DNA from: Rubrivirga marina
Lineage (GTDB): Bacteria; Bacteroidota; Rhodothermia; Rhodothermales; Rubricoccaceae
NCBI RefSeq assembly: GCF_002283365.1
Contig: NZ_MQWD01000001.1
Coordinates: forward strand, 2,072,944-2,136,943
DNA length: 64,000 nucleotides
Reading direction: 5' to 3'
Positions 1 to 64,000 of this stretch are shown in pieces. A program made the translations under genes and the position numbers. The number at the start of each line of letters is the position of its first letter. The first letter of the stretch is position 1. The notes below the pieces were generated by a model. That model saw only the letters and a list, made by a program, of their open reading frames with translations. It was not told the origin of the DNA and searched no databases.

Positions 1-107
1 ACGACGCAGACCGTGGCCCCGTCGATGTCAGAGGCGCAGGACTGGGCCGCGACGTCGGCGGCGAGGAGGGTGAGGGCGAGGGGCGCAGCGAGGAGCAGAC
101 GGGGCAT
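1..107 (-). CDS. secreted protein, N-terminal fragment (runs off the window)
   Basis: Reading leftward from an ATG at 107, the first 35 codons give MPRLLLAAPLALTLLAADVA followed by AQSCASDIDG, a typical signal peptide with a probable cleavage site after AQ or AxA. The gene then leaves the window, so its function cannot be read. The start is supported by the 33-nt element and 20-nt leader in front of it, which are almost identical to those of the giant gene ending at 199, and by the similar first residues (MPR...LTLLA). I infer it is a paralogous or tandem-duplicated exported protein. It lies just downstream of that gene on the same strand, separated by a strong hairpin. Confidence 0.7.
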   Translation of the reverse strand, partial: MPRLLLAAPLALTLLAADVAAQSCASDIDGATVCV

Positions 108-127
108 GGCACGGCGTGGCTGGGCTC

Positions 128-160
128 CCACAAGCGGAATCCGGCCCCGAACCGGCTCAC
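128..160 (-). promoter_or_regulatory. conserved 33-nt upstream element, copy A
   Basis: Read on the minus strand this begins GTGAGCCGGTTCG and ends GGATTCCGCTTGTGG. It lies 20 nt before the ATG at 107. Two further copies lie at 4719-4751 and 57607-57639, each 20-26 nt before a start codon. The two conserved blocks separated by a variable middle look like a promoter recognised by one specific sigma factor; that is inference. Confidence 0.55.
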
Positions 161-161
161 C

Positions 162-193
162 CCGCCCACCTCGGGCGCGCCCGAGGCGGGCGG
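162..193 (-). terminator. hairpin of the CCGCCTCGG family, after the HAF/lipase gene
   Basis: Left arm ccgcccacctcgg (162-174) pairs with ccgaggcgggcgg (181-193) around a 6-nt GCGCGC loop, with one G-T pair. It lies 6 nt beyond the stop codon of the minus-strand gene ending at 199. There is no T-run, as is common in this window. Confidence 0.6.
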
Positions 194-198
194 CCCCG

Positions 199-3100
199 TC
201 AGCGGACGACGGTGAGCGGCCGCGTCGTGACCTCCCCCCCGGCCGCCACGCGGACGATGTACGGTCCGGCGGGGAGGGGCGACGTGTCGAGCGCGAGCGC
301 GTGCTCCCCGCCCGCCAGCGGGCCGGCGTCGAGCACGCCCACGCGCCGGCCGAGGACGTCGAACAGCTCGACCGTCACGTGGGCCTCCGCCGGCAGGCCC
401 ACGACGACGGCCGCGCGGGCCCGCGCCGGGTTGGGGGCGACCGCAGAGACCCGGAGCGCCGTCGGGCGGTCGGGCCCGTCCTCCGCGTCCACCCCGCCCG
501 CGTCGGTCCGGAGCTCGACCGGGACGGGGGCCTCGACCGCGTAGTCCCCGTGACGCAGCGTGAGCTGGAGCGTGGCGGTCGCGAGCGTGTCGGATACGAG
601 GTCGGCCGCGAGGCGGAGCGTGATCGTCGCCGGCACCGTGCCCGAGGTGGCCGACGTCGTGATCCAGTCGGCCGTCTCGGAGAGCGTCCACGTCCACCCG
701 TCCGTGCCGACGTCGGGGAGGGCGAGCTCGACCGTGACCGATCCCTCCAGCGTGCCCGCCCGGACGACGGCCGGCTCGGGCGTGGGGACGGCCGGGACGC
801 CCCCCGTCCCGGTCAGGACCGCGGACGGCGCGACGCTCCGCTCGAAGGCCCCGTCGCCGTCGGCGTCGAGCGACAGGGGCGTGGCCGCGGGCGTCCCGCC
901 GGCCAACGTCGAGAGCCGGAGCCGGCCGCCGACGTCGAGCGACTGGTCCGCGTAGAGGACGCTCCGCCGCTGCGCGTCGTCGGCGTCGATCTGGAGCCGG
1001 TAGACGCGGGCCTGGACGCCTTCGACGGGCGCCTCGACCGTCAACGTGTAGGCGCCGGTCGTCGGCACCGACACCGTCGCGGACCGCTCGCCGGGCCAGT
1101 AGCCGATCCCGCCGAGCCCATGCTCGACGACGCGGTAGGCCTCGCGGGAGCGCGGCCCGGTGCGCGCCCCGGTCGCGTCCGTCACCTCCACGGTGACCGG
1201 GCCGGAGGCGACGACGTAGAGGGCCTCGGCGCCGGGCGGCGGATCCCCGCCGGCGGCGCGCGTTGCCGGCTCGGGGATCACGAGGTAGCCGGACCGGAGG
1301 ATCGCCTGGATCCGCCCCAGCGCGGACTCGCCCCGCGTGTCTGTGCAGGCGTCGGCGAGGATGCCGGTGTGCGTGCACGGGTAGTACTCGAACGGCTCGA
1401 TCCAGTCCGAGTCCTCGCCCGAGAAGTCGACCCGGCCGACGCTGGCGTGGTGGCCGAGCGTGGCGCTGACGAGGGGGACCGTCGCGTCGCCGGTCCCGAG
1501 GACGGGCTGGAGGTAGGTCCGCCACGTCCGGTGCCGGTCCGTGTCGCCGACCTCGGCGCGGGGCGTCAGGCGCTCGGGGAGGACGAGCTCCGGGACGATC
1601 GTCGAGACCCGCCACCCCGTCGTCGTGGACCCGGCGAGGAGGCCGACCTGCCGGAACACCTGCGGCGGCCCGTCCCAGCCGCGCCAGTCGTCGATGAGGT
1701 CGTGGACCTCGGTCTGCTGCTGGTCGATGAGCCGGCCGTTGCGCCCGAGGCCGAACGCCCGGCCGGCCGCGTCGCGCTTCGGGGCCGCGAGGAAGTCGCG
1801 CGTGGCGCCCCATGAGCGGACGGGCCGGCCGTCGAGGTCCTGGAAGAGGTAGCCGTGCCGGTGCGACGGGCTCGCGGGGGCGGCGGCGTCCCAGAAGGCC
1901 CGGCTCGGCATGAGCCCGTAGATCGCCGGGATGTTGCGGGCCATCGTGATCATCCGGCCCCACTCGACCTCGAACGAGAGCGCCTCCTCGACGTCGAACA
2001 CGTAGCCGACCGAGTGGGCCGCGGCGGCCTGGCTCGCCCCGAGGTAGGGCGTGGCGACGGTGAGGTACCGGTGGACGTGGTCGCGCGCGTGCTCGGGCTC
2101 GCCGCGCACGTAGTCGTTGGCCACGACGCCGCCCATCGAGTGGGCCACGAGGTCGACCTCGCACGACACGGCGACGTCGTCGGCCCCGCCCGTGAGCTCG
2201 TCGACGAGCTCGCGAAGGCGGGCGGCCACGCCGATCGTGTGGAGACGCCAGTCGTAGTCGAAGCGCCAGAGGTCGTTGGTGGCCCGGTCGTCGTTGCCGA
2301 CGTCGCCGGGGTAGCCGGCGGCGGTGATGGCCGCGAGCGCGTCGTAGTAGGGCAGCCCGTAGCCGAACGCGCCGTCCTCGACGATGCCGTCGGCGACGAC
2401 GGGCTCGAGGCTCTGCCCGAACGGGTCCATCGCCATCCGCGCGAGCCGGTCGTTGAGGGCGGCGTCGGTGGGGAACCCGCCGAGGGGGATCCAGAGGTTG
2501 GCGTCGGAGCCGGCGCCGGCCGTGGCCTCGAGCCAGGACCCGCCGATCCCCGGCAGGAAGATCACGGGCCGTTTGAGCTGGGCCAACTCGGACGTGCTGC
2601 CGCCCGCGTCCGTCGCGCTGGCGGTCACGTAGTCGCCCACGGCGAGCGTCTCGTCGAGGGCGACGGCGAACGCCCCGGTCCCGTCCGCCTCGGCGGTGCC
2701 GACGGGCAGGACCGAGGCGGGCCAGTAGCGGCCCCGGTCGTGCCCGGTCCCGAGGAGCGACCGCTCCGTTCGGAACACGACCACGCGGGCGCCGGGCCGC
2801 GTCAGGCCGGTCACCGTGCCGGACGTGATGGAGAGGAGGCGGGGCGCGGGCATCCCGCCGTTCGGCCCGTCGCCGCCGGCCCACGGCGTGCACGACGGGC
2901 CGCCCGCGGCCAGGTCGATGGGCACCTGCGTGACGCCGACCGCGACCGGGTCGAGCGCGATCTCGTTGCGGAGGACCGAGACGCCGTCGGTCAGGTCGCC
3001 GCGGACGGCCACGGTGCCGTAGAGCCGGTTCTGGTCGTCCGCCTCGGTCCCACCGATCGTCACATCGTGCGCCCCGTTCTCGGCGAGCACAGCGCCCGCT

Positions 3101-4698
3101 CCGTTGGGCCGGAAGGCAGGCCCAGAGCGCAGCGGGTAGCCGATCGCCATCCGCTCGACGGTCACGCCGTCGGCCCCGTCGACGCGAACGCCCCACCCGT
3201 CGAAGCCGGTCACCGACAGCCCGCGGAGCGTCACGTCATCAGCCCGGACATCGAGGCCGTCGGCGTCGGCTGTGGCGTCGCCACCGATCTCGACCGCGAC
3301 CTCGTCATTCGCGCCGGGCTGCGTGAGCCCGTCGAGGGTCAGCGCGTCGGTGATGGCCGGCAGCGCGCTCTCGGGCGCGATGAGGAAGGGCGCCGTGCCG
3401 TCGAGGTCGAACCTGATGGTGTTCGCGCCCGCCTTCTCGTTCGCCAACTCGATGGCCGCCCGTAGCGTGCATTGGTCGCCGCTCTCCTCCGCGTCGTCGA
3501 CGGCGTCGCAGCGGCCGTCGGCGGTGCCGAGGTTCGGCAGGTCGCGGGTGTCGTTGACGACGATGTCCTGGGGGGGCACGAGCGCCACGCGCCAGGCCCG
3601 GCGGGCCGCCCCATTCCCGGCGAAGCCTACGAGGTAGTTCCCGTTCGCCGAGAGGCCGCCGAAACGCCCCAGCGTCCAGCCCGAGAGGTCCACGCCCTGG
3701 GCGAGGAGGTACGGCCGGAGGGCGCGCATCCCGCCCGCCGCCGTCCAGAGGAAGATGGTCTCGTCTCCCTCCAGGCTCACGGACTCGCCAACGATGAGGG
3801 ACCCGTCGGCCGAGACCGCCAGCGCGATGCTCTCGACGTCGCCCGGGAGCACGCCGAGCCCTCGCATCTGGCCGCCCTCCCACCGGACGGCCTCGCCGTA
3901 GAGGGCCGAGGAACTGCTGCTCTTTCCGACGACAACCCGTCCGTCGGCCGAAACAGCTTGTGCGTAGCTGAAGGACTCACTTCCACTACCGAGCACGCCG
4001 AGCCCTTGCATCTGGCCGCCCTCCCACCGGAAGGCCTGTCGACACGGGTTCACGGCGCAACCCGCCAGCGCGGTCGTCAGGCTGAACCCCACGACGACGG
4101 CCCCGTCGGCTGAGACGCCGGTCGCTGTGCTCTGGGGGCCCGAGCCAACCGAGCTCCCGTCGAGGTAGCCGAGCCCGGTCATGACGCCGCCCTCCCACCG
4201 GAAGGCCTGTTCGGTTTCGACCTGCCCAGAACCCATGCTCCCCGGCCGCTCCACTTCGGAAAAGCCCACGACGACGGAGCCGTCCGCCGACACCGCCTCC
4301 GCGTGGCTGCCCAACTGGAGGTCGTCGTTGACTTCCAGGACCCCGAGGAACTCGGCGTCCCCGTCCTCACCCCACCGCACGGCGAAGTTGCCGGGGCCGT
4401 CGTACCCGTAGCTGTACCCGACGAGGACCGTGCCGTCCGCGCTTACGGCCGACGCACGATCCCAGACGTTCGAGAAGCTGGGGAGGACGCCGATCCCCTC
4501 ACCCTCAGTCCAGCGAATGGCTTCTGTGACTTGGTCGCCCGAGCCCGATCGGTCGCCGGAGACCACCCGGCCGTCGTCAGAGACGCCAGTCGGTCTAAAG
4601 CTGCCGAGGTCCCGGATCGACGCCTGGCCCACGGCGGCCGGGGCGAGGAGCGCGAGGGCGAGGAGCGTGAGCGCGGCGGGGGGAAGGGGGCGCGGCAT
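199..4698 (-). CDS. giant multidomain exported protein: HAF repeats, CSLREA/beta-helix, lipase-like hydrolase, BACON-like domain, T9SS tail
   Basis: The 1499-residue product starts at the ATG at 4698 (MPRPLPPAALTLLALALLAP, signal peptide) rather than 8 codons upstream, because the conserved leader ends there. In order: HAF-type repeats (~30-375, recurring GVSADGxVVVG and EAxRWEGG units); a CSLREA-like segment near 407 (CTLRAAIELAN) leading into a right-handed beta-helix; an alpha/beta hydrolase of lipase/LCAT type with FLPGIGGSW near 708 and the nucleophile elbow AHSMGG near 849; a BACON-like beta domain (~1320-1400); and a C-terminal T9SS type A sorting domain (ELFDVLGRRV...GPYIVRV). Domain names are family knowledge. 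The fusion suggests a cell-surface or secreted esterase on a long adhesive stalk, which is inference. Confidence 0.85.
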   Translation of the reverse strand: MPRPLPPAALTLLALALLAPAAVGQASIRDLGSFRPTGVSDDGRVVSGDRSGSGDQVTEAIRWTEGEGIGVLPSFSNVWDRASAVSADGTVLVGYSYGYDGPGNFAVRWGEDGDAEFLGVLEVNDDLQLGSHAEAVSADGSVVVGFSEVERPGSMGSGQVETEQAFRWEGGVMTGLGYLDGSSVGSGPQSTATGVSADGAVVVGFSLTTALAGCAVNPCRQAFRWEGGQMQGLGVLGSGSESFSYAQAVSADGRVVVGKSSSSSALYGEAVRWEGGQMRGLGVLPGDVESIALAVSADGSLIVGESVSLEGDETIFLWTAAGGMRALRPYLLAQGVDLSGWTLGRFGGLSANGNYLVGFAGNGAARRAWRVALVPPQDIVVNDTRDLPNLGTADGRCDAVDDAEESGDQCTLRAAIELANEKAGANTIRFDLDGTAPFLIAPESALPAITDALTLDGLTQPGANDEVAVEIGGDATADADGLDVRADDVTLRGLSVTGFDGWGVRVDGADGVTVERMAIGYPLRSGPAFRPNGAGAVLAENGAHDVTIGGTEADDQNRLYGTVAVRGDLTDGVSVLRNEIALDPVAVGVTQVPIDLAAGGPSCTPWAGGDGPNGGMPAPRLLSITSGTVTGLTRPGARVVVFRTERSLLGTGHDRGRYWPASVLPVGTAEADGTGAFAVALDETLAVGDYVTASATDAGGSTSELAQLKRPVIFLPGIGGSWLEATAGAGSDANLWIPLGGFPTDAALNDRLARMAMDPFGQSLEPVVADGIVEDGAFGYGLPYYDALAAITAAGYPGDVGNDDRATNDLWRFDYDWRLHTIGVAARLRELVDELTGGADDVAVSCEVDLVAHSMGGVVANDYVRGEPEHARDHVHRYLTVATPYLGASQAAAAHSVGYVFDVEEALSFEVEWGRMITMARNIPAIYGLMPSRAFWDAAAPASPSHRHGYLFQDLDGRPVRSWGATRDFLAAPKRDAAGRAFGLGRNGRLIDQQQTEVHDLIDDWRGWDGPPQVFRQVGLLAGSTTTGWRVSTIVPELVLPERLTPRAEVGDTDRHRTWRTYLQPVLGTGDATVPLVSATLGHHASVGRVDFSGEDSDWIEPFEYYPCTHTGILADACTDTRGESALGRIQAILRSGYLVIPEPATRAAGGDPPPGAEALYVVASGPVTVEVTDATGARTGPRSREAYRVVEHGLGGIGYWPGERSATVSVPTTGAYTLTVEAPVEGVQARVYRLQIDADDAQRRSVLYADQSLDVGGRLRLSTLAGGTPAATPLSLDADGDGAFERSVAPSAVLTGTGGVPAVPTPEPAVVRAGTLEGSVTVELALPDVGTDGWTWTLSETADWITTSATSGTVPATITLRLAADLVSDTLATATLQLTLRHGDYAVEAPVPVELRTDAGGVDAEDGPDRPTALRVSAVAPNPARARAAVVVGLPAEAHVTVELFDVLGRRVGVLDAGPLAGGEHALALDTSPLPAGPYIVRVAAGGEVTTRPLTVVR

Positions 4699-4718
4699 GG
4701 CGTGGCGTGGCTGGTCCT

Positions 4719-4751
4719 CCACAAGCGGAATCCGACCGCGAACCGGCTCAC
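4719..4751 (-). promoter_or_regulatory. conserved 33-nt upstream element, copy B
   Basis: On the minus strand it reads GTGAGCCGGTTCG, a variable middle, then GGATTCCGCTTGTGG, 20 nt before the ATG at 4698. It differs from copy A at two positions in the middle. The following leader (CCAGCCACGCC) also matches copy A, so A and B share about 55 nt of upstream sequence. Confidence 0.55.
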
Positions 4752-4752
4752 G

Positions 4753-4786
4753 CCGTCCGCCTCGGTCGCCTCCCCGAGGCGGACGG
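4753..4786. repeat. hairpin of the CCGCCTCGG family between divergent genes
   Basis: Arms ccgtccgcctcgg (4753-4765) and ccgaggcggacgg (4774-4786) form a perfect 13-bp stem with an 8-nt loop. It is between two divergently transcribed genes (starts 4698 and 4924), so it cannot end either of them. It directly abuts element copy B, just as hairpin 162-193 abuts copy A, which suggests the hairpin-element block was duplicated together. Confidence 0.6.
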
Positions 4787-4877
4787 AACGGGACGGCGGG
4801 CGTCCGGGTCTAGGCCCGCCCCCCGGCGTCGCCCATTGTTCAACGGCAATCCGGGTGACGGGCGGGGGAGTCGGGCG

Positions 4878-4884
4878 TAGCCTG
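4878..4884 (+). promoter_or_regulatory. TAGCCTG -7-like box before recN
   Basis: TAGCCTG lies 39 nt before the recN GTG. It belongs to a recurring TAGCTTG-like motif seen before many genes here and resembles the Bacteroidota -7 consensus TAnnTTTG. No clear -33 TTG is visible. Confidence 0.35.
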
Positions 4885-4923
4885 TGGGCGTCCGCCGTCC
4901 CCACCGACCCCCGCCTGGCCGCC

Positions 4924-6648
4924 GTGCTGCGCAGCCTCTCCGTCCGCGATTACGCCCTCATCGAGGAGCTCGAGGTCGAGTTCGACAGCGGGCTCAACAT
5001 CATCACGGGCGAGACCGGCGCCGGCAAGTCGATCCTCCTCGGCGCGCTCAAGCTGCTCCTGGGCGACCGCGCGTCGACCGAGGCCCTCCGCACGGGGGCG
5101 AAAAAGGCCGTCGTCGAGGGCGTGTTCGACAGCGCCGACGAGGGGCGGCTCCCGCAGATCCTCCAGGAGCACGAGATCGACCCGTCGGAGGGCGGGATGC
5201 TCATCATCCGGCGCGAGATCTCGGCGCGCGGCTCGCGGGCGTTCATCAACGACACGCCGGCCACGCTCGAGGTCCTCCGCGAGGTGGCCGCCAACACGAT
5301 CGACCTCCACGGCCAGCACGAGCACCAGTCGCTCCTGCGGACCGAGACGCACGTCGAGCTGCTCGACAACTTCGGCGGCCTCGGCGGGCTCGTCGAGACC
5401 TACCGGAAGGCGTACCGCAAGACCGCGGCGCTGGTCGGCGAGCGGACCGACCTCGTCCGCCGCGAGAAGGAGCTCCAGAAGCAGAAGGAGCTCTACGCGT
5501 TCCAGATCGAGGAAATCGACGCCGCCCGGCTCAAGCCGGACGAGGCCGACGTGCTCGAGGCCGAGCGCCGGATCCTCGAGAACGCCGAGCAGCTCTACGA
5601 GGCCACGGCCGAGCTCTACGCCCAGATCTCGGAGTCCGACGACGCGCTCTACGACCGGATCGTCCTCGTCCGGAACCAGCTCCAGGACCTCGCCCGGATC
5701 GACTCGTCGTTCGAGGCCACGCTGACCGACATCCGCTCGGCCGAGATCGCGCTCAAGGAGGCCACGCAGTTTCTCCAGGGCTACAACGCCGAGATCGAGT
5801 TCAACCCGGAGCGGCTCGACGAAATCCGCGAGCGGATGTCGGAGATCGACTACCTCGAGCGGAAGTACGGCGGGACCGTCGAGGCCGTCCTCGCCTACCG
5901 CGCGGAGATCGGGACGACGTACGACCTCGCCAAGGACTTCGAGGGGGCCATCGCGCGGCTCGACGGGCAGATCGAGGAGGCGCAGGAGACGCTGAGCCAG
6001 GCGGCGTACCGGCTCTCGCAGAAGCGGCACGAGGTGGCGCAGCGGATCGAGGCGGCCGTCGGCGTCGAGCTGGCGACGCTCGGGATGCCGCACGCGCGGT
6101 TCCTCGTCCAGTTCGGCTTCCAGGACGACCCCGCCGGCTGGGTCCACCTCCCGGAGGGCGCCCGCCAGCGGCGCGTGACGGCGTTCCCCATGGGGGCCGA
6201 CCTCGTCGAGTTCCACCTCTCGGCCAACCTCGGTGAGGACCCGAAGCCGCTCGTGAAGGTGGCCTCGGGCGGCGAGGTCTCGCGCATCATGCTCGCGCTC
6301 AAGGCGATCCTCGCCAAGTCCGAGCGACTCCCGATCTTGGTGTTCGACGAGATCGACACGGGAATCTCGGGGCCCATCGCCCGGCGCGCGGGCGAGTCGA
6401 TGCACCGGCTGGCGCAGTTCCACCAGATCATCGCCATCACGCACCTCCCGCAGATCGCGTCGCTCGGCGACGTGCACTTCGAGGTCGACAAGGTCATCGA
6501 GGACGGCCGGACGCGGACGCGGATCCGCCGGCTCGACGAGGCCGAGCGGGCCGAGGCCGTGGCGACGCTCCTGGCGGGCACCGACGTGTCGGAGGCCGCG
6601 CTCCGGAGCGCCCGCGAGCTCATCGAGGGCGGGCGCGAGGAGCGGTAG
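4924..6648 (+). CDS. recN: DNA repair protein RecN
   Basis: A 574-residue SMC-like ATPase that acts on DNA double-strand breaks. The GTG at 4924 gives VLRSLSVRDYALIEELEVEF, the usual RecN N-terminus. The Walker A motif GETGAGKS falls near residues 29-36, the central part (about 150-400) is a long charged coiled coil, and the C-terminal half has the ABC signature ASGGEVSRIMLALK, Walker B ILVFDEIDTGISG and the switch ITHLPQIAS. Length fits the family (550-570). The open frame continues upstream of 4924 without stops, but that part has no RecN character. It is divergent from the HAF/lipase gene and convergent with the CBS gene, with only 34 bp between stops. Confidence 0.95.
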   Translation: MLRSLSVRDYALIEELEVEFDSGLNIITGETGAGKSILLGALKLLLGDRASTEALRTGAKKAVVEGVFDSADEGRLPQILQEHEIDPSEGGMLIIRREISARGSRAFINDTPATLEVLREVAANTIDLHGQHEHQSLLRTETHVELLDNFGGLGGLVETYRKAYRKTAALVGERTDLVRREKELQKQKELYAFQIEEIDAARLKPDEADVLEAERRILENAEQLYEATAELYAQISESDDALYDRIVLVRNQLQDLARIDSSFEATLTDIRSAEIALKEATQFLQGYNAEIEFNPERLDEIRERMSEIDYLERKYGGTVEAVLAYRAEIGTTYDLAKDFEGAIARLDGQIEEAQETLSQAAYRLSQKRHEVAQRIEAAVGVELATLGMPHARFLVQFGFQDDPAGWVHLPEGARQRRVTAFPMGADLVEFHLSANLGEDPKPLVKVASGGEVSRIMLALKAILAKSERLPILVFDEIDTGISGPIARRAGESMHRLAQFHQIIAITHLPQIASLGDVHFEVDKVIEDGRTRTRIRRLDEAERAEAVATLLAGTDVSEAALRSARELIEGGREER

Positions 6649-6682
6649 GGGAGCCCGACGGGGAGCCGGTCACCGGACGCGA

Positions 6683-7117
6683 TCAGCCCGGGTAGCCGCC
6701 CGTGACGAAGTGCTTCAGCCCTTCCACTTCGCCCCGGGCCTCCTCGAGGCGGGCCCGGACGAGGTCGCCGATGGACACGACGCCCAGCAGCTCGCCGTCG
6801 CGGAGGACCGGCAGGTGGCGGATCTTCCGCTCGGTCATGGTCGCCAGGCAGCCGTCGACGCTGTCCTCGGGCGAGACCGTGATCAGGTCGGCCGTCATGA
6901 CGTCGCGGACGGCCGTCTCGCGCGAGGTCCGGCCTTCGAGGGCGATCCGCCGGAGGTAGTCGCGCTCGGTAAAGATGCCCCGGAGCGCGTCGCCCTCGGT
7001 GACGAGGATGGAGCCGACGTTGTGCTCGACCATGCGGCCGATGGCCTCGAAGACCGTGGCGTCGGGCCCGATGGAGACGATGGGGCTTCCGGTGCGGAGG
7101 AGAGAGGCGAGGGTCAT
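6683..7117 (-). CDS. tandem CBS-domain protein
   Basis: A 144-residue soluble protein made of two CBS motifs only: residues ~8-60 (GPDATVFEAIGRMVEHNVGSILV) and ~75-130 (VRDVMTADLITVSPEDSV, RKIRHLPVLRDGELLGVVSIGDLV). Stand-alone CBS pairs bind adenine nucleotides and regulate partner enzymes or channels; the partner is not evident from the neighbours. Its stop faces recN. Upstream on the minus strand a TATGTTGG box lies 21 nt before the ATG and could be its promoter. Confidence 0.88.
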   Translation of the reverse strand: MTLASLLRTGSPIVSIGPDATVFEAIGRMVEHNVGSILVTEGDALRGIFTERDYLRRIALEGRTSRETAVRDVMTADLITVSPEDSVDGCLATMTERKIRHLPVLRDGELLGVVSIGDLVRARLEEARGEVEGLKHFVTGGYPG

Positions 7118-7267
7118 GGCAGGGAGGGGAGTGGAGTCCCCAACATAGGGATCGGCTCAAGACCTTCCCGATCAGAAGGTTGGGAGCTGGTGGTTCGCCA
7201 GGACACGGCGGGCGCGGCGGCTCCGTTCTATTCTACGTCTCGCCCTTCCCTGGTCCCCGCCGCGTCG

Positions 7268-7630
7268 ATGCTGTTCCTCCGCTCCGCCCCGCTCTCCCTC
7301 GTCCTCCTGCTTGCGGCCTCTGCCTCGGCCCAGAGCGCGCCCGAGGCGGCCGGCCTCGGCACGGTGACGGGCCTGGTGACCGACGCCGAGACGGGCGAGC
7401 CCGTGGTGGGCGCCGGCGTCGCGATCCCGGAGCTCGGCCTCGGCGCCGTGTCGCAGCGTGACGGGTCGTACGTCATCGAGGACGTGCCGGTGGGGACGCA
7501 CGCCGTCCGCGCGGCGGCGTACACCTACCACTTCGAGACGGTCGAGGCCGAGGTCGGCGAGGAGGACGTGGCGCTCGACTTCGCGCTCCACCCGGGCAGC
7601 GCCGCCGGCTGCGCGAGCCACGATCACTAG
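7268..7630 (+). CDS. small secreted carboxypeptidase-regulatory-like protein (first of a pair)
   Basis: The 120-residue product begins MLFLRSAPLSLVLLLAASASA, a signal peptide ending before QSAPE. The rest is a single CarboxypepD_reg-like beta-sandwich: GTVTGLVTDAETGEPVVGAGV, then QRDGSYVIEDVPVGTHAVRAAA. Such domains usually open TonB-dependent receptors, but here nothing follows except a short tail ending CASHDH. The gene at 7734 encodes a related protein in the same direction. The start at 7268 is chosen for the signal peptide; longer reading in the same frame is antisense to the CBS gene. Role unknown. Confidence 0.75.
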   Translation: MLFLRSAPLSLVLLLAASASAQSAPEAAGLGTVTGLVTDAETGEPVVGAGVAIPELGLGAVSQRDGSYVIEDVPVGTHAVRAAAYTYHFETVEAEVGEEDVALDFALHPGSAAGCASHDH

Positions 7631-7733
7631 CGCTCCCGCTGCCGAGGCGCGACGATCCTGAGGGGTACACCGACCGGCCTTGCGGACGGCCCGGCGCTGA
7701 CGTTTGGTTCCGCCGCCCATCCGGTGCCGCTCT

Positions 7734-8204
7734 ATGCGTCGTCTCATTTGCCTGCTCGTGCTCCTGGCCGCGCCCGCCGCTGCCCAGACGCCGGCCGAGG
7801 CGGGACGGGTCGTCGGCGTCGTGGTCGACGCCGCGAAGGGTGAGCCGCTGCCCGGAGCGACCGTCCGATTGGCCGGGACCTCCCTCGGTGCCTCGACCAC
7901 CCTCGACGGCCAGTTCGTGATCGAGGCCGTCCCGGCAGGGGAGTACCAGGTCGAGGCGTTGTACGCCGGGGCCGAGCCGTGGCGCGGGACAGTGCGCGTC
8001 GGTGCGGGAGAGACCGTTGGGGTCTGGCCCACGCTCGAGTACGCCGTGCTGTGCGACTGCGTGATCGTGGTCGAGCCGCCGGAGTCGATCAGCCGAGGGG
8101 TGTACCAGGCCCGCGTGGTCGAGTACCTCGGCGTCGAGACGTCGTGCTGCACGTGGTGGACCGTGCGGAACGCCGTGCCGGTCGCACACTGGGAAACGCG
8201 GTAG
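7734..8204 (+). CDS. small secreted carboxypeptidase-regulatory-like protein with Cys-rich tail (second of a pair)
   Basis: A 156-residue protein with signal peptide MRRLICLLVLLAAPAAAQ and one CarboxypepD_reg-like domain (GRVVGVVVDAAKGEPLPGATV, TLDGQFVIEAVPAGEYQVEA), similar to the gene just upstream. The C-terminal 60 residues are unlike the neighbour and hold four cysteines in CDC and SCCTWW patterns, possibly disulphide-bonded outside the cytoplasm. The ATG at 7734 is preferred over 7704 because the signal peptide begins there. It ends 29 bp before rqcH. No transporter barrel is attached, so it is not a receptor fragment in any obvious way. Confidence 0.75.
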   Translation: MRRLICLLVLLAAPAAAQTPAEAGRVVGVVVDAAKGEPLPGATVRLAGTSLGASTTLDGQFVIEAVPAGEYQVEALYAGAEPWRGTVRVGAGETVGVWPTLEYAVLCDCVIVVEPPESISRGVYQARVVEYLGVETSCCTWWTVRNAVPVAHWETR

Positions 8205-8233
8205 CACCGGCGTTCTGGGCCGATCTTCGGCCC

Positions 8234-9868
8234 ATGGACTTTTTTACTCTCCACGCCCTCGCCCGCGAGTGGGACGCCCGGCTGGCGGGCGCCGCCGTCA
8301 CGGAGGCGTGGACGCAGAGCCCGCGCGAACTGAGCCTCGGCCTGTCGGCCGACGGCGCCGCGACGACCCTTCGGGTCATCTGCGACCCGGCGCTCACCCT
8401 CGTCTTCCGCACCGACGGCGCGGCCCGCCAGCGCCGCAACACGGCCGACGTGCTCGACGGCCTCGGCGGCCGTGGGGTCGAGCGCGTCCGCACGGCCGAG
8501 CGCGACCGGCACCTCTTCCTCGATCTCGACGACGGGAGCCGCCTCCAAGTCGTCCTGTTCGGTTCGAGGCCGAACGTGCTCTGGGTGGACGCCGCGGACA
8601 CCGTCCGTGCCGCGTTTCTCGACGAAGACGATCACGTGGGAGAGTCCGCGCCCGAGCCGAGGCCGGCGCCCGCGGTCGAGTCGGCCGGGGCGTTCTCGGA
8701 GCGCTGGCGGGCCAACCGGAGGACCGTCGAGCAGGCCGTCGCCGGGGCCGTCCCCCTGTTCACGCGCGATCTCGCCGTCGAGGCCGTCCGCCGCGCGGGC
8801 CTCGACCCCGAAGCCCCACCCGAAGGTGCCGACCTCGGCGCGCTGTTCGAGGGAGTCGAGGCCTATCGCGACGCGCTCGCCGCGCCGGAGCCGGTCGTCT
8901 ACTGGCGCGGCCCCGTCGCCGAGGCGTTCTCGCTCGTCCCGCGCACCGACGTGCCGGAGACTTGGCGGGAGGAGCGGTTCGAGACGGTCGACGCGGCCCT
9001 CGGCGTATGGGCGAAGCGGTCGCTCGCCCAGCGGGCCTACAGCGCCGAGTACGGGCCACTCGAGAAGGCGCTCGCCGTCGCGGCCGGTCGCCGCCAGCGC
9101 TCGGCCGAGGCCATGCTCGACGAGCTGTCGCAGCCGTCGCGCGCCGGCCGCTACGAGACGTGGGGCCACCTCCTGATGGCGTCGGCGGCCGGGGAGGGGC
9201 CCGGGCGCGAGTCCGTTCGCCTCGACGACATCGTCGGAGGGACGGGCGAGGTCGAGATCCCGCTCGACCCGGCGCGGTCGTCCGTCGAGAACGCCGAGCG
9301 GTACTACGACAAGGCGCGGCGGACGCGGAAGGCGCGCGAGGCCGCCGAGCGCCGCTGGGCCGAGGTCGACGCCGAGGCGGAGCGGGCCGCCGACCTGCTG
9401 GCGCGCGTCCGCGCGACGGAATCGCTCGCCGACCTCCGCGCGCTCCGCGACGCTGAGGGGGCTGCCATCGACGCGCTCGTCGGCCAGCGCGCCGACGACG
9501 GGCCGGCCGAGCCGTTCCGCCGGTTCGCGCTGCCCGGCGGCTACGAGGCGCTCGTCGGGAAGCACGCGCGGGGCAACGCCCATCTCACGACGCGCGTGGC
9601 CAGCCCGCACGACCTCTGGCTCCACGCGCGCGGCGTCGCCGGCAGTCACGTCGTGGTCAAGCGGCCCGGCCGGTCGACCACGGTGCCCCCGGAGGCCGTC
9701 GCCGCGGCGGCCCGGCTGGCGGCGTGGTTCTCGACGGCGCGGACCCAGACCGTCGTGCCCGTGACCGTGACGGAGCGGAAGTACGTCCGCCCGATCAAGG
9801 GCGGCCCGCCCGGGCTCGTCCGCGTCGACCGCGAGGACGTGCTCGACGTGGAGCCGACCGCGCCCTAG
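8234..9868 (+). CDS. rqcH: RqcH/NFACT family ribosome quality-control protein
   Basis: A 544-residue homologue of RqcH/Rqc2/FbpA, which binds the stalled 50S-peptidyl-tRNA complex and adds C-terminal alanine tails. The N-terminal NFACT-N lobe begins MDFFTLHALAREWDARLAGA; a coiled coil of charged residues covers roughly 355-420 (YYDKARRTRKAREAAERRW); the C-terminal NFACT-R domain has SPHDLWLHARGVAGSHVV and RKYVRPIKGGPPGLV, both diagnostic. The ATG at 8234 is chosen because residues before it are antisense-like. Length is normal for the family. Its stop is followed by a hairpin shared with the convergent neighbour. Confidence 0.92.
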   Translation: MDFFTLHALAREWDARLAGAAVTEAWTQSPRELSLGLSADGAATTLRVICDPALTLVFRTDGAARQRRNTADVLDGLGGRGVERVRTAERDRHLFLDLDDGSRLQVVLFGSRPNVLWVDAADTVRAAFLDEDDHVGESAPEPRPAPAVESAGAFSERWRANRRTVEQAVAGAVPLFTRDLAVEAVRRAGLDPEAPPEGADLGALFEGVEAYRDALAAPEPVVYWRGPVAEAFSLVPRTDVPETWREERFETVDAALGVWAKRSLAQRAYSAEYGPLEKALAVAAGRRQRSAEAMLDELSQPSRAGRYETWGHLLMASAAGEGPGRESVRLDDIVGGTGEVEIPLDPARSSVENAERYYDKARRTRKAREAAERRWAEVDAEAERAADLLARVRATESLADLRALRDAEGAAIDALVGQRADDGPAEPFRRFALPGGYEALVGKHARGNAHLTTRVASPHDLWLHARGVAGSHVVVKRPGRSTTVPPEAVAAAARLAAWFSTARTQTVVPVTVTERKYVRPIKGGPPGLVRVDREDVLDVEPTAP

Positions 9869-9873
9869 CCCCG

Positions 9874-9909
9874 GCCGCCTCGGTCTCTCCACGGGTCGAC
9901 CGAGGCGGG
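9874..9909. terminator. bidirectional hairpin, CCGCCTCGG family
   Basis: Arms gccgcctcggtc (9875-9886) and gaccgaggcggg (9898-9909) pair at 11 of 12 positions across an 11-nt loop. It fills the 41-bp gap between the convergent rqcH stop (9868) and the propeller gene stop (9910), the expected place for a shared terminator. Confidence 0.65.
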
Positions 9910-10911
9910 CTAGTCGAGCGAGACGAACGCGAGCCCGTGGTTCGGGTTCATCGGCACCACGAGCTGGTTCGCGCCGGCGTCGTAGCACATCGACGCGGCC
10001 GTCGGGATGCCCCGCGCGATGAGCTCGGCGGGCTCCCCGGGGCGGATCCGGGAGACCCCGCCGTGGGCGATGCTGCTCACGTACGTCGTCCCGTCCGGGA
10101 GGATCACGAGCCCGTCGCCGCCCGCCTGTACGGCGTGCTGCGTCGTGACGAGCTCGCCAGACCGGGAGAACGTCAGCACCGCGTCGTCGCCGTAGTTGGC
10201 GACGACCAGGCGGCCCTGGGGGTCGAAGGCGATCCCGTTAGGCTGGACGAGCGGGGCGCCCTCGATGAGGACCGACGCCGCCCCGTCTGTGCCGATCCGC
10301 CAGACCCGGAACGTCGAGGCGTCAGGGTCCGGGCTGAGGTCGCCGGTCTGGGTGACGAAGACGGTCCCGTCGTCCGCCACCGCGACGTCGTTGAGCCAGG
10401 GGGCGCCGTCGACGCGGACCTCGCGGACGGGCGCGCCGGTCCGCGCGTCGAACTGGCGGATCACGCCCACGCTCGGGTCGTCGGGCCCGGTCCCCCCGTC
10501 GCGGTCGGCGATGGTGAGCACGCCGCCGGCGATCTCGCTCCCCAGCGGCTCGTTGAGCACGAGCGGCGGGGCGAGGCCCGCGCGCTGGTCCGGCCCCTGG
10601 ACCCCGATCCACCGGACCGTGTGGACCGACCCGTCGGAGCGGAGGAGCGAGACCCAGGCGTCGTTCGTCTGGACCGACTGCGGGGCGCCGCGGTTGGGGA
10701 CGACGATCAGGCCGCGCTCGGCGTCGTAGGCGCAGCTTTCGGCGCCGTAGATGGCCCCGAAGACGGTGACGTTCGAGGACGTCGCCTCGAAGGCCCCGTC
10801 CGCGTCGCGGACGCCCAGCGAGTCGCCGACGGCGTACGGCTGGGAGCCCTGCGCGAGCGCCGGGGCGGCGAGCGCGAGCGCGAGAAGTAGGGGAGCGGGT
10901 CGAGTCATCAT
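9910..10911 (-). CDS. exported SMP-30/NHL-like beta-propeller protein
   Basis: 333 residues with signal peptide MMTRPAPLLLALALAAPALA. The mature part consists of propeller-blade repeats typical of SMP-30/gluconolactonase/NHL proteins: APWLNDVAVADDGTVFVTQTGD, QPNGIAFDPQGRLVVANYGDD, GDGLVILPDGTTYVSSIAHG, SRIRPGEPAELIARGIPTAA. Substrate and activity cannot be told; secreted members may be lactonases or simple sensors. No T9SS tail is seen. The first or second ATG (10911 or 10908) could be used. It lies downstream of the aldo/keto reductase on the same strand, but a hairpin separates them, so co-transcription is unlikely. Confidence 0.8.
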   Translation of the reverse strand: MMTRPAPLLLALALAAPALAQGSQPYAVGDSLGVRDADGAFEATSSNVTVFGAIYGAESCAYDAERGLIVVPNRGAPQSVQTNDAWVSLLRSDGSVHTVRWIGVQGPDQRAGLAPPLVLNEPLGSEIAGGVLTIADRDGGTGPDDPSVGVIRQFDARTGAPVREVRVDGAPWLNDVAVADDGTVFVTQTGDLSPDPDASTFRVWRIGTDGAASVLIEGAPLVQPNGIAFDPQGRLVVANYGDDAVLTFSRSGELVTTQHAVQAGGDGLVILPDGTTYVSSIAHGGVSRIRPGEPAELIARGIPTAASMCYDAGANQLVVPMNPNHGLAFVSLD

Positions 10912-10928
10912 GGGGGGGCGGGGTTAGG

Positions 10929-10948
10929 CCGCCTCGGTGTCGAGGCGG
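10929..10948 (-). terminator. hairpin, CCGCCTCGG family, after the aldo/keto reductase
   Basis: ccgcctcg and cgaggcgg pair around the loop GTGT. It is 6 nt past the stop of the minus-strand reductase gene ending at 10955. Confidence 0.6.
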
Positions 10949-10954
10949 GGAGGG

Positions 10955-12010
<1,056 letters not shown>

Positions 12011-12215
12011 CTACCGCAGGAGCCGGGTGAACGAGAGCGAGGCCAGCGTCCAATCACTGCCCTCGCGGACATACACCTCCGTCACCTCGAACGGGTTCGT
12101 CACCTCGTTCCCGCCGACGACGGCGTCGAGCCGGATCGTGTTGAGCACGATGGCCGTCGTGCCGACGAACCGGACCGACGCCGCCTGGATCTCGGCGTGC
12201 TTGTAGTGGATCCCG
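12011..12215 (-). pseudogene. 3' remnant of a DUF4440/SnoaL-like (NTF2-fold) gene
   Basis: The last ~65 codons read [20 protein letters not shown], then NTIRLDAVVGGNEVTNPFEV and TEVYVREGSDWTLASLSFTR, which is the C-terminal half of an NTF2-like DUF4440 protein (strand, Trp near the end, LxFTRL tail). Upstream of about 12215 the frame turns into arginine/serine-rich nonsense, and the opposite strand there encodes a piece of an AraC regulator instead. The N-terminal half is therefore missing. An in-frame ATG at 12352 exists but would give a chimeric, non-family N-terminus. I read this as a deletion scar; a short expressed protein cannot be excluded. Confidence 0.6.
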
Positions 12216-12402
12216 CCGCTCCATTTCCAGAAGGAGGTCCGGCTCCAGGAGGCCCGGCGGCTCCTGCTAGAGGGTAACCTCGACGCGGCGACGGTGGGGT
12301 ACCGCGTGGGTCCAACGACCCGTCGCACTTCAGCCGGGACTCCAAGCGTCACTTAGGCGAGCCGCCGATCCAAGACGTCGCGCGGCTCCGCGAGCCCGCC
12401 GG
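12213..12402 (+). pseudogene. 3' remnant of an AraC-family regulator, frameshifted
   Basis: On the plus strand from 12219 the frame reads [20 protein letters not shown] followed by [11 protein letters not shown], the first half of the second helix-turn-helix of AraC/XylS regulators. After about 12310 the match continues in another frame ([28 protein letters not shown]), where the family has YxDPSHFSREFKRxFG. A one-base loss near 12310 explains the shift. No N-terminal domain or start codon is present, and the fragment begins where the NTF2-like remnant ends, so both genes were broken by one deletion or rearrangement. Confidence 0.6.
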
Positions 12403-12433
12403 CGCCGAGCCCGCCGACAGAGGGCGACCGGTC

Positions 12434-12453
12434 CCGCCTCGGCGCCGAGGCGG
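12434..12453. repeat. hairpin, CCGCCTCGG family, in the remnant region
   Basis: ccgcctcgg and ccgaggcgg form a perfect stem around a 2-nt CG centre. It lies just beyond the AraC remnant and may be the old terminator of that gene. Confidence 0.55.
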
Positions 12454-12472
12454 ACCGACCCGGCACAAACCA

Positions 12473-12507
12473 CGGCGGGGCCGAGCGACACGCGCCCGGC
12501 CCCGCCG
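12473..12507 (-). terminator. GC-rich hairpin after the M36 protease gene
   Basis: cggcggggccg (12473-12483) and cggccccgccg (12497-12507) pair perfectly over 11 bp with a 13-nt loop, 26 nt beyond the stop of the minus-strand gene ending at 12534. Its stem differs from the CCGCCTCGG family. Confidence 0.6.
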
Positions 12508-12533
12508 ATGAGCCTTCCAGGGCCCGAAGGGCC

Positions 12534-15509
12534 TTAGCGGATGACCGTCATCTGGCGCGTGGCGACGAAGTCGCCGGCCTCGAGGCGGTAGACGTAGGTC
12601 CCGCTCGCGAGGCGGCTCACGTCGACGGTGGCCTGGTGGAAGCCGGCGGCATACTGCCCATCGGCGACCTCAGCGACGGCGCGGCCCATCACGTCGTAGA
12701 CGACGAGGCGGACGCGCGCGGCCTCCGGCAGCGCGAACGAGATCTCAGCGGAGCCGCCGCTGGCCGGGTTCGGAGCGCTCTGGTCAAGCGCGAACTCGGA
12801 CGGGAGGTCGCCGGCTTCGAGACCGGCCGTGACGCCGAACTCGGTGAGCGACGCCGTCGTGCCCGGGTACTGCTCCAGGATCCGGCTGGTGAAGCCGTCG
12901 GCGAGGTCGAGCAGGTACTGCTCCTCCTCGTCCGTGAGCCGGCGGACGCCGATGGTCCGGACGCTCGCCGAGAACGCCTCGACGCGGTTGAGCGCGATGG
13001 CGGGCCGCGGGCGGGCCGCGTCGAGCCGCGCCTGCGCGATCGTGATCTTGGCGATGAGCTGGGTCGCCTGCCCGTTCGTGATCGCGCCGGACGCCTTGAG
13101 GGCATTGACGGCGTCGATGATCATGGACGACGTGCTGCACGACGTCGGGAGGTCGAACGCCTCCGTCCCGTCGAGCCGGTCGTAGTAGGCGCCCTGGTCG
13201 GCGCTGGCGCCGAGGCCGCGGCGGGAGAACGCATCCCAGATGAGGCACTGGTTCGCGCCGCCCGTGATGGCCACGTCGGCCGTGAGGATGGCGTCGCGGC
13301 CGTCGACGAAGCCCGGCCGGCACGGCTGGATCTTCAGCCCCTCGGTCACGAGGGCGAGGGCGAGGTTGTTGCCGCCGGTGCCGGTGTAGACGTCGGGGTC
13401 CCAGCCGTGGCGGTCGACGAGGGCGCGGGTCATGTCCCAGGCCATCGAGGCCCACACGAAGCCGACGCCGTGCGGCGCCGAGGCCGTCTTGATGTAGTCG
13501 TACGTGGCCGGGTTCGTGCCGAAGCTCGTGCTGTAGCGGTAGGGGCGGATGCCCTGGCCCGTCGTCGGCTCGAAGTTGAGGTACGTCCCGATCCCGCGGC
13601 CGTCGGTGTTCGTGTCGGTGAGGAGGAGCGCGTAGTAGTCGCTCCAGCCCTCGCCCATCTGCTCGCTCGTGAACGGCACGCCCCCGACGGTGTAGTTCGT
13701 GGCGAGGCAGCTCGTCGTGGCGGGCCCGCCCGTGAGGCGGTTCGAGATGCCGTGGCCGTACTCGTGGACGATGACGCCGTTGTCGAAGTCGCTGTCGCGG
13801 TTGAGCACGCTCTGGCCGAGGTTCCGGACGGTCGCCGCGGTCGGGAGGGCGGCCACGAGGGCGGCCCCGGTCACGTTGGAGATCATGCCGGCCGGGATCA
13901 CGACCGTCGCGTCGGCGCCGCCGAGCGTGCCGGGGTTGCCCGGGGCGTTGTTGATGACGATCGCGCCGAGCGCGCCGGCGTCCTGGGCGTTCTTGACCTT
14001 GATGGTGAAGGCGCAGGACCCGCGGTAGACGAGGGCAAACTTGCCCGCGACCTCGGCCGCGTTGACGAGCGGGCCGCACCCCTCGTTCGGGAGCGCCGTC
14101 CCGTCGTTGACGAGCGCGACGTCGAGCGTGACGCCGGTCGTCGGGAACGGGACGCCGAAGGCGGCGGCGCTCATGACGTCGGTCGTCGTGCCGAACGAGA
14201 TCTCGTTGACGAGCGCGGTGCCCCAGACGTACATCTGCATGCGGGGCGCGGAGCCGTCGACAGGGGTCGAGAAGTTGGCGTTGTTCGTGCCGGAGTAGTC
14301 CTGGGTCTGGGCGTTGACGGCGTCGTTGCCGGCGCCGAAGCCGGTCGTGTTCGTCGCCTGGAAGTTGCCGGAGGGCTCGTCGAAGCCGTAGAACCAGGCC
14401 ACGTCGTGGACGATGTTGTTCCAGTAGAACAGGTTGGTCACGGCCGCCGGGCGGTAGGCGTCGGGCGACTGGACGCCCGGGTCGAAGGCGAAGTCGAAGA
14501 GGAGGCTCGGGCCGCCCTCGGCCTCGGTCCCCGGCTCGATCCCGTCGGGGGCGAGGAGGTCGAGTCCGGCGTGGACGTTGTTGCCGCGCGTGATGGTGAA
14601 GGACGTCGAGCCGTTGTTGTGCCAGCCGAGCGGGGAGGCCGTCGCGTTGACGCCGGTCGCGAGCGTGCGGAGGTCGGTGTAGGGGTCGCCGCCGTGGCTC
14701 GGGCTCTCGACGGCGCCGGCGTAGACGCGGTACTGCGCGCTGGCGCCGGAGACGCCGGCCTGGGCGCCGATCGTGGCCGTGCCCGTGAGCCGGGCGAGGT
14801 CGACGAGCGTCGAGCTCGAGGCGGGCGACACGGGCGCGACGACGGCCCAGCCCTCAGGGAGGTGGTCGTCGGCGGCCCAGTGGTCCTCGTCGGTCAGGCT
14901 GCCCGTGCCGAGGATGGCGCCGGAGCCGGCGTCGACGGCGACCTGCCAGAGGCGCTGATCTTCGGGCGTCGAGAGGTCGACGAGCCACGCGAGCGTCGTT
15001 GGGCCGCCGATGGCGGGCACGTACCGGAGCCGCGCGAGGATGTCGTCGGAGGCGAGGTCGCTGCGGAAGACGACGCCCTCGCCGAGGCCGCGGAAGTCGC
15101 GGGCGACCTCGAGCGTCGGCGAGAAGCCGAGCGAGGACGCGGCCGTGCGGACGGCGGCGTCGGCGGACAGCACGCGGGCGCCCTGGGCGGTGCGGCCGAC
15201 GTTGGCGACGGCCCGGCTGTTGGCCGAGAGCACGCGGCCGGCCCGGTCGACGGCGACGTTGACGATCCCGTCGTGGACGGGGACGCCGCCGAGCGTCTGC
15301 TGGAAGTAGACGTGCGTGACGCCGGAGACGCGGCTCACGGACTGGTGAGCGACGGCGAGGCCGTCCAGGTCGCCGGCGGCGAGGCCGAGCCGGCCCGCGT
15401 TCTGGCGGACGTAGAGGCCTGCCGCGTCGACGGCGGACTGGGCGACTGCGGCGGAGGCGGTCAGGAGGACGAGGGCGCCGAGGGCGGCGAGAGAACCCAA
15501 ACGGGTCAT
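12534..15509 (-). CDS. exported M36 (fungalysin-type) metalloprotease with PA domain and T9SS sorting tail
   Basis: 991 residues from the ATG at 15509 (MTRLGSLAALGALVLLTASA, signal peptide); an upstream in-frame ATG at 15701 would precede it with non-secretory sequence. A fungalysin/thermolysin propeptide (~30-200, VTHVYFQQTLGGVPVHDGIV) is followed by the M36 catalytic region, in which a PA domain (~470-560, FALVYRGSCAFTIKVKNAQD) is inserted. Zinc motif HEYGHGISNRL is near residue 580, with the downstream glutamate motif GEGWSDYYALLLTD. The last ~80 residues are a T9SS type A sorting domain (LVVYDVMGRAVAEV...GTYVYRLEAG). It is predicted to be exported through the outer membrane and activated by propeptide removal. 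Maturation and substrates are unknown. Confidence 0.93.
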   Translation of the reverse strand: MTRLGSLAALGALVLLTASAAVAQSAVDAAGLYVRQNAGRLGLAAGDLDGLAVAHQSVSRVSGVTHVYFQQTLGGVPVHDGIVNVAVDRAGRVLSANSRAVANVGRTAQGARVLSADAAVRTAASSLGFSPTLEVARDFRGLGEGVVFRSDLASDDILARLRYVPAIGGPTTLAWLVDLSTPEDQRLWQVAVDAGSGAILGTGSLTDEDHWAADDHLPEGWAVVAPVSPASSSTLVDLARLTGTATIGAQAGVSGASAQYRVYAGAVESPSHGGDPYTDLRTLATGVNATASPLGWHNNGSTSFTITRGNNVHAGLDLLAPDGIEPGTEAEGGPSLLFDFAFDPGVQSPDAYRPAAVTNLFYWNNIVHDVAWFYGFDEPSGNFQATNTTGFGAGNDAVNAQTQDYSGTNNANFSTPVDGSAPRMQMYVWGTALVNEISFGTTTDVMSAAAFGVPFPTTGVTLDVALVNDGTALPNEGCGPLVNAAEVAGKFALVYRGSCAFTIKVKNAQDAGALGAIVINNAPGNPGTLGGADATVVIPAGMISNVTGAALVAALPTAATVRNLGQSVLNRDSDFDNGVIVHEYGHGISNRLTGGPATTSCLATNYTVGGVPFTSEQMGEGWSDYYALLLTDTNTDGRGIGTYLNFEPTTGQGIRPYRYSTSFGTNPATYDYIKTASAPHGVGFVWASMAWDMTRALVDRHGWDPDVYTGTGGNNLALALVTEGLKIQPCRPGFVDGRDAILTADVAITGGANQCLIWDAFSRRGLGASADQGAYYDRLDGTEAFDLPTSCSTSSMIIDAVNALKASGAITNGQATQLIAKITIAQARLDAARPRPAIALNRVEAFSASVRTIGVRRLTDEEEQYLLDLADGFTSRILEQYPGTTASLTEFGVTAGLEAGDLPSEFALDQSAPNPASGGSAEISFALPEAARVRLVVYDVMGRAVAEVADGQYAAGFHQATVDVSRLASGTYVYRLEAGDFVATRQMTVIR

Positions 15510-15916
15510 GAGGCAACGGGGAAGAGGGTAGGCGCCTCCCCACCCCACGCCTGGACCGTGGTTCTGGTCACCAGACAGGGGCGGAAGAGGCTGCGCACGA
15601 AAGCGCGGGGCGGCGAGCGCCGTGGACCTCCCTGGGGGACCTCGCCACGCCACAACGCGCGGTGGGTCCGGGCCCCAGTCGGGGGGCGCTATGTACGCCA
15701 TTTTTTCTCATGTGCAAGGACGCCCGGCACGGGGGAGGGCACAAATTTTTTCCACGCCGGGATGACAGCGCTTCCACACCGGACGGCGGCGGACCGAGAC
15801 CACCTCTCTGGGTTACGAGGAGACTGGCCGTCCCCGCCTCGGGGACGCTGAGGTGGGACGCCGGCGGTCAGAAGCGCCCGTAGCTTCTCGGGCCCCTCTG
15901 CCCAGCCCCTCTTCCC
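15510..15916. other. 407-bp divergent intergenic region
   Basis: No credible gene is seen between the M36 protease start and uppP. It holds two short AT-rich tracts unusual for this genome (a T6 run near 15701 and AAATTTTTT near 15744), a 7-bp hairpin cgtcccc/ggggacg at 15829-15847, and a TAGCTTC box at 15881. These are candidate promoter or UP-like elements for the two flanking genes; which belongs to which is not clear. Confidence 0.5.
15881..15887 (+). promoter_or_regulatory. TAGCTTC -7-like box before uppP
   Basis: TAGCTTC preceded by GCCCG, 29 nt before the uppP ATG. The same CCCGTAGCTTC string occurs before the gene at 44484 and, on the minus strand, before the enoyl-CoA hydratase. Confidence 0.4.
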
Positions 15917-16795
15917 ATGACGTGGTGGCAAGCCGCCCTCCTCGGCCTCATCCAAGGCCTCGCCGAGTTCCTCCCGATCTCGTCCTCCGGCCACCTCGTC
16001 CTCGGCGAGTACGTGCTGGGGCTCGACACCGGGGCGGCCAACGACGTCACGTTCGAGGTGTTCGTCCACTTCGGGACGGCCCTCTCCATCCTCGTGGTCT
16101 ACCGGCACCGGATCTGGCGCATCCTCCGCGACGCGGCCGGCGCGCTCGCGACGCCGAGCGCGTGGGCCGAGGCCGTCCGCCCCGGTCGGATCGAGCGGGC
16201 GCGCGGCGACGAGATCGATTACGAGCCGCAGCCCTCGGGCGGACCGATCCCGTCGCTCCGCGTGGCGCTCTACGTCCTCATCACGATGGTCCCGACGTTC
16301 ATCGGCTACCTCCTGTTCGAGGAGGCGCTCGAGGCCCTCTTCGGCGACCCGCGGTTCGTGTGCGGCGCGCTCCTCGTGACCGGCGTGCTCCTCCTCCTGA
16401 CGCGCCTCCGCCCGGACCCCGACGGCGTCCTCTCCCCGGGCAAGGCCCTCCTCGTCGGCATCGCCCAGACGTGCGCGCTCATCCCCGGCATCAGCCGCTC
16501 GGGCTCGACCATCTGCACGGCCATCTACCTCAACGTCGACCGGAAGGAGGCGGCGGACTTCTCGTTCCTGATGCTGCTGCCGGTCGTGCTCGGGGCCACG
16601 CTCCTCAAGACGCTCGACATGATCGAGGTCGGGATGACGGTCGAGGCGGTGCCGCTGGCGGTCGGGACGCTCGTGGCGTTCGCGTCGGGCATCTTCGCGA
16701 TCCGGGCGGTCCAGGTGCTCGTGCAGCGCCAGTCGCTCCAGTACTTCGCGTACTACTGCTTCGCCATCGGCATCGCGGGGCTGATCCTCATCTGA
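15917..16795 (+). CDS. uppP: undecaprenyl-diphosphate phosphatase
   Basis: A 292-residue inner-membrane enzyme (BacA/UppP family) that recycles undecaprenyl pyrophosphate to the monophosphate carrier used for peptidoglycan and other wall polymers. Diagnostic motifs are present: ALLGLIQGLAEFLPISSSGH near the N-terminus (catalytic Glu and Ser-rich loop), HFGTALSIL, and the second conserved loop PGISRSGSTI. Eight or so hydrophobic segments can be seen. Length is slightly above the usual 265-280 because of a hydrophilic insert around residues 70-105 (PGRIERARGDEIDYEPQPSG). It is a single-gene unit. Confidence 0.96.
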   Translation: MTWWQAALLGLIQGLAEFLPISSSGHLVLGEYVLGLDTGAANDVTFEVFVHFGTALSILVVYRHRIWRILRDAAGALATPSAWAEAVRPGRIERARGDEIDYEPQPSGGPIPSLRVALYVLITMVPTFIGYLLFEEALEALFGDPRFVCGALLVTGVLLLLTRLRPDPDGVLSPGKALLVGIAQTCALIPGISRSGSTICTAIYLNVDRKEAADFSFLMLLPVVLGATLLKTLDMIEVGMTVEAVPLAVGTLVAFASGIFAIRAVQVLVQRQSLQYFAYYCFAIGIAGLILI

Positions 16796-16961
16796 CCCGG
16801 CGGCTGGCGGGTGGCCCGGGGCGGGCAGGATTCCTCAGTCGCTCGACCCCGGAACGAACGGAGGTCGACTGCGCCGGGTGGGCAGGCGACTCCGTCGCTC
16901 GCGGTACGCGACGCGCGGAGTCACCGGGCCGCCCGGCCTCCTACCACCAGCCAGATATACC

Positions 16962-17960
16962 ATGTTCGTGCAGAGCCACCAGACGCCGGCGTCCGAGCCG
17001 GAGGGCCGCGGCGTTGACCTCTGGATGCGGCGCCAGGTGTCTGAGAAGCTGCTCGGGCGGGGCGGAATCATCGGGCGTCGCTACATCGGAGGGACGGACG
17101 CGGATCGAGAGCGCTACGCGAGGTGGGTCGAGCGGTGGGACGCCCCCGACCTCGCGCGGCGCACGGAGATCGCGCGCGCGCTGCAGGGCGGCCCGTCCGA
17201 CCTCGTCGACCGGAGCAAGGGGTTCGCGACGTTCGAGCCGGGGCGGTTCGCCCACACAACGGAGGTCGTCGAGGCGGCTCGTGCGTTCCTGCGCGACGCG
17301 GACCCCGTCCGGGCCAAGGTGGCGCCCGCGAAGCCCCAACTCTATACGCGGCTCCTGCCGCGAGAGGAGGTCACATTGGACTCGCCGTTCCTCCGCTTCG
17401 CGCTCCAGCCGGCGGTGCTGGAGGCGATCGCGGCCTACATGGGCGCCGTCCCCATCCTCCACGATGTCGACCTCTGGTACTCCGTGAGTCCCAACACCGA
17501 CTCGTTCACGAACAGCCAGCTCTACCACTGCGATTGGGAGGGGCTAACGCAAGTCCGCCTGCTCGTCTACGTCAACGAGGTGAAGCCCACCGACGGTCCG
17601 TTCGTCGTCGTCGAAGCCGAGCGGTCGAAGGAGGTCCGAGAGCGGGTGGGGTACACGTTCTTCCGGGACGGCGCCGACCAGTACGGTCGTGTGCCGGATG
17701 AGGAGGTCTACGCGGTCGTCGACGAGGGGCAGACGCACCAACTCGACGGTCCGGAGGGGACGGTCGTCGTCGTGGACACCGCGCGGTGTCTCCATTACGG
17801 CAGCCGGGTCGAGCGCGACGCGTCGAGGACGTTGTTCGCTTGCCAGTTCCTCGCGCCCACGTCGTTCGTGCGCCCCCTTCGCCCGGACCTCCGCGCGACC
17901 TACCGCTCCCTGGCCACGCCCGCCCTCCCCGAGTTGGAGGCGCTCGTGCTCGGTGCGTAG
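16962..17960 (+). CDS. putative phytanoyl-CoA dioxygenase-like Fe(II)/2-oxoglutarate oxygenase
   Basis: A 332-residue protein starting at the ATG at 16962; earlier in-frame sequence lacks a plausible start. The jelly-roll core appears in the C-terminal two-thirds. YHCDWEG (~190) supplies the H-x-D pair and TARCLHYGSR (~280) the distal His plus a likely oxoglutarate-binding Arg, the usual arrangement of PhyH-type oxygenases. LLVYVNEVKPTDGPFVVVEA is a typical strand pair of that family. Substrate cannot be inferred. It stands alone, convergent with the beta-lactamase gene with 26 bp between stops. Confidence 0.7.
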   Translation: MFVQSHQTPASEPEGRGVDLWMRRQVSEKLLGRGGIIGRRYIGGTDADRERYARWVERWDAPDLARRTEIARALQGGPSDLVDRSKGFATFEPGRFAHTTEVVEAARAFLRDADPVRAKVAPAKPQLYTRLLPREEVTLDSPFLRFALQPAVLEAIAAYMGAVPILHDVDLWYSVSPNTDSFTNSQLYHCDWEGLTQVRLLVYVNEVKPTDGPFVVVEAERSKEVRERVGYTFFRDGADQYGRVPDEEVYAVVDEGQTHQLDGPEGTVVVVDTARCLHYGSRVERDASRTLFACQFLAPTSFVRPLRPDLRATYRSLATPALPELEALVLGA

Positions 17961-17986
17961 CCCGGTGCGATCCCGGCGTCCGACGG

Positions 17987-18895
17987 CTAGTCGCCCACGA
18001 GCACGTCGTAGATGGCCCGGCTGACCTCGGCGCCGAGGCGGGCGGACTCGGCGTGGTCTTCGAGCCCCTCGGTCAGGATCACGAGGACGTACGGTGCGGC
18101 GCCCTCGGGGTAGACGATGGCCGCGTCGTGGTGGATCTCCGTGATCTCGCCCGTCTTGTGCGCCACGCGGACGCCGGCGGGGAGGTCGGCCGGGATCATC
18201 TCGTTGAACGCCTGGTCGTCGAGCACGTCGACCATGGCGGCGTCGGCCTCGGGCGAGACGGCGCGGCCGTCGCGGAGCGCCTCCATGAGGGTCGCGAGGG
18301 CCCCGGCCGTGGTCCGGTTGTTGAGGCCCGCCTCAAACGCCTTGAGGTCCTCGACGCCCCGCAGCACGCGCATCCCGGGGGCGCCCAGTCGGACGGCCGT
18401 CGCCTGGACCGAGTCGGCCGTGAGCCGGTCGATGAGGAGGTTCGTGGCCAGGTTCGACGAGGTCGTGATGGCGCGCTCGACGAGGTCGCGGAACGGGACG
18501 TCCTGCCCGAGGCGCGAGTAGAGCGCGTCGTCGGAGTCGTCGGTGATGGCGAACTCGGAGCCGTCGACGATCGAGCGGAACCGGTTCTCGACGCGGACCG
18601 GATCGTCCCAGGCTCGGAGGCCGGTCTCGACCTGGCGGAACGCCTCGATCATGACGGGCACCTTCATCGTCGAGGCCGCGTGAAACGGGCGGTCGGCGTT
18701 GCGGCCGTAGGCGACGGTGTCGCCGGGCGCGGCGCGGCGGACGACCACGGCGACCGTCGCCGCGGGGTGGCGGGCGAGGACGCCCTCGACGGCCTCGGCG
18801 AGCGGGGCGAACTCGGACACGGACGGGGGGGCGGCGCTCCGGCAGCCGGCGAGGACCGCCAGCGCCGCGAACGCCCAGAGACGGACGGTGGGCAT
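17987..18895 (-). CDS. class A beta-lactamase-like serine hydrolase lipoprotein
   Basis: 302 residues; N-terminal MPTVRLWAFAALAVLAGC is a lipobox (LAGC18), so the enzyme should be membrane-anchored in the periplasm. Class A motifs are complete: SxxK as STMK (75-78), SxN as SSN, an omega-loop FEAGLNNRTT resembling the E166xxxN170 element, and KTG. The fold is typical of penicillin-recognising enzymes and the length is near the usual 280-300. Whether it hydrolyses beta-lactams is not known; distant environmental members may have weak activity. It is a single gene with the small lipoprotein gene downstream... on the same strand further upstream at 19291, so the two could be co-transcribed in that order. 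Confidence 0.85.
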   Translation of the reverse strand: MPTVRLWAFAALAVLAGCRSAAPPSVSEFAPLAEAVEGVLARHPAATVAVVVRRAAPGDTVAYGRNADRPFHAASTMKVPVMIEAFRQVETGLRAWDDPVRVENRFRSIVDGSEFAITDDSDDALYSRLGQDVPFRDLVERAITTSSNLATNLLIDRLTADSVQATAVRLGAPGMRVLRGVEDLKAFEAGLNNRTTAGALATLMEALRDGRAVSPEADAAMVDVLDDQAFNEMIPADLPAGVRVAHKTGEITEIHHDAAIVYPEGAAPYVLVILTEGLEDHAESARLGAEVSRAIYDVLVGD

Positions 18896-18931
18896 CGACG
18901 TACGATACGGCCGAGTCCGGACTTCGGGGCG

Positions 18932-19291
18932 CTAGATCCGGCCGGAGACCTGGGTCTCGAGCCAGCGCGGGAGCGGGTCGCGCTGCGGGTAGATCTGCGC
19001 GCGGGCGGAGTAGTCCTCGACGTCGGTCGGTTGCACGAGGATCTGGCTGAAGTCGGCCCGGCCCGAGGCGCTCGAGATCGTCATGACGACGCCCTCTTGT
19101 TCGTTGCGGATCGACTCGACGCGGATGCCGGTCTGGTTGAACGAGTCGTCGAGGGCGGCGACCACGTCCGCCGGCTCGCCGTGGAAGTAGGTCCACTCGA
19201 ACGGGTCGGGCAGGCCGTAGGCCTCGTCGATGGAGGCGCCGGAGCAGGCGCTGAGGGTCAGGGCGAGGGCGACGGCGGCGAGGGTACGCAT
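18932..19291 (-). CDS. small hypothetical lipoprotein
   Basis: 119 residues starting at the ATG at 19291: MRTLAAVALALTLSACSGAS, a clear lipobox (LSAC). The mature part is a compact alpha/beta sequence (DVVAALDDSFNQTGIRVESI, EGVVMTISSASGRADFSQIL) without a family I recognise. It lies 36 bp upstream of the beta-lactamase-like gene on the same strand, so a shared transcript is possible. A longer in-frame reading from 19396 is not preferred because the lipoprotein signal starts here. Confidence 0.7.
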   Translation of the reverse strand: MRTLAAVALALTLSACSGASIDEAYGLPDPFEWTYFHGEPADVVAALDDSFNQTGIRVESIRNEQEGVVMTISSASGRADFSQILVQPTDVEDYSARAQIYPQRDPLPRWLETQVSGRI

Positions 19292-19314
19292 GGCAGGGGT
19301 GAGCGTTGGGGGTG

Positions 19315-19794
19315 TCAACGGACCGTGCCGCGCCTCGGTGCCCCGGGGTGTCGAGGGAAGAGGGATTTGCCCAGGCACACCGCCGAGGCCGGGCACGTCG
19401 ACGTGAACTCGCTCGCTCGGCGGACCGCGGCGGGCACGTCGGCGCGGTCGAGCGGCACCCAGCCTCGGCCCTCGAAGAACAGGGCAGCCGTAGTCGTGAG
19501 GAGCACGAGCCGGCGGAGCCCGGCGTCACGCGCTCGCGCTTCGGCCGCCTCGGTCAGCCGGCCGCCGAGGCCGGCCCCCCTGGCCTCGGGCGCCACGGCG
19601 AGCGAGCGGAACAGTCCGGCCTCTCCGTACGGTTCGACCGCCACGCACCCTACGACGGCGCCTCCACCGCTCGCCACGAGGAAGCGGTCGATGTGGTCCT
19701 CTTGCAGGTCAGCGGTTGGGAGGGAGGCCGCGTCGAGGAGAGCGCGGATCGCTGGCCAGTCGTCTGGGGCGGCGGGGGAGAGGGTCTGGGTCAT
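19315..19794 (-). CDS. arsN2: GNAT acetyltransferase, ArsN2-like
   Basis: A 159-residue GNAT N-acetyltransferase starting at the ATG at 19794, which overlaps the arsC stop by 4 bp (translational coupling). The acetyl-CoA loop is GLFRSLAVAPEARGAGLGGRL, and the C-terminus ends FTSTCPASAVCLGKSL, a signature I associate with ArsN2-type arsenic-resistance acetyltransferases. ArsN proteins are known to modify arsenical or glufosinate-like compounds in some species; the substrate here is inferred from position in the ars operon. Last gene of the operon. Confidence 0.78.
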   Translation of the reverse strand: MTQTLSPAAPDDWPAIRALLDAASLPTADLQEDHIDRFLVASGGGAVVGCVAVEPYGEAGLFRSLAVAPEARGAGLGGRLTEAAEARARDAGLRRLVLLTTTAALFFEGRGWVPLDRADVPAAVRRASEFTSTCPASAVCLGKSLFPRHPGAPRRGTVR

Positions 19795-20219
19795 GGGCCG
19801 AACTCGGCGTCGAGCCACGCCGCGATCTCGTCGCGGACGGACCGGAAGGCGGCCCGCCGCTCGTCGTCGGAGCCCTCGACGGCGGACGGGTCGCGGAACG
19901 CGCGGTGGACATTTCGGTCACGGGCCGGGACGTACGGACAGGCCTCGCGGGCGTTGTCGCAGACGGTCACGACGACGTCGAACGCTCGGCCGCCCAGGTC
20001 GTCGATCGTCTTGGAGGTCTGGCCGCTCGGGTCGATGCCGGCCTCGCGTAGCGCCTCGGCCGCGAGCGGGTGGACGCCCCGCGCGACGGTCCCGGCGCTG
20101 AACGCCTCGTAGCGGTCGCCGTGGCGGTCCCGGAGGAGGCCCTCGGCGAGCTGGGACCGCGCCGAGTTGTGGGTGCAGACGAAAAGGACGGACGTCCGGA
20201 CGGGGTCAGCAGCAGTCAT
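19791..20219 (-). CDS. arsC: arsenate reductase, low-molecular-weight phosphatase type
   Basis: A 142-residue ArsC of the LMW protein-tyrosine-phosphatase fold. The P-loop VLFVCTHNSARSQLAEGLL holds the nucleophilic Cys and Arg; further redox cysteines occur in VVTVCDNAREACPYVPARD, the usual arrangement for thioredoxin-coupled arsenate reduction. It reduces arsenate to arsenite in the cytoplasm. Start ATG at 20219 overlaps the end of arsR by 14 bp. An arsenite exporter (ArsB/Acr3) is not found in the window. Confidence 0.92.
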   Translation of the reverse strand: MTAADPVRTSVLFVCTHNSARSQLAEGLLRDRHGDRYEAFSAGTVARGVHPLAAEALREAGIDPSGQTSKTIDDLGGRAFDVVVTVCDNAREACPYVPARDRNVHRAFRDPSAVEGSDDERRAAFRSVRDEIAAWLDAEFGP

Positions 20220-20523
20220 CGGCGCAGCAGGAGTCGAGGCCGTCGAAGAAGGCGCCGAGGTGGGCGGAGACGGCCGTGAGGGCGTCGGCGTCGAGGCAGT
20301 AGCAGGAGCGGGGGCCGTCGGCGGTGCCCTGGATCAGGCCGGCCTCGCGGAGCACCTTGAGGTGCTGCGAGACCGTCGACTGGGCGAGCCCGACGACCTC
20401 GACAACCTCGCCGCACACGCACTCGCCCCGCGCGCCGAGCGTGCGGAGGATGGCGAGCCGGGCGGGGTGCGCGAGGGCCTTGGCCCAGGTCGCGAGGTCG
20501 GCGTCGGACGTGGTGTCGGTCAT
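20206..20523 (-). CDS. arsR: ArsR/SmtB-family arsenic-responsive repressor
   Basis: A 105-residue winged-helix repressor: AKALAHPARLAILRTLGARG, then ECVCGEVVEVVGLAQSTVSQ and HLKVLREAGLIQG, the ArsR recognition helix. The ELCVCD-type metal site appears as ECVCGE. The C-terminal tail DSCCADDCC adds four cysteines, suggesting a second thiol site for As(III). The ATG at 20523 is used. It sits between the Cys-rich micropeptide and arsC, and presumably binds the 20-bp palindrome at 20679-20698. Confidence 0.9.
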   Translation of the reverse strand: MTDTTSDADLATWAKALAHPARLAILRTLGARGECVCGEVVEVVGLAQSTVSQHLKVLREAGLIQGTADGPRSCYCLDADALTAVSAHLGAFFDGLDSCCADDCC

Positions 20524-20581
20524 GCAGGTCGGGCACGCAGGTCGGGCACGGCGGCGAGCAGGGCCCGCCGCCGCGCGGAGG

Positions 20582-20653
20582 CTAGCAGCACCCGCCGCCG
20601 CAATCGCAGTCGGGGTCGGAGCAGGTGCAGTGGGAGAGGGTCGTGGGGAGCAT
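20582..20653 (-). CDS. 23-residue Cys-rich micropeptide at the head of the ars operon
   Basis: The ATG at 20653 opens a 24-codon frame that ends TAG at 20582: MLPTTLSHC followed by TCSDPDCDCGGGCC, six cysteines in 23 residues with CxC and CC pairs. It lies between the palindromic operator and arsR, 58 bp before arsR. Cysteine clusters of this kind can hold thiophilic metals, and short leader peptides can also regulate what follows; both are inference. It is too short for normal gene calls and has no clear Shine-Dalgarno, so translation is unproven. Confidence 0.5.
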   Translation of the reverse strand: MLPTTLSHCTCSDPDCDCGGGCC

Positions 20654-20678
20654 GGGGTAGGGGGTGGGTGGAACAGCA

Positions 20679-20698
20679 TTATCGTCGATCGACGATAA
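20679..20698. promoter_or_regulatory. 20-bp perfect palindrome, probable ArsR operator
   Basis: TTATCGTCGATCGACGATAA is its own reverse complement. It lies 25 nt upstream of the micropeptide ATG and directly abuts the putative -10 box, so a bound ArsR dimer would block transcription. Confidence 0.75.
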
Positions 20699-20727
20699 AC
20701 GATAGGGCACAGACTGATCGATGTCAA
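20699..20727 (-). promoter_or_regulatory. sigma-70-like promoter of the ars operon
   Basis: On the minus strand TTGACA (20722-20727) is followed after 17 nt by TATCGT (20699-20704). This is the cleanest -35/-10 pair in the window and differs from the TAGCTTG type seen at other genes. Confidence 0.55.
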
Positions 20728-20920
20728 GCCCCGGCCGAAAGGGCGACGCGAGGTCGCCCCGTCGGGGTGGGGCGCCCCGGTGGCAGGGAGGGGGGCCCTT
20801 GGCGGACCGTGGTGACATGGCGCGTAGCCCAAACTGCCGCCCCCGAGCACCACGACGTGGACGCCAGGCCCCGGTGCGACCTGCAAGCCAGCAGGAGGCG
20901 TGGGGTACGCGTTCGTCTCG

Positions 20921-22741
20921 TCAGGCCGCCGCCCGCTCTTGGTCGGCGTACTGCAATTCGTACAAACGTCGGTACAGCCCATCCTGCGCCAGGAGCGCCT
21001 GGTGGTCGCCCCGCTCGCGGACCTCGCCCTTGTGGAGCACGAGGATCTGGTCGGCGTGCTGGACCGTCGAGAGCCGGTGGGCGACGACGAGCGCCGTTCG
21101 CCCCTCCATGAGCACGTCGACCGCTTGCTGGACCATCTCCTCGGTCTCGGTGTCGACCGACGACGTGGCCTCGTCGAGGACGAGGACGGCGGGGTCGTAG
21201 AGGAGCGCGCGGACGAACGAGAGGAGCTGGCGCTGGCCGAGCGAGAGCGACGCGCCCCGCTCGCCGACCTCGGCGTCGTAGCCCTCCGGCAGCCGGTCGA
21301 CGAACCGGTCGGCCCCGACGAGGCGGCCCGCCTCGGTGATCCGCTCGCGGGAGACGTCGGGGTCGCCGAGCGTGACGTTCTCAGCGATCGAGCCCGAGAA
21401 CAGGAAGACGTCCTGGAGCACGAGCCCGACCTGCCGCCGGAGCTCCGCGAGCGGGAGGTCCTTCACGTCGACGCCGTCGATGGTGATGCGCCCCCGCTGC
21501 GGCTCGTAGAACCGGAGGAGGAGCGAGAGGATCGTCGTCTTGCCCGAGCCGGTCGCGCCGACGAGCGCCAGCGTCTGTCCCGGCTCACACACGAACGAGA
21601 CGTCGCGGAGGACCCAGTTCCACTCGGGCTCCGTGGCGTCCGTCGCTTCCTCCGCAGGCAGGCGCTCGTAGGCGAACCAGACGTCCTCGAAGGCGATGCG
21701 CCCGGCGGCGCGGCCGTCGGGGAGGCGCGTCGGCGCCTCCGGCTCGGGGAGCGACTGGTCGTCGTCGAGGAGGTCGAACACGCGCTCCGAGGCGGCGAAG
21801 GCGGCCTGAATCGAGTTGAGCTGGTCGCTCAGGTTGCGGACCGGCTCGAAGAACATCCGGACGTACTGCACGAACGCGATGAGCGTCCCGACCGTGAGCG
21901 CCTCGCGCATGGCCTCCGTCCCGCCGAACCAGATCACGAGCGCCAGCGCCGCCGACGCGATGATGTCGACGACGGGGTAGAAGAGGGCGTAGTAGTAGAC
22001 CGTCTGGACGTGGGCGTCGCGGTGGGCCTCGTTGACGGCCTCGAACCGGCGCTGCTCCTCGGCCTCGCGCCCGAAGATCTGGACCACGCTCATGCCCGTC
22101 ACGTGCTCCTGGAGGAACGCGTTGAGCCGGCCGACCTGCTTCCGGGTCTCGCGGTAGGCCTCCCGCATCTTCCGCCGGAACACCTCCGTCGCGAGGACCA
22201 TCGGCGGGAGGGCCAGGAGCGCGACGATGCCGAGCTCGAGGTCGAGCGACAGCATGAAGTAGCCGATGAACACGACCCGGGCGAGGTCGCCGAGCATGGT
22301 CACGGCGCCGGCCGACAGGAGGTCGGCGAGGGCCTCGATGTCGCTCGTGGCCCGCGTGATGAGCGTGCCGATGGGCGTTTTGTCGAAGAACGCCAGCCGC
22401 TGGCGCTCGATGAACCGGAAGACGCGCGTGCGGAGGTCATAGAGCGCGTGCTGCCCGACCCACTGGGTGAGGTACCCGAGCGCGAAGTACGCGATGCCCT
22501 CGGCTACGAGGACGCCCGCGATGAGGCCGACGATCCGCATGAGCCCGGGCACGTCGCCGGGCAGGATGAAGTCGTCGACGGCCTGCTGGACGAGGCGGGG
22601 GCGGAGCGGGCCGAGGAACGCGACGGTGAACGTCAGCGCGAGGGCCGCGGCGACGTGCCAGCGGTAAGGCCAGAGGAGGGCGCCGAGGCGTCGGGCGAGG
22701 CCCTTCGGCGGGCGCCAGGTCTGGGGGGAGGAATCGGCCAC
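20921..22741 (-). CDS. ABC exporter, fused permease-ATPase (MsbA/LmrA type)
   Basis: 606 residues with start GTG at 22741. The N-terminal ~330 residues form a six-helix type I exporter domain (WPYRWHVAAALALTFTVAFL, GYFMLSLDLELGIVALLALP); the ATPase follows with Walker A GATGSGKTT, Q-loop QVGLVLQDVFLFSGS, signature LSLGQRQ, Walker B AVLVLDEATS and H-loop VAHRLSTV. Such half-transporters work as homodimers or as heterodimers; cargo (lipid, peptide or drug) cannot be told from sequence. A TAGCTTG box ends only 4 nt before the GTG, so the mRNA may be nearly leaderless or the start may lie further in. Confidence 0.92.
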   Translation of the reverse strand: MADSSPQTWRPPKGLARRLGALLWPYRWHVAAALALTFTVAFLGPLRPRLVQQAVDDFILPGDVPGLMRIVGLIAGVLVAEGIAYFALGYLTQWVGQHALYDLRTRVFRFIERQRLAFFDKTPIGTLITRATSDIEALADLLSAGAVTMLGDLARVVFIGYFMLSLDLELGIVALLALPPMVLATEVFRRKMREAYRETRKQVGRLNAFLQEHVTGMSVVQIFGREAEEQRRFEAVNEAHRDAHVQTVYYYALFYPVVDIIASAALALVIWFGGTEAMREALTVGTLIAFVQYVRMFFEPVRNLSDQLNSIQAAFAASERVFDLLDDDQSLPEPEAPTRLPDGRAAGRIAFEDVWFAYERLPAEEATDATEPEWNWVLRDVSFVCEPGQTLALVGATGSGKTTILSLLLRFYEPQRGRITIDGVDVKDLPLAELRRQVGLVLQDVFLFSGSIAENVTLGDPDVSRERITEAGRLVGADRFVDRLPEGYDAEVGERGASLSLGQRQLLSFVRALLYDPAVLVLDEATSSVDTETEEMVQQAVDVLMEGRTALVVAHRLSTVQHADQILVLHKGEVRERGDHQALLAQDGLYRRLYELQYADQERAAA

Positions 22742-22745
22742 GAGG

Positions 22746-22752
22746 CAAGCTA
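22746..22752 (-). promoter_or_regulatory. TAGCTTG -7-like box before the ABC exporter
   Basis: TAGCTTG on the minus strand, ending 4 nt before the GTG start. If it is the -7 element, transcription would begin at or within the first codon. Confidence 0.35.
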
Positions 22753-22838
22753 CCCCGCCGCCGTCGCCTACGGTTCCGCGCGGCTCGGCCCCCGGCCGGC
22801 GATCCGCCTCCCTCGTGCCGGGCGGTCAACCTTCCGGC

Positions 22839-22995
22839 ATGGACGTGATCGACCTCGCCGTGCTGGCGGAGCGCGCGCTCGACCCGCTCGGCCGGTTCGA
22901 CGTGCAGGAGGTGCTGGCCGCCCGCCTCGGCCGCCGCGCCTTCCGGATGCTCACCGATACCCCAGCGTCGACGGGACGTTACCGGGTCGTCACTG
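22839..22995 (+). pseudogene. possible 5' gene fragment between the ABC exporter and rnz
   Basis: An ATG at 22839 opens MDVIDLAVLAERALDPLGRF, DVQEVLAARLGRRAFRMLTD, with the strong G/C third-position bias of real genes here, but after about 50 codons the bias fades and the frame runs into the hairpin at 23001. I recognise no family. It may be a truncated gene or a chance frame; the rest of the 307-bp gap holds only the promoter region of the exporter and the rnz terminator. Confidence 0.3.
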
Positions 22996-23000
22996 GACAT

Positions 23001-23036
23001 GGCTCCGCCCGCCTCGGCGCCGAGGCGGGCGGAGCC
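23001..23036 (-). terminator. 36-bp perfect palindrome, CCGCCTCGG family, after rnz
   Basis: The 18-nt arm ggctccgcccgcctcggc at 23001-23018 is followed immediately by its exact reverse complement at 23019-23036. It lies 12 nt beyond the rnz stop (23049) and is the longest perfect member of the family in the window. Confidence 0.7.
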
Positions 23037-23048
23037 GGCGCGCTGCCG

Positions 23049-23978
23049 CTACCGGCGGACCTCGTAGCGCTGGAGCTCCTCGGCGGCCTGCGTGTTCGGA
23101 AACACCTCCCGCGCCTCGGCGACGAGCGGTGCCGGGTCGGCGTAGCGGGCGGAGAAGTGCGTGAGGAGCAGCTTCTTGGCGCCGGCGTCGCGGGCGACCT
23201 CGGCGGCCTGCCGGGCCGTCGAGTGGCCGACGTCGGCGGCCCGCGCGCCGTGCTCCTCGGTGAACGTGGCCTCGTGGAGCACGAGGTCGACGCCCTCGGC
23301 CAGGAGCCGGCCGTTCTCGCAGGGCGTCGTGTCGAGGACGTAGGCGAACGCGCCGCCCGGCCGCGGCGGCCCGACCAGCCCGTCCGGCTCGACCACCGTT
23401 CCGTCGGCGAGCGTGACGGCCTCGCGCCGCTTGAGCGCCTCGAACTGCCATCCCTCCGTGATGCCCGCCGCCCGCGCCGCCTCGCCGTCGACCGAGCCCG
23501 GCCGCGTTTTTTCCTGGTACCGGAAGCCGGCGCAGAACACGCGGTGCTCGATGGGCCGCGCCTCAATCGTCACGGCGTCGTCCTCGAACACGACCTCGTG
23601 CTCGAAGTCCTCGGACAGCTCGCGGTAGGTCACGTCGAACGGGAGCCAGTCGTTCTTGAGCCCCGGCATGGCGCTCATGACGTCCCGGAGCCCGGTCGGG
23701 CCGACGATCGTGAGCGGGTCGGTCCGCTCGAGAAGCGCGAGCGTCGTCACGAGGCCGGGGAGGCCGTAGAGGTGGTCGCCGTGGAGGTGCGTGATGCAGA
23801 TGGCGTCGAGCGGCCCCCGCGCGAGCCCGCCGCGGACGAGCTGGAGCTGGGTCCCCTCGCCGCAGTCGAACAGGACGTTCCGGCCCTCGCGGCGGACGAG
23901 CGCGCCGGCGAGGTGCCGCGTGCGGGTAGGGATGGCGGAGCCGACCCCGAGGGGGATCACGTCGAACACGATGGACAA
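23049..23978 (-). CDS. rnz: ribonuclease Z
   Basis: A 309-residue tRNA 3'-processing endonuclease of the metallo-beta-lactamase fold. Zinc ligands are seen in THLHGDH (His64, His66, Asp68, His69), in the middle motif AFTEEHGA-like region (EATFTEEHGARAADVGHST) and in KKLLLTHFSARY. LFDCGEGTQLQL near residue 36 and GLPGLVTTL near 72 are typical of short-form RNase Z. Length is normal (~305). It has its own terminator and a leader hairpin, so it is probably monocistronic. Confidence 0.95.
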   Translation of the reverse strand: MSIVFDVIPLGVGSAIPTRTRHLAGALVRREGRNVLFDCGEGTQLQLVRGGLARGPLDAICITHLHGDHLYGLPGLVTTLALLERTDPLTIVGPTGLRDVMSAMPGLKNDWLPFDVTYRELSEDFEHEVVFEDDAVTIEARPIEHRVFCAGFRYQEKTRPGSVDGEAARAAGITEGWQFEALKRREAVTLADGTVVEPDGLVGPPRPGGAFAYVLDTTPCENGRLLAEGVDLVLHEATFTEEHGARAADVGHSTARQAAEVARDAGAKKLLLTHFSARYADPAPLVAEAREVFPNTQAAEELQRYEVRR

Positions 23979-23995
23979 AGCAGTGGGGAGGGGCG

Positions 23996-24049
23996 GCCGT
24001 CAACCCACGTCGCCCGCCGGTGTTCGGGGGCTGGTCGTGGGTTGACGGC
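23996..24049 (-). promoter_or_regulatory. 14-bp inverted repeat in the rnz leader
   Basis: gccgtcaacccacg (23996-24009) and cgtgggttgacggc (24036-24049) are exact reverse complements with a 26-nt loop, 17 nt upstream of the rnz ATG. On the minus strand the downstream arm carries TTGACGG. It could be an operator, a leader hairpin, or a partial terminator of the upstream gene. Confidence 0.45.
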
Positions 24050-24092
24050 GGTATGGAGGCGTCCTGCTCCCGTCTCAGGCAGTCGGTCGAAC

Positions 24093-24124
24093 CACCGAGG
24101 CGGGCAGGGGTGGCCTGCCTCGGT
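24093..24124 (-). terminator. imperfect CCGCCTCGG-family hairpin after the thioredoxin-like gene
   Basis: ACCGAGGCGGGCAGG and CCTGCCTCGGT pair with one bulge. It is about 60 nt beyond the stop of the minus-strand gene ending at 24182. Here the arm order is inverted relative to most members of the family. Confidence 0.5.
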
Positions 24125-24181
24125 AAAAGCGTCCTCCCGTGGTCCCCGGCCCGTCGCCGGTGGTCAGCGCGTCCCGCGCGT

Positions 24182-24997
24182 TCAGTACAATGACGTGTTG
24201 AACGCCGGCCGGTGCGTCTTGGAGACGGCGTGGTCCTCACCGAGCGTCTGGAAGAGAGCGACCGCCAGCTTTCGGGCGCCGTCGTCGTCGTAGTAACGGT
24301 CGGCGCGGATGGCGTCGATGAGGCGGGCGAGCGTGGCGTCGAGGTCGCCGGACTGGAGCCCGCGGAGGGCGTCGGCGACGGGCTCGCGGGCGGGGCCGTC
24401 AGGGAGCGCGGCCGGGTCGCGGTCGAGGGCGTCGAGGACCGTGCGGACCGCCTCGCCCTCGGGCGTGTGGAGATCGCCGACGAGGTCGCGTGCGCGGGAG
24501 CCGTCGTCGAACACGAGGAGGCGGGCGAGGCGGGTACGGGCCGCCGTGGCCCAGCCGGCCGCCTCCGCCTCGGGGTCGGCGAGAGCCGCCTCGAACTCCG
24601 CGCGGGCCGTGTCCCGGTCGCCGGCCTCCCACGCGGCCTCGGCGGCTTTCGCGTGCTTGCGAGCGGGGGACGGGAGGTGCTCGTCGAGCCACTGGCGGAG
24701 GACGTGCTCGGGGAGCGCCCCCGTGAACTCGGCCGCCACGGCGCCGTCGACGAACAGCTTGACGGCCGGAATGCCGCGGATGCCGAACTGCTGCATCAGC
24801 CCCGGTGCCTCGTCCGTGTTGACCTTTGCGAGCGTCCACCGGCCGCCGGCCTCGGCGGCGAGCGTCTCCAAGATCGGCCCGAGCACGCGACAGGGGCCGC
24901 ACCACGGCGCCCAGAAGTCCACGAGGACGGGCCGCTCACGGCTGGCCTCGACGACGTCGGTCTGGAAATCGAGCGGGGGGCTCGCGGGCGCGTTCAT
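24182..24997 (-). CDS. CnoX/YbbN-like thioredoxin-TPR co-chaperone
   Basis: 271 residues from the ATG at 24997. The N-terminal thioredoxin fold has LVDFWAPWCGPCRVLGPILE (redox pair Cys33/Cys36), cis-proline motif GIRGIPAVKLF. Beyond residue ~120 come TPR-like helices (KHAKAAEAAWEAGDRDTARA, EFEAALADPEAEAAGW) and a final repeat that contains DDDGARKLAVALFQTLGEDH, as in the YbbN/CnoX family, which protects proteins from oxidative unfolding. Both active cysteines are present, unlike E. coli CnoX, so disulphide exchange is plausible. An upstream ATG at 25036 is possible but less likely. Confidence 0.88.
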   Translation of the reverse strand: MNAPASPPLDFQTDVVEASRERPVLVDFWAPWCGPCRVLGPILETLAAEAGGRWTLAKVNTDEAPGLMQQFGIRGIPAVKLFVDGAVAAEFTGALPEHVLRQWLDEHLPSPARKHAKAAEAAWEAGDRDTARAEFEAALADPEAEAAGWATAARTRLARLLVFDDGSRARDLVGDLHTPEGEAVRTVLDALDRDPAALPDGPAREPVADALRGLQSGDLDATLARLIDAIRADRYYDDDGARKLAVALFQTLGEDHAVSKTHRPAFNTSLY

Positions 24998-25093
24998 GGT
25001 GTCGAGAAAGGGGGAATAGGGGAGCTCGGCCGGCACACGGCCACCTCGGCGCGGTAGGCTGGCGTGTCACGGACGCTCCCATTCCCGGTTCCC

Positions 25094-26317
25094 ATGCGCC
25101 TCCCGCTCCTCCTCGCCCTCGCGGGCCTCACGATTCTCGCCGGCTGCCAGACCGCCAACACGCGGCTGGCGGAGGACACGGAAGCGGCCGTCGCGGCCGC
25201 CCAGGCCGACCAGCCCATCACCGGCGCGCCGACCCCCGCCGACGACGGCCCCGACTACGTCGCCTCCGCCGACAGCCTCCGGTTCCCGGGCGAGGTCCAC
25301 CTCCGCAACGTCCGCCAGCTCACGTTCGGCGGCAACAACGCCGAGGCCTACTGGAGCCCCGACGGCGCCGCGCTCATCTTCCAGAGCGACTGGGACGCGA
25401 TCAACCCCCAGGGCTGCGACCAGCAGTTCGTGATGTCCGTCGCCGAGGGCGCCGGGCGCGACGGCGACGGCGCCGAGCTCGTCTCCACGGGCCGCGGCCG
25501 GACGACCTGCGGCTACTTCCTCTCGGACGACCGGATCGTCTACGCCTCGACGCACCCCGGCGGCGACGCCTGCCCCGTCACGGCCGCGTCGCAGACCGGC
25601 CGCTACGTCTGGGACATCTTCCCCAGCTACGACATCTACGTCGCCGACGCCGACGGCCGGAACCTGGAGGTCCTGATCGGCGGCGAGGGCTACGACGCGG
25701 AGGCGACCGTCAGCCCCGACGGCCGGTACGTGATCTTCACCTCGACGCGCTCCGGCGACCTCGAGCTCTGGCGCTACGACACGGGGACGGGCGACCTCCT
25801 CCAGCTCACCGACACGCTGGGCTACGACGGCGGGGCCTTCTTCTCGCCCGACGGCTCGAAGATCGTCTGGCGCGCCTCCCGCCCGACCGGCGCCGACGCC
25901 GAGTCCTACCGCGCGCTCCTCGCGCAGGACGCCGTCCAGCCCGGCGCGCTCAACCTGTTCGTCGCCGATGCCGACGGCTCGAACGCCCGCCAGGTGACCG
26001 ACCTCCCGGGCGCCAACTGGGCCCCGTTCTTCCACCCGTCGGGCGAGCGGATCCTCTTCGCCTCGAACCACCACACGCTCGCCGAGGGCGGCCGCGAGTT
26101 CGACCTGTTCCTCGTCGGCCTCGACGGAGGCGCCCCTGAGCGCGTCACGTTCTCCGGCACGTTCGACGCCTTCCCGATGTTCTCGCCCGACGGCACGCGC
26201 CTCGTGTTCGCCTCGAACCGCCGCGGCGACCGCGCCGACAGCCGCGACACGAACGTCTTCGTCGCCGACTGGGTCGAGAACCCGACCGAGGCCGACCGCC
26301 TGTTCGGCACGGAGTAG
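25094..26317 (+). CDS. TolB/PD40-like beta-propeller lipoprotein
   Basis: 407 residues; MRLPLLLALAGLTILAGC gives a lipobox with Cys18. The body is a row of PD40/WD40-like TolB propeller repeats: AEAYWSPDGAALIFQSDW, AEATVSPDGRYVIFTSTRSG, DGGAFFSPDGSKIVWRASRP, WAPFFHPSGERILFASNHH, AFPMFSPDGTRLVFASNRRG. Bacteroidota-type proteins of this class are surface or periplasmic lipoproteins of unknown binding partner. A TAGGCTG box lies about 35 nt upstream and a perfect hairpin 2 nt downstream, so this is a single-gene unit divergent from the thioredoxin-like gene. Confidence 0.88.
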   Translation: MRLPLLLALAGLTILAGCQTANTRLAEDTEAAVAAAQADQPITGAPTPADDGPDYVASADSLRFPGEVHLRNVRQLTFGGNNAEAYWSPDGAALIFQSDWDAINPQGCDQQFVMSVAEGAGRDGDGAELVSTGRGRTTCGYFLSDDRIVYASTHPGGDACPVTAASQTGRYVWDIFPSYDIYVADADGRNLEVLIGGEGYDAEATVSPDGRYVIFTSTRSGDLELWRYDTGTGDLLQLTDTLGYDGGAFFSPDGSKIVWRASRPTGADAESYRALLAQDAVQPGALNLFVADADGSNARQVTDLPGANWAPFFHPSGERILFASNHHTLAEGGREFDLFLVGLDGGAPERVTFSGTFDAFPMFSPDGTRLVFASNRRGDRADSRDTNVFVADWVENPTEADRLFGTE

Positions 26318-26318
26318 C

Positions 26319-26338
26319 CCGCCTCGGTACCGAGGCGG
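26319..26338 (+). terminator. 20-bp perfect palindrome, CCGCCTCGG family
   Basis: ccgcctcggt followed by accgaggcgg, 2 nt after the stop of the PD40 gene. Core example of the family. Confidence 0.65.
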
Positions 26339-26376
26339 AAGGGGCGGGAGGTATCCTCGGGGGCTCGCCCAGACCC

Positions 26377-26748
26377 GTGACGCCCGCCGCCGCCTACCTC
26401 CACGTCCTCGCCGCCTTCGCCGACTTCGACGGGCGCGCGTCGCGGGCCGAGCTGTGGGGCTTCGTGCTCGTCCACACGCTCGTGATGGGCGTACTGGTGG
26501 TCGCCTCGGCCGTCGTCGGGCGGTGGAGCGGCATGGGGTGGATCGCCGGGAGCGCCGTGGTCGCGCTCTACCTCGCCGTCTCGTTCTTTCCGGCCCTCTC
26601 GGCCGTCGCCCGGCGGCTCCACGACACCGGGCGGAGCAGTCTGCTCGTCGCTCTCGGCCTCGTGCCCATCGTCGGGTTGCTTCTGCTCTACTGGCTCGTG
26701 CTCCCAGGCGAGCCGGGGCCGAATCGGTACGGTCAGCCGCCTGAATGA
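26377..26748 (+). CDS. DUF805 small membrane protein
   Basis: 123 residues with GTG start at 26377. The pattern FADFDGRASRAELWGFVLVH, two or more hydrophobic helices, ARRLHDTGRSSLLVALGLVP and a C-terminal GPNRYG(x)PP is the hallmark of DUF805 inner-membrane proteins, whose function is unknown. Length fits. It is preceded by the hairpin of the PD40 gene and followed by a strong bidirectional hairpin shared with the TonB-linked receptor gene. Confidence 0.9.
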   Translation: MTPAAAYLHVLAAFADFDGRASRAELWGFVLVHTLVMGVLVVASAVVGRWSGMGWIAGSAVVALYLAVSFFPALSAVARRLHDTGRSSLLVALGLVPIVGLLLLYWLVLPGEPGPNRYGQPPE

Positions 26749-26753
26749 CGGGA

Positions 26754-26788
26754 GGGCGCCGAGCAGAAGTCGTCTCTGCTCGGCGCCC
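26754..26788. terminator. bidirectional 14-bp hairpin
   Basis: gggcgccgagcaga (26754-26767) and tctgctcggcgccc (26775-26788) pair perfectly with a 7-nt loop, centred between the convergent stops at 26748 and 26809. Its stem is unrelated to the CCGCCTCGG family. Confidence 0.75.
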
Positions 26789-26808
26789 ATCGGATCCATG
26801 GTTCGGCG

Positions 26809-29343
26809 CTAGATGCCGAACCCGTCGTCCATGCCGCCGCCCTGCTGGGGCTGCTGCGGCTGCTGCGGGCGGTTCTGGTTCGAGCCGAACGTGTACGTCA
26901 GCGTGAACGAGGCCTGGCGGATGGCCGGGTCGAACGACGTGTCGCGGAAGACGCGGCCGTCGTTGGTCTCGAACTCGAACTTGGCCAGCCCGAACGGGTC
27001 GTTGACGCGGGCCGCGAGCTGGATGCTCTCCGTGATCCGCTGGTTCAGCCCGATCGTCGAGAACGCGAACGCCTTCCGCTCGCCGTCGACCGACGGCTGG
27101 GCGCCGTTGTAGAACACGAAGCCCTGGAGGTTCGTCCCGTCGCGGACCTCCCACTGGAGGCTGGCGCGCGCGTTGTGCGACAGGGCCGAGACTTCGTCCG
27201 TGCCCGGCGTCGCGTCGGCGAGGACGGCCTGGTAGACGCTGCCCGACACGAACCCGCGGAGCGGGCCGAACTGCCCGAAGAACGTGAGGTCGGCGCCGTA
27301 GTTCGTCTCCGTGTCGAGGTTGGCGATCGTGAATAGGCCGACGCCCGTCTCCGGGTCGGTCGAGACGCGCCGCGTGATGGAGTCGGTCGTCCGGCGGTAG
27401 AACGGCGTGAGCGTCGCGAAGAACTTGTACTGGAGCGTGAGCTCGTACGAGTCGGTGTATTCAGGCCGGAGGCCGGGGTTGCCGGTGCGGACGAACGTCG
27501 TGTCGGAGAGGTCCGGGAACGGGTTGAGGAAGAACGTCTGCGGCCGCTGGATCCGGCGCGAGTACGAGCCCTTGACGAGCGTGCCCGGCTCGAGGGCGTA
27601 GGTCAGGAAAGCGCTCGGGAAGAGGCTCGTGTAGCTCAGCGACGTCTCGGCGTCGGGGTCGATGAACGGGTTGGCCTCCTCGGGGAGCTCCGTGAGCAGG
27701 TCGAAGTTGCGCTGGGCGTACTCGGCGCGGAGGCCGACCTGGGCCTGGAACGGCCCGAGCGGGCGGGCGCCCTGGACGTAGGCCGCGACGATCTGGCGGT
27801 CGTAGTCGAACGCGTTGGTCTGGTTCGGGTCGATCTCGAGGTCGTCGCGGGTGTCGCCCGAGAGGAACTCGCTGTCGCTGGCGACCCACTCGGCCGAGGC
27901 CTTCGTGCCGAGCTCGAGCTTGAGCGGCCCGACCGGCCGCGTGTAGTCGACCTGGAACGAGGCCTCGTCGTTGATCTGGTCCGTCGTCTGCGACTGGACG
28001 CCCGTGAGGACGTCGTCGGTGGCCAAGTCGAGGAACAGCCCGAGGCCGCCGTTCTCGAAGTGCGTGTAGCGGGTCTCGATGGCCAGCTCGTGGTCGCTCT
28101 GGGCGCCGCCGCCGCCGCGCGAGCCGCCGAAGCCGCCCATCCGCATCCGGCCGCCGCCCGCGTCGCCGCCCGCGCCACCACCGCTGTCCATGGCGTTCTC
28201 GAACCGGCGCCGGAAGACGAGCGCGGCGTCGCCGTTGAGCCCGTCGGAGTCGTTGTCGATGTCGCGGAACGTCTCGACCGGGGAGCCCCCGCCGATCGTC
28301 CGCTCGAACGTCGTCAGGCCATTCGTCGTGCCGTCGCGGAAGCCGAACGAGCCCTCGGCCGTGAGCGTCGTGCTCTCGCCGAGGTCGTAGGTCGCCGAGC
28401 CGTTGAGGAAGTGCGAGCTCTCGTCGTTGCCGCTGTCGCCGAGCTGGTACACGGCGAAGGCCCCGTCGAGCTCGCGCGTCTCGGTCGTGAACGTCGTCTG
28501 GCGCTCACCGTAGCGGTAGCCGTACTGGAGGTTCGTGTCCCAGGCCCCCGACTGGTAGGAGAGGTTCGCGCCGAGCTGGCCCGAGAGCTCGGTCCCGCCG
28601 CCGAACGTGAGGCCGCCGGAGAGGCCGCGGTCGGTCCCCTCCACGAGCACGATGTTGATGATCCCGCCCATCCCGTCGGGCTCGTACTTCGCCGACGGGT
28701 TCGGGATGACCTCGACGCGCTCGACCTTCTCGGCCGGGATCTGGCGGAGGAGCGCCGCGAGGAAGGCCCCCCGCACCGGGACGGGCCGCCCGTCGATCTG
28801 GATCACGACGTTCTGGTTGCCCCGCAGCGAGATGTTGCCGTCCGTGTCGACCTCGAGCGAGGGGAGCGTCTGGAGCGTCTCGATGGCGCTCCCGCCCGCC
28901 GTCACGGCCTGCTCCTGGACGTTGTAGACCGTCCGGTCGGCCTGCTGCTCGACGAACTCGCGCCGCGCCGTGACCTCGGCCTCGCCGAGCACCTCGGCGC
29001 CCTCACTCAGCCGGACCTCTCCGAGAGCCGTCGGCGCCCCGGCCGCGACCTCGAAGGCTTCGAGCGGGCGCATGTCGTAGCCGATGAAGCTGACGCGGGC
29101 GACGTACCGGCCCGGCCGGACGGGGTCGATCGACACGGCCCCGTCGACATCCGCGGCACCGCCGGTGGCAAACGACGTGTCGGGCAGCGCGTAGAGGGCG
29201 AGCGTGGCCTGCGGGAGCGGGGCGCCCGTGGCGTCGTCGACGATGGTGGCCGTGACGGCGCCTTGGGGGCGAGCGCCGGGCTGAGCGAACGCGGGCGCGG
29301 CGATCAGCAAGGCCAGCAGGAGGGGGGGGTACCGGAGGGACAT
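26809..29343 (-). CDS. TonB-linked outer-membrane receptor, OMP beta-barrel family
   Basis: 844 residues with signal peptide MSLRYPPLLLALLIAAPAFA. A CarboxypepD_reg-like domain (~30-105, ATIVDDATGAPLPQATLALY) precedes a plug (~135-230, VYNVQEQAVTAGGSAIETLQ, ISLRGNQNVVIQIDGRPVPV) and a large beta-barrel with repeated aromatic strands (YSRRIQRPQTFFLNPFPDLS, NPGLRPEYTDSYELTLQYKF), matching the outer-membrane beta-barrel family (PF14905-type). The C-terminus is unusual: after TFGSN comes a Q/P-rich and glycine-rich tail ending GGGMDDGFGI instead of a terminal aromatic. Inner segment GGAGGDAGGGRMRMGGFGGS is also glycine-rich, probably an external loop. No SusD partner is adjacent, so glycan uptake is not indicated. 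Confidence 0.92.
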   Translation of the reverse strand: MSLRYPPLLLALLIAAPAFAQPGARPQGAVTATIVDDATGAPLPQATLALYALPDTSFATGGAADVDGAVSIDPVRPGRYVARVSFIGYDMRPLEAFEVAAGAPTALGEVRLSEGAEVLGEAEVTARREFVEQQADRTVYNVQEQAVTAGGSAIETLQTLPSLEVDTDGNISLRGNQNVVIQIDGRPVPVRGAFLAALLRQIPAEKVERVEVIPNPSAKYEPDGMGGIINIVLVEGTDRGLSGGLTFGGGTELSGQLGANLSYQSGAWDTNLQYGYRYGERQTTFTTETRELDGAFAVYQLGDSGNDESSHFLNGSATYDLGESTTLTAEGSFGFRDGTTNGLTTFERTIGGGSPVETFRDIDNDSDGLNGDAALVFRRRFENAMDSGGGAGGDAGGGRMRMGGFGGSRGGGGAQSDHELAIETRYTHFENGGLGLFLDLATDDVLTGVQSQTTDQINDEASFQVDYTRPVGPLKLELGTKASAEWVASDSEFLSGDTRDDLEIDPNQTNAFDYDRQIVAAYVQGARPLGPFQAQVGLRAEYAQRNFDLLTELPEEANPFIDPDAETSLSYTSLFPSAFLTYALEPGTLVKGSYSRRIQRPQTFFLNPFPDLSDTTFVRTGNPGLRPEYTDSYELTLQYKFFATLTPFYRRTTDSITRRVSTDPETGVGLFTIANLDTETNYGADLTFFGQFGPLRGFVSGSVYQAVLADATPGTDEVSALSHNARASLQWEVRDGTNLQGFVFYNGAQPSVDGERKAFAFSTIGLNQRITESIQLAARVNDPFGLAKFEFETNDGRVFRDTSFDPAIRQASFTLTYTFGSNQNRPQQPQQPQQGGGMDDGFGI

Positions 29344-29718
29344 GGGGGACGCGGGGGAGTCTGGCCTCCAACGGGAGCACCGTTAGAGAGTTGTGTCGAT
29401 CGAGGTTGGTTGCACTTCGCTGTCGCGAACGGCACGGCGGGTGAGGCGAGGTGCAGAGCGCTCGGCGGATCGCCCTACGGGGGCGGTGGCCGACGGTTGC
29501 GTGGAGGTCGCGCCGCGAAGGAACGGCCAGTTGCAGGACCGCGCACAAGAGAGAGGTGGAAAGAAACGAGGGATATGGAAAGGTGGGGCGTGGGGAAGAG
29601 GAGCGCCATGACCCATTCGTGGCGGACCGGCTGAGGGTTCGCCGAGGGCCGCTGGAGGCGTGGGTGCCGGCCGGCGCGCGGCCATAGCTTGGCATCTCCC
29701 TCCGGATCCCCCCGTCCG
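29344..29718. other. 375-bp divergent intergenic region
   Basis: Between the TonB-linked receptor and the lipoprotein gene at 29719. Several short frames exist but none has family character or the local codon bias. It includes a TAGCTTG box at 29685 for the plus-strand gene; the rest presumably carries the receptor's promoter and leader. I see no riboswitch-like or tRNA-like fold. Confidence 0.5.
29685..29691 (+). promoter_or_regulatory. TAGCTTG -7-like box before the lipoprotein gene at 29719
   Basis: TAGCTTG 27 nt before the ATG, part of the recurring motif. Confidence 0.4.
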
Positions 29719-30366
29719 ATGCCCGTCCGCCTGCTGATCGTGTTCGCCTTGGTCGGGCTCGCCGGGTGCGTGCCGTACACCGTCGGGTCGACCCCGGCGA
29801 CCGTCGCCCCGCGCGAAATCGAGCCGAGCGCGATGCTCCAGATCGCCTCCGGGCGCCGCGACCTCGACCGCGACGACGAGCCGGGCGGCGCGGCTCTGAT
29901 GCTCGGCAACGAGGCCCGCCTCGGGCTCGACGAGCGGTCCGACGTCGGCGTCCGCCTGATCGGCCTCGGCAGCCTCACGGCGACCTACAAGCGACGGCTC
30001 ACGGGCCCGATCCGAGGGGACGCCGGGACATCGCTGATCGTGGGGGCGGGCGTGATCGGCGCGAGCCACCTCCACCTCGAGGCCACCGTCGTCGCGTCGC
30101 CCGGCCCCATCGATGGCGCCCCGCGCGTGGTGCCGTACGGCGCGCTCCGGCTCCAGGACCTCACGCCGTTCTCCGGCGACGCGCTCGACACGACGCCGGC
30201 GCTCGGCCTCGTCGTGGGCGGCCGGTTCGGGTGGCCGGACCTCGCCGTCAGCCCCGAGATCGGCGTGTTCTACAGTCCCTCGCCGCTGGCTGGCGACGAC
30301 GACGTCATTGTGGTCCCGTCGGTGACGGTCCGGGGCGACCGACTCCGAAAGGCGCTCGGCCTCTGA
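29719..30366 (+). CDS. hypothetical outer-membrane-type lipoprotein
   Basis: 215 residues; MPVRLLIVFALVGLAGCVPY is a lipoprotein signal (LAGC17). The mature sequence has short alternating hydrophobic strands (SDVGVRLIGLGSLTATYKRR, AGTSLIVGAGVIGASHLHLE, ALGLVVGGRFGWPDLAVSPE) suggesting a small beta-barrel or beta-sandwich of the kind seen in outer-membrane proteins. I do not recognise a named family. It is followed after 67 bp by the DUF1963 gene in the same direction. Confidence 0.75.
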   Translation: MPVRLLIVFALVGLAGCVPYTVGSTPATVAPREIEPSAMLQIASGRRDLDRDDEPGGAALMLGNEARLGLDERSDVGVRLIGLGSLTATYKRRLTGPIRGDAGTSLIVGAGVIGASHLHLEATVVASPGPIDGAPRVVPYGALRLQDLTPFSGDALDTTPALGLVVGGRFGWPDLAVSPEIGVFYSPSPLAGDDDVIVVPSVTVRGDRLRKALGL

Positions 30367-30433
30367 CGTCGTCCGCCTCGGGCACTTTCCGGCCGGGCTC
30401 GGCGTCGACGCTGCGCCCTTTCCTCCCCCCGAC

Positions 30434-31132
30434 ATGGACGTCCCCGCCGCGCTCCAACCGTACGTCCGCACCGCGTGGCTGCCCGAGACCGCCGAGGAGG
30501 ACGGCCCGCGTACGGCCTCGAAGCTCGGTGGCACGGCCTGGATCCCCGCCGACGAGACGTGGCCGGCGTGCCCGAACTGCGGCCGGTCGCTCCAACTCCT
30601 CCTCCAACTAAACCCCGACGACCTGCCCGAGGCGGTCCGGGGCGAGGTCGGCGAGGGGCTCGTCCAGCTCTTCTACTGCACGTCGCAGGACCCGCTCTGC
30701 GAGGTCGACTGCGAGGCGTTCTTCCCGTTTTCGGCCTCCGTCGTCGCTCGCCGCGTGGTCCCCGACGGGGAGGGGAGCGAGGCCGTCCCGGACCTCGCCG
30801 ACCCGTTCCCGCCGCGTCGCGTGGTCGGCTGGCGGCCCGTCGACGACCTCCCGGTGCCGGAGGACGCGCCGGAGCTGAGCCTGCCGGACGAGGTCTGGGA
30901 CGAGGTGTATCGGCACGGCCTCGTCGAGCGCGACAAGCTCGCGGGGTGGCCCACCTGGATCCAGGGGCCGGAGCGCCCGGCGTGCCCGCGCTGCGGGACG
31001 GAGATGCGGGTCGTCTTCCAGATCGTGTCCGACGACACGCTGCCCATCCTCTTCGGTGACATGGGGACGGGCCACCTCACGCGGTGCCCCGAGCACGCGG
31101 ACGTGCTCACCTTCGGCTGGGCCTGCACGTGA
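30434..31132 (+). CDS. DUF1963 (YwqG-like) protein with two zinc-ribbon pairs
   Basis: 232 residues. LGGTAWIPADETWPACPNCG and later FQIVSDDTLPILFGDMGTGH fit DUF1963/YwqG, a family of unknown function. Two CxxC knuckles (CPNCG near 40 and CPRCG near 190) plus further cysteines in CEVDCEAFF suggest bound zinc. In this family the protein tends to bind other proteins, but that is weak knowledge. It is 90 bp upstream of metH and has its own start; no link to methionine synthesis is evident. Confidence 0.8.
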   Translation: MDVPAALQPYVRTAWLPETAEEDGPRTASKLGGTAWIPADETWPACPNCGRSLQLLLQLNPDDLPEAVRGEVGEGLVQLFYCTSQDPLCEVDCEAFFPFSASVVARRVVPDGEGSEAVPDLADPFPPRRVVGWRPVDDLPVPEDAPELSLPDEVWDEVYRHGLVERDKLAGWPTWIQGPERPACPRCGTEMRVVFQIVSDDTLPILFGDMGTGHLTRCPEHADVLTFGWACT

Positions 31133-31196
31133 GCCGGCCCCACTCCGGCGCTGCTGACTCGTAAGGACTCCCCACGCCGTCGGCGCCGGGGGCTCC

Positions 31197-31203
31197 TAGC
31201 TTG
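31197..31203 (+). promoter_or_regulatory. TAGCTTG -7-like box before metH
   Basis: TAGCTTG 19 nt before the metH ATG. The 90-bp gap before metH is too short for a cobalamin or SAM riboswitch and none is recognisable. Confidence 0.4.
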
Positions 31204-31222
31204 CGGCCTCCCCCTGAGACCC

Positions 31223-34897
<3,675 letters not shown>

Positions 34898-34901
34898 GAT
34901 C

Positions 34902-35096
34902 ATGGCGTTCGCCTACCTCGTACTCCTCGTACTGACCACCTGGTTTGTCGTCGGCTTCGCCGTGATTGTGCGCCGTAGGGCGTGGCGGGTCGCCGCGACC
35001 TCGGTGCTTCTGGGTCTCCTCACCGCCGTCGGGTGGATTCCGTGGCTCCGGGGGCGGGTTGGGGCGCGGCTCGAACGGCTCGCCGAGCGCCCATGA
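34902..35096 (+). CDS. 64-residue membrane protein behind metH
   Basis: MAFAYLVLLVLTTWFVVGFA is one hydrophobic helix, then positively charged VRRRAWRVA, then a second helix TSVLLGLLTAVGWIPWLRG. The gene starts 4 bp after metH and its stop overlaps the cupin ATG (ATGA), so the three are very likely co-transcribed and coupled. No family is recognised; a small two-helix inner-membrane protein is all that can be said. Confidence 0.65.
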   Translation: MAFAYLVLLVLTTWFVVGFAVIVRRRAWRVAATSVLLGLLTAVGWIPWLRGRVGARLERLAERP

Positions 35097-35455
35097 CCCC
35101 GATTGACCTCGCCGCCAAGCTCTCGCAGTTCGACGCGACGTGGACGCCCCACGTCGTCGCCGATCTCAACGGCCAGCAGGTCAAGCTGGCGAAGCTCGAG
35201 GGCGCCTTCGTGTGGCACGACCACGCCGACGAGGACGAGCTGTTCTGGGTCGTCTCGGGGCGCCTCCGGATCGAGTTCCGCGACGCGCCCGACGCCGTGC
35301 TCGGGCCGGGCCAGATCGTGGTCGTCCCGCGTGGCGTCGAGCACCGGCCGGTGGCGGAGCCGACCGCCGAGGTGGTCCTGTTCGAACCCGCGACGACGAA
35401 GCACACCGGCGACGTCGACAGCGAGCGGACGGTCCGCGACCTCCCCAGGCTCTAG
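35093..35455 (+). CDS. cupin-domain protein
   Basis: 120 residues forming one cupin barrel. Motif 1 is VWHDHADEDELFWVVSGRLR, with two His and the Glu of the usual metal site; motif 2 is PGQIVVVPRGVEHRPVAEPT with the last His. The size and pattern match small single-domain cupins often annotated as mannose-6-phosphate isomerase-like, whose real activity is mostly unknown. The ATG at 35093 overlaps the stop of the small membrane gene by 4 bp. Being third behind metH may be incidental. Confidence 0.88.
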   Translation: MTPIDLAAKLSQFDATWTPHVVADLNGQQVKLAKLEGAFVWHDHADEDELFWVVSGRLRIEFRDAPDAVLGPGQIVVVPRGVEHRPVAEPTAEVVLFEPATTKHTGDVDSERTVRDLPRL

Positions 35456-35540
35456 GGAATCGCCTTGGGTGGGTCTGCGACCTTCCCGTGCCTAAGGTCG
35501 CCCAGGGACCGACCGATACCGGAGGGGATCCGACCCTGAG

Positions 35541-36248
35541 ATGCGCCTCCTCGTCCTCGCCGTTCTCCTGCCCGCGCTCGGCGCGGCGTCATTCTGGGCC
35601 CTCACGCAGGGTCCGTTGGCACCGTCGTCGCTCGAGGGGGTCTCGGTAGACTCGCTCCGCGCCGCCGCCGCTACCCTCGCGCCGACTGGCAACGGCCCCG
35701 GGTCGTCGTCTGGCGGGCCGCCCGAGCCCGAGCGGCCGCCCATCCAGGTCAACCGCACGCACGAGACGTACGCCGTCACTGGCGAGACGGTCGACGACGT
35801 CCTCCGGTCGCTCCTGGACCGAGGCCCCCGCGAAGGGGACGACATCTTCTTCGGACTGACGGAGACCGCGCTCGACGTCCGCTACGATCCGCGTGAGATT
35901 TCGGGCGGTTGCATCATCGAAGACACCGAGGTCGACCTCGTGCTCGTCGTCACGCTCCCGGAGTGGATGCCAGCGCCGGGCACCGATCCCGCATTGCTCC
36001 GCGATTGGGGCCGGTTCCGGCGGGCCCTCGCGGCGCACGAGGAGCGGCACCAGACGATCGCCCTCGACGGGGCCGAGGCCGCGTACCGCGCGGTCGCCGG
36101 GCTCTACCGGGACTCGTGCGAGGAGGCCGTCGCCGAGGCGCGCGGCCGGCTGGAGCGGCTGGGCGTCGAGGCCAGCGCGGCCCACCGGCGCTACGACGCC
36201 GACACGAACCACGGGCGGAAAGAGGGCGCCGCGTGGCCGGTCCCGTAG
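35541..36248 (+). CDS. DUF922-type putative secreted zinc protease
   Basis: 235 residues. MRLLVLAVLLPALGAASFWA is a signal peptide or N-terminal anchor, followed by a low-complexity linker (GNGPGSSSGGPPEPERPPIQ). The domain from about 75 has THETYAVTGETVDDVLRSLL, LPEWMP, the putative zinc motif AAHEERHQTIALDG (HExxH type), and C-terminal YDADTNHGRKEGAAWP, the order seen in DUF922 predicted Zn-dependent proteases. The activity is prediction. A purine-rich GGAGGGG lies about 15 nt before the ATG. Stops of this gene and the hydratase face each other with 6 bp between. Confidence 0.78.
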   Translation: MRLLVLAVLLPALGAASFWALTQGPLAPSSLEGVSVDSLRAAAATLAPTGNGPGSSSGGPPEPERPPIQVNRTHETYAVTGETVDDVLRSLLDRGPREGDDIFFGLTETALDVRYDPREISGGCIIEDTEVDLVLVVTLPEWMPAPGTDPALLRDWGRFRRALAAHEERHQTIALDGAEAAYRAVAGLYRDSCEEAVAEARGRLERLGVEASAAHRRYDADTNHGRKEGAAWPVP

Positions 36249-36254
36249 TCGGGG

Positions 36255-37031
36255 TTATTCGAACCGGGAGAAGTCGGGTGCGCGCTTCTCGAAGAACGCC
36301 GTGAACGCCTCCTGCGCCTCGGGCGAGCCGAGGCGCTCGACGAACAGGGCCCCTTCGCGTGCGAATGCCTCGCCGATGGCGTCGGCCGCGTCGTGACGCA
36401 GGAGCGCCTTCGTGTGGCGGACCGCGGCCGGCGGCTTCGCGGCGAGCGCGGCGGCCCGCTCGAGGGCGTGCGCCACCGGGTCGTCCACGACAGCGTTGAC
36501 CAAGCCCAACTCGGCGGCCGTCTCGACCGGGACGGCGTCGCCGAAGAGGAGGAACTCGGCCGCGCGTGCCGGTCCCGCGAGGCGCGGGAAGAGCAGGCTC
36601 GACGCGGCCTCCGGCACGAGCCCGAGGTCGACGAACGGCATCTTGAGGACGGCGTCCGGCGCGGCGTAGGCGAGGTCGCAGTGGAGCAGGATCGTCGTCC
36701 CGATCCCGATCGCCGGCCCGGCGACGGCGGCGACGAGCGGCTTCGGGAACGTGGCCGCGGCCTGGAGGAACCGGAAGACCGGGCTGTCGGGGCCGGTCGG
36801 CGGGTCCATCATGAAGTCGCCGAGGTCGTTGCCGGCCGTGAACACCCCGCCGCGCCCGCTGAGGACGACCACGCGGACGGCGCCGTCGTCGGCGGCCTCG
36901 GACAGGAGGTCGGCGAGGCGGCCGTACATGGCGCGCGTGAGGGCGTTCTTCTTCTCGGGCCGGTCCAGCACGAGGTGGAGCACGCGTCCGTCGAGCGTGG
37001 CGTCGACGTGGTCCTGGGTCGAGTCGGTCAT
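36255..37031 (-). CDS. enoyl-CoA hydratase/isomerase family protein
   Basis: 258 residues with the crotonase fold. LDRPEKKNALTRAMYGRLAD, then GGVFTAGNDLGDF (first oxyanion loop, ~62-73) and AAVAGPAIGIGTTILLHCDL (second loop). The position of the catalytic glutamate is occupied by E141 in LGLVPEAASSLLFPR, while the other common glutamate near 118 is replaced, so isomerase or other crotonase chemistry is as likely as hydration. No beta-oxidation genes lie nearby. The ATG at 37031 follows a CCCGTAGCTTC box. Confidence 0.9.
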   Translation of the reverse strand: MTDSTQDHVDATLDGRVLHLVLDRPEKKNALTRAMYGRLADLLSEAADDGAVRVVVLSGRGGVFTAGNDLGDFMMDPPTGPDSPVFRFLQAAATFPKPLVAAVAGPAIGIGTTILLHCDLAYAAPDAVLKMPFVDLGLVPEAASSLLFPRLAGPARAAEFLLFGDAVPVETAAELGLVNAVVDDPVAHALERAAALAAKPPAAVRHTKALLRHDAADAIGEAFAREGALFVERLGSPEAQEAFTAFFEKRAPDFSRFE

Positions 37032-37054
37032 CGGGAGGGGAGAGGGGCGCTCCG

Positions 37055-37061
37055 GAAGCTA
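37055..37061 (-). promoter_or_regulatory. TAGCTTC -7-like box before the enoyl-CoA hydratase gene
   Basis: TAGCTTC on the minus strand, 23 nt before the ATG, inside the string CCCGTAGCTTC shared with uppP and the gene at 44484. Confidence 0.4.
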
Positions 37062-37126
37062 CGGGCGGCCCCGGGCCTTCCCGGAGGTTCACCGAGGGGG
37101 GGCGGAGCCTCCCGGCAGGCCCCGCG

Positions 37127-37133
37127 TATCTTG
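37127..37133 (+). promoter_or_regulatory. TATCTTG -7-like box before bioY
   Basis: TATCTTG 23 nt before the bioY ATG. No BirA-type operator was recognised in the 125-bp gap. Confidence 0.4.
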
Positions 37134-37156
37134 GCGGCCCCTCGTCCGACTCGCCC

Positions 37157-37735
37157 ATGTCCGTCGCCCTCGCCGCCCCGTCCGCCGCCTCCGTCGACCG
37201 CCTCCGCGCCGACGACGCCCCGCTCGCGCTCCAAGCCGCGCTCGTCGTGGGCACGGCCCTCCTGACCGGCCTGCTCGCCCAGTTCGAACTCCGCGTCTAC
37301 CTCTGGGAGGTCCCTCTCACGCTCCAGTCCATCGCCGTCTACGGCGCCGGGCTCTTCCTCGGCTGGCGGACCGGCGCGCTGGCGATGCTGCTGTACCTCG
37401 CGCTCGGGCTTGTCCTCCCGATGTACGCAGGCGGCGGCTCGGGCCTCGACCACCTGCTGGGCGCATCCGTCGGCTACCTCGTCGGGTTCCCGCTCGTGGC
37501 GGTCGTGGCCGGGCTCGTGACCGAGCGGAGCCGCGGGGCCGGGCGGAGCGTCCTCGGGCTCCTCGCCGGATCCGTGGTCCTGTTCACGTGCGGCGTCGCC
37601 GGGCTCTACGTCGTGGCCGACTACAGCTGGGCCGAGGCCGCCGTCAACGGGTGGCTCAAGTTCGTCCCGTGGGACCTGACCAAGATCGCGCTCGTGACGT
37701 CCCTCTACGCCGCCGCGCGCCGCGCCACCGCCTGA
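37157..37735 (+). CDS. bioY: biotin transporter BioY
   Basis: 192 residues, the substrate-binding S-component of an ECF biotin importer. About six membrane helices are visible, with the BioY landmarks VPLTLQSIAVYGAGLFLGWR, TGALAMLLYLALGLVLPMYAGG, DHLLGASVGYLVGFPLVAVV and the final WDLTKIALVTSLYAAARR. The ATG at 37157 gives a hydrophilic N-terminal stretch of ~25 residues, within family range. The energising EcfA/EcfT genes are not in this window, as is common for solitary or shared-module systems. Confidence 0.92.
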   Translation: MSVALAAPSAASVDRLRADDAPLALQAALVVGTALLTGLLAQFELRVYLWEVPLTLQSIAVYGAGLFLGWRTGALAMLLYLALGLVLPMYAGGGSGLDHLLGASVGYLVGFPLVAVVAGLVTERSRGAGRSVLGLLAGSVVLFTCGVAGLYVVADYSWAEAAVNGWLKFVPWDLTKIALVTSLYAAARRATA

Positions 37736-37757
37736 GCGACTCGCCCCATTCTTCGTC

Positions 37758-37785
37758 CGACGCCCGCCCCAACCGGCGGGCGTCG
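37758..37785 (+). terminator. 11-bp hairpin after bioY
   Basis: cgacgcccgcc (37758-37768) and ggcgggcgtcg (37775-37785) pair perfectly with a 6-nt loop CCAACC, 22 nt beyond the bioY stop. Confidence 0.65.
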
Positions 37786-37878
37786 TGCGTTCGGGGCGGA
37801 CCGTTCCCCGATGAGGGCTCCGTTACCTGATCCGCCAGCCGGGCGGCCCTCCTTGTGCTCACGCATCCCCCCGACCCC

Positions 37879-38562
37879 ATGCCCTCTCTCCGCGCTCCTC
37901 TCTCTGCGACCGTCGCCGCGCTGGCCGTCCTTGGCCTCGGCGCCTGCGACTCTTCCTACGACGACTACTACGAGGAGGACACCTCGCTCCAGGTCTTCGT
38001 CGCCGACTTCTCGTTCGACCCCGACGAGTACGACCCGCCGCGCGCCGACGAGGACCTCAAAACGGCGTCGTTCGACTCCCGCGACGCGACGGTCACGCGC
38101 GGCAGCCTCGACGACGCGCTGGAACTTGCCGGCGACGGGGCGCTCGTGATGCTCTACATCGACCTCGAGCTGGTCTCCGCGTTCGACGGCGCCGAGGGCA
38201 ACACGACGTGGTCGGCCCTGCCGCTGTCGCGCTCGTTCGAGGAGCTCGTGCTGGCCACCGATGGGGAGGGCGGAACGTTCGAGATCCCGGTCGTCGGCTA
38301 CACGGCGTCCTACGAGTACTCGTTCGACAACGACGACCTGTACTTCGACGTCGTCTCGTCGGCCCCGTACACCGACTTCTCGGACGACCCGCGCGTGCTG
38401 TTCGACTTCATCGTCCCGCAGCGCGTGGACGGCTCCGGCGACATCGACCTCCGGCTGGTCGTGATCCCAGACGAGCTGTACTACACGAACGCCCGCGCCG
38501 GCGCCCGCATCGACCTCCGCGACTACGAGGCCGTCAAGGCCGCCTACAACCTCCCGGACTGA
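37879..38562 (+). CDS. hypothetical acidic lipoprotein
   Basis: 227 residues; MPSLRAPLSATVAALAVLGL followed by GAC gives a lipobox with Cys23. The mature part is very acidic (DSSYDDYYEEDTSLQVFVAD) and beta-rich (ASYEYSFDNDDLYFDVVSSA, SGDIDLRLVVIPDELYYTNA), the last part resembling jelly-roll or Ig-like modules in uncharacterised Bacteroidota lipoproteins. No known family is recognised. Two hairpins follow it. Confidence 0.75.
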   Translation: MPSLRAPLSATVAALAVLGLGACDSSYDDYYEEDTSLQVFVADFSFDPDEYDPPRADEDLKTASFDSRDATVTRGSLDDALELAGDGALVMLYIDLELVSAFDGAEGNTTWSALPLSRSFEELVLATDGEGGTFEIPVVGYTASYEYSFDNDDLYFDVVSSAPYTDFSDDPRVLFDFIVPQRVDGSGDIDLRLVVIPDELYYTNARAGARIDLRDYEAVKAAYNLPD

Positions 38563-38571
38563 TCGGGAGCT

Positions 38572-38593
38572 CCCGCCTCGGCGTCGAGGCGGG
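38572..38593 (+). terminator. hairpin, CCGCCTCGG family, after the acidic lipoprotein gene
   Basis: cccgcctcg and cgaggcggg pair around GCGT, 9 nt after the stop at 38562. Confidence 0.55.
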
Positions 38594-38609
38594 GAGGGCC
38601 AGACACGCA

Positions 38610-38644
38610 GAAGGGGCAAGAGGTGCTGATCCTCTTGCCCCTTC
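38610..38644. terminator. 14-bp bidirectional hairpin
   Basis: gaaggggcaagagg and cctcttgccccttc pair perfectly with a 7-nt loop. It lies between the convergent stops at 38562 and 38675, and probably serves the minus-strand response regulator. Confidence 0.7.
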
Positions 38645-38674
38645 CCATATGCCCCGTGCCACGCGCGAAGCGCG

Positions 38675-39322
38675 CTAGACCTCGTTCTGCGCCGTCCAGA
38701 GCGTGGCGCGCTGGACGAACTCGTTGGTCGTCTCGATGCCCAGCTTCTGCTTGATGTGGACGCGGTGCGTCTCGACCGTCTTGGGCGAGAGCATCATGGC
38801 CTCGGCCACCTGCGACGTCGTGAGGCCCTGGCCGAAGTAGCGGAACACCTCGAGCTCCCGGTCGGTGAGGTCGCCCACGGACGACTCGGCGCCGGCGCCG
38901 GCCGAGAGGTAGCTCCCCACGACCCGGTCGCGGACGGCGTCGGAGAGGTGGAGCCGGCCGTCGAGGACGGTCCGGATGGCCTCGAGCAGGATCCCCGAGG
39001 CCTCCTGCTTGGCGACGTACCCCATGGCCCCGGCCCGGACGGCCCGCTCGGCGTAGACCCGCTCGGGGTACGCCGAGACGACGAGGATCTTGACCTCCGG
39101 GTACATCGAGCGGATCTGCTTGGTCAGCTCGATCCCGTCGGACCCGTCGATGGCGATGTCGGCCAGGACGAGGTCGGGCTTGGCCGCCGAGAGGAGGTCG
39201 ATGGCGTCGGGCCCCGACGACGCCTCGCCGACGACCTCGAGGTCCGGCGCGGAGCGGATGAGCGAGCGGATGCCCTCGCGGGTGATGGGGTGATCCTCGA
39301 CGAGGAAGACGCGGTGGGTCAT
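38675..39322 (-). CDS. NarL/FixJ-type response regulator
   Basis: 215 residues from the ATG at 39322. The receiver domain begins MTHRVFLVEDHPITREGIRS with acidic pocket Glu9/Asp10 and phospho-acceptor Asp55 in DLVLADIAIDG; Lys in GAMGYVAKQEASG completes the site. A LuxR-type helix-turn-helix occupies the C-terminus (LTDRELEVFRYFGQGLTTSQ, VAEAMMLSPKTVETHRVHIK). No histidine kinase is adjacent, so it is an orphan regulator here. It diverges from the VWA gene across 217 bp. Confidence 0.95.
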   Translation of the reverse strand: MTHRVFLVEDHPITREGIRSLIRSAPDLEVVGEASSGPDAIDLLSAAKPDLVLADIAIDGSDGIELTKQIRSMYPEVKILVVSAYPERVYAERAVRAGAMGYVAKQEASGILLEAIRTVLDGRLHLSDAVRDRVVGSYLSAGAGAESSVGDLTDRELEVFRYFGQGLTTSQVAEAMMLSPKTVETHRVHIKQKLGIETTNEFVQRATLWTAQNEV

Positions 39323-39539
39323 GGACGGGCGGTCCTGGGCCGAGTCGCGGCCCTGCTGGTGGCTACAGGAACGGGTGAGCGCCCGTGCGCGCTCAGGGAA
39401 AACACGACGGAGCCGTATCGGGGGTTTCCGTAGGGCGCGGCGCGGCGTCTCATTTTCACTCTCGAATGAAACCTGCATCGGGCACGGGCGGAACGACGCG
39501 GCCCGTTCGGGGTGCGACAGTCTGCTCTCCTTCGAACCC

Positions 39540-40640
39540 ATGCGCTTCCGCTACGCCGAGTGGGACGACGCGCGCCACGGGACGGCGCGATCGACGTTCG
39601 ACACGCTCTTCGACCTGTTCCAGCAGCTCCTCTTCCACACCGGCGGCGACGCCGACGAGGCGCTCCAGTGGCTCACGGCCATCGACAAGGAGTACGGGAT
39701 CACCGACGAGGACATGGGCCTCGGCGACTTTATCGACGAGCTCAAGGACCGCGGCTACATCGACCGCGATGACCAGACGGGCGTCGTGAGCATCACGGCC
39801 AAGGCCGAGCGCGGCCTCCGCGAGCGGTCGCTCGAGGAGATCTTCAAGGACCTCCGGAAGGCCGGCCGCGGCGACCACAAGACGCCGTTCTCGGGGATGG
39901 GGAGCGAGCGCCAGCCCGAGACCCGGCCCTACACCTTCGGCGACGACGTCCACGACCTCGACGTCACGGGCACGCTCTCGAACGCCTTCCGCCGCGGCGG
40001 CATCGACGAGTTCGGGCTGACACAGGACGACTTCCAGGTGTTCGAGACCGACCACCACACGTCGGTGGCGACCGTCCTGATGATCGACCTCAGCCACTCG
40101 ATGGTGCTCTACGGCGAGGACCGGATCACGCCGGCGCGCAAGACGGCCCTCGCCCTCGCCGAGCTCATCACGACGCGCTACCCTAAGGACACGCTCGACA
40201 TCGTGGCGTTCGGGAACGAGGCGTGGGAGGTCGAGATGAAGGACCTCCCGTACCTCCAGGTCGGCCCGTACCACACGAACACGCGGGCCGGGCTCGAGCG
40301 GGCGCGCGACATCCTCCGGCGCCGGAAGAACCGCAACAAGCAGATCTTCATGGTGACCGACGGGAAACCGTCGTGCCACTTCGTGAACGGCCGGCTCTAC
40401 CGGAACGCGTACGGGCTCGACCGCCAGATCGTCAACAAGGTGCTCGACGAGGCGGCCATCTGCCGGCGCGAGGGGATCACGATCACGACGTTCATGATCG
40501 CCCGCGACCCGTACCTCCAGGACTTCGTCCGCCAGCTGACGGAGGTGAACCACGGCCGCGCCTACTACGCCGGGCTCGACGAGTTGGGCGGGTTCCTGTT
40601 CGAGGACTACGTCCGCAACCGCCGCAAGCGGATGCGGTAG
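39540..40640 (+). CDS. von Willebrand factor A-domain protein
   Basis: 366 residues from the ATG at 39540. The N-terminal ~150 residues are helical and acidic (FDTLFDLFQQLLFHTGGDAD); the VWA domain follows with a complete MIDAS: VATVLMIDLSHSM (DxSxS), a Thr in ITPARKTALALAELI region and FMVTDGKPSCHF (second Asp). Proteins of this type often act with MoxR ATPases as metal-ion-dependent chaperones or insertases, but no MoxR gene is next to it. It has no signal peptide, so it is predicted cytoplasmic. Confidence 0.85.
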   Translation: MRFRYAEWDDARHGTARSTFDTLFDLFQQLLFHTGGDADEALQWLTAIDKEYGITDEDMGLGDFIDELKDRGYIDRDDQTGVVSITAKAERGLRERSLEEIFKDLRKAGRGDHKTPFSGMGSERQPETRPYTFGDDVHDLDVTGTLSNAFRRGGIDEFGLTQDDFQVFETDHHTSVATVLMIDLSHSMVLYGEDRITPARKTALALAELITTRYPKDTLDIVAFGNEAWEVEMKDLPYLQVGPYHTNTRAGLERARDILRRRKNRNKQIFMVTDGKPSCHFVNGRLYRNAYGLDRQIVNKVLDEAAICRREGITITTFMIARDPYLQDFVRQLTEVNHGRAYYAGLDELGGFLFEDYVRNRRKRMR

Positions 40641-40652
40641 CCACCGCGACCC

Positions 40653-40678
40653 CGCCCACCTCGGTGCCGAGGCGGGCG
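40653..40678 (+). terminator. hairpin, CCGCCTCGG family, after the VWA gene
   Basis: cgcccacctcgg (40653-40664) and ccgaggcgggcg (40667-40678) pair with one G-T pair around a 2-nt centre, 12 nt past the stop. Confidence 0.6.
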
Positions 40679-40747
40679 ACCTCACGCGGTCGTCACCCTG
40701 CGGGAGCGGGGCGCGGGGCAACTTGGCCGCGTCCTCCGCCCGACCCC

Positions 40748-41500
40748 GTGATCCGACTCTTCCTGGCCGACATCGACGGCTGTCTCTCCGAGCCGTACGT
40801 CCCGTTCGACCTCGACGGGTTCCGCCAACTCCGCGGCTGGGCGACGCGGGCGGAAACGGACGACCGGTACCCCCGCCTCGGCATCTGTTCCGGGCGGAGC
40901 TACGCCTACGTCGAGGCCACGTCGCAGGCGCTCGGGCTTCGGGCGCCGGCCCTGTTCGAGAGCGGCGGCGGCCGGTTCGACCTGCCCGACGCGCGCATCA
41001 CCTGGAACCCCGCGCTGACGCCCGACACCGAGGCCGCGCTCGGGGCCTGCCGCGCGTTCCTCGTCGAGCACGTCGTCCCGCGCTCCGCGACCGTCTCGTT
41101 CGACTACGGGAAGCGGTCGCAGGCCGGCATCGTGAGCCCGGTCGTCGGCGAGTGCGAGACGTTTCTGGACGAGGTCGAGGCGTTCGTCGCCGAGCAGACG
41201 GTCGCGCTCCACGCCTACCACACGCCGTACTCCATCGACGTCGTGCCGGCGGGGCTGACCAAGGTCCAGGCCCTCCGCTGGCTCGCCGAGGCGGACGGAC
41301 TGGGGCTCGGCGAACTCGCGTTCATCGGCGACACGAACGGTGACGCGCCGGCCATCGAGGCGGCCGGCCTCGGGTTCGCGCCGTCGAATGGCGTCGACGC
41401 GGCGCGAGGGGCGGCCGACGTGGTGACCGAGGGCGCCGTGCTCGACGGCGTGATCGAGGCGTACCGGGCGTGCCTCGCTCGCAACGGCGCCGAGGAATAA
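40748..41500 (+). CDS. HAD-superfamily (Cof/type IIB) phosphatase
   Basis: 250 residues with GTG start at 40748 (VIRLFLADIDGCLSEPYVPF). Motif I is DIDGC with two Asp, a Ser/Thr motif follows in RLGICSGRSYAYVEA, a C2-type cap is inserted between ~80 and 190, Lys in PAGLTKVQALRWLAE, and motif IV is FIGDTNGDAPAIEAAG. This is the Cof-like or sugar-phosphate phosphatase group; substrate is unknown. The HAD motif starts so near the N-terminus that no earlier start is likely. Confidence 0.88.
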   Translation: MIRLFLADIDGCLSEPYVPFDLDGFRQLRGWATRAETDDRYPRLGICSGRSYAYVEATSQALGLRAPALFESGGGRFDLPDARITWNPALTPDTEAALGACRAFLVEHVVPRSATVSFDYGKRSQAGIVSPVVGECETFLDEVEAFVAEQTVALHAYHTPYSIDVVPAGLTKVQALRWLAEADGLGLGELAFIGDTNGDAPAIEAAGLGFAPSNGVDAARGAADVVTEGAVLDGVIEAYRACLARNGAEE

Positions 41501-41615
41501 CCTGGCACGGCGGCCCGTTCGCGTGACGCGGCGGTGGCCGACGTTTGTGAGCGATCCGCGTTGGGACGCCCGTGCCCGTTGCCGATACATTCGATCCGTC
41601 CCCCCCGCCCCCGCG

Positions 41616-42416
41616 ATGCGCCAACTCGCCGTCCTGGTCCTCCTCGTCGCCCCCGCGCTCGCCAGCGCCCAGGCGAGCCGTGAGGTCTCGGCCGTGGGGG
41701 CGCCCGCGCCCGTCGTCTACGACGTCGACGCCGCGCCGGCCTACTACGTAACCGAGCGCGGCGTGGCGCTCCGCGAGGCGCCGCACGAGAACGCCCGGAC
41801 GCTCGCGACGCTCCGGACCCGCGACGGCGTCCGCGTCCTCGCCGAGGACGGCGCCCCGGCGGACGGGTTCGCCCACGGTTGGCGGCTCGTGCAGTGGGGC
41901 GAGACGCGCGGCTACGTCCGCGCCGGGACGCTCTCGAACGTCTGGATCCGCGTCGACAAGAGCGAGCGGATGACGTACGTCTACCGCGGCGCCGAGCTGC
42001 TCCGCGAGTTCCCGGCCGACGTGTCGGTGAGCCCCGAGGACAAGGTCCGGCGATCGGGGCAGGAGGAACTCGAGCACTACCGGATCCCCGAGGGCACGTT
42101 CTTCGTGACGCGCCTCAACCCCAACTCGAGCTACTACCGGGCCTTCGTCCTGAGCTACCCCGGCCCCGCTCACGCGCTGCGCGGGGTCCGGGACGGCATC
42201 ATCACGCAGGCGCAGTACGAGGCCATCGCACGGGCCGACCGGGAGGGCCTGGAGCCACCGATGAACACGGCGCTCGGCGGGCTCATCGAGATCCACGGCC
42301 ACGGCTCCGGACGCCAGCGGGCGTGGACCCGCGGGTGCGTCGCGCTCCGCAACGTCCACATGGACGAGCTGTGGGCCTACGTCGAGGTCGGCACGCCCGT
42401 CGTCATCGAGCCGTAG
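41616..42416 (+). CDS. exported L,D-transpeptidase (YkuD) with SH3-like domain
   Basis: 266 residues; signal peptide MRQLAVLVLLVAPALASA then an SH3-like domain (YYVTERGVALREAPHENART, WRLVQWGETRGYVRAGTL). The catalytic YkuD domain runs from ~110 (WIRVDKSERMTYVYRGAELL) to the motif GGLIEIHGHGSGRQRAWTRG followed by CVALRN, that is HGxx...GC with the nucleophilic Cys. Such enzymes form 3-3 cross-links or attach proteins in peptidoglycan. An upstream TACATTCG box could be the -7 element. It precedes the two NfeD genes in the same direction. Confidence 0.92.
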   Translation: MRQLAVLVLLVAPALASAQASREVSAVGAPAPVVYDVDAAPAYYVTERGVALREAPHENARTLATLRTRDGVRVLAEDGAPADGFAHGWRLVQWGETRGYVRAGTLSNVWIRVDKSERMTYVYRGAELLREFPADVSVSPEDKVRRSGQEELEHYRIPEGTFFVTRLNPNSSYYRAFVLSYPGPAHALRGVRDGIITQAQYEAIARADREGLEPPMNTALGGLIEIHGHGSGRQRAWTRGCVALRNVHMDELWAYVEVGTPVVIEP

Positions 42417-42519
42417 GACGGGCACGGACAGGGGGCGGGGAGGCCGCGCCGAAGCCGGCGCGAAGTCGCAACACCGGGTTATGGGCCGACGTACCCGCCC
42501 GACACGTTCCGTCCGTCCC

Positions 42520-43896
42520 ATGACCGCCCTCCGCTCGGCCGTCCCCACCCTGCTCCTCGCGCTGCTCGCGGTTGCCGCCGGCGGGCCACGCGCCCAGTCC
42601 GCCGAGGCCCTCACGCTCGACGCGCCGCTCGGCGACGGGCCGGTCTACCACGTCACGATCGACGGGATGATCGACAACGCGCTCGCGGCCTACGTCGACC
42701 GCGCGCTCAGCGACGCCGCCGCCGACTCCGCGGCCGTCGTCGTCTTCCGCATCGACACGTTCGGCGGCCTCCTCGACGCGGCCGACGAGATCCGCAAGGC
42801 CATCCTGTCGTCGCCGGTCCCGACGGTCGCCGTGATCGACCGGAACGCGGCCTCGGCAGGCGCCCTCATCGCCTACGCCAACGACAAGATCGTCTTCGTG
42901 CCCGGTGCGTCGATGGGCGCCGCGACGGCCGTGAACCAGACCGGCGAGTACGCCCCCGAAAAGATCCAGAGCTACACGCGCGGCCTGATGCGCGCGACGG
43001 CCGAGGCGACCGGCCGCGACCCGCAGATCGCCGAGGCCATGGTCGACGAGACCATCGCCGTGCCGGGCGTCAGCGAGGAGGGCGAACTCCTGACCGTTTC
43101 GTCGGATGAGGCCCTCCGCCTCGGCATCGCCGACGCCGTCCTCCCGTCCGTCGACGCCGTCGTCGACGCGCTGGGGGCGGAGAGCAACCGACAGGAGGAC
43201 CACGCGGCGACGCGGGCCGAGCGGGTCCTCCGGTTCCTCGGATCACCGGTCATGGCCTCGCTCCTGCTCATGATGATGATGGGCGGGCTGTACTTCGAGA
43301 TCCAGACGCCGGGCGTCGGGTTCGCGGGCGCCGTCGCGCTCGTCGGGGCCGCGCTGTTCTTCGCCCCGCACTACCTGCTCGGGCTCGTCGAGAGCTGGGA
43401 GATCGCGCTCTTCGCCGTCGGGGTCGGGCTGCTCTTGGTCGAGGTGTTTGTGACGCCGGGGTTCGGCGTGTTCGGGGTCGGCGGGCTCGTGCTCACGCTC
43501 GGCGCGCTCCTCATCGCGCTCGTCCCCAACGTCGGGTTCGACTTCCCGACGAACGGCGAGATCGCGCGGGCGACGACGACGCTGGCCGGTGCCCTCGTGC
43601 TCCTGGTCCTCTTCGCGATCTCGCTGGGCCGAATGCTCCCACGGTCCGAGCGGTTCAACCGGCTCGTCCTCGCGCCCGACCTGTCGGCCGCGTCCGGCTA
43701 CACGTCGTCCGACACGCTGGCCGACCTCGTGGGCCTGTCGGGCACGGCGGTCACGAGCCTCCGCCCGTCGGGCACGGCCGAGATCGACGGGCGGCGCGTC
43801 GACGTCGTGTCGGAGGGCCCGTTCGTGTCGTCCGGGGCGCGGGTCGAGGTCGTCCGCTCACGCGGCGCCGTCGTCGTCGTCCGTGAGGTTTCTTAG
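42520..43896 (+). CDS. NfeD1-type membrane protein with ClpP-class serine protease domain
   Basis: 458 residues from the ATG at 42520, with signal peptide (PTLLLALLAVAAGG). The N-terminal half is a ClpP/SppA-like protease: VVVFRIDTFGGLLDAADEIR, the nucleophile region RNAASAGALIAYANDKIVFV with Ser in ASAG, and a Lys further on. Four or five hydrophobic helices follow (GSPVMASLLLMMMMGGLYFE, WEIALFAVGVGLLLVEVFV), and an OB-fold NfeD-C domain ends it (LVGLSGTAVTSLRPSGTAEI). Such proteins work with stomatin/FloT-like partners in membrane organisation; none is adjacent. The second NfeD gene follows at 21 bp. Confidence 0.9.
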   Translation: MTALRSAVPTLLLALLAVAAGGPRAQSAEALTLDAPLGDGPVYHVTIDGMIDNALAAYVDRALSDAAADSAAVVVFRIDTFGGLLDAADEIRKAILSSPVPTVAVIDRNAASAGALIAYANDKIVFVPGASMGAATAVNQTGEYAPEKIQSYTRGLMRATAEATGRDPQIAEAMVDETIAVPGVSEEGELLTVSSDEALRLGIADAVLPSVDAVVDALGAESNRQEDHAATRAERVLRFLGSPVMASLLLMMMMGGLYFEIQTPGVGFAGAVALVGAALFFAPHYLLGLVESWEIALFAVGVGLLLVEVFVTPGFGVFGVGGLVLTLGALLIALVPNVGFDFPTNGEIARATTTLAGALVLLVLFAISLGRMLPRSERFNRLVLAPDLSAASGYTSSDTLADLVGLSGTAVTSLRPSGTAEIDGRRVDVVSEGPFVSSGARVEVVRSRGAVVVVREVS

Positions 43897-43917
43897 GGGC
43901 TTCGGCCCACCGTTCGA

Positions 43918-44403
43918 ATGGAGATCCTGATCCCGATCCTGCTCATCCTCGTCGGCCTCGCGCTCGTGGTCGTCGAGGTGACGGTCGTGCCCGGGCTCAA
44001 CGTGGTCGGGGTGATCGGCGTGCTGGGGGCGGCGGTCGGGGTGGTCGTGGCGTTCGCCGAGTTCGGCCCGGCCGGCGGGCTCGGCACGCTCGCGGCGACG
44101 ATCCTCGCGGCCGGCGGCATCGCCTACGTCCTATGGGAGAGCGGGGCCTGGGACCGGTTCGTCCTGTTCGACAGCCTGAGGCGCGACGCCGGCGCGGACG
44201 CCGAGGAGACCGAGTCGCGCGCCCGCCTGCTCGGCAAGACGGGCACGGCTCTCACCCCGCTCCGCCCCGGCGGCGTCGCGGACGTCGAGGGCGCCCGCGT
44301 CGAGGTCGAGACCGAGGGTGCCTTCGTCGCTGCCGGGAGCCGCGTCCGCGTCGTTGCGCTCGACCGCCGACGGATCCTCGTCCGGCTCGACGAGGTCGCG
44401 TAG
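43918..44403 (+). CDS. short NfeD-like membrane protein
   Basis: 161 residues: a cluster of hydrophobic helices (IPILLILVGLALVVVEVTVV, VVGVIGVLGAAVGVVVAFAE, LAATILAAGGIAYVLW) and an OB-like NfeD-C domain (LLGKTGTALTPLRPGGVADV, GAFVAAGSRVRVVALDRRRI). It lacks the protease half. It lies 21 bp behind the protease-NfeD gene, so they likely form an operon and perhaps a complex. The hairpin at 44405 ends the unit. Confidence 0.88.
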   Translation: MEILIPILLILVGLALVVVEVTVVPGLNVVGVIGVLGAAVGVVVAFAEFGPAGGLGTLAATILAAGGIAYVLWESGAWDRFVLFDSLRRDAGADAEETESRARLLGKTGTALTPLRPGGVADVEGARVEVETEGAFVAAGSRVRVVALDRRRILVRLDEVA

Positions 44404-44404
44404 G

Positions 44405-44432
44405 TCCCTCGACCTCGATGCCGAGGCGGGGA
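44405..44432 (+). terminator. degenerate CCGCCTCGG-family hairpin after the NfeD pair
   Basis: The sequence ccctcgacctcg and cgaggcggggag pairs mainly through cctcg/cgagg with a 4-nt ATGC loop. It follows the stop at 44403 directly. Confidence 0.45.
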
Positions 44433-44453
44433 GCCTGGGGTGAGGCCCGCCCG

Positions 44454-44460
44454 TAGCTTC
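44454..44460 (+). promoter_or_regulatory. TAGCTTC -7-like box before the lipoprotein gene at 44484
   Basis: CCCGTAGCTTC ending 23 nt before the ATG; identical string to that before uppP. Confidence 0.4.
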
Positions 44461-44483
44461 GGAGTCCCACCGATCCGATCTCG

Positions 44484-45140
44484 ATGCGTCCGCTGCTCTG
44501 CCTCCTCGCCCTCGCCACGCTCGCCGCCTGTTCCGAGCCCGGCCCGCCGGCCACGCCGCCTGAGGGGTGGGTCGAGGCGAGCCCGGCGCGCTGGTACGTG
44601 CCGGGGACCGACACGACGGCCGCCTTCCGCGACCTCACCACGCTCGAGGCCATGGGCGTCGCCCGCGACGAGTCCGAGTTCGTCCGCTGGGTCCAGGAGA
44701 AGATGACGGACATCTACCGGACCGACCCCGAGACGGTCGATTCGGTCTTCGCCGCCGAGTTCCTCGACGACGTCCAGGCCGGCGTCCCTGAGGGCGACGA
44801 CTACGGCGCGGCGGCCGACGCGCTCGTCAACCAGATCAAAACCGACTTTTTCCAGCGCTACAACGCGTCGCGCTACCAGCCGCAGGCCGAGGGCCTCGTC
44901 GTGCCGGACAGCCTGTCGGACGCGTCGGGCCGCGTCGCCGTCCAGGTGTACGTCGACGAGGCCAACGAGCCCGTCGCGATCAAGCTGGTCGAGGGGACGG
45001 GCACGGCGCTCGACCAGATCTTTATGCGCCGCGTCCTCGGCAGCACGTTCACCGACGCGTGGGTCCGCCCGGAGGCCGGCCGCGTCGGCGGCGTCGAGAT
45101 TCCGAACTGGGTCCACGTCGAGAGCGACTTCGGGGGGTAG
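44484..45140 (+). CDS. hypothetical lipoprotein with TonB-C-like end
   Basis: 218 residues; MRPLLCLLALATLAACSEPG carries a lipobox (LAAC16). The middle is helical (EFVRWVQEKMTDIYRTDPET). The C-terminal ~75 residues (RVAVQVYVDEANEPVAIKLV, GTALDQIFMRRVLGSTFTDA, GGVEIPNWVHVE) have the strand-helix-strand pattern of TonB/energy-transducer C-terminal domains, where VEGTG and DxAFMRAL-like segments are common. That assignment is tentative. Monocistronic: own -7-like box and a hairpin/repeat block after it. Confidence 0.72.
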   Translation: MRPLLCLLALATLAACSEPGPPATPPEGWVEASPARWYVPGTDTTAAFRDLTTLEAMGVARDESEFVRWVQEKMTDIYRTDPETVDSVFAAEFLDDVQAGVPEGDDYGAAADALVNQIKTDFFQRYNASRYQPQAEGLVVPDSLSDASGRVAVQVYVDEANEPVAIKLVEGTGTALDQIFMRRVLGSTFTDAWVRPEAGRVGGVEIPNWVHVESDFGG

Positions 45141-45204
45141 GGCCCGCTGCGCTCGCGGGAACGAGAAACGTGCAGAGGGTGCCTGGTTCCGGCACGGCGT
45201 TCGG

Positions 45205-45236
45205 CCCCGCTCGCCTCGGCGCCGAGGTGGGCGGGG
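45205..45236 (+). terminator. hairpin, CCGCCTCGG family, after the gene ending at 45140
   Basis: ccccgctcgcctcggc (45205-45220) and gccgaggtgggcgggg (45221-45236) form a nearly perfect 16-bp stem with no loop spacer. It lies 64 nt beyond the stop, at the left edge of the dispersed repeat at 45253. Confidence 0.55.
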
Positions 45237-45252
45237 CGGGTGTTCGTCTCGG

Positions 45253-45369
45253 CCATCCTGAGCGGAGCGAAGGATTTCGCGTCGGCCGACTTCACGCACT
45301 GTGCGAGCCTCGCGCGCGAGGCCATCGAGACCCTTCGCTTCACCGCAGAGCGGTTCCGCTCAGGATGAC
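45253..45369. repeat. dispersed inverted-repeat element (CATCCTGAGCG type)
   Basis: Left end CATCCTGAGCGGAGCGAAGG and right end CGCTCAGGATGAC with CCCTTCGCTTC inside it are inverted copies, about 117 bp apart end to end. The sequence fits a type of small non-coding repeat seen widely in bacterial genomes, with termini like GTCATCCTGAGCGnAGCGAAGGATC. A partial match (TTCGGCTTCGCTCAG) sits in the loop of the hairpin at 62458-62503. The remaining sequence of the 298-bp gap after 45140 holds no gene. Confidence 0.6.
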
Positions 45370-45438
45370 ACGTACGAAGAGGTGCGGCCCGATCTCGACC
45401 CGCCGGTCGATGGGTGCCGCCTTCAGTCCTCAGTCCCC

Positions 45439-45819
45439 ATGACTCTCGACGTGCTCCCCGGCCGGCTCGCCGTGTCCCGACTGACCCCGTCGGCCTCGGT
45501 GGCCTCGTGGATGGGGGAGGGCGCGCTGTCGAGCGTGACGCGGACCGACGCCGAGCTGTCGGTCGTCTGCGACGAGGCCGCCGTGCCGGCGGGCGTGACG
45601 GTCGAGGGCGGGTGGCGGGCGCTCCGCGTCCGCGGGCCGCTGGCGTTCGAGCTGACCGGGATCTTGGCCGACCTCGCCCACACGCTCGCCGAGGCCGGCG
45701 TCTCGATCTTCGCCGTCTCGACGTTCGACACGGACGTCGTGCTCGTCAAGGCCGACCGGCTGGACGACGCGGCCGACGCGCTTCGGGCCGCTGGCCACGA
45801 GGTCGTCAGCGGCGGCTGA
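45439..45819 (+). CDS. ACT-domain protein
   Basis: 126 residues. The N-terminal part (MTLDVLPGRLAVSRLTPSAS, VASWMGEGALSSVTRTDAEL) and a C-terminal ACT fold (FELTGILADLAHTLAEAGVS, IFAVSTFDTDVVLVKADRLD) match the ACT_7/CASTOR-like family of small amino-acid-binding proteins of unknown role. The ATG at 45439 is used; earlier in-frame codons belong to the repeat region. Its last 14 bp overlap the end of the convergent RNase H-fold gene. Confidence 0.88.
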   Translation: MTLDVLPGRLAVSRLTPSASVASWMGEGALSSVTRTDAELSVVCDEAAVPAGVTVEGGWRALRVRGPLAFELTGILADLAHTLAEAGVSIFAVSTFDTDVVLVKADRLDDAADALRAAGHEVVSGG

Positions 45820-46273
45820 CCACCTCGGGCACGCCGTCGAGCCAGCCGGCGTCGATCACGCCCCAGAGGCCGACGGCGATGGCCTCGGCCGCGTCGTGGC
45901 GGAGGCTCCCTTTCGGGCGCGGCGCTCCGCTCCACTCGATGACGGCCCGCGCGAGGCCGTCGGCGGCGTCTTTGGCGTCGGTGCCCGAGCGCTGCTCGCG
46001 GGGGAGGAGGAGCGCCCGCCGCCACACGCCTGCGTCGATCACGCGGACCCGCCGGCCGGCGCGCTCGCCGGCCTTTTTCCAGATGTCGGCGATGTCGCCG
46101 CCGCCCTCGAGGACGAGCCGCTGCGCGTCGGCGTGGTCGCCCAGGACGGAGCCGGCGGCGCGGCGGAGGCGGGCCCGCGTCCCGAGGTTCTGCGAGCGGT
46201 ACGAGACGAGCCGCCCGTCGCGCCTGTAGAGCGCGAGGCCGGTGCGGAGCCCGAGGTCGACGGCGAGGAGCAG
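45806..46273 (-). CDS. RuvC/RNase H-fold protein, probable non-ATG start
   Basis: The minus-strand frame from 46273 to 45806 reads LLLAVDLGLRTGLALYRRDG, then VLEGGGDIADIWKKAGERAG, VRVIDAGVWRRALLLPREQR, SGTDAKDAADGLARAVIEWS and HDAAEAIAVGLWGVIDAGW. Asp in AVDLG, Glu in VLEGGGD and Asp in HDAAEAIAVG are in the order of RuvC-like nucleases. No ATG or GTG precedes AVDLG; a CTG at 46273 fits the usual MLLA(I/V)DLG beginning, while GTG at 46042 would remove the first catalytic Asp. About 155 residues. Function in DNA metabolism is inference. It is convergent with, and overlaps, the ACT gene by 14 bp. Confidence 0.6.
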   Translation of the reverse strand: MLLAVDLGLRTGLALYRRDGRLVSYRSQNLGTRARLRRAAGSVLGDHADAQRLVLEGGGDIADIWKKAGERAGRRVRVIDAGVWRRALLLPREQRSGTDAKDAADGLARAVIEWSGAPRPKGSLRHDAAEAIAVGLWGVIDAGWLDGVPEVVSRR

Positions 46274-46330
46274 GGGAGGGGCGAGGGCAGAAAGGAGAGG
46301 AAGGGGCGTCCGCGGAAACGTTCCGCCGGC

Positions 46331-46359
46331 CCCGCTCGCCTCGGCGTCGAGGCGGGCCG
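46331..46359 (-). terminator. hairpin, CCGCCTCGG family, after the nucleoside transporter gene
   Basis: cgcctcg (46337-46343) and cgaggcg (46348-46354) pair around GCGT, with further partial pairing outside. It is 12 nt beyond the stop at 46371. Confidence 0.55.
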
Positions 46360-46370
46360 ACTCTTTGGGC

Positions 46371-47762
46371 TCAGCCCAGGAGCACGCCGGCGATGGTGGC
46401 CGTCATGAGGTTGGCGAGCGTGCCGGCCAGGACGGCCCGGAGCCCGAGCGAGGCGATCTCGCCCGTCCGTTCCGGCGCGAGCGGACCGATCCCGCCGATC
46501 TGAATCCCGATCGACGACAGGTTGGCGAAGCCGCACAGCGCGAACGTCGCCATCACGATCGTCTTCGGGTCGAGCCCGCCCGCCCCGATGGCGTCGGCGA
46601 GCTGGCTGTAGGCAACGAACTCGTTGGCGATCACCTTCGTCCCGAGGAACCCGCCGAACGTCGTGATGTCGGCCGTGGGAACGCCGATGAGCCAGGCGAC
46701 CGGCGCCAGCGCGACGCCGAGGATGCTCTCCAGCGTCATCGTGTAGCCGAACAGGCCGGCGGCCCAGTCGATGATGCCGTTGAGCATGGCGATGAGCGCG
46801 AGGAACGCGATGAGCATCGCGCCGATGTTGAGCGCCAGTTGGAGCCCGTCGGCGGCGCCGGTGGCCGCGGCGTCGATGATGTTCTTCGGCCCCTCGTCCA
46901 CGATGTCCTCGACGGTCGCCTCGTGGGCCACGTCGCTGGCGGTGGCGGGTTGCGTGGCCTCGCCGGCGTCCGTCTCCATGGGGACCGCGGCGTCCGTGAC
47001 CGGCTCGCGCTCGGGGACGAGGATCTTGGCGAGGACGAGCGCGGCCGGCGCGGCCATCACGCTCGCCCCGAGGAGTTGCTCGGCGAACAGTTGTTGGCCG
47101 GCCTCGACGGCGATCCCGGCCACGCTCGCGTAGCGCTCGCCGAGGAACGCGACGTACGAGGCGAGCACGCCGCCCGCGATGGTCGCCATCCCGCCCGTCA
47201 TGACGGCCATGAGCTCCGAGCGCGTCAGCCGCTTGATGTACGGCTTGATGACGAGCGGGGCCTCGGTCTGCCCCACGAAGATGTTCGCGCTGACCGACAG
47301 CGACTCCGGCCCGCTCGTCCCGAGCGCCCGCCGGACGACATACGCCACGCCCCGGACGATCCACTGCATCACGCCGAGGTAGTACAGGATCGACATCAGC
47401 GCCGCGAACACGATGACGGTCGGGAGGACGTAGGCGAAGAAGAAGAAGCCCAGCGAGCCCTCCGCGCCCGGCGACAGCGCGAGCGTCCCGAACACGAACG
47501 TCGCGCCGGCCTCGACCGCCGACAGGAACCGGACGAACAGCCCCGCGATCCACGCGAACGCCGCCTTTGGCCAGCCGAACGGGGCGAACGTCTCGGCGAG
47601 CACCTCGCCCTTCAGGAAGAGGACCGCGAACACGAGCTGGAGCAGCACGCCCGCCCCGACGGTCCGCCAGCTGATCCGGCGGCGGTCGGACGAGAGGGCG
47701 AAGGCGATGGCGAGGATGCCGAGGAGGCCGAGGAGGCCGCGGCCGATCGAGACGAGGTCCAT
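46371..47762 (-). CDS. nupC: concentrative nucleoside transporter (CNT/NupC family)
   Basis: 463 residues with about ten to twelve membrane helices. Family marks: FVFGTLALSPG, SVSANIFVGQTEAPLVIKPY (nucleoside and cation site), LMAVMTGGMATIAGGVLASY, VIANEFVAYSQLAD and FALCGFANLSSIGIQIGGIG. It imports nucleosides with Na+ or H+. An acidic insert of about 50 residues (DAAVPMETDAGEATQPATAS, HEATVEDIVDEGPKNI) lies between helices near residue 270, longer than in E. coli NupC. ATG at 47762 follows a TATCTTC box. Confidence 0.93.
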   Translation of the reverse strand: MDLVSIGRGLLGLLGILAIAFALSSDRRRISWRTVGAGVLLQLVFAVLFLKGEVLAETFAPFGWPKAAFAWIAGLFVRFLSAVEAGATFVFGTLALSPGAEGSLGFFFFAYVLPTVIVFAALMSILYYLGVMQWIVRGVAYVVRRALGTSGPESLSVSANIFVGQTEAPLVIKPYIKRLTRSELMAVMTGGMATIAGGVLASYVAFLGERYASVAGIAVEAGQQLFAEQLLGASVMAAPAALVLAKILVPEREPVTDAAVPMETDAGEATQPATASDVAHEATVEDIVDEGPKNIIDAAATGAADGLQLALNIGAMLIAFLALIAMLNGIIDWAAGLFGYTMTLESILGVALAPVAWLIGVPTADITTFGGFLGTKVIANEFVAYSQLADAIGAGGLDPKTIVMATFALCGFANLSSIGIQIGGIGPLAPERTGEIASLGLRAVLAGTLANLMTATIAGVLLG

Positions 47763-47784
47763 GCGGGCGGGTGTGGGAAGCCGC

Positions 47785-47791
47785 GAAGATA
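47785..47791 (-). promoter_or_regulatory. TATCTTC -7-like box before nupC
   Basis: TATCTTC on the minus strand, 22 nt before the ATG at 47762. Confidence 0.4.
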
Positions 47792-47886
47792 CCGGGTGCC
47801 AGAGCCGGCCTGCTCTGCCGGTGCCTCCGCCTCGGTCCCGTCGTGGAGGGCGTCGCTTCCTGGCGCCCGAGAGTCCCTCCCCTGGC

Positions 47887-48030
47887 CGGCTCCTCCACGT
47901 GTTCCACGGCGACGCCGGAACGCGTACGGAGGTCGGCCTCGTCGTCGGCTACTTCGACCAGTCGCACCTCATCCGGGACTTCCGGACGCTCGCCGGCATG
48001 ACGCCGGGCGCCTACCGCCACCGGCGCGCC
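47887..48030 (+). pseudogene. 3' remnant of an AraC-family regulator
   Basis: From about 47935 the plus-strand frame reads GLVVGYFDQSHLIRDFRTLA then GMTPGAYRHRR, the C-terminal helix-turn-helix of AraC regulators. The ~15 residues before it are degenerate and no N-terminal domain or start is found back to the nupC start. The frame runs on without a stop into the next remnant. I read it as the tail of a deleted regulator gene, the second such tail in this window (compare 12213). Confidence 0.6.
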
Positions 48031-48043
48031 ACGCCGGGCGAAC

Positions 48044-48311
48044 GGCGCTGCTGGAGTGGGAGGCCACGTTCGAGCGGCTGCTCGGGCTCGTTCGCCCTGG
48101 CGGCCGCGTCGTCCTGTTCGACGTGTTCGCGGCGGAGCGGACCCCAACCACGCGGTCCGTCGAGCTCGTCGCGCGTGCCGACCTCTCCCGCCAGACGTGG
48201 CGTCCGCTGGCCGAGGCCACCGTCGACTTCGAGCGGGTACTCCTCCCGGCCGACCCGAAGGCGTTCGGCGGCGAGCTCTACGTGGCGTCTGGGACGCGTC
48301 CCCCGTCGTAG
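48044..48311 (+). pseudogene. 3' remnant of a SAM-dependent methyltransferase
   Basis: The frame ending at 48311 reads LLEWEATFERLLGLVRPGGR, VVLFDVFAAERTPTTRSVEL, VARADLSRQTWRPLAEATVD, then FGGELYVASGTRP. LxRPGGRVVLFDVF and the following basic/aromatic pattern match the end of UbiE-like class I methyltransferases. The Rossmann glycine motif and the start are missing; the piece follows the AraC tail directly with a frame change near 48035. Deletion joining two genes is the simplest reading. A downstream hairpin (48318) survives. Confidence 0.55.
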
Positions 48312-48317
48312 CCCCCT

Positions 48318-48337
48318 CCGCCTCGGCGCCGAGGCGG
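48318..48337. terminator. 20-bp perfect palindrome, CCGCCTCGG family
   Basis: ccgcctcggc followed by gccgaggcgg, between the methyltransferase remnant (stop 48311) and the convergent helicase stop (48344). Confidence 0.65.
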
Positions 48338-48343
48338 GCCGGG

Positions 48344-50179
48344 TCAGAGGAGCCGTCCCGCGCGGAGCGAGCGCTCCAGCCACGTCATCTTCTTCGCCAG
48401 CTCGACCACGCTCGCGTCGGCTTGCGCCTGCCCGCGGACCTGGCGCTTCCACGCGGCGTGGACCTCGCGGACCGACACGTCGGCGGCGTAGCTCAGCTCC
48501 TTCGCCAGCTCGGCGCACGCCTGGCGGAGCTCGCGCTCGCGCGCGGCCATGTCGACGGCGACCGGGCGGGGGCGCTCCTGCGGGACCTCGCGGTGGAAGT
48601 CGGCCGAGGACCGGTAGCCGGGCATCTGCTCCAGCGACAGCGTCTGGCTGTTCCCTTGGCGGACCGACTTGAGCTCCCAGACGCTGTGATCGGTCGGCTC
48701 GACGGTGGCGCCCTCGCCGCCCCCCTGGCCGCCCTTCGACGTCTTCGTGCCCAGCTTCTCCTCCGCCGCGATCCAGCGGAGCGTCTCGGCCACGCCCGAG
48801 TCCTCGGCCGCGTAGAGGTCGCACGTGTTGGCCTCCTCGGGCCACTGTGGGACGTAGCGCATCCCGCGGAACACCTGCTGCATCGTCTTGCCGACGGCCC
48901 GGACGAGGTCGGCCTTCACGAGCACCGAGATCGGCTTGATGTCCGTGCCCTCGCCGATCATGTCGACCTGGACCATCACGTCGATCTGGCCGCGGCGGTA
49001 GGCGTCGAGCAACTCCTGCCGCTCGCCGGCCGGGACGTCCTGGCCGATGCGGGCGCTCCGGACGTCCGGGAACTGGCGACGGACGAAGTCGAGGATGGCG
49101 GCGGCGTGCGCGTTGCTCATCCCGATGACGAGCATCTGGTGGTCGCGGTAGCCCGAGAAGCTGCCGGATCGCGCCATCTGCCGCGCCAGCGCTCCGCGCT
49201 TCTGGGCGAACCGCTCGAACGCCGGCCGGAGGAGCGTGTCGAGGTAGACCTCGTGGAACCGGAGCTTCCGCCGGGCGAGGTAGGCGTCGACGTCGCGGCT
49301 CGCCTCGGGGTCGTCGCGGAGGGCGGCCAGCGAGACCTCGACCTCCTCGCCCGTGTCGGTCCGCACCATCCGCACGGCGTAGTCGACGACGTGGGCGTCG
49401 ACGCGCTTGAGGATGCCGCCCTCGGCGTGCGCCTCGCGCATCCCGACCTCGTGGAGCGCCTCGTAGTACTCGAACCCCTCGGCGTCGGTCGTGACGGGCA
49501 CGCCGAACAGCGACTTGTTGTCGCTCCGCATCGGGGTGCCCGAGAGGGCCACCGAGGCGGCGTGGGGGAACTTCTCGATGGCCCTCGCCCACGTCCCGTC
49601 GTCGGCGAGGTGGTGGACCTCGTCGAACACGAAGAGGGCCTTGGCGCGGCGGCAGTACTCGACGAGCGCCTCGTTGCCGCGCTCGCCGCTCGCGTACTGG
49701 TAGGTCGTCACCACGACCTCAGTGTCGAGGTTCTTGAGGAAGACGCGGTCCGAGTCGGCCGAGCAGAAACTGACGGGCGGGGCGCCGAGCCAGTGGAACA
49801 CCTGGGCGAGCTCGTCGGCGTCGGCGTACTGGTCGCGGAGGTTGCCACGGGGGACGAACACGACGAGCCGGTCGCAGATGCCGAGCGCGCGGGCGACGGC
49901 GTAGCTCGCGAGCGCGGTGATGGTCTTGCCGTAGCCCGGGACGAACACGCCGAGCGCGTTCCGCTCGCCGGACTGGAGCGCCTCGGCCCACCGCTCCAGG
50001 AACGTCCGCTGGCCCTCCCGCAGCGCGAACCCGTCGCGCGGCTGGATGCCCGGGAGGGCCAGCGGACGTTCCTGGAGCGGCGCTGGCGGCAGCGGGCGGG
50101 CGGGGGAAGACAACGGGCGATCTGCGGGGGGCACCCAACCTAGGCACGCCCGAGGCGACAGCGCCGTGTCAGGACTCAC
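48344..50179 (-). CDS. superfamily 2 DEAD/DEAH-like helicase
   Basis: 611 residues if the GTG at 50179 is used. RecA domain 1: FVPGYGKTITALASYAVARA (Walker A with Tyr before GKT), VVVTTYQYASG, FVFDEVHHLADD (DEVH), ALSGTPMRSDNKS (motif III). RecA domain 2: MLVIGMSNAHAAAILDFVRR, DVMVQVDMIGEGTDIKPISV and QVFRGMRYVP (motif VI-like). The C-terminal ~120 residues are helical. The class resembles helicases found in phage-defence or repair loci, but it is alone here. The first ~50 residues are proline-rich and overlie the 30-bp inverted repeat, so the true N-terminus is uncertain. Confidence 0.82.
   Translation of the reverse strand: MSPDTALSPRACLGWVPPADRPLSSPARPLPPAPLQERPLALPGIQPRDGFALREGQRTFLERWAEALQSGERNALGVFVPGYGKTITALASYAVARALGICDRLVVFVPRGNLRDQYADADELAQVFHWLGAPPVSFCSADSDRVFLKNLDTEVVVTTYQYASGERGNEALVEYCRRAKALFVFDEVHHLADDGTWARAIEKFPHAASVALSGTPMRSDNKSLFGVPVTTDAEGFEYYEALHEVGMREAHAEGGILKRVDAHVVDYAVRMVRTDTGEEVEVSLAALRDDPEASRDVDAYLARRKLRFHEVYLDTLLRPAFERFAQKRGALARQMARSGSFSGYRDHQMLVIGMSNAHAAAILDFVRRQFPDVRSARIGQDVPAGERQELLDAYRRGQIDVMVQVDMIGEGTDIKPISVLVKADLVRAVGKTMQQVFRGMRYVPQWPEEANTCDLYAAEDSGVAETLRWIAAEEKLGTKTSKGGQGGGEGATVEPTDHSVWELKSVRQGNSQTLSLEQMPGYRSSADFHREVPQERPRPVAVDMAARERELRQACAELAKELSYAADVSVREVHAAWKRQVRGQAQADASVVELAKKMTWLERSLRAGRLL
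49991..50080. repeat. perfect 30-bp inverted repeat inside the helicase 5' end
   Basis: ccgctccaggaacgtccgct followed by ggccctcccg (49991-50020) is exactly repeated in inverted orientation at 50051-50080, with a 30-nt spacer. One arm encodes the expected EGQRTFLERW of the helicase; the other encodes the odd stretch LQERPLALPG before it. Confidence 0.85.
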
Positions 50180-50283
50180 GAATTCCCGTCGCCGCCGGCC
50201 AGCGTGGGAGAGTCCTCGAGAGCCATCGTGCCTTAACTCCGGGTCAAACAGGGCGATGCTCCTGGCGAACGGTCCTCACGCCC

Positions 50284-50688
50284 ATGCTGACCCAACTCGT
50301 CTACGCCTCGTCCGCCGTCGGCGCGCTCAGCGGCGACGACCTCGCCCAGATCCTGCGCGCGAGTCGAGCGAGGAACGGCGCGGCCGCCGTGACGGGCGCG
50401 TTGCTCTATCACGAGGGCAACATCATGCAGGTGCTCGAAGGCTCGCCCGAGGCGGTCGAGGCCGTCTACACCCGCGTTGAGGCCGACCCCCGCCACCGCG
50501 GCGTCATCATGCTGTACCGGGCCTCCGCCGAGGAGCGCGCGTTCCCCGACTGGTCGATGGGGCTCGTCCGGCCGGAGGACGTCGCAGGCGAACGCGACGG
50601 CGTCCACTCGTTGTTCGACGTGGCCGTGCCGGGTCCGGACCGCGCGCGGCGCTTGCTCCACGCCTTCCGCGCGCTCGTCAGCCGCTGA
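50284..50688 (+). CDS. BLUF blue-light photoreceptor protein
   Basis: 134 residues, a stand-alone BLUF domain that binds FAD. MLTQLVYASSAVG has the key Tyr7; RNGAAAVTGALLYHEGNIMQ then VLEG gives Asn31 and Gln49, the residues that rearrange on light; HRGVIMLYRASAEERAFPDW then SMG gives Trp90 and Met92. The C-terminal ~30 residues form helices that could pass the signal on. No output domain is fused and no partner gene is obvious. It is divergent from the helicase gene. Confidence 0.93.
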   Translation: MLTQLVYASSAVGALSGDDLAQILRASRARNGAAAVTGALLYHEGNIMQVLEGSPEAVEAVYTRVEADPRHRGVIMLYRASAEERAFPDWSMGLVRPEDVAGERDGVHSLFDVAVPGPDRARRLLHAFRALVSR

Positions 50689-50694
50689 CGAGCG

Positions 50695-50726
50695 CGCCCG
50701 CCTCGGCGGGCGGGTCGAGGTGGGCG
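50695..50726. terminator. hairpin, CCGCCTCGG family, between BLUF and the outer-membrane protein gene
   Basis: cgcccgcctcg (50695-50705) and cgaggtgggcg (50716-50726) pair with a 10-nt loop, between the convergent stops at 50688 and 50742. Confidence 0.6.
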
Positions 50727-50741
50727 GACCGAGACGAGAGG

Positions 50742-51629
50742 CTACGGCTGCCAGGTCAGTCCGGCGCCGAGGAAGACGGTCGTCGCCGCCACCGTGTCGG
50801 TCTGGCCACCGGCCTCGTAGGAGAGCGAGGCGAACGCGGCCGAGAGGCCCGCGTCGACGGCCAGCGACGGCGAGAAGAAGTACCGGACGCCGCCCTCGAC
50901 CTCGCCCGCGGGGCCGGTGTAGTCGACCGAGCCGGTGGCGCCCGAGGTCGCGTCGGCGGAGTAGGTCGCCGTCTGGAACTCGACCCCGGCGCCGACGAAC
51001 GGCACGAGCTGGGCCCGCCCGCCGCCGAAGTGGTACCGCCCGCCGAGGCCCGCGCGCCCGAGCTGGAGGTCGTAGGGCGCGTCGCCAGTGGCCGAGGACC
51101 CGCTGAGCTGGGCGTGAACCGAGAGCGTTGGTGACACCCCGTAGCTCAGGGTGAGGGCGCCGCCGCCGCCGCTGAACGAGTCGTCATCGTCGTCGGAGTA
51201 GCCGAGGGCGTGGGCGCCGAACGAGACGGAAAACCCGTCGCGGGTGGAGGCCACCGCGCCACCGGTGCGCGCCGGGGCCGGCCGGCCCCGCCGCATCTCG
51301 CTCACGAGGCGGACGAACGGGGGCGGGTCGAGGGCCGGGTCGGGCTCGTAGTTCGGGGCCACCTCGAGAAGGGATGCGACGGCCTCGCGGGCGTCGGCCT
51401 CGCGGTCCTTCCCGATGTAGCTCAGGCCGATGAGCCGGTAGGCTGCGCGGCGCTCCTCGATCGAGAACGCGTCGGCCTCCAGGCAGGTCGTCAGCCGGTC
51501 GATCGTCTGGTCGAACTCGCCGGACTGGTAGCTCGACTGGGCCCGGTCGAGGGCCTGGGTGCAGTTCTGGGCCGCGGCCGGGGTGAGGGCGAGGGCCGCG
51601 AGCAGGGCGGCGAGGGGGAGGCGCGTCAT
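50742..51629 (-). CDS. outer-membrane beta-barrel protein with TPR-like N-terminus, end of the phospho-signalling operon
   Basis: 295 residues; signal peptide MTRLPLAALLAALALTPAAA. Residues ~22-110 are helical and TPR-like (QALDRAQSSYQSGEFDQTID, AYRLIGLSYIGKDREADARE). From ~125 the sequence is an eight-strand-type barrel (DGFSVSFGAHALGYSDDDDD, LSVHAQLSGSSATG, LGGRYHFGGGRAQLVPFVGA, GVEFQTATYSAD, AATTVFLGAGLTWQP) ending in a Trp strand. The ATG at 51629 overlaps the upstream kinase stop by 4 bp, so it is translationally coupled to the kinase. Role unknown; a surface output or structural partner is possible. Confidence 0.85.
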   Translation of the reverse strand: MTRLPLAALLAALALTPAAAQNCTQALDRAQSSYQSGEFDQTIDRLTTCLEADAFSIEERRAAYRLIGLSYIGKDREADAREAVASLLEVAPNYEPDPALDPPPFVRLVSEMRRGRPAPARTGGAVASTRDGFSVSFGAHALGYSDDDDDSFSGGGGALTLSYGVSPTLSVHAQLSGSSATGDAPYDLQLGRAGLGGRYHFGGGRAQLVPFVGAGVEFQTATYSADATSGATGSVDYTGPAGEVEGGVRYFFSPSLAVDAGLSAAFASLSYEAGGQTDTVAATTVFLGAGLTWQP

Positions 51630-53767
51630 GGCGTCTGGAGAGGAGAGAGGGTGAGCGTGATGCGGGAGGGGGCGCGGCCGGCCTCGACCGTGACCGTCTG
51701 CGAGGCCGGCGCGAAGCCGTCGCGCTCGACCCCGATCGTGTGGCGCCCCGGTGGGACCGTCACCACGGCCGGCGTGTAGCGCCCCGTCGGCCGCCCGTCG
51801 AGGAGGATCTCGGCGTTGTTGGGGTCCGAGACGACGGTGACCTCGGCCGGCGTGGCGAACTGGAGGCGGACGTCGGCCGTCTCGCCGGCCCGCACGCGGA
51901 CCGTCTCGGTCAGCTCGCCGAACTCGGGGTGGGTGGCGCGGACGGTGTAGGTGCCGGGCGCGAGGTCGGCGGTCACGGGCGCGTTCGTGCCCCGCGCCAG
52001 CCGCCGCCCGTCGATGTACACGTCGCCGAAGGGGCGGACGAGGACGCGGGCCGTGCCGGTCCGCGGCGCTGCGGGCTCGGCCGGCGCAGGCCGAGACTCA
52101 ATGTGCTCGGGTGGGGCTGGCTCTTGGCGCTCCGTCGCGCGTCGCTCCTCCACCCGCCGGGGTAGCTCCGCTGGCGACGGGGACCGGGAGGTCTCCGGCG
52201 GGGGGCGCTCGGCACTCGAGGCGGCGTCGGCCGGCGCGATCGTCTCCCCCGGCCCCGCAGTCTCGGGCGAGCCGATGGCCGGGCCGTCCGGCCGTGCCGG
52301 CACGGGTTGGAGGGCCCGCGGCACGGGCTCGAGCGCGGATACCGAGCCCTCTCCCCGAGCCTCGGCGATCGGCTCGGCGGTGAGCGGGTCGGCCCCCCCG
52401 TTCGGCCAGACCGCCCACGCGGCCGCGGCCAGCAGCACGCCGGCGGCCGCCGCCAGCGCCGGCCGGGGGAGCGCGGCGACCCGGTCCCGGAGCGTCGGCT
52501 GCGGGGACCAGTCCCCACCCGGAGTCGGCACGGGCGCCGTCATGCCCGCGGGCGCGATCCGCGTCGGCGGCACGACGCGGGGCGCGGGGCCCGGAGTACC
52601 GCCCTCCGGGACGGCGAGGACGGTGGGTGACGGCCGCCGATCGTCGCCAGAGCGCAGGGCGTCGACGGATTCTGGTGCGTCTACCTCGGTCTCCTGCGAC
52701 GGAGCGATCGTCGTTTCAGGAGGCGATGTTGGGGTCTCCGACGAGATCTCCGAGGTCGAGTCCGCGACCGCCGAGAGGCTGGTCGAGGCGGGCTCGGTGG
52801 CGTCCTTCCCCCGATCGCCCGGCTCAGGGCCCTCGCGAGCGCGAGGGGCCGGCGCGGCGACGGTGGCCTTTGGAGGGCGCTGCGGTTGTCGCTGGCCGCT
52901 CGGCTCCGCAGCTTCCGGTTCCGAGGGCGTCGGGATCGGGTCCGCGAGCGGTGCGTCGAGCGCCACGTCCGCCAGCGCGGCGCGGAAGGCGGCGACGGAC
53001 GGGTGGCGGTCGGCCGGGTCCTTGGCGAGCGCCGTCAGGAGGGCGGCCTCGACCGCCTCGGGGAGGCCGGGGACGAGGTGTCGCGGCGACGGCGGGGCGG
53101 CCTGGAGGTGCGCCTGCATCGTCTCGAACGCGCTCTCGGCCTCGAACGGGACGCGGCCCGTCACCATCTCGTACAGCATCACGCCGAGCGCGTAGACGTC
53201 CGTCCGCGCGTCGACCTCGCGGGCGCGGACCTGCTCGGGGGCCATGTACTCGGCCGTCCCGATGGCGTGGCGGGTCTGGGTCATCCGCGTCGAGCCGAGG
53301 AGCCGGGCGATCCCGAAGTCCATGGCCTTGACGGTCCCGCCCGGCGTCAGCATGAAGTTGGCCGGCTTCACGTCACGGTGGACGATCCCGCGGCGGTGGG
53401 CGTGCTCCAGCCCTTGGAGGGCCTGGTCGAACAGGGCGAGCGCGCGGCCCACGGGCAGGCGGCCCTCGCGGTGGAGGAGGGCCTCGAACGTCTCGCCCTC
53501 GACGAACTCCATGACCATGTAGAGGTCGTCGCCGTCGCGGTGGAGCGCGTAGAGCGTGGCGATGTGCGGGTCGAGGAGCCGCGCGAGCGTCCGGGCCTCC
53601 TGCCGGAACCGCTCGACGTGCTGCGGCGAGGCGGCGACGTCGGCGCGGAGGGCCTTCACCGCGACGGGCCGGTCGAGCATGAGGTCGAGCCCGCGGTAGA
53701 CGGTCCCCATGCCGCCCTTGCCGAGGAGCGACTCGATGCGGTACGTCCCGATGACGCGGCCGATCAT
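51626..53767 (-). CDS. transmembrane Ser/Thr protein kinase with PEGA domains
   Basis: 713 residues. Kinase domain 1-270: GKGGMGTVYRG (16-26), Lys38, catalytic HRDVKPANFM (130-139), DFGIARLLGS (150-159), APEQ (~176). A long proline/threonine/glutamate-rich linker (270-435) leads to one membrane helix (LAAAAGVLLAAAAWAVWPNG, ~440-460), then another linker and two PEGA beta-sandwiches (~590-713: GTARVLVRPFGDVYIDGRRL, PAEVTVVSDPNNAEILLDGR). The PEGA part would lie in the periplasm and may sense surface structures. The start overlaps the PP2C stop by 4 bp. Confidence 0.94.
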   Translation of the reverse strand: MIGRVIGTYRIESLLGKGGMGTVYRGLDLMLDRPVAVKALRADVAASPQHVERFRQEARTLARLLDPHIATLYALHRDGDDLYMVMEFVEGETFEALLHREGRLPVGRALALFDQALQGLEHAHRRGIVHRDVKPANFMLTPGGTVKAMDFGIARLLGSTRMTQTRHAIGTAEYMAPEQVRAREVDARTDVYALGVMLYEMVTGRVPFEAESAFETMQAHLQAAPPSPRHLVPGLPEAVEAALLTALAKDPADRHPSVAAFRAALADVALDAPLADPIPTPSEPEAAEPSGQRQPQRPPKATVAAPAPRAREGPEPGDRGKDATEPASTSLSAVADSTSEISSETPTSPPETTIAPSQETEVDAPESVDALRSGDDRRPSPTVLAVPEGGTPGPAPRVVPPTRIAPAGMTAPVPTPGGDWSPQPTLRDRVAALPRPALAAAAGVLLAAAAWAVWPNGGADPLTAEPIAEARGEGSVSALEPVPRALQPVPARPDGPAIGSPETAGPGETIAPADAASSAERPPPETSRSPSPAELPRRVEERRATERQEPAPPEHIESRPAPAEPAAPRTGTARVLVRPFGDVYIDGRRLARGTNAPVTADLAPGTYTVRATHPEFGELTETVRVRAGETADVRLQFATPAEVTVVSDPNNAEILLDGRPTGRYTPAVVTVPPGRHTIGVERDGFAPASQTVTVEAGRAPSRITLTLSPLQTP

Positions 53768-54615
53768 GACGTCGGGCCCTCGGCCGTGGGCCGGGCCGGG
53801 CGGGCCGCCGTCGCCGTGCGCACCTGGACGACCGCCACGGTCACGTTGTCGTAGCCGCCCCGGGCCTTGGCCGTCTCGACGAGCACCGCCGCCGCAGCGT
53901 GAGCGCTCCCGCCCTCCAGCGCGTGGCCGATCTCGGCGTCGTCGACGAGGTCGTACAGGCCGTCCGACATCAGCACGAACACGTCGCCGGGCGCGACCGC
54001 CAGCGGCCCGCTCAGGGCCGGGTCGGTCTCGGCGCGGATCCCGAGGGCCCGCGTGATCACGTTGCGCGCGTCGTGGTGGCGGGCCTCCTCAGGCGTGAGG
54101 AGGCCTTCGGCCACCATCTCCTCGACCATCGAGTGGTCGGTCGTCAGCCGCTCGATCTGCCCGTCGCGGAGGCGGTAGAGGCGGCTGTCGCCGACGTGGG
54201 CCCAGAACGCCTCGGCGCCCCGGACCGCGAGGGCCGTGCAGGTCGTCCCCATGCCCTCGCGCCCTGGCTGGGCCGCCGCGGCGTGGATCCGGGCGTTGGC
54301 CGACACGAACGCCCGGCCGAGGGCCTCGCGCGGCGTGCCCGGTGCGGCGTAGTAGGTCTCGGCCACGACGTCGGCGGCGGTCGCGCTGGCGACGTCGCCG
54401 GCCTCGTGCCCGCCCATCCCGTCGGCCACGAGGACGAGGACGCCGCGCTGCCCGAGCGTGGCCGCGTCGCCCGGGCGGACGCACCGGCCCCGGTCCTCGT
54501 TCTGCTCCCGGACGTTGCCGACGTCGGACACGATCGCGACGTCGAGGTCGAACGGGTCGGGCGGAGCGGGGGCCGCCACCGTCGGTCGGGCGGAGCGGGA
54601 ACGGAAGGGCCACAT
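53764..54615 (-). CDS. PP2C-family Ser/Thr protein phosphatase
   Basis: 283 residues, soluble. Metal-binding aspartates are in NVREQNEDRGR (39-42) and VLVADGMGGHEAGDVASATA (65-73); further PP2C motifs are GTTCTALAV, AHVGDSRLYRLRDGQIERLT, VFVLMSDGLYDLVDD and GGYDNVTVAVV. It removes phosphate from Ser/Thr, presumably from the kinases and FHA protein in the same operon. Spacing: 4 nt after the upstream kinase stop and a 4-bp overlap with the downstream kinase start. Confidence 0.95.
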   Translation of the reverse strand: MWPFRSRSARPTVAAPAPPDPFDLDVAIVSDVGNVREQNEDRGRCVRPGDAATLGQRGVLVLVADGMGGHEAGDVASATAADVVAETYYAAPGTPREALGRAFVSANARIHAAAAQPGREGMGTTCTALAVRGAEAFWAHVGDSRLYRLRDGQIERLTTDHSMVEEMVAEGLLTPEEARHHDARNVITRALGIRAETDPALSGPLAVAPGDVFVLMSDGLYDLVDDAEIGHALEGGSAHAAAAVLVETAKARGGYDNVTVAVVQVRTATAARPARPTAEGPTS

Positions 54616-54619
54616 GGGG

Positions 54620-55840
54620 TCAGCGGGGGAGGGTGACGGTGTAGGCCCGCTTGCCGGCCGTCGTCTCGAAGCGGACGGGCTCGCGGGCGCTGTCGCGGCG
54701 GAGTTCGACCTCGACGGGCTCGCCGACGTAGCTGTCGATCACGAGGGGCGTCTGCCCGAGGCGGACGCCGCCGCGCCAGACCTCCGCCGGCGGCCCGACC
54801 GCGTCGATCGTCACGCCGACGGGGACCGCGTCGGCGGGCCGGGCCGCCTCGGCGACCGCGGGGGGCGGGTCGATCGCGACCGGCCCGTCGCTGAGCGTCC
54901 GCCCGACGAGGGCCACCAGCGCGAGGGCTGCGACGGCGGCAGCGACCCAACCGGCGTGGGCGCGGGTGAGCACGGGCCGTGGGCGACGGGCCCTTCGGAC
55001 GGGACCAGAGCGGAGGGCGTGCTCAGGCGTGGGGTCGGGCCGCCGCGCGCTCGGGAGTGCCGCGAGGACGGCCCCGGCGTCGGCGAATCGGGCGGCTGGG
55101 TCCGGGCGGAGGCACCGGGCCACGAGGGCGTCGGCCTCGGGGGGGACCGAGCGGACGCGGGCCGAGGGCGGGGCGTACTCGCCGCGCGCGATCCGCTCGA
55201 ACAGGCGGAACGCCGACGGCGCCTGGAACGGGACGTCGCCCGTGAGCAACTCGTAGAGGAGCACGCCGAGGGCCCATACGTCGGACCGGGCGTCGGGCGG
55301 CCGGCCGCGGACTTGCTCGGGCGAGAGGTACTCCGGCGTGCCGGGCACCGCGTCCCCGGCGGTCAGGCCCTGCGCGCCGAGCTCCTTGGCGATCCCGAAG
55401 TCGAGGAGCGTCACCCGGCCCTCCGGCGTGACCTTCACGTTGTGGCTCTTGAGGTCCCGGTGGATCACGCCGTGGGCGTGGAGGTAGGCCACGGCCTCGA
55501 CGATGGGGCGGAGCACGGCGACGGCCTCGGGCCACGGCAACGGGCCCCGGCGGAGCCGGTCGGCGAGCGTCTCGCCCTCGATCAGCTCCATCGTGATGCA
55601 CGCCCGGCCGTCGCACTCGAAGTAGTCGTAGAGCGTGGCGACGTTGGGGTGCCGGAGGCCGGCCTGGATCCTCGCCTCGTTGAGGAAGCGGGCGGAGAGG
55701 TCCGGGTCGCGGAGCACCTTCAGCGCGACGACCCGCCCGATCCGGACGTGCTCGGCGCGGAACACGGTGCCCATGCCGCCCTGGCCGAGCCGGGCGGCGA
55801 GGCGGTAGTCGCCGAGGAGGGTGCCGGGGCGGAGGTCCAC
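54620..55840 (-). CDS. membrane Ser/Thr protein kinase with short C-terminal domain
   Basis: 406 residues. Kinase motifs: LGQGGMGTVFRAEHV (18-32), Lys41, catalytic loop HRDLKSHNVKV (127-137, Ser where Pro is usual), LLDFGIAKEL (145-154), SPEQVRGRPPDARSDVWALG (~173-193). A helix at ~288-308 (HAGWVAAAVAALALVALVGR) anchors it. The C-terminal ~95 residues (VGVTIDAVGPPAEVWRGGVR, LGQTPLVIDSYVGEPVEVEL) are a PEGA-like beta domain outside the membrane. It starts 54 bp after the FHA-protease stop, with a hairpin between, and is followed tightly by the phosphatase. Confidence 0.94.
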   Translation of the reverse strand: MDLRPGTLLGDYRLAARLGQGGMGTVFRAEHVRIGRVVALKVLRDPDLSARFLNEARIQAGLRHPNVATLYDYFECDGRACITMELIEGETLADRLRRGPLPWPEAVAVLRPIVEAVAYLHAHGVIHRDLKSHNVKVTPEGRVTLLDFGIAKELGAQGLTAGDAVPGTPEYLSPEQVRGRPPDARSDVWALGVLLYELLTGDVPFQAPSAFRLFERIARGEYAPPSARVRSVPPEADALVARCLRPDPAARFADAGAVLAALPSARRPDPTPEHALRSGPVRRARRPRPVLTRAHAGWVAAAVAALALVALVGRTLSDGPVAIDPPPAVAEAARPADAVPVGVTIDAVGPPAEVWRGGVRLGQTPLVIDSYVGEPVEVELRRDSAREPVRFETTAGKRAYTVTLPR

Positions 55841-55858
55841 GGGTCGGGGAGGCCAGGC

Positions 55859-55881
55859 CCCGTCCGCGCGTGGCGGACGGG
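55859..55881 (-). terminator. 9-bp hairpin between the FHA-protease and kinase genes
   Basis: cccgtccgc and gcggacggg pair perfectly with a 5-nt loop, 13 nt past the stop of the FHA gene. It may only reduce read-through into the kinase gene. Confidence 0.5.
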
Positions 55882-55894
55882 CCCAGACCGGTGT

Positions 55895-57580
55895 CTAGAG
55901 CGTGCCCGTCGCGCGCATGAGGTCCATCCCGTACTTGATCGGGATGGCGTAGGTCACGTTCGTGCTCCCCATGGTCCGGCCGTACGTGAAGATGCCGATC
56001 ACGCGGCCGTGGTCGTCGAACACGGGCCCGCCGCTGTTCCCGTTGCCGGTCTCGCTCGTCGAGAGCTGGTAGGCGTCGGGGAAGCCGCTGTACGAGACGA
56101 CGCGCTCGTTCGGGTTGGAGCCCTGGGCCGCGTTCCGGCTCCGGTGGATCGACGAGATGTTGGCCGGCGTGACCGTCACGCGGGGGACGTACGTCCCGAC
56201 CATCCCGCCCCCGCCGGCCTCGGTGTTCTGGACGACCGACACGTCGATCCCCGAGATGCCGGGGTAGCCCATGATCACGACGGGCTCGCCGACCTCAGAC
56301 GTCTCGTACGAGTCGTGGAGCGTGACGGCGTGGAGCGGCTCCTGCGCGTCGATCTTGATGGTCGCCGCGTCGCCGCGCGGGGAGAGCCGCTCCATCTCGG
56401 CCTCGAACGGGATGTCCGAGTTCTGGAACGTGACCTGGATCTCGGGCTCGCCCTTGAGCGGGCTCTGGTTCGTGATCCCCGTCTGCTGCTGCTGGTAGAA
56501 CACGGACCGCGTCGGGATCCACTGGCCGACCTGCTCGGGCGACTGGAGGACCGTCGGCTCGCCGAGCTGGCCGTCCTGCGTCACCGGGTACATCTTGGCG
56601 GGGAAGGTCCCCTGCGGGAAGAAGTACGGGTAGTTCCAACCCGCGACGACGTGCTTGTTCGTGAGGATGAACCCGTCCTGGCTGACCACGAAGCCGGATC
56701 CCGTCGACGCGCTCCGGATCGGCTGGTTGATCCCGTCGGGGTCCGCCAACTCGAGGAACGGCTCGACCTGGCCGTCGGGGAGCCGGACGAAGACGGCCAA
56801 CGGGGTGACCTGCCCGTTGCCGAGGTCGGTCATCTCGTACCGCTGGTAGACCTGCCGGTCGGAGTTGGCGTCGAGCAGCTTCCAACTCGACTCGATGAAG
56901 ACGACGGCGTCGCCGTGGGCGTTGGTGATCGCGGCCGGCGACATCGGGCCGGCCGCCGCCAGCGAGTCGACGACGGTCCGGACGTCGCCCCGGACGTCCT
57001 GGGGCTCGGGCCGGAGGAAGAAGAACAGGGCGGCGACGAGGGCGAGCACGCCGGCGCTCACCCCGAGGAGGAGGCCCGTCGACTTCCGCTGCGACTGGCG
57101 GTGGCTCTCGGTCACGATCCGCTCGACGGTCTCCCGGCCGACGCCGGCCTTCTCCGGGGCGCGCTCGGCGGCCGAGGCCAGCGACGGCGAGAGCGTCGTG
57201 GCCTTGCTCGAGCGGGGCCGGGCGATGACCGTCTCGCGGGCCGGGCGGGGCTCGGCGTCGAACACGAACTCGGGGCCGCCCTCGCCGAGCTGGACCGTGT
57301 CGCCGGGCCGGATCGACGCGCTCCCGGCCACCTGGATCTTGTTGACGAACGTGCCGTTGCGGCTGCCGAGGTCGGTGATCGAGTACGTGTCGTCGCCGTC
57401 GCGGGTGATCTTGAGGTGCTCGCGGCTGACGAGCTCGTCGATGTCGGGGTCGTAGGTCACCGCGGCGTCGGCCTCGCGGCCGAAGGTGACCTCGTCGAAG
57501 GCGGCGAAGGGGAACTCCTCGACCTGGTTGGCCTTGGAGCCGGACAGGTGCCGGATGACGAAGCGTTGGGGAGTGCTCAT
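55895..57580 (-). CDS. FHA - transmembrane - trypsin-like periplasmic protease
   Basis: 561 residues from the ATG at 57580; a longer reading from 57610 is unlikely because the conserved upstream element is adjacent. FHA domain ~30-105 with GR (34-35), SREH (52-55) and RNGTFVN (74-80), the phosphothreonine-binding set. A linker (115-165) has threonines (ARETVIARP) that could be phosphorylated. One helix, 168-189, is followed by a chymotrypsin-fold protease with His310 (LTNKH), Asp404 (RGDAATIKI) and Ser516 (GNGNSGGPV), all intact. The topology places FHA in the cytoplasm and the protease outside. Inference: kinase signalling regulates proteolysis across the membrane. Confidence 0.93.
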   Translation of the reverse strand: MSTPQRFVIRHLSGSKANQVEEFPFAAFDEVTFGREADAAVTYDPDIDELVSREHLKITRDGDDTYSITDLGSRNGTFVNKIQVAGSASIRPGDTVQLGEGGPEFVFDAEPRPARETVIARPRSSKATTLSPSLASAAERAPEKAGVGRETVERIVTESHRQSQRKSTGLLLGVSAGVLALVAALFFFLRPEPQDVRGDVRTVVDSLAAAGPMSPAAITNAHGDAVVFIESSWKLLDANSDRQVYQRYEMTDLGNGQVTPLAVFVRLPDGQVEPFLELADPDGINQPIRSASTGSGFVVSQDGFILTNKHVVAGWNYPYFFPQGTFPAKMYPVTQDGQLGEPTVLQSPEQVGQWIPTRSVFYQQQQTGITNQSPLKGEPEIQVTFQNSDIPFEAEMERLSPRGDAATIKIDAQEPLHAVTLHDSYETSEVGEPVVIMGYPGISGIDVSVVQNTEAGGGGMVGTYVPRVTVTPANISSIHRSRNAAQGSNPNERVVSYSGFPDAYQLSTSETGNGNSGGPVFDDHGRVIGIFTYGRTMGSTNVTYAIPIKYGMDLMRATGTL

Positions 57581-57606
57581 GGCGAGGGGGTGAGGGGTCT
57601 CTGCCC

Positions 57607-57639
57607 CCACAAGCGGAATCCCTCTCCAAACCGGCTCAC
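57607..57639 (-). promoter_or_regulatory. conserved 33-nt upstream element, copy C
   Basis: GTGAGCCGGTTTG...GGATTCCGCTTGTGG, 26 nt before the FHA-protease ATG. Outside the 33 nt it is unrelated to copies A and B, which supports a functional site rather than shared descent. Confidence 0.6.
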
Positions 57640-57695
57640 GCCCCCTCGTCCTTCTCCTCGCCGCGCGCTGGCGCGGCCGTCCCGGGCCCGACGCG

Positions 57696-58394
57696 CTACG
57701 GACGGGCTGAGCGGACGAACCGCCCCTGGAGCACGCCGTCGTAGCGGAGCGCGTCGTACCGGACGAGCCCGGCCTCCCAGCTCCACCACTCGACGCCCAG
57801 CGCGCCCGTGCCGTCGGGATGGGCCGGGCCCTCGATCACGACGGCCTCGAACGTCCCGGCCGGGACCGTGACGGTCTCGACGCGCACGGCGCGGTAGTGG
57901 AGCGGGCTCTGCGTGCAGTCGCCCCAGACGTCGAGCGCCCCCGCGGCCTCCCTCGGGACCCGGACGAACGTGACCGGGCCCGCCTCGGCGGTCGATCGGA
58001 CGCGCCAGAGCCCGAGGTCCGGGCAGTCGTGGGGGACCGTCACCGTGAGCCCCTCGCTCGAGACGTCGACGCGCGCGTCCGAAAGCGGGAGCCCCGCCTC
58101 CGCGAACCGAGAGAGCGGGCTGTCCGCGCCCGGGTCGCGCCACGCGACCCGGCGGCCGGTGGAGGTCCCGGGCCCACCGTCCGCCACGACGTGCATCTCA
58201 ACGGCGCGTGGGGTGGCTGGCGCGCGGCGGAACGGGGGCGTCCGCCCGGGGCCGAGGACCGACAGTGAGTCGGGGCCGGGCGTGTAGTCGAAGGTCGCGA
58301 CCGCGCCGACCTCGGTCCAAGCGGGGCCGTCGTCGGAGACCAGGTCGCACCCGGCGATCGAGAGCAGGAGGAGGGCGACGAGGGAGGCGCGCAT
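57696..58394 (-). CDS. hypothetical lipoprotein
   Basis: 232 residues from the ATG at 58394: MRASLVALLLLSIAGCDLVS, lipobox with Cys16. The beta-rich body has cysteines at PHDCPDLG and WGDCTQ. The C-terminal half (VRVETVTVPAGTFEAVVIEG, WWSWEAGLVRYDALRYDG) matches the general pattern of secreted proteins with a YxVxPAGxFxAV(V)V element followed by xxxWYAxGVGxV, in which a property is reported as a converted ester or equivalent. No known family is certain. Its stop is followed at once by the upstream region of the FHA gene. Confidence 0.72.
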   Translation of the reverse strand: MRASLVALLLLSIAGCDLVSDDGPAWTEVGAVATFDYTPGPDSLSVLGPGRTPPFRRAPATPRAVEMHVVADGGPGTSTGRRVAWRDPGADSPLSRFAEAGLPLSDARVDVSSEGLTVTVPHDCPDLGLWRVRSTAEAGPVTFVRVPREAAGALDVWGDCTQSPLHYRAVRVETVTVPAGTFEAVVIEGPAHPDGTGALGVEWWSWEAGLVRYDALRYDGVLQGRFVRSARP

Positions 58395-58470
58395 CCGAGG
58401 AGACGGAGGAGAGCGCCCAAGGTGCGGAGCCGCCGTTTCCGCCGCCTGGTCCGTTCGCACTACCGACCTC

Positions 58471-58500
58471 GCCCGCCTCGGCGATCCTACCGAGGCGGGC
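58471..58500 (-). terminator. hairpin, CCGCCTCGG family, after the M1 peptidase gene
   Basis: gcccgcctcgg (58471-58481) and ccgaggcgggc (58490-58500) pair perfectly over 11 bp with an 8-nt loop, 18 nt beyond the stop at 58519. Confidence 0.65.
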
Positions 58501-58518
58501 AGAGTCAGGGCCTGCCCC

Positions 58519-60507
58519 TTACAGGTCGCGGGCGTCGTTCGAGACGTCGTCGTCCGGGTAGTCGCCGGAGCCGTTGATGCGGGCCGAGATCAGCGTCCGG
58601 CCGCCGAGCGGGACGCGGGCGCCGGCCGTGTCAGACGAGAAGTAGGCCTCGGACGGGATCACCGCCGTCTCCGTCGAGCCGTCCGAGAACGTGAACTCGA
58701 CCGTGGTCGGGAGGACGAGGCCGAGCCGGTTCTCGACCGTCGCCACGGCCGCGTCGCCATCGACCGAGAGCGCCACGAGAGCCTGGTCGAACTGATCGGT
58801 CGTGTAGAACCAGCCGCGCCAGAACCAGTCGAGGTCCTCGCCGGTCACGTTCTCGATCGTGCGGAAGAAGTCGGCCGGCTGGGGGTGCTTGTAGGCCCAC
58901 CGGCGGATGTACTCGCGGAACGCCGCGTCGAACCGCTCGGGGCCGACGACCTCGTCGCGGAGCAGCAGCAGGCCCTTCGCCGGCTTCCGGTAGGCCAGCC
59001 ACCCGAGCGCGGGCCGGCGGATCCGGTCGGGGTACGTCATGACCGGCTGGTCGGCCGCGTAGTCCTGGCGGAGGAACTCGGCCGCGGCCGGGCCCTCCGT
59101 CAGCCGGACGATCCGCGTCGAGTCGCTCATGCCGTAGCCGGCGATCGTCGGGTCCTCGTTGTCGTCGTAGAAGGCGACGTTGGCGAACGCGTTGAGGTAC
59201 GAGGTGAACCCCTCGTCCATCCACGCGTAGCGCCGCTCGTCGGAGCCGACGATCATCGGGAACCAGTTGTGGCCGAGCTCGTGGTCGATGACCCCGAACA
59301 GCGACATGAACCGGGCGTCGACGCTGGAGAAGTGGAGCATCGGGTACTCCATGCCGCCGACCACGCCGGCGACCGAGATCGCGACGGGGTACGGGTAGGG
59401 GTACCACCGGCTGTTGGCGAGGATCGACGCGCGGCCGAACCGCGTGGCCTCCTCCCACCCCGGGGTCTCGGGCGTGCCGATCCCCTCGTGCGGGTACGCG
59501 CTCATGACGAGGACGTCGTTGACGCTGCCGTCGTCCAGCTCGACGGACGCGTTCGCCGCGTCGAGGATGAATGCCTCGGACGCCGCCCACGCCACGTCGC
59601 GCACGTTCTCGGCGCGGAAGCGCCACGTCGTCGTGCCCGTCCGCCGCCGCGTCGCGCGCTGGGTGCCGACCTCGTCGGGCGGGATGATGTAGACGCGCCC
59701 GGCCGACCGGCGGGCCTCCGCGAGGCGGTCCCGCTGCGTCTCGGTGTAGACCTCGCCCTCGTTGAGGAGCTCGCCGGTCCCGACGACCGTCATCGTCGAG
59801 GGCACGGTGATGGCGTACTCGAAGTCGCCGTAGCCGAGGTAGAACTCGCCCTGGCCGAGGTACGGCATCGTGTTCCACCCGCTCACGTCGTCGTAGACGG
59901 CGACACGCGGGTACCACTGGGCGAGTTCGTAGACCACGCCGCGCTCGGTCTCGAGGCGGCCCATCCGGTCGGCCCCGTACTCCGGGACCACGAACGCGTA
60001 CGGCACGACGATCTCGACGCGCCCGCCGTCGCGCTCGAGGGTCTCGGGCAGGTCGAGCCGCATGCGCGTGTCGTCGACCACGGGCTCGACGGGCTGGCCG
60101 CCGATGGTGACGGTCCCGAGGCGGTAGCCGCCGTCGGGGAACGAGCCGCGCCAGCGGCTGTCGGGCGGCGTCCGGCGCGCGCCGCGGGAGGCGGGCCCGA
60201 ACAGGTTTTGCTCGAGGTGCATCCACACGAAGTCGAGGTCGTGCGGGCTCTCGTTCGTGTACGTCAGGGTGACGGTGCCCGTGACGGTGTGCGTGGCGGG
60301 GTCGAGGGCGGCCTCGATGTCGTAGTCGTTCTCGTTCTGCCAGTAGGCCGGGCCGGGGCGGCCGTCGGCGGCGCGGTACTGGTTGGGCGTGGGGAGGTCG
60401 AGCGGGGCGAAGAGCGCGTCGTTCGTCTCGGGGAGCGCGTCGGTCTGCGCGAAGGCGGGCGCGACGAGGAGCGTGAGCGCCAGGAGGGCGCCGGTCAGTC
60501 GATGCAT
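58519..60507 (-). CDS. exported M1-family metallopeptidase (aminopeptidase N-like)
   Basis: 662 residues from the ATG at 60507 (MHRLTGALLALTLLVAPAFA, signal peptide). An N-terminal beta-saddle (~45-250, ALDPATHTVTGTVTLTYTNE) is followed by the thermolysin-like catalytic domain: VVGGMEYPMLHF (a GxMEN-type substrate loop in altered form), VIDHELGHNWFPMIVGSDER with HELGH near 408, and WMDEGFTSYLNAF with the second Glu near 431. The Bacteroidota M1 group of this length usually lacks the large C-terminal domain, as here. Peptide substrates are unknown; it has no T9SS tail. Confidence 0.94.
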   Translation of the reverse strand: MHRLTGALLALTLLVAPAFAQTDALPETNDALFAPLDLPTPNQYRAADGRPGPAYWQNENDYDIEAALDPATHTVTGTVTLTYTNESPHDLDFVWMHLEQNLFGPASRGARRTPPDSRWRGSFPDGGYRLGTVTIGGQPVEPVVDDTRMRLDLPETLERDGGRVEIVVPYAFVVPEYGADRMGRLETERGVVYELAQWYPRVAVYDDVSGWNTMPYLGQGEFYLGYGDFEYAITVPSTMTVVGTGELLNEGEVYTETQRDRLAEARRSAGRVYIIPPDEVGTQRATRRRTGTTTWRFRAENVRDVAWAASEAFILDAANASVELDDGSVNDVLVMSAYPHEGIGTPETPGWEEATRFGRASILANSRWYPYPYPVAISVAGVVGGMEYPMLHFSSVDARFMSLFGVIDHELGHNWFPMIVGSDERRYAWMDEGFTSYLNAFANVAFYDDNEDPTIAGYGMSDSTRIVRLTEGPAAAEFLRQDYAADQPVMTYPDRIRRPALGWLAYRKPAKGLLLLRDEVVGPERFDAAFREYIRRWAYKHPQPADFFRTIENVTGEDLDWFWRGWFYTTDQFDQALVALSVDGDAAVATVENRLGLVLPTTVEFTFSDGSTETAVIPSEAYFSSDTAGARVPLGGRTLISARINGSGDYPDDDVSNDARDL

Positions 60508-60582
60508 GCGGGGGAGTCGTGGAGAAGCCCGGGGAACGTAGCGCTGTCCCGATCCCGTGTCGGACGGTGCGAAACGGTCCCG

Positions 60583-60609
60583 ACCGCCTCGGCATAGCGG
60601 CCGAGGTGG
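60583..60609. repeat. hairpin, CCGCCTCGG family, between divergent genes
   Basis: ccgcctcgg (60583-60591) and ccgaggtgg (60601-60609) pair with a 9-nt loop. Both flanking genes are transcribed away from it (starts 60507 and 60687), so it cannot be their terminator. Confidence 0.55.
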
Positions 60610-60686
60610 GCACACGCTTCGTCCCGCACGGAGGTCGTGAGACGTGGTAGCATGTGGGGCACACATGCCACGCCCCGTCCCGTCCC

Positions 60687-61640
60687 ATGCGGCATCTCCT
60701 CGTCCTCGTCGCCGCGTTCGTGTCGGTGGCCTCGGCGCAGACCGGCGGCGACCTTTTCCCGTACGCCGTCGGTGACCGGTGGGTCTACGAGGTTGAGGGC
60801 GTCGCGGCCCACAACGTCAGCCCTGGCGCGGACACGGTGAGGGCCCGTGTCGAGTGGCGGGTGGAGGAGGTCCGGGAGGGCGCTCCCGCAGACACCGTCC
60901 TGTTCCGCGTCGTCCGCGACGACGCCGGCGGCGGGGGGTACGAGACCGTCTGCGGATTCGCCGTCGAGCCCGGCCCCGACGCGCACAGCCTCCTGTTTCC
61001 CGCGGACGGCGCGGTCGAGGGGGCCGACCCGTACGACTACTGGCAGTGTCGGTGGTCCTCGGCGTTTCCGTCGGCGGCGGTCTCCTACCCGTTTATCCAC
61101 TGGCCCGACTCGACGGAGGCGCGAGGGGTCGCCATCGGAGAGCAGACGGTGGTCCGAGAGGCAGGCACCGCGTGGTGGAGCTATAGCTACTGTGGGACCC
61201 CCTGCACGACGTTCCGCCGGACGGAGACCCGGTCGACGCTCTTGGCGGGGGTCGGGCAGGTCGAGCTCGAGGCGACGTACGGCGTGACGGACCAGGGCAC
61301 GCCCGTGCGGCGTGACACGCTCCGGGCCAGGCTCGTGGGCGCGGAGGTCGGCGGCGTGGCCTACGGCGAGTTGCGGCCGGTCGCGACGGAGGCCGGCCCC
61401 GCCGCTCGGCCCACGCTCCACGCCGACCCGTCCGTGACGACCGGGCCCGTGACGGTGCGTGCCGAAGCCTCCGGGTGGCTCGCCGTCTTCGACCTCAGCG
61501 GGCGTCGCGTACTCACGACGGAGACCGCGCCGTCGGGGAGGGCCGACCTCGACCTCCGAAGCTTGCCGCCAGGGCTCTACATCCTCCGCCTGGTGACGGC
61601 GGAGGGGGCCGCCACGGCCCGGGTGGCCGTCGTCCGGTAG
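60687..61640 (+). CDS. secreted protein with T9SS type A sorting tail
   Basis: 317 residues; signal peptide MRHLLVLVAAFVSVASAQ. The middle (FPYAVGDRWVYEVEGVAAHN, RARVEWRVEEVREGAPADTV) is beta-rich with four cysteines in paired arrangement (YDYWQCRW, YCGTPCTTF). The last ~75 residues form the T9SS sorting domain (WLAVFDLSGRRVLTTETAPS, PPGLYILRLVTAEG). No catalytic motif is recognised. It is divergent from the M1 peptidase and precedes the LolD-type ATPase by 56 bp in the same direction. Confidence 0.82.
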   Translation: MRHLLVLVAAFVSVASAQTGGDLFPYAVGDRWVYEVEGVAAHNVSPGADTVRARVEWRVEEVREGAPADTVLFRVVRDDAGGGGYETVCGFAVEPGPDAHSLLFPADGAVEGADPYDYWQCRWSSAFPSAAVSYPFIHWPDSTEARGVAIGEQTVVREAGTAWWSYSYCGTPCTTFRRTETRSTLLAGVGQVELEATYGVTDQGTPVRRDTLRARLVGAEVGGVAYGELRPVATEAGPAARPTLHADPSVTTGPVTVRAEASGWLAVFDLSGRRVLTTETAPSGRADLDLRSLPPGLYILRLVTAEGAATARVAVVR

Positions 61641-61696
61641 CGCGCCCGAAAACCCCGCACGCCGGGCGGCGTCCGAGCACGGCGCCCCCCGGACCG

Positions 61697-62452
61697 ATGC
61701 CCGCTCCCGTCCCCGACTCCGCCCGCCTCGGCGCCGTCCACGAGGCGGCCGCCCCCAGCGGCCCCGCCGACTTCGTCCTCGATCTCCGCGGCGTCCTCAA
61801 GCGCTACCGCGAGGGCGACGCCACGCGCGAGGTGCTCCGCGGCGCCGACCTCCGGATGGAGCGGGGGGCCGTCGGCGCGCTCGTCGGCCGGAGCGGGGCC
61901 GGCAAGTCGACGCTGCTCAACCTCGTCTCCGGCATCGACCGGCCCGACGGCGGGACGGTCACCGTCGACGGCGTCTCGCTGGGCGACCTGTCGGAGAAAG
62001 AGCGGACGCTGTTCCGCCGCCGCCACGTCGGGTTTGTGTTCCAGTTCTACAACCTCGTCCCGACGCTGACCGTCGCCGAGAACGTCCGCTTCCTCCTCGA
62101 CCTCGACGGCGCTCCCGACGCATCCGGGCGAGCTCGGGCGCTGCTCGACGAGGTGGAACTGGCCGATCGCGCCGACGCCTTTCCGGACCGGCTCTCGGGC
62201 GGCGAGCAGCAGCGCGTGGCGATCGCCCGCGCCCTCGCCCACGACCCCGCGCTCGTCCTCGCCGACGAGCCGACGGGGGACCTCGACGCCAAGACGGGCG
62301 CCCGCATCCTCGACCTCCTGGAGCGGATGACGCGCGAGCGTGGCCGGTCGCTCCTCATGGTCACGCACGACGAGTCGACGCTCGACCGGGTCGACGTGGT
62401 GTTCCGGCTGGCGGAGGGCTCGGTCACGCGCGAGCCCGGCGGCCGGGCCTGA
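61697..62452 (+). CDS. LolD/MacB-type ABC transporter ATPase
   Basis: 251 residues from the ATG at 61697. Walker A is [13 protein letters not shown]-loop [18 protein letters not shown], signature [15 protein letters not shown], Walker [14 protein letters not shown] and H-loop MVTHDE, the LolD/MacB/FtsE-like profile. The matching permease (FtsX/MacB fold) is not found in the window: the next gene is a glycosidase on the other strand. The N-terminal ~28 residues are an extra hydrophilic extension. It may pair with a permease elsewhere. Confidence 0.9.
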
Positions 62453-62457
62453 CTCCG

Positions 62458-62503
62458 TCCGCCTCGGCCCTTCGGCTTCGCTCAGGGGAGCCGCCGAGGT
62501 GGA
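62458..62503 (+). terminator. CCGCCTCGG-family hairpin with a repeat piece in the loop
   Basis: tccgcctcggc (62458-62468) and gccgaggtgga (62493-62503) pair, with a 24-nt loop holding CTTCGGCTTCGCTCAGG, which resembles an arm of the dispersed repeat at 45253. It sits between the ATPase stop and the convergent glycosidase stop. Confidence 0.5.
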
Positions 62504-62517
62504 GGGGGGGCACGACG

Positions 62518-64000
62518 TCAGAGCCGGCGGTACTCGAACCAGTCGAAGTCCGCGTGTTCCCGGCGGCCCGTCAGGTCGTGGCACGCCATGCCGACGAAGG
62601 CGCCCGTAAACCCGAAGGCCGGGACGGCGTGCTCGTCGGACAGGATCGAGGCGTCCTGCTCCCCGCCCATGGCGCCCCACTGCTCGCCGTCGACGGAGTA
62701 GAAAAAGCGGATCCGGTCGCCCTCGATCTCCAGCTTGAGGAGCACGCGGTCGTGCCCGTCGAGCGGGAACTCCTTCTCGACGGGGAAGCTCACCTGGCCG
62801 CGCTCGCAGCGCATGAGGGCGAGCGCCTTCTCGGCGTGCGCGGCCCGCGAGAGGTGGAGGTAGTAGAAGCTGTCGGTGCTGTAGAACGCGACGAGCCCGG
62901 CCATCTGCTGGAACGACTCGGGCTCGAACTCGACGCACGTCGAGGCCTCGACGTGGAACGCGTCCAGCCGCCGGGCCACGAGCGCCTGCTCGAAGTTGGA
63001 GACGATGCTCTCCCGGCCTCCGAGGCGCAGGTATCCGGGGCGCGCGTCGAGGCGGGCGATCTCGCTCGTCACGATCCGAGGCGAGTTCCACTCGAGGCCG
63101 AGCGCGTCGCCGTCGAAGTCGTCGCGGGCGGGCGGCTCCGGCCACGGGTGCGGCTCCAGATCCGGCCCCTCGACGGCCACCTGCGGCTCGACGCCCCCGG
63201 TCGCCAGTCGCGGCCAGCCGTCCTCCCAGCGGACCGCCTGATACGCCGTCTCGCGGCCCAGGACCGACCGGCCGTTCTCGAGCGGCCGCCGGCAGAGGTG
63301 GACGAAGCCCCAGCTTCCATCCGCGTGCTGGACGAGGCTCCCGTGCCCGGCCGACTGAAGCCGGAGCCCCGGATCGTGCGCGCTCGTGACGAGCGGGTTG
63401 CCCGGCATCACCTCGTACGGTCCCTCGATCTGGCGGGACCGCGCGACGGACTCGGCGTGCGTCGTGAACGTCCCGCCCTCGGCCGTCAGCAAGTAATACC
63501 AGCCGTCGATCGTGTAGAGGTGGGGCCCCTCGACGAGCCCGAGCTCCGTCCCCTCGAAGATGGTCGTGATCGGGCCGACGAGCTTCTTCTGCTCCGGGTC
63601 GTACTCCTGGAGGAGGATGCCGCCGAACGGGTTGTGGTTGGCCCGGTGGTCCCAGAGCATGTTGACGAGCCACTTCCGCCCGTCGTCGTCGTGGAACAGC
63701 GACGGGTCGAAGCCGGAGCTGTTGAGATAGACGGGCTCCGACCACGGGCCCTCGATGCTCGGCGCCGTGATGAGGTAGTTGTGCGCGTCTTTGAACCGGC
63801 CCGACCAGTCGCGGACGTCGGTGTAGATGAGCCAGAACTGCCCATCGGCGTACGTAAGCGCGGGGGCCCAGACGCCGCCCGAGTTCGGCCGGCCGCGGAG
63901 GTCGAGCTGCGACGGCCGCGTGACCGCGTACCCGGCGGTCCGCCAATGCACGAGATCCTTCGAGTGCGAGATCTTGACGCCCGGGTACCACTCGAACGTC
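62518..64000 (-). CDS. GH43 family glycosidase, 5' end outside the window
   Basis: The visible 494 codons are in frame to the window edge, so the N-terminus is missing; a GTG (63951) inside the frame is only an internal valine. The five-bladed propeller part has WAPALTYADGQFWLIYTD, GFDPSLFHDDDGRKWLVNML, GLVEGPHLYTIDGWYYLLTA (acidic residues at family positions). From about residue 285 of the visible part comes a beta-sandwich (DDFDGDALGLEWNSPRI, DRIRFFYSVDGEQWGAMGGE) as in GH43 beta-xylosidases. It acts on xylo- or arabino-oligosaccharides by family. No signal peptide can be checked. Confidence 0.9.
   Translation of the reverse strand, partial: TFEWYPGVKISHSKDLVHWRTAGYAVTRPSQLDLRGRPNSGGVWAPALTYADGQFWLIYTDVRDWSGRFKDAHNYLITAPSIEGPWSEPVYLNSSGFDPSLFHDDDGRKWLVNMLWDHRANHNPFGGILLQEYDPEQKKLVGPITTIFEGTELGLVEGPHLYTIDGWYYLLTAEGGTFTTHAESVARSRQIEGPYEVMPGNPLVTSAHDPGLRLQSAGHGSLVQHADGSWGFVHLCRRPLENGRSVLGRETAYQAVRWEDGWPRLATGGVEPQVAVEGPDLEPHPWPEPPARDDFDGDALGLEWNSPRIVTSEIARLDARPGYLRLGGRESIVSNFEQALVARRLDAFHVEASTCVEFEPESFQQMAGLVAFYSTDSFYYLHLSRAAHAEKALALMRCERGQVSFPVEKEFPLDGHDRVLLKLEIEGDRIRFFYSVDGEQWGAMGGEQDASILSDEHAVPAFGFTGAFVGMACHDLTGRREHADFDWFEYRRL

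Follow-up and report, generated by a model that had tools for sequence, protein, structure and literature searches.

Known bacterial transmembrane proteolytic signalling, as in DegS and the site-1/site-2 cascades, runs from the envelope inwards. The FHA switches GarA and OdhI are small soluble proteins in which the threonine lies N-terminal to the FHA domain, and PppA is the phosphatase member of the PpkA/PppA/Fha pathway of the type VI secretion system (T6SS). By analogy, the systems that appear nearest in logic to the locus described here, which lies in a window of 64,000 nucleotides (the whole stretch of Rubrivirga marina DNA that was analysed), are the KKP modules and the control of T6SS by threonine phosphorylation. 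The KKP module reportedly occurs in Pf prophages and in more than 1200 putative clusters, was searched for by the gene order PP2C-kinase-kinase with each gene of 900-1300 bp, lies in prophages in nearly 90% of cases, carries an FHA part on the kinase PfkB and a cold-shock domain (CSD) on the other kinase, and has its output set by the balance between kinase and phosphatase (PMC11341870). PMC3953482 places type VI secretion under threonine-phosphorylation control through the PpkA/Fha pathway, and PMC7159879 reports trypsin-like domains, FHA, PEGA, S/T kinases and PP2C in the network of VMAP/vWA-MoxR conflict systems.

Compared with KKP, the window operon likewise unites two Hanks kinases, one PP2C and an FHA domain, but its FHA domain sits on a membrane protease, its kinases carry a hydrophobic helix and C-terminal domains, its order is FHA protein-kinase 1-PP2C-kinase 2, and its kinase 2 gene is 2142 bp long; when the window kinases were searched for an FHA domain or a CSD, the KKP trait, Pfam showed kinase-type and PEGA-type matches only. 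With the T6SS pathway the locus shares the grouping of kinase, PP2C and FHA reader, and its downstream secreted protein weakly matches TssQ_fam in the N-terminal part (31.7 bits, cut-off 65); type VI control ends in an assembled secretion machine, whereas at this locus the output is a protease to which the reader itself is fused. A search for VipB as a sign of T6SS linkage placed both matches about 1 Mb from the operon (C1:1067584 and 1085316), where they adjoin a different FHA match at 1086550. Regarding the conflict systems, vWA, MoxR and the other named VMAP-system components gave no match in the nine proteins scanned at the locus, and FHA-TM-trypsin with PP2C and kinases is not among the systems described in the accessible part of PMC7159879.

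The protease itself resembles the HtrA/Deg proteins, DegS and MarP included, in its chymotrypsin fold and HDS triad, but it has no PDZ match, an N-terminal FHA domain and two conserved insertions recognized by eye, one preceding the GSGF strand and one following the catalytic His; it scores 78.8 bits with the Do family model (TIGR02037) and 53.8 with MarP, below the respective cut-offs of 416.2 and 250. As in the GarA/OdhI switches, the FHA domain stands beside a short segment with conserved Thr that would suit phospho-dependent switching, but this Thr is C-terminal, between the FHA domain and the membrane helix, and the OdhI model gives the FHA protein 35.2 bits (cut-off 200). No description of the combination was found among the matches listed in open PubMed Central, most subscription papers lying outside that collection. 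The cassette is real, conserved and, as far as searched, undescribed, being of the kinase-phosphatase-FHA kind with a protease output that is probably periplasmic.

Organization of the locus

The five genes lie in one direction on the minus strand (57580-50742), in the order FHA-TM-trypsin, kinase 1, PP2C, kinase 2-PEGA and secreted barrel protein. The junctions are, in gene order, 54 nt, a 4-nt gap, a 4-nt overlap and a 4-nt overlap; the preliminary description had reported a one-direction gene set with overlaps or gaps of 4 bp at the last three junctions, which matches these coordinates. The features are as follows:

55895 to 57580, minus strand: FHA domain, linker, hydrophobic (TM) helix and HtrA-like trypsin domain without PDZ, 561 aa (Pfam, triad, Foldseek)
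57080 to 57250, minus strand: predicted cytoplasmic linker of the FHA protein (residues 111-167), with Thr117, Thr128 and, in a GRETVER motif, Thr151 (column conservation)
54620 to 55840, minus strand: kinase 1, Hanks-type kinase, hydrophobic helix and PEGA-like C-terminal domain of about 94 aa, 406 aa
53764 to 54615, minus strand: PP2C phosphatase, 283 aa
51626 to 53767, minus strand: kinase 2, Hanks-type kinase, long linker, hydrophobic helix and two PEGA stretches, 713 aa
50742 to 51629, minus strand: secreted protein with a TPR-like N-terminal part (by eye) and an outer-membrane beta-barrel, 295 aa

In the window proteins the FHA, trypsin, kinase, PP2C, PEGA (kinase 2) and barrel domains all exceed the Pfam cut-offs. 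Comparison with aligned relatives favoured an ATG start for the FHA protein; the frame is also open from a GTG at 57610, which would make the protein longer. Pfam identified an FHA domain (E 4.5e-15), spanning residues 31-99, and Trypsin_2 (E 5.9e-21). The phosphothreonine (pThr) pocket of FHA domains consists of Gly-Arg, Ser/Gly-Arg-x-His and Asn-Gly residues. R35, S52, R53, H55 and N75 are present, as is the catalytic triad H310-D404-S516, so that the intact signature and triad claimed earlier are borne out. Among relatives the pocket residues are kept in 50/50 (G34, R35, H55 and G76), 49/50 (N75) and 48/50 (R53) proteins; the FHA domain thus carries the phospho-reading residue pattern, and pThr binding is predicted. 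Counted over the 52 proteins with a protease match only, R35 and H55 are kept in 52/52, and the triad in 51/52 (H), 51/52 (D) and 52/52 (S); in L078 the catalytic His column holds Arg.

The best hydrophobic window of the FHA protein covers residues 170-188, in keeping with the single helix proposed earlier between FHA and protease. From this one strong hydrophobic helix and its flanking charge, the protease domain probably sits in the periplasm, outside the inner membrane. Foldseek returned AlgW, HtrA1, DegP and DegS as top matches of the protease domain; Pfam gave no PDZ match in the FHA protein, and the chain stops just past the trypsin domain. An AlphaFold model built on 35 aligned sequences was confident for the FHA domain and mostly confident for the trypsin domain, with pLDDT below 50 for residues 112-171. 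It draws a helix over residues 149-188, from the Thr151 motif into the membrane helix; with pLDDT below 50 up to residue 171, a continuous signalling helix from Thr151 into the membrane is not established.

The K/HRD/DFG residues of the kinases and the acidic-site residues of the PP2C are intact in the window, and the active-site residues are kept in 53/53 kinase 2 (K/D/D), 35/35 kinase 1 and 42-43 of 43 PP2C proteins. Kinase 2 also has its activation-loop Thr163 and Thr171 in 53/53 proteins. With the NF033483 model (PknB/PASTA kinase; cut-off 450) kinase 2 scored 344.5 and kinase 1 258.7, and no PASTA repeats were matched by Pfam in the window kinases; the phosphatase reached 220.1 bits with the Stp1/IreP model (cut-off 230). 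Between the kinase domain and the C-terminal part, the best hydrophobic windows are residues 294-312 in kinase 1 and 436-454 in kinase 2, both weaker than that of the FHA protein. A C-terminal part lies behind such a window in 53/53 kinase 2 and 32/35 kinase 1 proteins; the other three kinase 1 proteins are L047, which ends at a contig edge, and two Runella copies of 295 aa, too short to score. At least 56 residues follow the window in the 53 kinase 2 proteins, the shortest being cut by a contig end. The preliminary description had named two PEGA-bearing kinases. This stands for kinase 2, with its two PEGA stretches, and in part for kinase 1, whose C-terminal 94 or so residues align with relatives and look PEGA-like by eye in that alignment, no Pfam PEGA match being listed up to E 10 with HMMER filters on; two Acidobacteriota relatives of kinase 1 gave sub-threshold PEGA scores (18.0 and 17.0 bits vs 20.8). 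On kinase 2, PEGA was found in the window and in L085, and in 0/8 other kinase 2 proteins scanned. The secreted protein contains an OMP_b-brl barrel (32.3 bits, cut-off 28.7), and kinase 2 has a related barrel gene behind it in 23 Bacteroidota-side loci (the two scanned with Pfam being OMP_b-brl), besides the window and L085. No barrel gene was found at, for example, the Ferruginibacter locus L058, and 11 Acidobacteriota loci have another common secreted gene in this place, one of which (L042) was scanned and gave sub-cut-off TPR matches only. The PEGA stretches of kinase 2 and the barrel are lineage-specific and lie outside the core.

Distribution and inheritance of the cassette

A scan of one genome per species by FHA-protein patterns, in which neighbour genes played no part, yielded 45 loci with FHA-protein relatives. 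They occur in Bacteroidota, Balneolota and Rhodothermota (Spirosoma, Larkinella, Runella, Ferruginibacter, Saprospiraceae, Lewinella, a Balneolaceae MAG and Rubrivirga) and in many Acidobacteriota (Pyrinomonas, Chloracidobacterium, Blastocatellia, Bryobacterales and Acidobacteriaceae); one Abditibacteriales contig has a relative and stops before any neighbour. PP2C and kinase 2 lie downstream of the FHA protein on the same strand in 40/40 loci with at least 3.5 kb of downstream sequence, where close relatives (Spirosoma, Larkinella, Runella) are over-represented and 40 loci do not amount to 40 independent events. This count includes L077, which has a different output domain, and leaves out five loci with less than 3.5 kb downstream: L063, L068, L069, L074 and L047, in which kinase 1 precedes the contig end. 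Because PP2C and kinase 2 stay adjacent in all 40 relatives with enough sequence, the gene set is more than a chance grouping. Kinase 1 is present in 30 of the 40 loci and missing in 10.

Genome searches provided ten further loci with flanks (L082, L083, L107, L108, L141-L143 and L146-L148), with FHA proteins that share 40-70% identity with their closest counterpart from the first set; matches in G324 and G393 were outside this flank comparison. Nine of the ten have PP2C and kinase 2, and L143 has both kinases and a short PP2C remnant only. In the preliminary description, a gene set confined to this strain would have counted as a refutation; the set is conserved across phyla, so this check did not refute the reading. 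Its core is FHA protein, PP2C and kinase 2, kinase 1 being optional.

Maximum-likelihood trees of the FHA protein, PP2C and kinase 2 were built on 32 rows, namely the window and 31 of the 45 scan loci, the rest being truncated or lacking one of the three proteins after the overlap filter. Of 29 splits they shared 16, 20 and 16 (at most 0.26 on average after shuffling), an agreement that stems in part from close relatives within genera; the trees were quick ones (SH-aLRT only) with long-branch warnings. In all three, the window and its Rubrivirga relative group with the Acidobacteriota copies, not with Bacteroidota. A cassette passed on as one unit would be expected to show such agreement. At the thresholds used the system is rare: 5/198 genomes were positive in the phylum of the window, its own genome included, 7/199 in the phylum to which the Acidobacteriota genome G223 belongs (G223 among them; two of the seven match the protease part only), and 2/148 in the order of Spirosoma G224, itself included. 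The order of the window had 5/114 positive genomes; two of these have the FHA part only, and the protease occurs in the window, in G002 and, as a contig-edge fragment, in G013. Within its genus, G002 was positive and no full-length match was found in G001 (97% complete) or G003 (93%).

Linker threonines and exchange of output domains

The linker is variable, with 10/59 columns at least 85% conserved, and three of these are Thr117, Thr128 and Thr151, kept in 48/49, 46/47 and 47/48 of the rows with a residue there. The others are a Pro-Arg-Pro at the FHA end, Gly148, Lys149, Glu153 and Arg154. L080, L081 and L086 were left out of this alignment as the same loci as L054, L079 and L035, and the first linker Thr moves by one column between alignments because the window linker is shorter. 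From Gly148 to Arg154 the motif G-[KR]-x-T-[VFL]-E-R was matched in 48/50 proteins; the Lys149 column is Arg in the window protein. A Thr 5-19 residues past the FHA domain is also found in 50/50 proteins (counted without L035 and L141, whose FHA end the pattern missed), a figure that is weak alone, Thr making up 9.9% of the linkers; column conservation is the better evidence.

In several loci the FHA part is kept and the output differs, being trypsin, a transglutaminase-like domain (L077), an NHL propeller (L144) or none (L085). In L077, from a Cytophagales MAG, the FHA domain is 53% identical and linker positions one and two still hold Thr. Some 390 residues with a Cys-His-Glu pattern of the transglutaminase-like type take the place of trypsin, and the operon still has PP2C-kinase 2-barrel, plus a further secreted protein. 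In L085 the FHA domain stands alone, beside PP2C, PEGA kinase 2 and barrel; L084 combines FHA with PP2C, and 18 kb of its sequence gave no kinase match. In L145, where PP2C has no match, kinase 2 is accompanied by two FHA domains with hydrophobic stretches behind them, and the FHA domain with NHL repeats of L144 has no kinase or PP2C match within 9.7 kb. L105 and L106 gave no FHA match but have the protease, PP2C-related sequence and kinase 1 (broken into two frames in L106); therefore, the protease may work without FHA. That reader and output separate both ways favours a modular arrangement of reader plus output, and also warns that the protease can lack FHA.

Proposed mechanism and alternatives

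Our best reading, tentative and a little short of probable, is that the cassette would form a phosphothreonine switch across the inner membrane acting on a PDZ-less HtrA-like protease. We infer its topology, the phosphorylation of the linker, FHA-pThr binding and the direction of control as follows. Kinase 2, together with kinase 1 where present, would sense an envelope cue, their C-terminal domains lying probably outside the inner membrane, and would phosphorylate the linker threonines of the FHA protein and its own activation loop. The FHA domain may bind those phosphothreonines, most likely on neighbouring copies of the FHA protein or on the kinases; binding would cluster or reorient the juxtamembrane segment leading into the membrane helix, the activity or assembly of the periplasmic protease domain would change, and PP2C would reset the switch. 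That kinases and phosphatase would control periplasmic proteolysis by way of an FHA reader is favoured by the conserved linker threonines and the swapped output domains. A cassette tying cytoplasmic phosphothreonine to a periplasmic protease could run the opposite way to the known envelope-to-inside cascades; bacteria may thus switch envelope proteolysis by phosphorylation, which would provide a concrete output for Hanks kinases in Bacteroidota and Acidobacteriota. The system is compact, with three core genes and presence in, for instance, Spirosoma and Runella, and its signal, reset and output can be tested together.

Loci counted against the switch were L105 and L106 (without FHA), L084 (without kinase match), L145 (without PP2C) and L143 (PP2C remnant).

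The invariant activation-loop threonines of kinase 2, the hydrophobic window and C-terminal part of both kinases and the neighbourhood of FHA protein and kinase 2 in all 40 loci would also suit a feedback loop, in which the FHA domain, bound to an active kinase at its phosphorylated activation loop or juxtamembrane region, brings the protease to the kinase ectodomains, whose cleavage ends or resets the signal; control would then run outside-in on the kinases and not inside-out on the protease. This we consider unlikely, as it leaves the three conserved linker threonines unexplained, and equally the existence of modules whose output domain is transglutaminase-like (L077) or absent (L085). Improbable to a similar degree is that FHA serves localisation only, keeping a protease for envelope quality control where the kinases are active, with its catalysis unaffected by phosphorylation: the HtrA-like fold found by Foldseek and the intact triad are in line with it, and HtrA-type proteases are often substrate-activated, but a PDZ match is lacking and the conservation of the linker threonines exceeds what a plain tether needs.

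Much less probable than these is a role in phage defence or conflict, as a module of kinase-kinase-phosphatase type with the protease or the transglutaminase-like domain as effector. Its patchy spread, the two kinases and PP2C as in KKP, and a match of the L077 domain to the N-terminal part of the NCBIfam 'anti-phage protein ProA' (54.6 bits, cut-off 1500) speak for such a module; against it, inspection by eye of gene maps from 13 loci revealed no phage genes, and a plasmid search gave no match. PADLOC matched the kinases to PD-T4-6 kinase models, the phosphatase to PDC-M21C and, weakly, the protease to RT-Protease_XI; these matches look like generic kinase, phosphatase and protease similarity and were not taken to indicate defence membership, and the L077 domain has none. 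Nothing related was found on ProA/ProB among the anti-phage literature matches listed.

Returning to the phosphothreonine switch, a broader proposal, which we would sooner doubt than assert, is that the FHA-linker-TM protein may be a general inside-out transducer, cross-phylum and previously undescribed, in which cytoplasmic pThr would switch an interchangeable enzyme beyond the inner membrane: the HtrA-like protease, the transglutaminase-like domain and possibly others. The L077 domain is tentatively assigned as transglutaminase-like from Cys250, His276 and Glu291 (numbering of the 386-aa fragment), which are invariant in a 48%-identical pair. Its best Pfam match was DUF553 (E 0.24; E 0.076 for a stand-alone relative), and comparison with the sequences of solved structures gave no match; a single-sequence AlphaFold model of the FHA-transglutaminase-like protein had a mean pLDDT of 34.7 and was set aside. 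At L111 this enzyme and the further secreted protein of L077 recur as a pair without an FHA match, the enzyme being 48% and its secreted partner 29% identical (E 2e-22).

Variation in output domains and gene order

Among the genomes searched in the phylum of the Acidobacteriota genome G223, an FHA domain and a PrsW-type intramembrane protease were found in single proteins at three loci:

L149, 43-1680, (-), FHA-PrsW fusion (Pfam PrsW-type intramembrane protease, E 2.3e-53)
L151, 7494-9338, (-), FHA-PrsW fusion (same Pfam family, E 6.6e-54)
L150, 8154-9809, (+), FHA-PrsW fusion (assigned only by sequence similarity to the L149/L151-type protein)

As predicted from their sequences, these proteins are a further case of a membrane protease coupled to a phospho-reader. 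Other output domains were also detected:

L077 (Cytophagales MAG), 9001-10695, FHA protein with a domain tentatively assigned as transglutaminase-like in place of the trypsin domain
L111, 7610-9241, its transglutaminase-like relative, with no FHA match
L144, 7378-9573, (-), FHA protein of the cassette family with NHL repeats and no protease

The transglutaminase-like domains of L077 and L111 matched the N-terminal part of the NCBIfam 'anti-phage protein ProA' with 54.6 and 53.6 bits, respectively, far under the cut-off of 1500. L144 is the second cassette-type FHA protein of genome G1288, the source of L143, with NHL repeats replacing the protease, and the 9.7 kb of sequence covering this locus gave no match to a kinase or PP2C.

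Gene order or gene content differed at two loci:

L105, 7697-11719, rearranged cassette: kinase 2 - protease - kinase 1 - PP2C
L143, 11725-13011, PP2C remnant and unrelated open frame, between both kinases

In L105 the protease gave no FHA match, and its match starts where the kinase 2 frame ends; in L143 only a short remnant of PP2C still matches, and the unrelated frame comes after it.

Genomic surroundings

The window operon is preceded by two genes on its own strand, and a convergent gene lies at its end:

58519-60666, (-), M1-family peptidase gene
57696-58460, (-), small gene, DUF3108-like match (22 bits, under the cut-off of 27)
50284-50688, (+), gene encoding a BLUF domain for blue-light sensing (E 2.8e-29)

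About 1 Mb away on the same contig (G000:C1, 1067584-1086700), two VipB (type VI secretion) matches adjoin an FHA match. At the Ferruginibacter cassette locus (L058, 4056-4843), two repetitive open frames resemble, by appearance, read-through of a putative CRISPR array.
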